Positions 1 to 13,715 of a stretch of 13,715 nt of DNA are shown in pieces. The position numbers and the translations under genes are program-made. How positions within the stretch are numbered: position 1 is the first letter of the stretch; each line of letters opens with the position of its first letter. The notes under the pieces were generated by a model that did no database searches, had not been told where the DNA came from, and saw nothing but the letters and a program-made list of their open reading frames with translations. The stretch comes from Planctomycetota bacterium (GTDB taxonomy: Bacteria; Planctomycetota; Brocadiia; JAJRTI01): the NCBI GenBank assembly GCA_024278415.1, contig JAJRTI010000744.1, positions 1-13,715 on the forward strand. Direction: 5' to 3'.

Positions 1-530
1 GGCCTGCGGCCGCAACCCTGGGCTAGAAGCCGGAAGCCCGTTGGGCTTCCAAACAGCGTTGCGTCAAGCGGAAATGCTGTCCATCGAACTCGCGCACGTT
101 CATGGGGCCAACGGCTGTTGCAATCGGCTGAAGTGTTACCGAAACTGAAACTCCAGAATGCAACGCGTAGGGATACGTACAATCAGACCTACACCCGAAG
201 ATATCGAAGTTTCTTTGCACTTTTCACCAGGCGACCTGCGTCAGTCGCGTGATAGCAGCTTCTTCGCGGTGGCCGTGGGCATGGGAATCTGAGATCCCAA
301 GGAGGCAATGCCGCGCCGCTGACGTGCGCAAATAGCGTTCGACACCCGCGGGGCGGCTCCGCCATCCGTGGAATTCCTCCGATCTCTTTGGCTGCGGCCA
401 GAAGCCGTGCTAGGCAATCTGCGGATGATCTCTTGATTGGGTTGCGGGGGAAGCCCGCTTGGTGGATTAGGGATGAGGGATCAGAAGTGGCCTCCGCATT
501 CCTCGCGACGCGTCCCACCCCAAGCGCCCG
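1..530. other. non-coding 3' flank with repeat-like left edge
   Basis: I find no convincing gene in this stretch. It lies downstream of the lyase gene. The open frames here are short, start with GTG or at unsupported Met codons, lack Shine-Dalgarno sites and have low-complexity, Arg/Pro/Ser-rich translations. Visible structure: a perfect 8-bp hairpin at 32-50, a 5-bp GC hairpin (444-448 with 454-458, loop 449-453), and a GC-rich left edge with GGCC at both 1-4 and 8-11 followed by GCAACCCTGGGCT. No hairpin here is followed by a T-run on either strand, so no classical terminator for the lyase gene is seen. The left end looks like the beginning of a dispersed repeat continuing outside the window, which is inference. 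Confidence 0.5.
32..50. repeat. perfect 8-bp inverted repeat, 3-nt loop
   Basis: GGAAGCCC (32-39) and GGGCTTCC (43-50) are exact reverse complements separated by GTT. The stem is strong, but neither strand has a T-run after it, so an intrinsic terminator is not supported. It could be a fold within a dispersed repeat or the end of a structured RNA. The hairpin is directly visible; its role is unknown. Confidence 0.6.
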
Positions 531-3500
531 TCAGAACCCCACTTCCGTGATGCTATTCCACAGGTTGCTCGTGTTGCCGTAGCAGGTGATTCGGACGTGT
601 CGGGCGGTTTCGGGCTTCTTCAGCGTGTACGCCTCCAGCTTGGCGCTCTTGCCGTTGGACTGGCCCTCGAAGATGTCGCGCCACTTGAGGCCGTCGCTGG
701 AGACGCTGATCTTGAAGCGCGTCCGGCGCTTGTCGCCGTTGTACCAGGCGATGCGGACCGCGGCGATCTGCCGCGGCTTGCCGAAGTCGAACGCGATCCA
801 CTCTTCCGAGCCGTTCGCAGACCATCGGGTCTCAAGGTCTCCGTCCAGCACGTTCTTGGGCGCGTTGCCATCGTCCCGGCTCGCGGTGACGGTGATGCCG
901 CGAACGATCGCCGGCTTGGGCTTGCGATGCCGCTTCGCCGTGCCGCCGCGTGGGACCTTGTGCAGAAAGCGGACGAGATAGACCGACGCCGCGCCGCGCG
1001 GCTTGCCGGTCACGGTGATTCGGGTCGTGCCGGGAACAGCGGCCGCGGCTTCGATGTTCACGTCGCTCCCCGCGTCCGCTTTCGCCTCGACCACGGGTGG
1101 CGACTTCGTGTCTTTGGGCAGCGTCACCGTGTACGTGAACACCCTGGGCGAGAAACCGGATAACGGCGCTTCGTCTACGGTGACGCCGGAGAGGCTGGGG
1201 GACTTGGCGGCATCCAATTTCCAGGAGTCGAGCGGGATCACTGCCGGCAACGCGGCCGGCGCGGGCTCGAAGTCGTACGCGGGCACAAAGAGCGCGGCGA
1301 TGGTGACATCCTTGGTCTTCGGCAGATGCACCGCGAGCTTCTTCATGCCCTTGTTCGGATTCTGGATGTCCGGGTTCGGCGACGTGGGCAGCGGCTTGGC
1401 GTCCATGACCACGAACTTCGCATTGGCTGGCGCGAGCAGGTAGGCGTAGCACTTCTTGCCGTTCCGTTCGAGGATCGCCCGGCGCCCGTCCTTGGACACC
1501 GCGCACGCCATCCCCACATCGGAGTGGGCGAACCACCAGATGTCATTCGCTTTGAGCCCCTTGATCTCGTCTTGCACGAGAAACGCGCGACGGTACTTGA
1601 AGAGCCGATACCCGCGCTTGACGGACACCGCGTAGCGGGGATACGCGTGGGTGAGGTCGGCGATGGCGAACACATCCTTGGGCGACGACTCGAAGCGCAC
1701 GATCTTGGATCGGCCTCTGGGGTCTTGGCAGTATCCCTTGCCGGGATCGAAGACGAGCGTGTTGTGGCCTTCCTCGCGGATACGATAGAAGCTCCACCTG
1801 GGTAGGTGGTTCTGGTGCCTGAGATACGTCTGCCGCTCCGTGCCGAGGTCGATGAACCATTTTTCGCCAAGGCCGTAGAAGATGAAGCTGCCCAAATCCT
1901 GATGCGCGTGCGCGACTCCGTTCCTGCCGCATTTCACGCCCGCGAAGAGCGCGTTGCGGTCCGTCCACGAGCTGCGCATGGTCGCGACCTCGGTCTCGCG
2001 GAAATACTTGTCGAGCTTCACGTCTTGGATCGCGAGGTCGCTCTTGAAGGGCTGGTAGTAGAGGATGTCGTAGAGCGACCCGCGGGAATGCTCTTCCTGG
2101 AAGCGCAGGTAAAGCGGGTTGTGGAAGCGCGCGGCCAGATAGAAGAAGCCCCAGTGTTGGTACGTGCCGCGGCCGGAGCCTGAGTCCGCGAAGTTGTAGA
2201 TGCTGCCGAGGGGGCTCGTCAGGTAAATGGGAAAGTCGCCGGCCATGGCGAAGCCCGTTCCCTTCAGCGCGTTCACGAACCCAAAGTCTGTGCCGAACGC
2301 GGTTTCGAGCCCGCGCAGATACGCGAGGAAGTAGCGCATGGAGTAGCCCCAGTAGCCCACGCCTTCCCACCACGCGCCATCGGGTTCGAAGTGCGGGAGC
2401 GGGATCTGGATGTACTGGAAGGCCGCGTGGAGAATCTCGCCGCACTCCTTGGGCATCTCGTCGAGCAGAGCCATCGCAGCCAGCGACGAGCCGCCGTTGC
2501 ACACGAAGTTCCAGTTGTTCGTCACCTTGCGCCAGCCTTGCATGCCTTCCGCCGGCAGGCCCATGTACGCCGCGTACGAGAGCCGAAGCCCATGCCGCCA
2601 TATGCCGTCGCGGATCGTCTTGCGCTGGGCCTCGGTTAGGCCGTTGTAGAACCAGTCGTACCCGATGCCCATCGCGTGCATCATCTCCGCGGTGTCGAGG
2701 TAGTGGCGCGGGTTCCAGTCTTTGAAGGCCACGACCGCGGCCATCTCCTTCCACGCGCGGTCGAGCCACTTGCGGTCGCCGGTCATGCGGTACATGAAGC
2801 CCCAGTGATACATGCGGTCGCATTCGTCGCGTGAAACGGACAGGAGCCGGCGGCCGTCGGGCAGCTCGTACTTGCGCACCGGCCGGCGATAGAGGCTCTC
2901 CGCCCGGCGCTTCGCGTTCCCATACCACGCCTGGCCGCGCGGGTCGGTCGTGACGAACTTCTTGATCCGTGGCAGATCCTCGTCGAGCAGAATCAGCCGC
3001 GGATGGTCTCGCCGTAGTTTGGCGAGGAAGCCTCCCATGGCCGGCTCTTGGACGTACTTCTGCACCTTGATCGTCGGCCGATAAGGCTTGTCGCTGAAGG
3101 AGAAGTCGAGCGCGTCGAGCACCCACACCGATTCGTCGGTCGGCTTCTGGTTCCATCCGCTCGCAGTGAATCGAATGCGGTCGATCTTGTGCCACCCTGC
3201 CGGCGACCGCGTGCGGCCAAAGGACTGGAAGTGGAACTCGAGGCGCTTCCAGCCGGTCCAGTCCACCTTGACCTTCTTCGAGAAGTAGGCGAAGACTCCC
3301 TTCTGGCGCCTCGACTCGATGATGATCATGAACGTCTCGCGGCCGGCGAGGTTGGAGTGGAGCCAGAAGGACATGGTGTTGAACGCGGACAGATCGCGGG
3401 GCGCTTTCAAGCACTCCATGGAGCTGTTTTGGGTGTGCTTGTCCCATCGCAGGGCCGCGTCGCCGGACTTCTTGGGCTCGGCGACGAGCGTGCCCCCGCG

Positions 3501-3656
3501 CCAGAGCGCGGCATCCTCGAAGCCCAGGGCATTCTTGATGTCGTCAGACCACGCCTGCTTTGCTTTCTCCGCCGCGGCCTTGGAGGCCGGGCTCCCAAAG
3601 CCCGCGCCGCAGGACGCGGTGAACACAATGGCAACGCATGCATACGGAAAGCGCAT
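531..3656 (-). CDS. secreted heparinase II/III-type polysaccharide lyase with cadherin-like and F5/8 type C domains
   Basis: A 1041-residue exported protein, probably a uronate-polysaccharide lyase. Residues 1-24 form a signal peptide. Residues 35-190 look like a beta-sandwich carbohydrate-binding module. Residues 215-800 are a heparinase II/III-like alpha/alpha toroid plus beta-sandwich. Residues 815-900 resemble a cadherin-like beta-sandwich (LSGVTVDEAPLSGFSP), and 915-1041 an F5/8 type C (discoidin) domain. Expected active-site features are present: NNWNFVCNG (380-388), GVGYWGY (432-438, candidate catalytic Tyr435), HAHQDLGSF (583-591), Asp603 in FIDLG, and His631 in EEGHNTL. By homology to Pedobacter heparinase II, His583 would be catalytic and His585, Asp603 and His631 would bind zinc. 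The ATG at 3656 is chosen because AAGGAG lies 6 nt upstream and a signal peptide follows at once; an upstream in-frame ATG would add 35 unlikely residues. Last gene of the four-gene block, 55 bp after its neighbour. Substrate (alginate, heparinoid or other) cannot be told from sequence. Confidence 0.88.
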   Translation of the reverse strand: MRFPYACVAIVFTASCGAGFGSPASKAAAEKAKQAWSDDIKNALGFEDAALWRGGTLVAEPKKSGDAALRWDKHTQNSSMECLKAPRDLSAFNTMSFWLHSNLAGRETFMIIIESRRQKGVFAYFSKKVKVDWTGWKRLEFHFQSFGRTRSPAGWHKIDRIRFTASGWNQKPTDESVWVLDALDFSFSDKPYRPTIKVQKYVQEPAMGGFLAKLRRDHPRLILLDEDLPRIKKFVTTDPRGQAWYGNAKRRAESLYRRPVRKYELPDGRRLLSVSRDECDRMYHWGFMYRMTGDRKWLDRAWKEMAAVVAFKDWNPRHYLDTAEMMHAMGIGYDWFYNGLTEAQRKTIRDGIWRHGLRLSYAAYMGLPAEGMQGWRKVTNNWNFVCNGGSSLAAMALLDEMPKECGEILHAAFQYIQIPLPHFEPDGAWWEGVGYWGYSMRYFLAYLRGLETAFGTDFGFVNALKGTGFAMAGDFPIYLTSPLGSIYNFADSGSGRGTYQHWGFFYLAARFHNPLYLRFQEEHSRGSLYDILYYQPFKSDLAIQDVKLDKYFRETEVATMRSSWTDRNALFAGVKCGRNGVAHAHQDLGSFIFYGLGEKWFIDLGTERQTYLRHQNHLPRWSFYRIREEGHNTLVFDPGKGYCQDPRGRSKIVRFESSPKDVFAIADLTHAYPRYAVSVKRGYRLFKYRRAFLVQDEIKGLKANDIWWFAHSDVGMACAVSKDGRRAILERNGKKCYAYLLAPANAKFVVMDAKPLPTSPNPDIQNPNKGMKKLAVHLPKTKDVTIAALFVPAYDFEPAPAALPAVIPLDSWKLDAAKSPSLSGVTVDEAPLSGFSPRVFTYTVTLPKDTKSPPVVEAKADAGSDVNIEAAAAVPGTTRITVTGKPRGAASVYLVRFLHKVPRGGTAKRHRKPKPAIVRGITVTASRDDGNAPKNVLDGDLETRWSANGSEEWIAFDFGKPRQIAAVRIAWYNGDKRRTRFKISVSSDGLKWRDIFEGQSNGKSAKLEAYTLKKPETARHVRITCYGNTSNLWNSITEVGF

Positions 3657-3662
3657 GGGGGA

Positions 3663-3668
3663 CTCCTT
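3663..3668 (-). promoter_or_regulatory. Shine-Dalgarno site of the lyase gene
   Basis: AAGGAG on the minus strand, 6 nt before the ATG at 3656. It decides the start in favour of the signal-peptide Met rather than the ATG at 3761, which would lie inside or upstream of this site. Confidence 0.85.
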
Positions 3669-3711
3669 GATGTCTGTCAGCAGTAGTTTCCGTCCCAACC
3701 CGCTTGCTGCA

Positions 3712-6540
3712 TCACTTCCCGGCCACCACCAGCACACTCGTGCTCTTGGCAGGAATGGCAAGGGACACGGTGAGGCTCCGCGGCCCGGGCTGGAGGCCTT
3801 TCACTTCGCCGCAGAGAAGCGTTTCGACTCGCAGATCGGACGGGTTCAGACGCAGCGCGGCCGCGTTGATCTTTGCCGAGCACACGGCCGGTTTGTCGGC
3901 CGCGTTTGCGAGCGTGAAGTAGAGCGGCAAGCGCCCCTGGCCTCCGAAGCGTTCGATCCGCACCGCGGGATGATCGACTGCGGCAAACGTGACCGGCTCC
4001 CAGCCGGCTTCGGCCAGGCGGCGAATGGCCGGCACATATCTCTTGTAGAGCGCGCGCAGCTCGGGCTCCGACGCGAACTTGCTGCGCCCGCCGTACCCGC
4101 CGGGGAAGAAGCCAAACCGCACGTGCTGCCGAATCCACGGCTCGGTGTAGTGCTCAGGCTTCACCGGCAACGTCACCACCGGCTTGTGATACGCCAGCGT
4201 GCGCGCGGCCGCGCCAACGCGCTCGATGCCCCATTCGTATCCGTGCATGTCGAGCAGCGTCGCGGCGAACGGGAACGGCAGCTTGCCCATGTTGGCCATG
4301 ACGTATTTCCCCTGCTTGCGCATGTCGCCGGCGAGCGCCTCGACCCATTCGTAAAGCGCGAAGTCGCCGATCTGCACGGGCCGGCAATCGGGCCGGCTGA
4401 ACGTGAGCGGATAGTCCACGTATGCGAAGTGCTCGCGGCGGAAGTTGAGCGAGTACGCGTTCACAAAGTAGTTGTCCAGCCCCACGCCGTCGAGTTCGCC
4501 GCCCTTGCTGCGATACCCAGCGAACGCGCGGCCGAGGATTTCGGTGAGCAGGAACCGGCCGTATCCGCCCGGGATGTCGGGGTCGGGATTGCAGAACAAC
4601 CGGCCCGTCCACCAGTTGGCCGGCCCCCAGCCTTTGCGGTTGATGACGTAGCCGATGATGAAGTTGCCGGCCGCGTCGTACGCCGCGGATGTTCTAACGG
4701 CCTTCACGCACCGCCTCAGGTAGTCGGACGCGGCCTCCCGCCCCCGCGCGTGCTCGATGCCTTCGTAGCGGCGCCGGCCGGTCGCCTTCGCGGGACGGCT
4801 CAGCACAAACGCGCGCGGGTCGCGTGCGGTCAGGTATGCCTCGAAGACCTTCTGGCACGTCGCAGTGTCCGGCTTCTTGGGGAACGCTCCCAAGTCGGCA
4901 AAGTAGCGCACGGAGTCGTTGTAGAGGAACGAGAATACGCCGATCTTGTCGTCGTACGCGACGGCCGACGCGCCGCCCGGCCCCCAATGGTACAGAAACC
5001 CGAAGTCCGCGAGGTCGCGGATGCTTTTCAGCGAACTCCAACACACCCATCCGCCGTCGCGCTTCATGCGGTTCTCGACGAGTTTGGGGAAGATGCCGTA
5101 GTACTTCTTCGCGGCCGCTCGCAGCCCCCAGCGGCCGTCGTGCGTGTAGATCACAAGCGAGAAGCGGGCGCGTTGCGGAAACTCTCGGGTCGCCGGCGTG
5201 AGCGCGAAATCGAACGCCGTGTAGAGCTGCCCAGTCGCCGCGTTGTACGCGATGCGGTTGACGCACGGCTTGTCCAACGGAATGCCAATCGCTAGCCCCG
5301 CGGCGCCGCCGACGCAGCCGAAGGGGTAAATGGAGTTCCGACCGTTCGCGCCCGCGGGGCATCGGTTGTAGCTGTAATACTCCGCGGCGCCGCGGATGGG
5401 CCGGGTGTGGTCGATGTCGTCCCACCACACGAGGTCCCGCGGCGCGATGGGCAGGGCGAAGTAGAGGCTAATCGCGCGGTCCTTGCCCGTCGTGTCCGTG
5501 ATGAAGCCGTCGATGGCGATGTGGTCGGCCTTGGCGGTGACCGTTGCGTCGAGGGCCACGCCCATGCCTGGGAACTGGCCCTTTTGGCGAAGGCCGGCGG
5601 CCGTGCGTTCGAACGCGCTGCTCACTGGGACCAGCTCAGGCCCGCCGGCCGCATCCCTGGCGAAGAAGCCCGCGAGCGGCAGAGCTTTCCGCGGCGCCAC
5701 GTCCTTGCCATCGAGGCGCACCGCGGCGATTTGGCCCGCCGCGCTGAACCCGACCGCGAGGCCGTCTTCCGTCTTCACCACCTGCGCCACAGGCGGCCGG
5801 CTCGCGAGCGCGAGCGGGCCGCTCGGCGTTCGTTGCAGATCGAATCGGGCGATGCCCGGCCCGCCTGCGAAGTATTCCAGATCGGTTTCGGTGATCGGGC
5901 GCTCGGCGATGTAGGGGGGAATCGAAGGGGGAAACAGGATGCCCTGATCTTCGGCCAGCTCCAACTCCATGCGCCAGGCCGCGGCGTCCTTGCCCTTCCC
6001 CACCGGCAGAAGTATCTCGACGGGCTTGTAAAGCGGCAATGTCTGCTCTTTCACGAGCGCGCCGTCGCCGTCGTAGATCGCGACCTTGCCCGGCTCGCCG
6101 TGCATCTTGAGAGTAAACGCGGTCGTTCCTTTGGGCACGTAAAAGAACAGCGGCCGCGCATGCCGGATGATGTTCAACCGGCGGCCGTCGGAGATGTCCA
6201 CGGCCCATTGCCTCACGCTCGGCTCGATCGCGAACGCGTTCATGCCGGGATCCACGTGGATCGAATACGTCCCGGACACGCGGGCCGCGAAACGGATGGT
6301 CTTCTCGCGGTCCACGAGCACGATCCCCTTCTCCAGCAGCTTGCCGAAAGGGCCGAGCAGGGTGTACGCCGCGTTGTCCGCATAGCCAACGCTGGCGCGC
6401 AGGCAACGCACCTTCAATGCGACGGGTTCGCCCTTCTTGGCGTAGAACGCGATCGTGTGCTGCTTGCGGAAATGCGTGGGCTCCGACGCAGCCGCGGAAA
6501 TCGAGAGCAACAGGAGGCCGAGAAAAATGTTCTTTAGCAT
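3712..6540 (-). CDS. secreted unclassified glycosidase-like protein (942 aa)
   Basis: An exported protein (signal peptide about 1-18, LGLLLLSISAAAS) that I cannot assign to a named family. Residues 20-200 look like two beta-sandwich domains. Residues 250-480 are strand-rich, with YYSYNRCPAG at 388-397, resembling the N-terminal supersandwich of several retaining glycosidase families. Residues about 500-850 alternate strands and helices as in a TIM barrel. They contain ELDGVGLDNY (682-691), where Asp684 or Asp689 sits at the end of a predicted strand as in clan-D-type glycosidases, then MHGYEWG (765-771, Glu769) and FGFFPGGYGG (809-818). Residues 855-942 form a C-terminal beta-sandwich. The start has GGAGAG 6 nt upstream. 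Third gene of the block, 85 bp after the dual-domain enzyme and 55 bp before the lyase, so a role in the same glycan breakdown is likely. Catalytic activity is inferred, not shown. Confidence 0.72.
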   Translation of the reverse strand: MLKNIFLGLLLLSISAAASEPTHFRKQHTIAFYAKKGEPVALKVRCLRASVGYADNAAYTLLGPFGKLLEKGIVLVDREKTIRFAARVSGTYSIHVDPGMNAFAIEPSVRQWAVDISDGRRLNIIRHARPLFFYVPKGTTAFTLKMHGEPGKVAIYDGDGALVKEQTLPLYKPVEILLPVGKGKDAAAWRMELELAEDQGILFPPSIPPYIAERPITETDLEYFAGGPGIARFDLQRTPSGPLALASRPPVAQVVKTEDGLAVGFSAAGQIAAVRLDGKDVAPRKALPLAGFFARDAAGGPELVPVSSAFERTAAGLRQKGQFPGMGVALDATVTAKADHIAIDGFITDTTGKDRAISLYFALPIAPRDLVWWDDIDHTRPIRGAAEYYSYNRCPAGANGRNSIYPFGCVGGAAGLAIGIPLDKPCVNRIAYNAATGQLYTAFDFALTPATREFPQRARFSLVIYTHDGRWGLRAAAKKYYGIFPKLVENRMKRDGGWVCWSSLKSIRDLADFGFLYHWGPGGASAVAYDDKIGVFSFLYNDSVRYFADLGAFPKKPDTATCQKVFEAYLTARDPRAFVLSRPAKATGRRRYEGIEHARGREAASDYLRRCVKAVRTSAAYDAAGNFIIGYVINRKGWGPANWWTGRLFCNPDPDIPGGYGRFLLTEILGRAFAGYRSKGGELDGVGLDNYFVNAYSLNFRREHFAYVDYPLTFSRPDCRPVQIGDFALYEWVEALAGDMRKQGKYVMANMGKLPFPFAATLLDMHGYEWGIERVGAAARTLAYHKPVVTLPVKPEHYTEPWIRQHVRFGFFPGGYGGRSKFASEPELRALYKRYVPAIRRLAEAGWEPVTFAAVDHPAVRIERFGGQGRLPLYFTLANAADKPAVCSAKINAAALRLNPSDLRVETLLCGEVKGLQPGPRSLTVSLAIPAKSTSVLVVAGK

Positions 6541-6625
6541 GAAGGTCTCTCCGTGTGGATCTATTTGGATTCCCAGGCCGCGGTGCGGATAACGAGCGAC
6601 ACGTCAAGTAGAGCACAAGCGCGTC

Positions 6626-8578
6626 TCACCGCGATGTGAGTTCCTTGAGCTTCGCGTACACGATCGGATCATCGGCCGCGCCCTTGAACTCGAACGGAGC
6701 ATACTGATTGACCGTCTTTAGCATCAGCCCCCACGACGCGCCATGGGCCACGCAGGCTTCCGCCGCGCGTGCCGCGGCGGCGCCCAGTTTGTCGTCCTCG
6801 TTGCACACGATCGGCTTGCTGAACTTGTTGAGCGCGGCAATGCGATCGGGGATCTTGTCGACCGGCGTGCCGTTGAAGTGGACCAGGAGGAAGTCGCTCG
6901 CCTCCACCACGTCGCGGGTGAGCCTGCCATCGCCGATGCCGCTCGCTGAGACCAACAGGCCCGGCGCGGTCTTCTTGGCAAGCCGGATCAGCTCGGCTTC
7001 GCCTTCCGGCGACTTGAGGATCGCATGGTCGAACCCGGGATGGGGGAATTCGTTCGCGATCTCGATCGCCACGTTAGTGAATCCGTTCTGCTGAATCCAT
7101 TGCACTACGTTCACGACGCCGGCGCGGACGGCCGCCGCGTCCCGCAGAATCTGGTCCTGCCGCTGGTAAAAGCACCCCAGGATCACGACCGCGCCCTGCC
7201 GGTCGCACGCTTCGATCACCCGGGCCACGCGCTCCATGTACCCGGGTCGAAGGCTGCCATCGGGATTGAAAGCAGAGTTCACCGCACCCTCGTACCCGGG
7301 AAAACCGCCCTGCAAGCAGATCGTGAACGCGCGCACGCCGTGGGCAACATAGTCCGGCAGGCGGGCGAGGAAGATATCGGTGTTGGCGTCGGGATCAAAA
7401 CCCGGCCGCTTGCGATCCTCGAAGACCGCGTTCACCATCCGCACGTTCATCAGCAGCCCCTCGGCCCGGGAGCCCGGGTAGGTGGCCTTGCCGTTGATGC
7501 TCCATTGACCATCGACAAGCGCGACTCGCGTGCAACGCTTCGGCGCCGGCCGGCTGGCTTCCTTCGTGCGCAATCTCAGCCGCGTCGCCACTTCGCGTAT
7601 GCCGTCGAGGATCTCGCGCTCTTCGGGATCGAGTTGGTCGAACAGCCGATGCTCGCGCATGTCGAAGGAGCGCCGGGGCTTGCTCTCCGGCCGGTCCTTC
7701 TGGTCGCCGTTGTGGAAGCACCACCCCGCCGCGCCGGCGTCGATGGCTTGCCGCAGGTCCGTCAGGAACGCCGCGGCCGGCGGCTCCCATCGCTGCGGAC
7801 GAAACCCGCGGCGGAAGGGCTCTTGGTAGTGGACCGGCACGACTCGGCCGCGCGCGCGCATCTGCGCGAGATACTGGCGCGTCTTGGCCGCGGTCTGACG
7901 CGGCGACCGCCGGTTCCGAGGCCGATGAGGCGAGATGAAGTCCACCTGAATCGTCTCCAAGTACTGGCGCAACTCATCACGCGGGATGTCCCCTGCGTGC
8001 GACGCGGTGATGAGACGATTGGGATCGAGTTGCTTGGCGCGGTCGCGCAGAACCTTGAGGTCCGCGAAGGTCGCGAACCGGCGATCCCGGATGTTGCGCT
8101 CGTTCGCCAGATCGAGATACCAGTTGCGGTGCGGCAGCAGCCCCTCCACGAGCGCGTCCACCGCGCGCTGCATGGACTCGAGCGACTGGAGCCGCGGCGG
8201 ACCCGTGATCCCATTGCCGCGCGACAGCGTGATGTCCACCACGATCCCGCGCCGGTCGCATTCCGCGACCAGTTCCTTCAACCGCGTCATGAACGGCTCG
8301 CGAACTCGGCCCTCGGCATCGACCGCGGACACGTCGTTGTCGAACGCGGCCCAAGTGGCCCACACGCGAATCCAGTTGAGCCCGGCCTGCTGCATGTCGT
8401 CGAGATCGCGGCGGATGAATGCGTCCGACGCTCCAAGCGCGCCGTAGTAGCTGATGCCGAGCAGGAACGTGGGCTCGCGGTTGAGGGTGAACTGATGGCC
8501 TTGGATGCCCAACTCCGTCGCGGCCATGGCAACACCTCCGAGCAGAGTCAGAAGGAATGATGTAGCGATGTCGCGCAT
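6626..8578 (-). CDS. exported protein with two tandem GH5-like (beta/alpha)8 domains
   Basis: A 650-residue protein with a signal peptide (about 1-20, ending VAMAA) followed by two glycosidase-like barrels. Domain 1 (about 22-335) starts FLLGISYYGALG and has NWIRVWATW (68-76), DLANERN (156-162, Glu160 as acid/base) and VHYQEPFRRG (249-258, Glu253 as nucleophile). Domain 2 (about 350-650) has YVAHGVRAFTICLQGG (410-425), IEIANEFPHPGF (505-516, Glu510) and KPIVCNEDDKLG (588-599, Glu594). The Asn-Glu on strand 4 and Glu on strand 7 are hallmarks of clan GH-A, so both halves may be active. The start at 8578 has AGGAG 6 nt upstream; the ATG at 8584 touches that site and is too close. It lies 36 bp after the preceding gene and 85 bp before the next. 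Family and substrate are not determined; the two halves are clearly diverged from each other. Confidence 0.8.
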   Translation of the reverse strand: MRDIATSFLLTLLGGVAMAATELGIQGHQFTLNREPTFLLGISYYGALGASDAFIRRDLDDMQQAGLNWIRVWATWAAFDNDVSAVDAEGRVREPFMTRLKELVAECDRRGIVVDITLSRGNGITGPPRLQSLESMQRAVDALVEGLLPHRNWYLDLANERNIRDRRFATFADLKVLRDRAKQLDPNRLITASHAGDIPRDELRQYLETIQVDFISPHRPRNRRSPRQTAAKTRQYLAQMRARGRVVPVHYQEPFRRGFRPQRWEPPAAAFLTDLRQAIDAGAAGWCFHNGDQKDRPESKPRRSFDMREHRLFDQLDPEEREILDGIREVATRLRLRTKEASRPAPKRCTRVALVDGQWSINGKATYPGSRAEGLLMNVRMVNAVFEDRKRPGFDPDANTDIFLARLPDYVAHGVRAFTICLQGGFPGYEGAVNSAFNPDGSLRPGYMERVARVIEACDRQGAVVILGCFYQRQDQILRDAAAVRAGVVNVVQWIQQNGFTNVAIEIANEFPHPGFDHAILKSPEGEAELIRLAKKTAPGLLVSASGIGDGRLTRDVVEASDFLLVHFNGTPVDKIPDRIAALNKFSKPIVCNEDDKLGAAAARAAEACVAHGASWGLMLKTVNQYAPFEFKGAADDPIVYAKLKELTSR

Positions 8579-8584
8579 GTGCAT

Positions 8585-8589
8585 CTCCT
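8585..8589 (-). promoter_or_regulatory. Shine-Dalgarno site deciding the start of the dual-GH gene
   Basis: AGGAG on the minus strand. Spacing to the ATG at 8578 is 6 nt; to the ATG at 8584 it is zero. This selects the downstream Met, which also begins a clean signal peptide. Confidence 0.75.
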
Positions 8590-8614
8590 GAGGGCCCACG
8601 CGGCCTCGGCGCAT

Positions 8615-10030
8615 CTACTGCCCGTGCTTGGCGAGCGAGACGAACAGCACCGCGTCGCCATCGAAGGGAGCGCGGAACGCGCGCTTCGCTCCGCCGGACA
8701 CAGTGAACGGTTCGAGGGCATCGCCCGTGTCGGGGTTGATCCACTGGGCCGACAACGCGCCCGCGGCGGCCGACAGGTCTACGGCGACCTTGCCGCCGTT
8801 GGGCACGTAAACAATGTAGGCGGTTCCCGGCTGGGCCAGACAGAACCGCGACGACGCGAGCGCGGTCCTGGGCGTCATGGAGGCCAAGTCGACGCGCTCA
8901 GCCAGCCGGCGAGCAAATCCGAGGCTCCGCCGGATGGGCTCCCACCGCGGGTCGAACGGCTTGCCAATCACCACGGCATCGTAGGGGTCCATGAAGAGCG
9001 GGTTCAGGCCGCGGGTGAAGGTCTTCCACACCCACGCTTGGTTGCCGCCGATGCCCCAGAGGTGGTCCGTGTCGGAGAGGACCACTTTCTTGCCCTTGGG
9101 GTCCGGCGGATTGTTGCGGTACCCGCCGCCGGGATTCGGCGAGATCCAGTCGGCCGGGCTCTCGAAGAGCGTTCGGTTGGAGCCGCCTTTGAACTGGAAC
9201 GTCATGCCCACCGGATGTTGCTGGGGCTTGCCCTTTTCGTAGTCCTTGATGAAACGGATCATGTGATACTGCCACTCGGTGGACGGCGGGTGATTCTCGT
9301 TCGAGATCTCGTAGAGCACATTGTCGAGGTCGTTGACCGTGTCAATGACCTTGCGCACATACGCCTCTTGCCGCTCCACAATGGCGGCGTGCTTCAGCGT
9401 ATGAATGTCCAGCCCGTCGCCGACTTCGCGGCCGACGCCGTTGACGTTGTTGTCGGGATGGAAAGGATGGACTTCCCAAGCGCGCGGGGCGAACTGCATG
9501 CCCCAGCCCTCGAAGAGCATGATGGACACGTAAACCCCTCGCTCGCCCGCGGCTTGCACCCGCTCGCGCAGGCGCTTGAAATACGCGTCGTCGAATCGCG
9601 CCAAATCGAACTTCGGCTTGCCGTCGCGCGCGGCGCCGGGGCCGGTGCGCGGCCAAGGATGGGGTGCGACGCGGTGCTTTCTGGCCGGTCCAACGCTGCT
9701 GCTCGACGTGTCCCACTGCGTCAGCTCCCACCGCCACAGGCGCACGAAGTTGTGGTGATACTTCTCCAGGAAATCGAGGTACGCGCTCCAATCGAACGGC
9801 TGCGGCGGATCCGTCGGCCCCATGTCCTGGAGGTTGTTCCACACGTGCGAGCCGACCAGCAGCACGGCTTCGCCTGACGCGTCCGCGAAGTAGCGCGGGT
9901 TCTTTTCGCACACGCGCAGCGGCCCGGAGGCCGGCGCCGCACAGGCCGTGGCACAGGCGGCCAAGATGAGACCGCTCGCCAAGAGTTGAGCGATGTGAGC
10001 GGACGGCGTTAGCGAGGGAAGCAGATCCAT
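8615..10030 (-). CDS. GH-A-like secreted protein with C-terminal collagenase-type domain, probable lipoprotein
   Basis: A 471-residue exported protein of the type often annotated as a putative glycoside hydrolase with a DUF4038-like barrel and a putative collagen-binding domain of a collagenase. Residues 40-380 form the barrel: LLVGSHVWNNLQDMG (57-71), NFVRLWRWE (94-102), VSIMLFEGWG (168-177), VLYEISNENHPP (238-249, Glu245 as candidate acid/base), VVLSDTDHLWG (316-326) and GLNPLFMDPYD (341-351). Residues 390-471 (CLAQPGTAYIVYVPNGG onward) fit the C-terminal beta-sandwich. The N-terminus has a lipobox, LAAC with Cys26, but no basic residue before the hydrophobic stretch, which is unusual for an export signal. 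AAGGAG 7 nt upstream fixes the ATG at 10030; a longer frame reaches 10513 but overlaps the previous gene. First gene of the four-gene block. The position expected to carry a nucleophile Glu shows Asp-Thr-Asp. Confidence 0.8.
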   Translation of the reverse strand: MDLLPSLTPSAHIAQLLASGLILAACATACAAPASGPLRVCEKNPRYFADASGEAVLLVGSHVWNNLQDMGPTDPPQPFDWSAYLDFLEKYHHNFVRLWRWELTQWDTSSSSVGPARKHRVAPHPWPRTGPGAARDGKPKFDLARFDDAYFKRLRERVQAAGERGVYVSIMLFEGWGMQFAPRAWEVHPFHPDNNVNGVGREVGDGLDIHTLKHAAIVERQEAYVRKVIDTVNDLDNVLYEISNENHPPSTEWQYHMIRFIKDYEKGKPQQHPVGMTFQFKGGSNRTLFESPADWISPNPGGGYRNNPPDPKGKKVVLSDTDHLWGIGGNQAWVWKTFTRGLNPLFMDPYDAVVIGKPFDPRWEPIRRSLGFARRLAERVDLASMTPRTALASSRFCLAQPGTAYIVYVPNGGKVAVDLSAAAGALSAQWINPDTGDALEPFTVSGGAKRAFRAPFDGDAVLFVSLAKHGQ

Positions 10031-10037
10031 TCGTTGT

Positions 10038-10043
10038 CTCCTT
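10038..10043 (-). promoter_or_regulatory. Shine-Dalgarno site deciding the start of the collagenase-type GH gene
   Basis: AAGGAG on the minus strand, 7 nt before the ATG at 10030. It rejects the long N-terminal extension that the open frame would allow up to 10513. Confidence 0.82.
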
Positions 10044-10082
10044 TCGATGGGCGCTGACTTGGAAGACGCGAAGTGACGGGCG

Positions 10083-10110
10083 CCACGAAAGCACACGAAG
10101 GAAGCACGAG
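10083..10110. repeat. degenerate solo copy of the outer-arm repeat
   Basis: On the plus strand this reads CCACGAAAGCACACGAAG followed by GAAGCACGAG. It resembles the left arm of the element at 12870-13064 (CCACCAAGACACGAAGACAC) with small insertions. The shared core is CCAC, AAG, ACACGAAG and CAC. It lies in the presumed 5' leader region of the four-gene block. Similarity is by eye and imperfect. Confidence 0.4.
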
Positions 10111-10242
10111 CTGAGACCGCGCGCGCTCCAAGATGGATCATGCAAGCTTCCGGGGGCGTTTGGTTCGAGCCTGCCCAATCGCCAAGGGATTTTGCGGCGC
10201 AGACATCGAGCCGCGAGCATTGCCGCGCGGCGAACGAGCGGG

Positions 10243-10293
10243 CCTCAGCGGCCATCCGGCAGGAGCGCCGCGGCCCTGTGGCCTTTGCTGAGG
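10243..10293 (-). terminator. imperfect hairpin after the beta-lactamase-family gene
   Basis: CCTCAGC plus GGCCA (10243-10254) pairs with TGGCC plus GCTGAGG (10279-10293), 12 bp in total with a 3-nt TTT bulge in one arm and a 24-nt GC-rich loop. It begins about 10 nt beyond the stop codon at 10303-10305. There is no T-run after it on the minus strand, so it is a weak terminator candidate at best and may instead protect an mRNA 3' end. Confidence 0.3.
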
Positions 10294-10302
10294 GCTTGGC
10301 TT

Positions 10303-11373
10303 TCACGATCCAACGGCTTGAAGCAGAAGCTGGAACGCGTGGTTCTCCATTTCGCGGCTGCGCACCCGGGAGTCGTTCCAACTCACGATCAAGTCGAGGC
10401 TGGGCATGACGGCCATGACGCGGCGGCCGCCGTGTCCGAACGCGCCGTACGTGTCTGCGGCCGCGGCCGGCCAGTGGCGCTTGCCGTCGCGGTCCACGCC
10501 GTTGGTCCACCACAGCCAGCTATAGCTGCCGAAGTGGTCGGTCTGGTTGTCAGGCACGCGGCGAGAGCCGATGCTGCGTTGGCCGGGGATCATGTCCGCC
10601 GGCGTCATGCCGGCGCGAGGGATGGAATTGGGCAAGGGGCTGCTGATGGCCATGCGCGCGTGCTCGGGCCGAATGAGGGCGCGGCCCTGCCAGCGCCCTC
10701 CGCGCAAGTACAGCAGCCCAAACCGCGCGAAGTCCCTCGGCGAAATCGCAAGCCGGCCCGGCCGATCTCTCACGCCGAAAGCCATGAACGTGGGCCGATC
10801 CTCGCACTGCAACGGATCCGTGAGCAGCGGGTGCAACACCGTCTCGTCCACATTGGCGAAGGCCGCTCCATAGACCTTGCCGAAGAGGCAATCCCAAAAC
10901 AGCGCCATCTGCCAGTCGTTGTAGCAGAAGGCCTGGCCCGGCGAATCGGCCACTCCGTAGCACGCGGTCTGGTTGGCGAGGTGGCGCCAGGTGATGCGCC
11001 GGTCCTTGTGGCCGAGCGCGGGGTTGAGCGCGGCGAGCCGCGGCTCGATCTTGGCGACATGCTCGTCGAGCGACGCGACGCGGCCGTCCTCGATCGCCTT
11101 GAACAGGAAATGCGCATACACCGGCTTGGCCGCGGACGCGACATCGCCGCGGCGCTTGCAGTCGCCCCACGAGTAAACCATGCGCCCCCCGCGCACGACG
11201 CAGCCCCTGCCGGCGACGTATCGGCTGAACGCCGCGAGCCGCCCCGCGTCGAGGCCCGCCTCCCGCGGCTGGACTATCGCCCACGTCTTCCCTGGCCAAG
11301 CGGGGGCCGCCGCCCATGCCGCGCTAACGAGCAAGAAGGCGAGGCTGGCGATTGTGGTGTGAATCGGGTGCAT
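10303..11373 (-). CDS. exported serine beta-lactamase-family hydrolase
   Basis: A 356-residue protein of the beta-lactamase/penicillin-binding-protein-like superfamily, predicted outside the cytoplasm (signal peptide about 1-23, ending AAWAAAP). Family motifs are present in order: SAAK (80-83) as the Ser-x-x-Lys with Ser80 as nucleophile and Lys83; CYNDWQ (150-155), giving Tyr-Asn-Asp in place of the usual Tyr-x-Asn; and FGHGG (312-316) as the His-x-Gly equivalent of Lys-Thr-Gly. ISPRDFARFGLLYLRGGRW (210-228) is a familiar stretch of esterase-like members. Likely roles are ester, amide or peptide hydrolysis; antibiotic resistance is not implied. The ATG at 11373 has GGGAGG 7 nt upstream and starts the signal peptide, while the longer frame to 11427 has neither. 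It stands 160 bp from the gene before it and 272 bp from the one after, so it may be separately transcribed. Confidence 0.85.
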   Translation of the reverse strand: MHPIHTTIASLAFLLVSAAWAAAPAWPGKTWAIVQPREAGLDAGRLAAFSRYVAGRGCVVRGGRMVYSWGDCKRRGDVASAAKPVYAHFLFKAIEDGRVASLDEHVAKIEPRLAALNPALGHKDRRITWRHLANQTACYGVADSPGQAFCYNDWQMALFWDCLFGKVYGAAFANVDETVLHPLLTDPLQCEDRPTFMAFGVRDRPGRLAISPRDFARFGLLYLRGGRWQGRALIRPEHARMAISSPLPNSIPRAGMTPADMIPGQRSIGSRRVPDNQTDHFGSYSWLWWTNGVDRDGKRHWPAAAADTYGAFGHGGRRVMAVMPSLDLIVSWNDSRVRSREMENHAFQLLLQAVGS

Positions 11374-11380
11374 ACGTTGA

Positions 11381-11386
11381 CCTCCC
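11381..11386 (-). promoter_or_regulatory. Shine-Dalgarno site of the beta-lactamase-family gene
   Basis: GGGAGG on the minus strand, 7 nt before the ATG at 11373. It favours the signal-peptide Met over the in-frame ATGs further upstream. Confidence 0.75.
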
Positions 11387-11533
11387 AGTCTCGCGCAGTA
11401 TAACTCCATGCCCCTCACGCGCGCCACGCAGCGGAAGGTGTGCGCGAACCGCGCGGAACACGGCTCCTTGGGGCTTCCCGTTCATGTCCGTCAGCCGGCA
11501 GGATCATCTGTTCCACATCCACTCAACACTGGC

Positions 11534-12817
11534 TTACCGGGCGTATTCGTCCGCGACCTCCAACGCGATAGCCGACCACTCGGCCAAACGCGGAGGATCG
11601 CAGCGGATGGTCGAAATGTCCTTGAGGATCAGCTCCACGTGGCCGCCTTGCGCGGCGGTCACGTCGAGGATGCCGCGGAGTTCGTCGCGCACGGTCTCGG
11701 GGCGCCACACGTCCGTCGCGAGGAACGCGGGGTTGGGCTTAGACGAGAACACGAGCGTGTCGCCGCAGGCCTCGCCGCCGATGCGGTCGTCGGCCATGGG
11801 GCTCATGGAGATCTTGCGCAGATTGGGCAGCATCTCTCGAATGAGATCCACCTTGAGGTGGAGCGGCTCGCAGCAGCCGTAGTAGGTGAGGGCGAATCGG
11901 TTCATGCACTGGGCTTCGTATTGGAGCGCGAACTCGCGGTGCATGTCCGGCGAGACCTCGGAGAAGATCTGCACCATGCCGCCGCCCCACAAGTTGTGCA
12001 GCTTCACGTGGTCCGGGTCGTAGTCCTCGCCCGGCAACTCGTCCGTGTATCCGTAGCCGCCCTGGCCGATGATTTCGCCGGTGTTGTTTAGCTTGAGCAG
12101 ACCAAGCGACTCGTATGCGTCGAGCCGCGCCTGGTACGCGGCGGTCATGCGCTCCATGAGCGCGTGCACGAACTGCGGCCGCAGTGCGAGGTCCATGAGC
12201 ACCGGCTCGACTCCCGTCCACTGGACGAGCCGGTCCCAGGGAGAGATGTTGTAGCGGCCGAAGCCGATGTGCGTCTCCACCGGCAGCAGGTCGCCGAACG
12301 CGTCTTCGAGCATCTGCATCTGCGCGGCCGTCGCGGCCTCGTCGTGTGTGATCTCCGGGATGCGGATCTTCTCGACGTCGCCCTCGTCCTTGAGTTGGGG
12401 GATGTACGCGTGGGAGCGGATCGAGCTTTGCACAGTCTCAGAGCTGCGTTGTGGAATCGTGTCCTCCTGGGTGCGCACGCCGAGGTCGTCGCCGCGCAGC
12501 ACCGGCTCCATGCGGAGCACTGGCTCGACGACCATGTCGCCCGGGAAATGGTTCCACTGGTGAATGGTCTGTCGCATCCCGCGCTCGACCACGCGGCAGT
12601 AGGCGTGCTCGCACTGAAGTGCGAGCGCGTCTTGCTCGGACAACTCGATCTCGGCCCAGGGGATCTGGTAGATGTGGACCATGGGCCGGACCATGTCGAG
12701 TTGGTTGAGCCGGCGCCACAGCTCGCGCTTCTCTTGCTGCACCGGCATCGCCGCGATTTCGGCGATGCGCTCGGCGAGGGGACGGAGGATGGCCTTGTCG
12801 TGTGGAGGAATACTCAC
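11534..12817 (-). CDS. uroporphyrinogen decarboxylase-fold (URO-D-like) protein
   Basis: A 427-residue cytoplasmic protein without signal or membrane segments. Its C-terminal half fits the URO-D/cobalamin-methyltransferase superfamily: HIGFGRYNISPWDRLVQW (183-200), a mid-barrel KLNNTGEIIGQGGYGYTDEL (242-261), YYGCCEPLH (312-320), LPNLRKISMSP (330-340), FSSKPNPAFL (357-366) and STIRCDPPRL (402-411). Cys315/Cys316 and Cys406 sit about where the zinc-thiolate ligands of corrinoid methyltransferases such as MtaA lie, whereas true haem-pathway HemE lacks such cysteines. A methyl-transfer role is therefore more plausible than uroporphyrinogen decarboxylation, but the substrate is unknown. The start is GTG at 12817 with a modest AGGAA 6 nt upstream; the next internal Met is residue 24. 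The 266-bp gap before it holds the REPIN-like element. Confidence 0.78.
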   Translation of the reverse strand: MSIPPHDKAILRPLAERIAEIAAMPVQQEKRELWRRLNQLDMVRPMVHIYQIPWAEIELSEQDALALQCEHAYCRVVERGMRQTIHQWNHFPGDMVVEPVLRMEPVLRGDDLGVRTQEDTIPQRSSETVQSSIRSHAYIPQLKDEGDVEKIRIPEITHDEAATAAQMQMLEDAFGDLLPVETHIGFGRYNISPWDRLVQWTGVEPVLMDLALRPQFVHALMERMTAAYQARLDAYESLGLLKLNNTGEIIGQGGYGYTDELPGEDYDPDHVKLHNLWGGGMVQIFSEVSPDMHREFALQYEAQCMNRFALTYYGCCEPLHLKVDLIREMLPNLRKISMSPMADDRIGGEACGDTLVFSSKPNPAFLATDVWRPETVRDELRGILDVTAAQGGHVELILKDISTIRCDPPRLAEWSAIALEVADEYAR

Positions 12818-12823
12818 GGTTCG

Positions 12824-12828
12824 TTCCT
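12824..12828 (-). promoter_or_regulatory. weak Shine-Dalgarno site before a GTG start
   Basis: AGGAA on the minus strand, 6 nt before the GTG at 12817. It is weaker than the sites of the downstream genes, which with the GTG start suggests lower translation of the URO-D-like protein. Confidence 0.5.
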
Positions 12829-12869
12829 ATGGTTGTGCGGAGGAAGGCTTCACGGATCGCCCCAGATTA

Positions 12870-12890
12870 CCACCAAGACACGAAGACACA
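12870..12890 (+). repeat. left outer arm of the REPIN-like element
   Basis: Begins CCACCAAGACACGAAG. Its reverse complement recurs at 13044-13064 with two differences (positions 5 and 19 of 21). Arms of this kind, rich in AAGACAC and ACGAAG words, are familiar as dispersed intergenic repeats in environmental bacteria, from general knowledge. Confidence 0.75.
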
Positions 12891-12923
12891 AAGGGGGGCG
12901 AAGGAAGGGAAGGGGGCCCGTCT

Positions 12924-12944
12924 GTAGCGCGCACGTCAGTGCGT
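12924..12944 (+). repeat. REP-like unit 1: GTAG plus hairpin
   Basis: GTAG (12924-12927), one C, stem GCGCAC (12929-12934), loop GTCA, stem GTGCGT (12939-12944). The stem is 6 bp with a G-U pair at the base. Two GGGCCC palindromes (12914-12919 and 12953-12958) bracket it and could extend the fold. Confidence 0.65.
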
Positions 12945-12977
12945 TCCGTTCTGGGCCCTCCACGTCACCGGGCAGAG

Positions 12978-12998
12978 ACGCTCTTACGAGCGTGCTAC
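12978..12998 (-). repeat. REP-like unit 2: GTAG plus hairpin, inverted
   Basis: Read on the minus strand from 12998: GTAG, one C, stem ACGCTC, loop GTAA, stem GAGCGT. Spacing is identical to unit 1. Relative to unit 1 the fifth stem pair changes from A-T to T-A on both sides, and the first from G-U to A-U, so base pairing is kept while sequence differs. Confidence 0.65.
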
Positions 12999-13043
12999 GA
13001 ACGCGCTCAATCCCTACACGAACTTGCGGGATGCTGGACTTGG

Positions 13044-13064
13044 TGCGTCTTCGTGTCTTAGTGG
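13044..13064 (-). repeat. right outer arm of the REPIN-like element
   Basis: On the minus strand it begins CCACTAAGACACGAAG, matching the left arm at 19 of 21 positions. It ends 19 bp from the stop codon of the upstream HZS-alpha-like gene. Confidence 0.75.
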
Positions 13065-13083
13065 CCTCCCGCCTTGGCGGCGG

Positions 13084-13715
13084 TCATCGCCGCGCATCGT
13101 ACGCCCTCTCCCCAGCGGAGATCGCCTCTCGGCAGCGCTCCTCGGCCGCGTGGCGCCGCGCGTACTTGCGCTCGCGCTGCTGATCGAGCGGGCAGGCCGC
13201 GAAGCCCTCCATGTCCGCGCGGGGGCGCTTGGCGAGCATCTGCTTGCCCGCTTCGATGATCGCCAGCGCTTCTTGATACTTGGCGTCGTCCTTGCCTTTG
13301 AGCTTCGCGAGGCAGGGGCTCAGCTCCGGCCGGTCGAAGCTCACCTGCGGGCCTCGGTTCTTCGCGTAGTGCAGCAGGCTCGCAAAGGGCACGCCCGTGA
13401 GTTGGCTCAGCCGCGCCACCTGTTTGTTGCCGAGCGGAGCGCGGCCGGCCAGGTTGGTGGGGTACGCGGACGCGTAGCTGGGGTAGTAGGGAGCGTTGAT
13501 GTCGATCCACGTGACGATGCGGTCGAAGTCCTCTTCGGAGAGCTTCACTTTCTCGTGGCCTTTGCGGATCACCTCGACGAGTTTGCTCGCGTGCGAGCCC
13601 CAAGAATAGGCTTGCTGGATCGCGGAGGGCCCGGCGCCGATGGCCGCGATGTACTTCTTGCGCCACAGTTCGTTGTACGACGCGTTGAACGTCATGGACC
13701 GGTCGCCGGCGAGGA
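13084..13715 (-). CDS. HZS-alpha-like protein, C-terminal part (5' end outside window)
   Basis: The frame stays open to the right edge, so this is the last 209 residues of a longer gene; the first internal Met (13695) is not the start. The visible part begins LAGDRSMTFNASYNELW, then GSHASKLVEVIRKGHEKVKL and DRIVTWIDINAPYYPSY, a set of motifs typical of the hydrazine-synthase-alpha-like middle-domain family common in planctomycetes. Most such proteins are not in anammox organisms and have unknown function; several have a c-type haem CxxCH just before the LDLxGDR-like segment, which would lie outside this window. The C-terminal 60 residues are charged and helical (CPLDQQRERKYARRHAAEE). No Cys-x-x-Cys-His is seen in the visible part. 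Family assignment is from motif memory. Confidence 0.68.
   Translation of the reverse strand, partial: LAGDRSMTFNASYNELWRKKYIAAIGAGPSAIQQAYSWGSHASKLVEVIRKGHEKVKLSEEDFDRIVTWIDINAPYYPSYASAYPTNLAGRAPLGNKQVARLSQLTGVPFASLLHYAKNRGPQVSFDRPELSPCLAKLKGKDDAKYQEALAIIEAGKQMLAKRPRADMEGFAACPLDQQRERKYARRHAAEERCREAISAGERAYDARR

Follow-up and report, generated by a model that had tools for sequence, protein, structure and literature searches.

A likely REPIN-like heterodimer of GTAG hairpins nested in an unrelated inverted repeat in a Planctomycetota contig

GTAG-tagged REPs are described, in the available text of the 2013 survey by Di Nocera, De Gregorio and Rocco, as carrying GTAG at one end of a stem of 5-13 bp closed by a short loop and as forming HH and TT dimers; they occur in both Planctomycetes and Verrucomicrobia, and the dimers of a few species, Anabaena variabilis and others, lie inside longer palindromes (PMC3733652). 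The same text states that heterodimers are preferred in most REP families while homodimers predominate in some, finds no obvious explanation for this, and suggests that heterodimers are shielded from long-hairpin-cutting enzymes (PMC3733652). Bertels and Rainey, in a supplementary legend, suggested that the target of RAYT is the clover form and not the long hairpin (PMC3116915), and alternative or compensatory stem residues of REPs and REPINs are already in print in the available parts of both papers (PMC3733652, PMC3116915). Biochemical analysis of REPMb, as given in the accessible sections of its report, showed that T13 and A15 are needed and that position 14 is free, and that cleavage is strongly reduced by a stem mismatch and only moderately by a swap of the whole stem (PMC8266576).

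In the window, by which we mean the whole 13,715-nt stretch of DNA analysed here, apparently an entire metagenome contig, two units carry GTAG at one end of a short palindromic stem-loop, as GTAG-tagged REPs do, and stand head-to-head (HH) with their GTAG ends pointing outward, 33 nt apart (Table 1). The pattern GTAGCRCGCWCGTMAGWGCGT matches both units exactly and, with up to 3 mismatches allowed, nothing else in the window; dinucleotide-shuffled versions had a mean of 0.01 matches on the same terms, and 0 of 200 had two, in agreement with the sequence-only reading, which had reported two inverted GTAG hairpin units at these places. A loose scan for GTAG plus any hairpin found 2 in the window versus a mean of 1.16 and a largest count of 5 in 50 shuffles, which is not above chance. 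Since the loose scan stays at the chance level, significance rests on two same-layout units 33 nt apart, and the excess of GTAG hairpins proposed earlier as a check is seen in the window with the joint pattern and not with the bare one. The layout is shared by the two units, as had been claimed, and the stem that is well paired in both comprises 5 bp (positions 7-11 with 16-20) and not the claimed 6 bp, the sixth pair (6:21) being G.T in unit 1 and A-T in unit 2. Each unit folded alone forms a 5- or 6-bp stem with a 4-nt loop (-5.8 and -6.2 kcal/mol, DNA parameters). The A-T/T-A compensatory exchange placed earlier at stem position 5 is present, at unit positions 10:17. Across the two units 18 of 21 positions are able to pair, with mismatches at 10, 14 and 17; set against the REPIN definition of Bertels and Rainey, the inverted geometry is present and the copies differ in stem and loop.

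Table 1. Features of the element and its flanks (positions in the window)
Feature	Position	Strand	Basis
Flanking ORF, 427 aa	11534..12817	-	ORF list
Left arm of outer inverted repeat, CCACCAAGACACGAAGACACA, periodic ACACGAAG type	12870..12890	+	90% complementary to 13044-13064
5' extension of unit 1, GTCT	12920..12923	+	read from sequence
GTAG REP unit 1, GTAGCGCGCACGTCAGTGCGT: GTAG-CG-CGCAC-GTCA-GTGCG-T, 5-bp stem, loop GTCA	12924..12944	+	pattern match, hairpin scan, fold
Spacer between units, 33 nt	12945..12977	.	dimer scoring
GTAG REP unit 2, GTAGCACGCTCGTAAGAGCGT: GTAG-CA-CGCTC-GTAA-GAGCG-T, loop GTAA, flip at 10:17 versus unit 1	12978..12998	-	pattern match, fold
5' extension of unit 2, GTTC	12999..13002	-	read from sequence
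Right arm of outer inverted repeat	13044..13064	-	90% complementary to 12870-12890
Flanking ORF, 203 aa, close to contig edge	13084..13695	-	ORF list

The pair of units is nested inside an unrelated outer inverted repeat with arms of 21 nt each, for which a search with the left arm gave 2 matches and none in shuffles. This repeat begins and ends exactly at 12870 and 13064, the limits that the sequence-only reading had set for the element while missing the repeat itself. As in MITEs, inverted repeats are found at the termini; a target-site duplication outside them is not found, as no direct repeat of at least 5 nt in one test and of at least 6 nt in another flanks the arms. Searching for similar arms revealed a ACACGAAG-periodic class (ACCACNRAGRCACNRAGRCACNRAG) in 10 of 27 genomes searched, belonging by record title to several phyla; members of this class enclose unrelated sequences, 22 to 363 nt long, and lack a clear target duplication (the window, L081, L118, L119, L121, L123, L125, L129, L147 and other loci). 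Among 19 other ACACGAAG elements none carried a GTAG dimer in its interior and one (L118) carried a single GTAG hairpin; of the 17 examined for duplications, L117 and L149 being left out, one had a 6-nt direct repeat, which is about the chance rate (105/1755), and the rest had none. Because ACACGAAG arms enclose many unrelated interiors, none of the 19 with a GTAG dimer, we consider the arms of the window an independent repeat class.

The whole element, 195 nt in length, lies inside the 266-nt gap between two codirectional ORFs (Table 1). The 427-aa ORF had no Pfam match itself, and PF01208, which we take to be uroporphyrinogen decarboxylase, was found in 3 of 120 of its homologues, among the matches listed, which include homologues of 70-77% identity; the loci closest to its protein are in an Armatimonadota-titled MAG (70%) and a Lentisphaerae-titled MAG (63%). 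A series of minus-strand ORFs extends over 531-12817 of the window, with heparinase-like, cellulase-like and beta-lactamase-family Pfam matches and an apiosidase-like match below its cut-off, and is possibly a carbohydrate-use cluster.

The generalised 21-mer of the window units had no exact match in species-genome contigs or viral contigs, the window element had no match in plasmids, and literature searches with the letter strings of arms and units returned one unrelated paper each. Allowing up to 2 mismatches, the 21-mer gave 5 hits in 387 genomes versus about 15 control hits, which is no excess, and two of these 5 loci (L112 and L114) led to the family. The layout pattern GTAGYRNNNNCGTMAGNNNNY occurred in 100 of the 387 genomes, which are of the phylum of G002 (titled Lentisphaerae), mostly with 1-2 matches, at or below the reversed-pattern control. 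Its counts exceeded that control in G216 (59 vs 5), G045 (17 vs 1) and G292 (15 vs 1) and, with smaller numbers, in G351 (9 vs 3) and G108 (7 vs 1). The head-extended pattern GTYYGTAGYRNNNNCGTNAGNNNNY was found in 7 of 199 genomes of the phylum of G006 (titled Planctomycetota), with 313 vs 0 matches in G704 and 30 vs 0 in G670, and in 2 of 131 genomes of the phylum of G001 (titled Armatimonadota), with no excess there. Many copies, as expected of a GTAG-tagged REP, are therefore present in the relatives G704, G670, G216, G045 and G292, and the search of relatives that had been put forward as a check did reveal a repeat family far above the reversed-pattern control in several genomes. Match places for both patterns were the first places per genome, among the matches listed. 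In these relatives GTAG is preceded by GTTT in 29 and by GTTC in 25 of 82 units (54/82 together), and the commonest loop is GTCA (34/82). Changing the spacing of the layout pattern from N4 to N5 gave no excess over control, except for a repeated GTAGTGAGCCCCGTAAGGGGC unit in G005. In the same, Kiritimatiellia-titled genome, L307 and L308 (C55 and C398) hold four GTAGTGAGCCCCGTAAGGGGCGT units that do not differ from one another; they represent another family of GTAG hairpins, whose loop is GTAA.

Pairing of the stem was examined in 322 kb of G704 DNA, no part of which was picked by pairing but which includes places with known matches. All 5 standard pairs were found at the right place after 26 of 75 GTYYGTAG heads, versus 1/47, 1/97, 0/26, 0/10 and 0/21 after permuted heads in the same DNA. 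We also compared 55 of 57 distinct units fetched at GTAGYRNNNNCGTMAGNNNNY or GTYYGTAGYRNNNNCGTNAGNNNNY match places, the two units of the window among them; two singletons from genomes without excess were dropped. In this set 94.2% of cells were paired versus 60.8% in shuffles (0/500 shuffles as high), a figure that is biased upward because, for six genomes with few matches (G131, G019, G133, G381, G295 and G253), genomes or places were chosen for paired listed units; among the matches omitted from the set are two unpaired ones of G133 and one of G108. Cells changed on both sides numbered 90 versus 30.4 in shuffles, the covariation score was 0.765 versus 0.174, and slid versions of the stem paired at 28 to 53%, while two measures out of five (pairs showing a double change and further pair types) were not above shuffles. 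Positions 7:20 and 10:17 each show all four Watson-Crick types; the C-G pair 11:16 is fixed by the search pattern. Pairing is thus kept among the 55 units while the stem letters vary, as in GTAG-tagged REPs. Given that the stems of the family covary with pairing kept, the A-T/T-A exchange in the window is one case of a general pattern. The earlier explanation by selection on hairpin structure finds its support in these relatives, whereas in the two units of the window alone, structural selection and the coming together of two subfamily members would look alike.

The 41 dimers that were scored, the window included, comprise 21 HH and 20 TT, the two orders known for GTAG-tagged REPs. Comparison of neighbouring units revealed that 0 of 54 inverted pairs have an identical 5-nt stem arm, whereas random pairing of the same units within genomes gave a mean of 13.5 identical pairs and a minimum of 4 in 2000 trials, and that 12 of 18 direct pairs do have an identical arm. 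The 54 pairs are not independent, as copies within a genome share descent and 13 of the pairs come from the single locus L219; counted by distinct stem combinations, the rule holds in 17 of them, in 11 genomes, and in the window. A similar picture was obtained with other REP families at Y1_Tnp loci, in which the units, judged by the first seven letters after the tag, were alike in 1 of 18 inverted pairs (a GTGG-tagged pair at L218) and in 10 of 13 direct pairs. The identity of direct neighbours may result in part from recent tandem copying, and perfect inverted repeats might be lost in short-read assembly. The contrast between inverted neighbours, which are never alike, and direct neighbours, which mostly are, points to competition between folds. 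When the spacer is left unpaired, the window pair is predicted to fold at -13.1 kcal/mol in the long form and at -10.0 kcal/mol in the two-hairpin form (DNA parameters), as compared with -27.6 and -11.3 kcal/mol for an in-silico homodimer of unit 1 and -24.3 and -8.8 kcal/mol for one of unit 2. The mismatches of the long form at 10, 14 and 17 therefore remove most of its advantage, and none of them disturbs either small hairpin; prediction nevertheless favours the long form of the real pair by 3.1 kcal/mol, and once spacer pairs are allowed the minimum free energy is -18.3. We propose that inverted units carry different stems because identical ones would pair into one long hairpin, and that two different stems may keep inverted pairs from merging in this way. 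The pattern is not universal, since homodimers predominate in some other REP families, as the available text of the survey has it (PMC3733652).

To see how often dimers lie within outer repeats, 33 of the 41 dimers were scored, leaving out the rows of L280, L282 and L314, whose flanks hold further REP units. An outer inverted repeat of score at least 12 encloses 13 of the 33, the window included (5/7 in G216, 5/12 in G704 and one each in G351, G133 and the window), and the other 20 have none; flanks taken from different genomes reached this score in 5 of 866 cases, and a swapped-flank control mixing copies of one family did so in 15 of 240 at score 12. The outer arms are not the same from one genome to the next. 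G704 has eight distinct elements, 140-142 nt long, each with both arms of GTAACTGTTCACGGGGTA type and at least one GTAG unit (such elements were seen at L351, L352, L360, L362, L363, L365 and L367), five further arms without a partner not being counted; a duplication abutting the arms is an exact 8-bp one in 4 of the 8, a 7-of-8 match in 1 and absent in 3. G216 has five elements with CAGCAATTCTAAATTTGGC-type arms, of which those at L261 and L267 have exact abutting 9-bp duplications, that at L263 has a direct repeat of 12 nt displaced by one base from the scored arm and those at L262 and L265 have none. The composites of G704 and G216 evidently moved as MITEs, and their exact 8- and 9-bp target duplications point to MITEs as a further vehicle for REP dimers. 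The transposases that move them would be expected to act on ends matching GTAACTGTTCACGGGG or CAGCAATTCTAAATTTGGC. IS66 elements have GTAA ends and make an 8-bp duplication; derivation of the G704 composite from IS66 was considered and found no support, as neither G704 nor G670 has a PF03050 match.

A link to RAYT transposases was sought at Y1_Tnp matches in relatives. At L219 of G108 a 221-aa ORF matches PF01797 (Y1_Tnp) with 24.6 bits (cut-off 23) and NF047646 REP_Tyr_transpos with 78.8 bits, just below the cut-off of 80. On both sides of this ORF there are HH pairs of GTAGTACCGCC-TTCA-GGCGG and GTAGTACCGGC-TTCA-GCCGG, which have a flip at 10:17, as in the window, and mostly GTTC, GTTT or GCTT before GTAG. 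Among the 50 loci fetched (of 65 Y1_Tnp matches in ten other genomes), repeated same-layout units were found only at L219, with TTCA loops. None of the loci fetched showed a transposase gene with short-stem GTNA-loop units on its flanks, and units of the family were absent within up to 1.5 kb fetched on each side of five Y1_Tnp loci of G704, which carries 313 units, and of five of G670; among these G704 and G670 loci, L345 and L348 have single hairpins with other loops. At a Y1_Tnp match of G295 (L223) units with GTCA and GTGA loops have longer stems. Alternating GTAG hairpin arrays with different stems were seen beside Y1_Tnp matches at L236, L249 and L254. In relatives, a RAYT-like gene with same-layout HH heterodimers on its flanks is thus seen at L219 and not at most transposase loci examined; the earlier designation of the element as REPIN-like, with GTAG units of RAYT type, is borne out through relatives (repeat family, covarying stems and L219) and not through the host.

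Taken together, the data make it likely that the window element is a REPIN-like heterodimer, that its REP family is of RAYT type and that the inverted repeat around it is unrelated to it. That the two hairpins arose by chance, or by simple duplication and random change, agrees with the shuffle-level result of the bare GTAG-hairpin scan but is strongly disfavoured and extremely improbable in view of two exact same-layout units where 0.01 are expected, of the family excess in relatives, the G704 head test, the covariation and the heterodimer pattern. Transcribed RNA hairpins acting as a terminator or as a processing or stability element would suit the position of the element between codirectional genes, and the available text of the survey places REPs often between unidirectional ORFs, many of them plausibly transcribed (PMC3733652). 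No Rfam match was obtained for the element at gathering thresholds, however, and the commonest loop of the relatives, GTCA, is not a GNRA RNA loop; we consider this explanation improbable, although a role at the RNA level may exist as a secondary effect.

The whole 195-nt stretch could instead be a MITE-like element, bounded by the outer repeat and moved by a DDE transposase, with RAYTs having no present role. The composites with 8-bp (GTAACTGTTCACGGGGTA arms) and 9-bp (CAGCAATTCTAAATTTGGC arms) duplications speak for such an element, as does the frequency of outer repeats around dimers relative to the control. Yet the window has no flanking duplication, its type of arm shows neither duplications beyond chance nor GTAG dimers in other elements, most dimers (20/33) lack an outer repeat, three of the eight G704 elements lack a duplication and G704 lacks an IS66-type PF03050 match, and we regard a MITE-like origin of the window element as rather unlikely. 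A broader and tentative reading, which we would favour no more than that, is that non-identical GTAG pairs form a conserved core in several inverted-repeat elements of these phyla that are unrelated to one another, separate DDE-type MITE families (with 8- and 9-bp duplications) and the ACACGAAG class each having acquired a REP heterodimer or been invaded by one. If so, REPs would have two routes of spread, one through RAYT acting on single strands and one as passengers in double-strand transposition, palindromes earlier described as insertion places of REP dimers would be the ends of such composites, and inverted pairs would have to be heterodimers for both small hairpins to form.

For the preferred reading, a REPIN-like heterodimer, we envisage a non-coding mobile repeat of two GTAG REP hairpins in HH order, in a family of the form GTYY-GTAG-YR whose 5-bp stem covaries and whose loop is c(GTNA)g. 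In this host, each hairpin would probably be recognised in single-stranded DNA by a REP-associated tyrosine transposase (RAYT/TnpA-REP, HUH Y1 type) supplied in trans, for which GTAG, the loop bases T13 and A15 and an intact stem would matter more than the stem letters. Identical inverted stems would pair together into a long hairpin hiding the two small ones; the flip at 10:17 would weaken this long form but neither of the small hairpins. The sequence d(cGNNAg) forms a very stable DNA tetraloop. It is possible that c(GTNA)g is kept for tetraloop stability, and loop recognition as in REPMb would explain its conservation equally well.

Compared with described systems, the element resembles GTAG-tagged REPs in tag, stem, loop, dimer orders, heterodimers and nesting in palindromes; the window family may be one of the 24 families of the survey (PMC3733652). 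The available text of the survey does not mention target duplications at its palindromes, whereas some composites of the relatives have them (PMC3733652), and, among the papers listed in literature searches, titles and opening lines of abstracts gave no report of target duplications around REP-dimer palindromes. REPMb of REPtron Mb, from group 3 of Marinomonas sp. MWYL1, has the same arrangement of GTAG, 2 nt, a perfect 5-bp stem and a loop at 12-15, as far as its report is accessible (PMC8266576). It has T12, and its activity is impaired by G12, whereas the window family has G12 and the REPtron at L219 has T12; a swap at the fourth stem position, which counted from the foot would be the flipped position of the window units, reduced REPMb cleavage in the same accessible sections (PMC8266576). 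With the REPINs of Pseudomonas fluorescens SBW25, as portrayed in the available parts of their description, the element shares the inverted doublet, spacer, hairpins, compensatory changes and RAYT link; in SBW25 the two copies are highly conserved and make a single long symmetric hairpin, whereas the window units differ in their stems (PMC3116915). Like TIR-bearing MITEs, in the terms of the survey text, it is short and non-coding and has inverted ends, and composites of its relatives have 8- and 9-bp target duplications; unlike them, the window has no duplication and the class of its arms is found with many unrelated interiors (PMC3733652). The element is therefore of a known kind, and the newer parts are the near-obligate heterodimer rule, which bears on a preference left without obvious explanation in the consulted text of the 2013 survey (PMC3733652), and the duplication-flanked composites.
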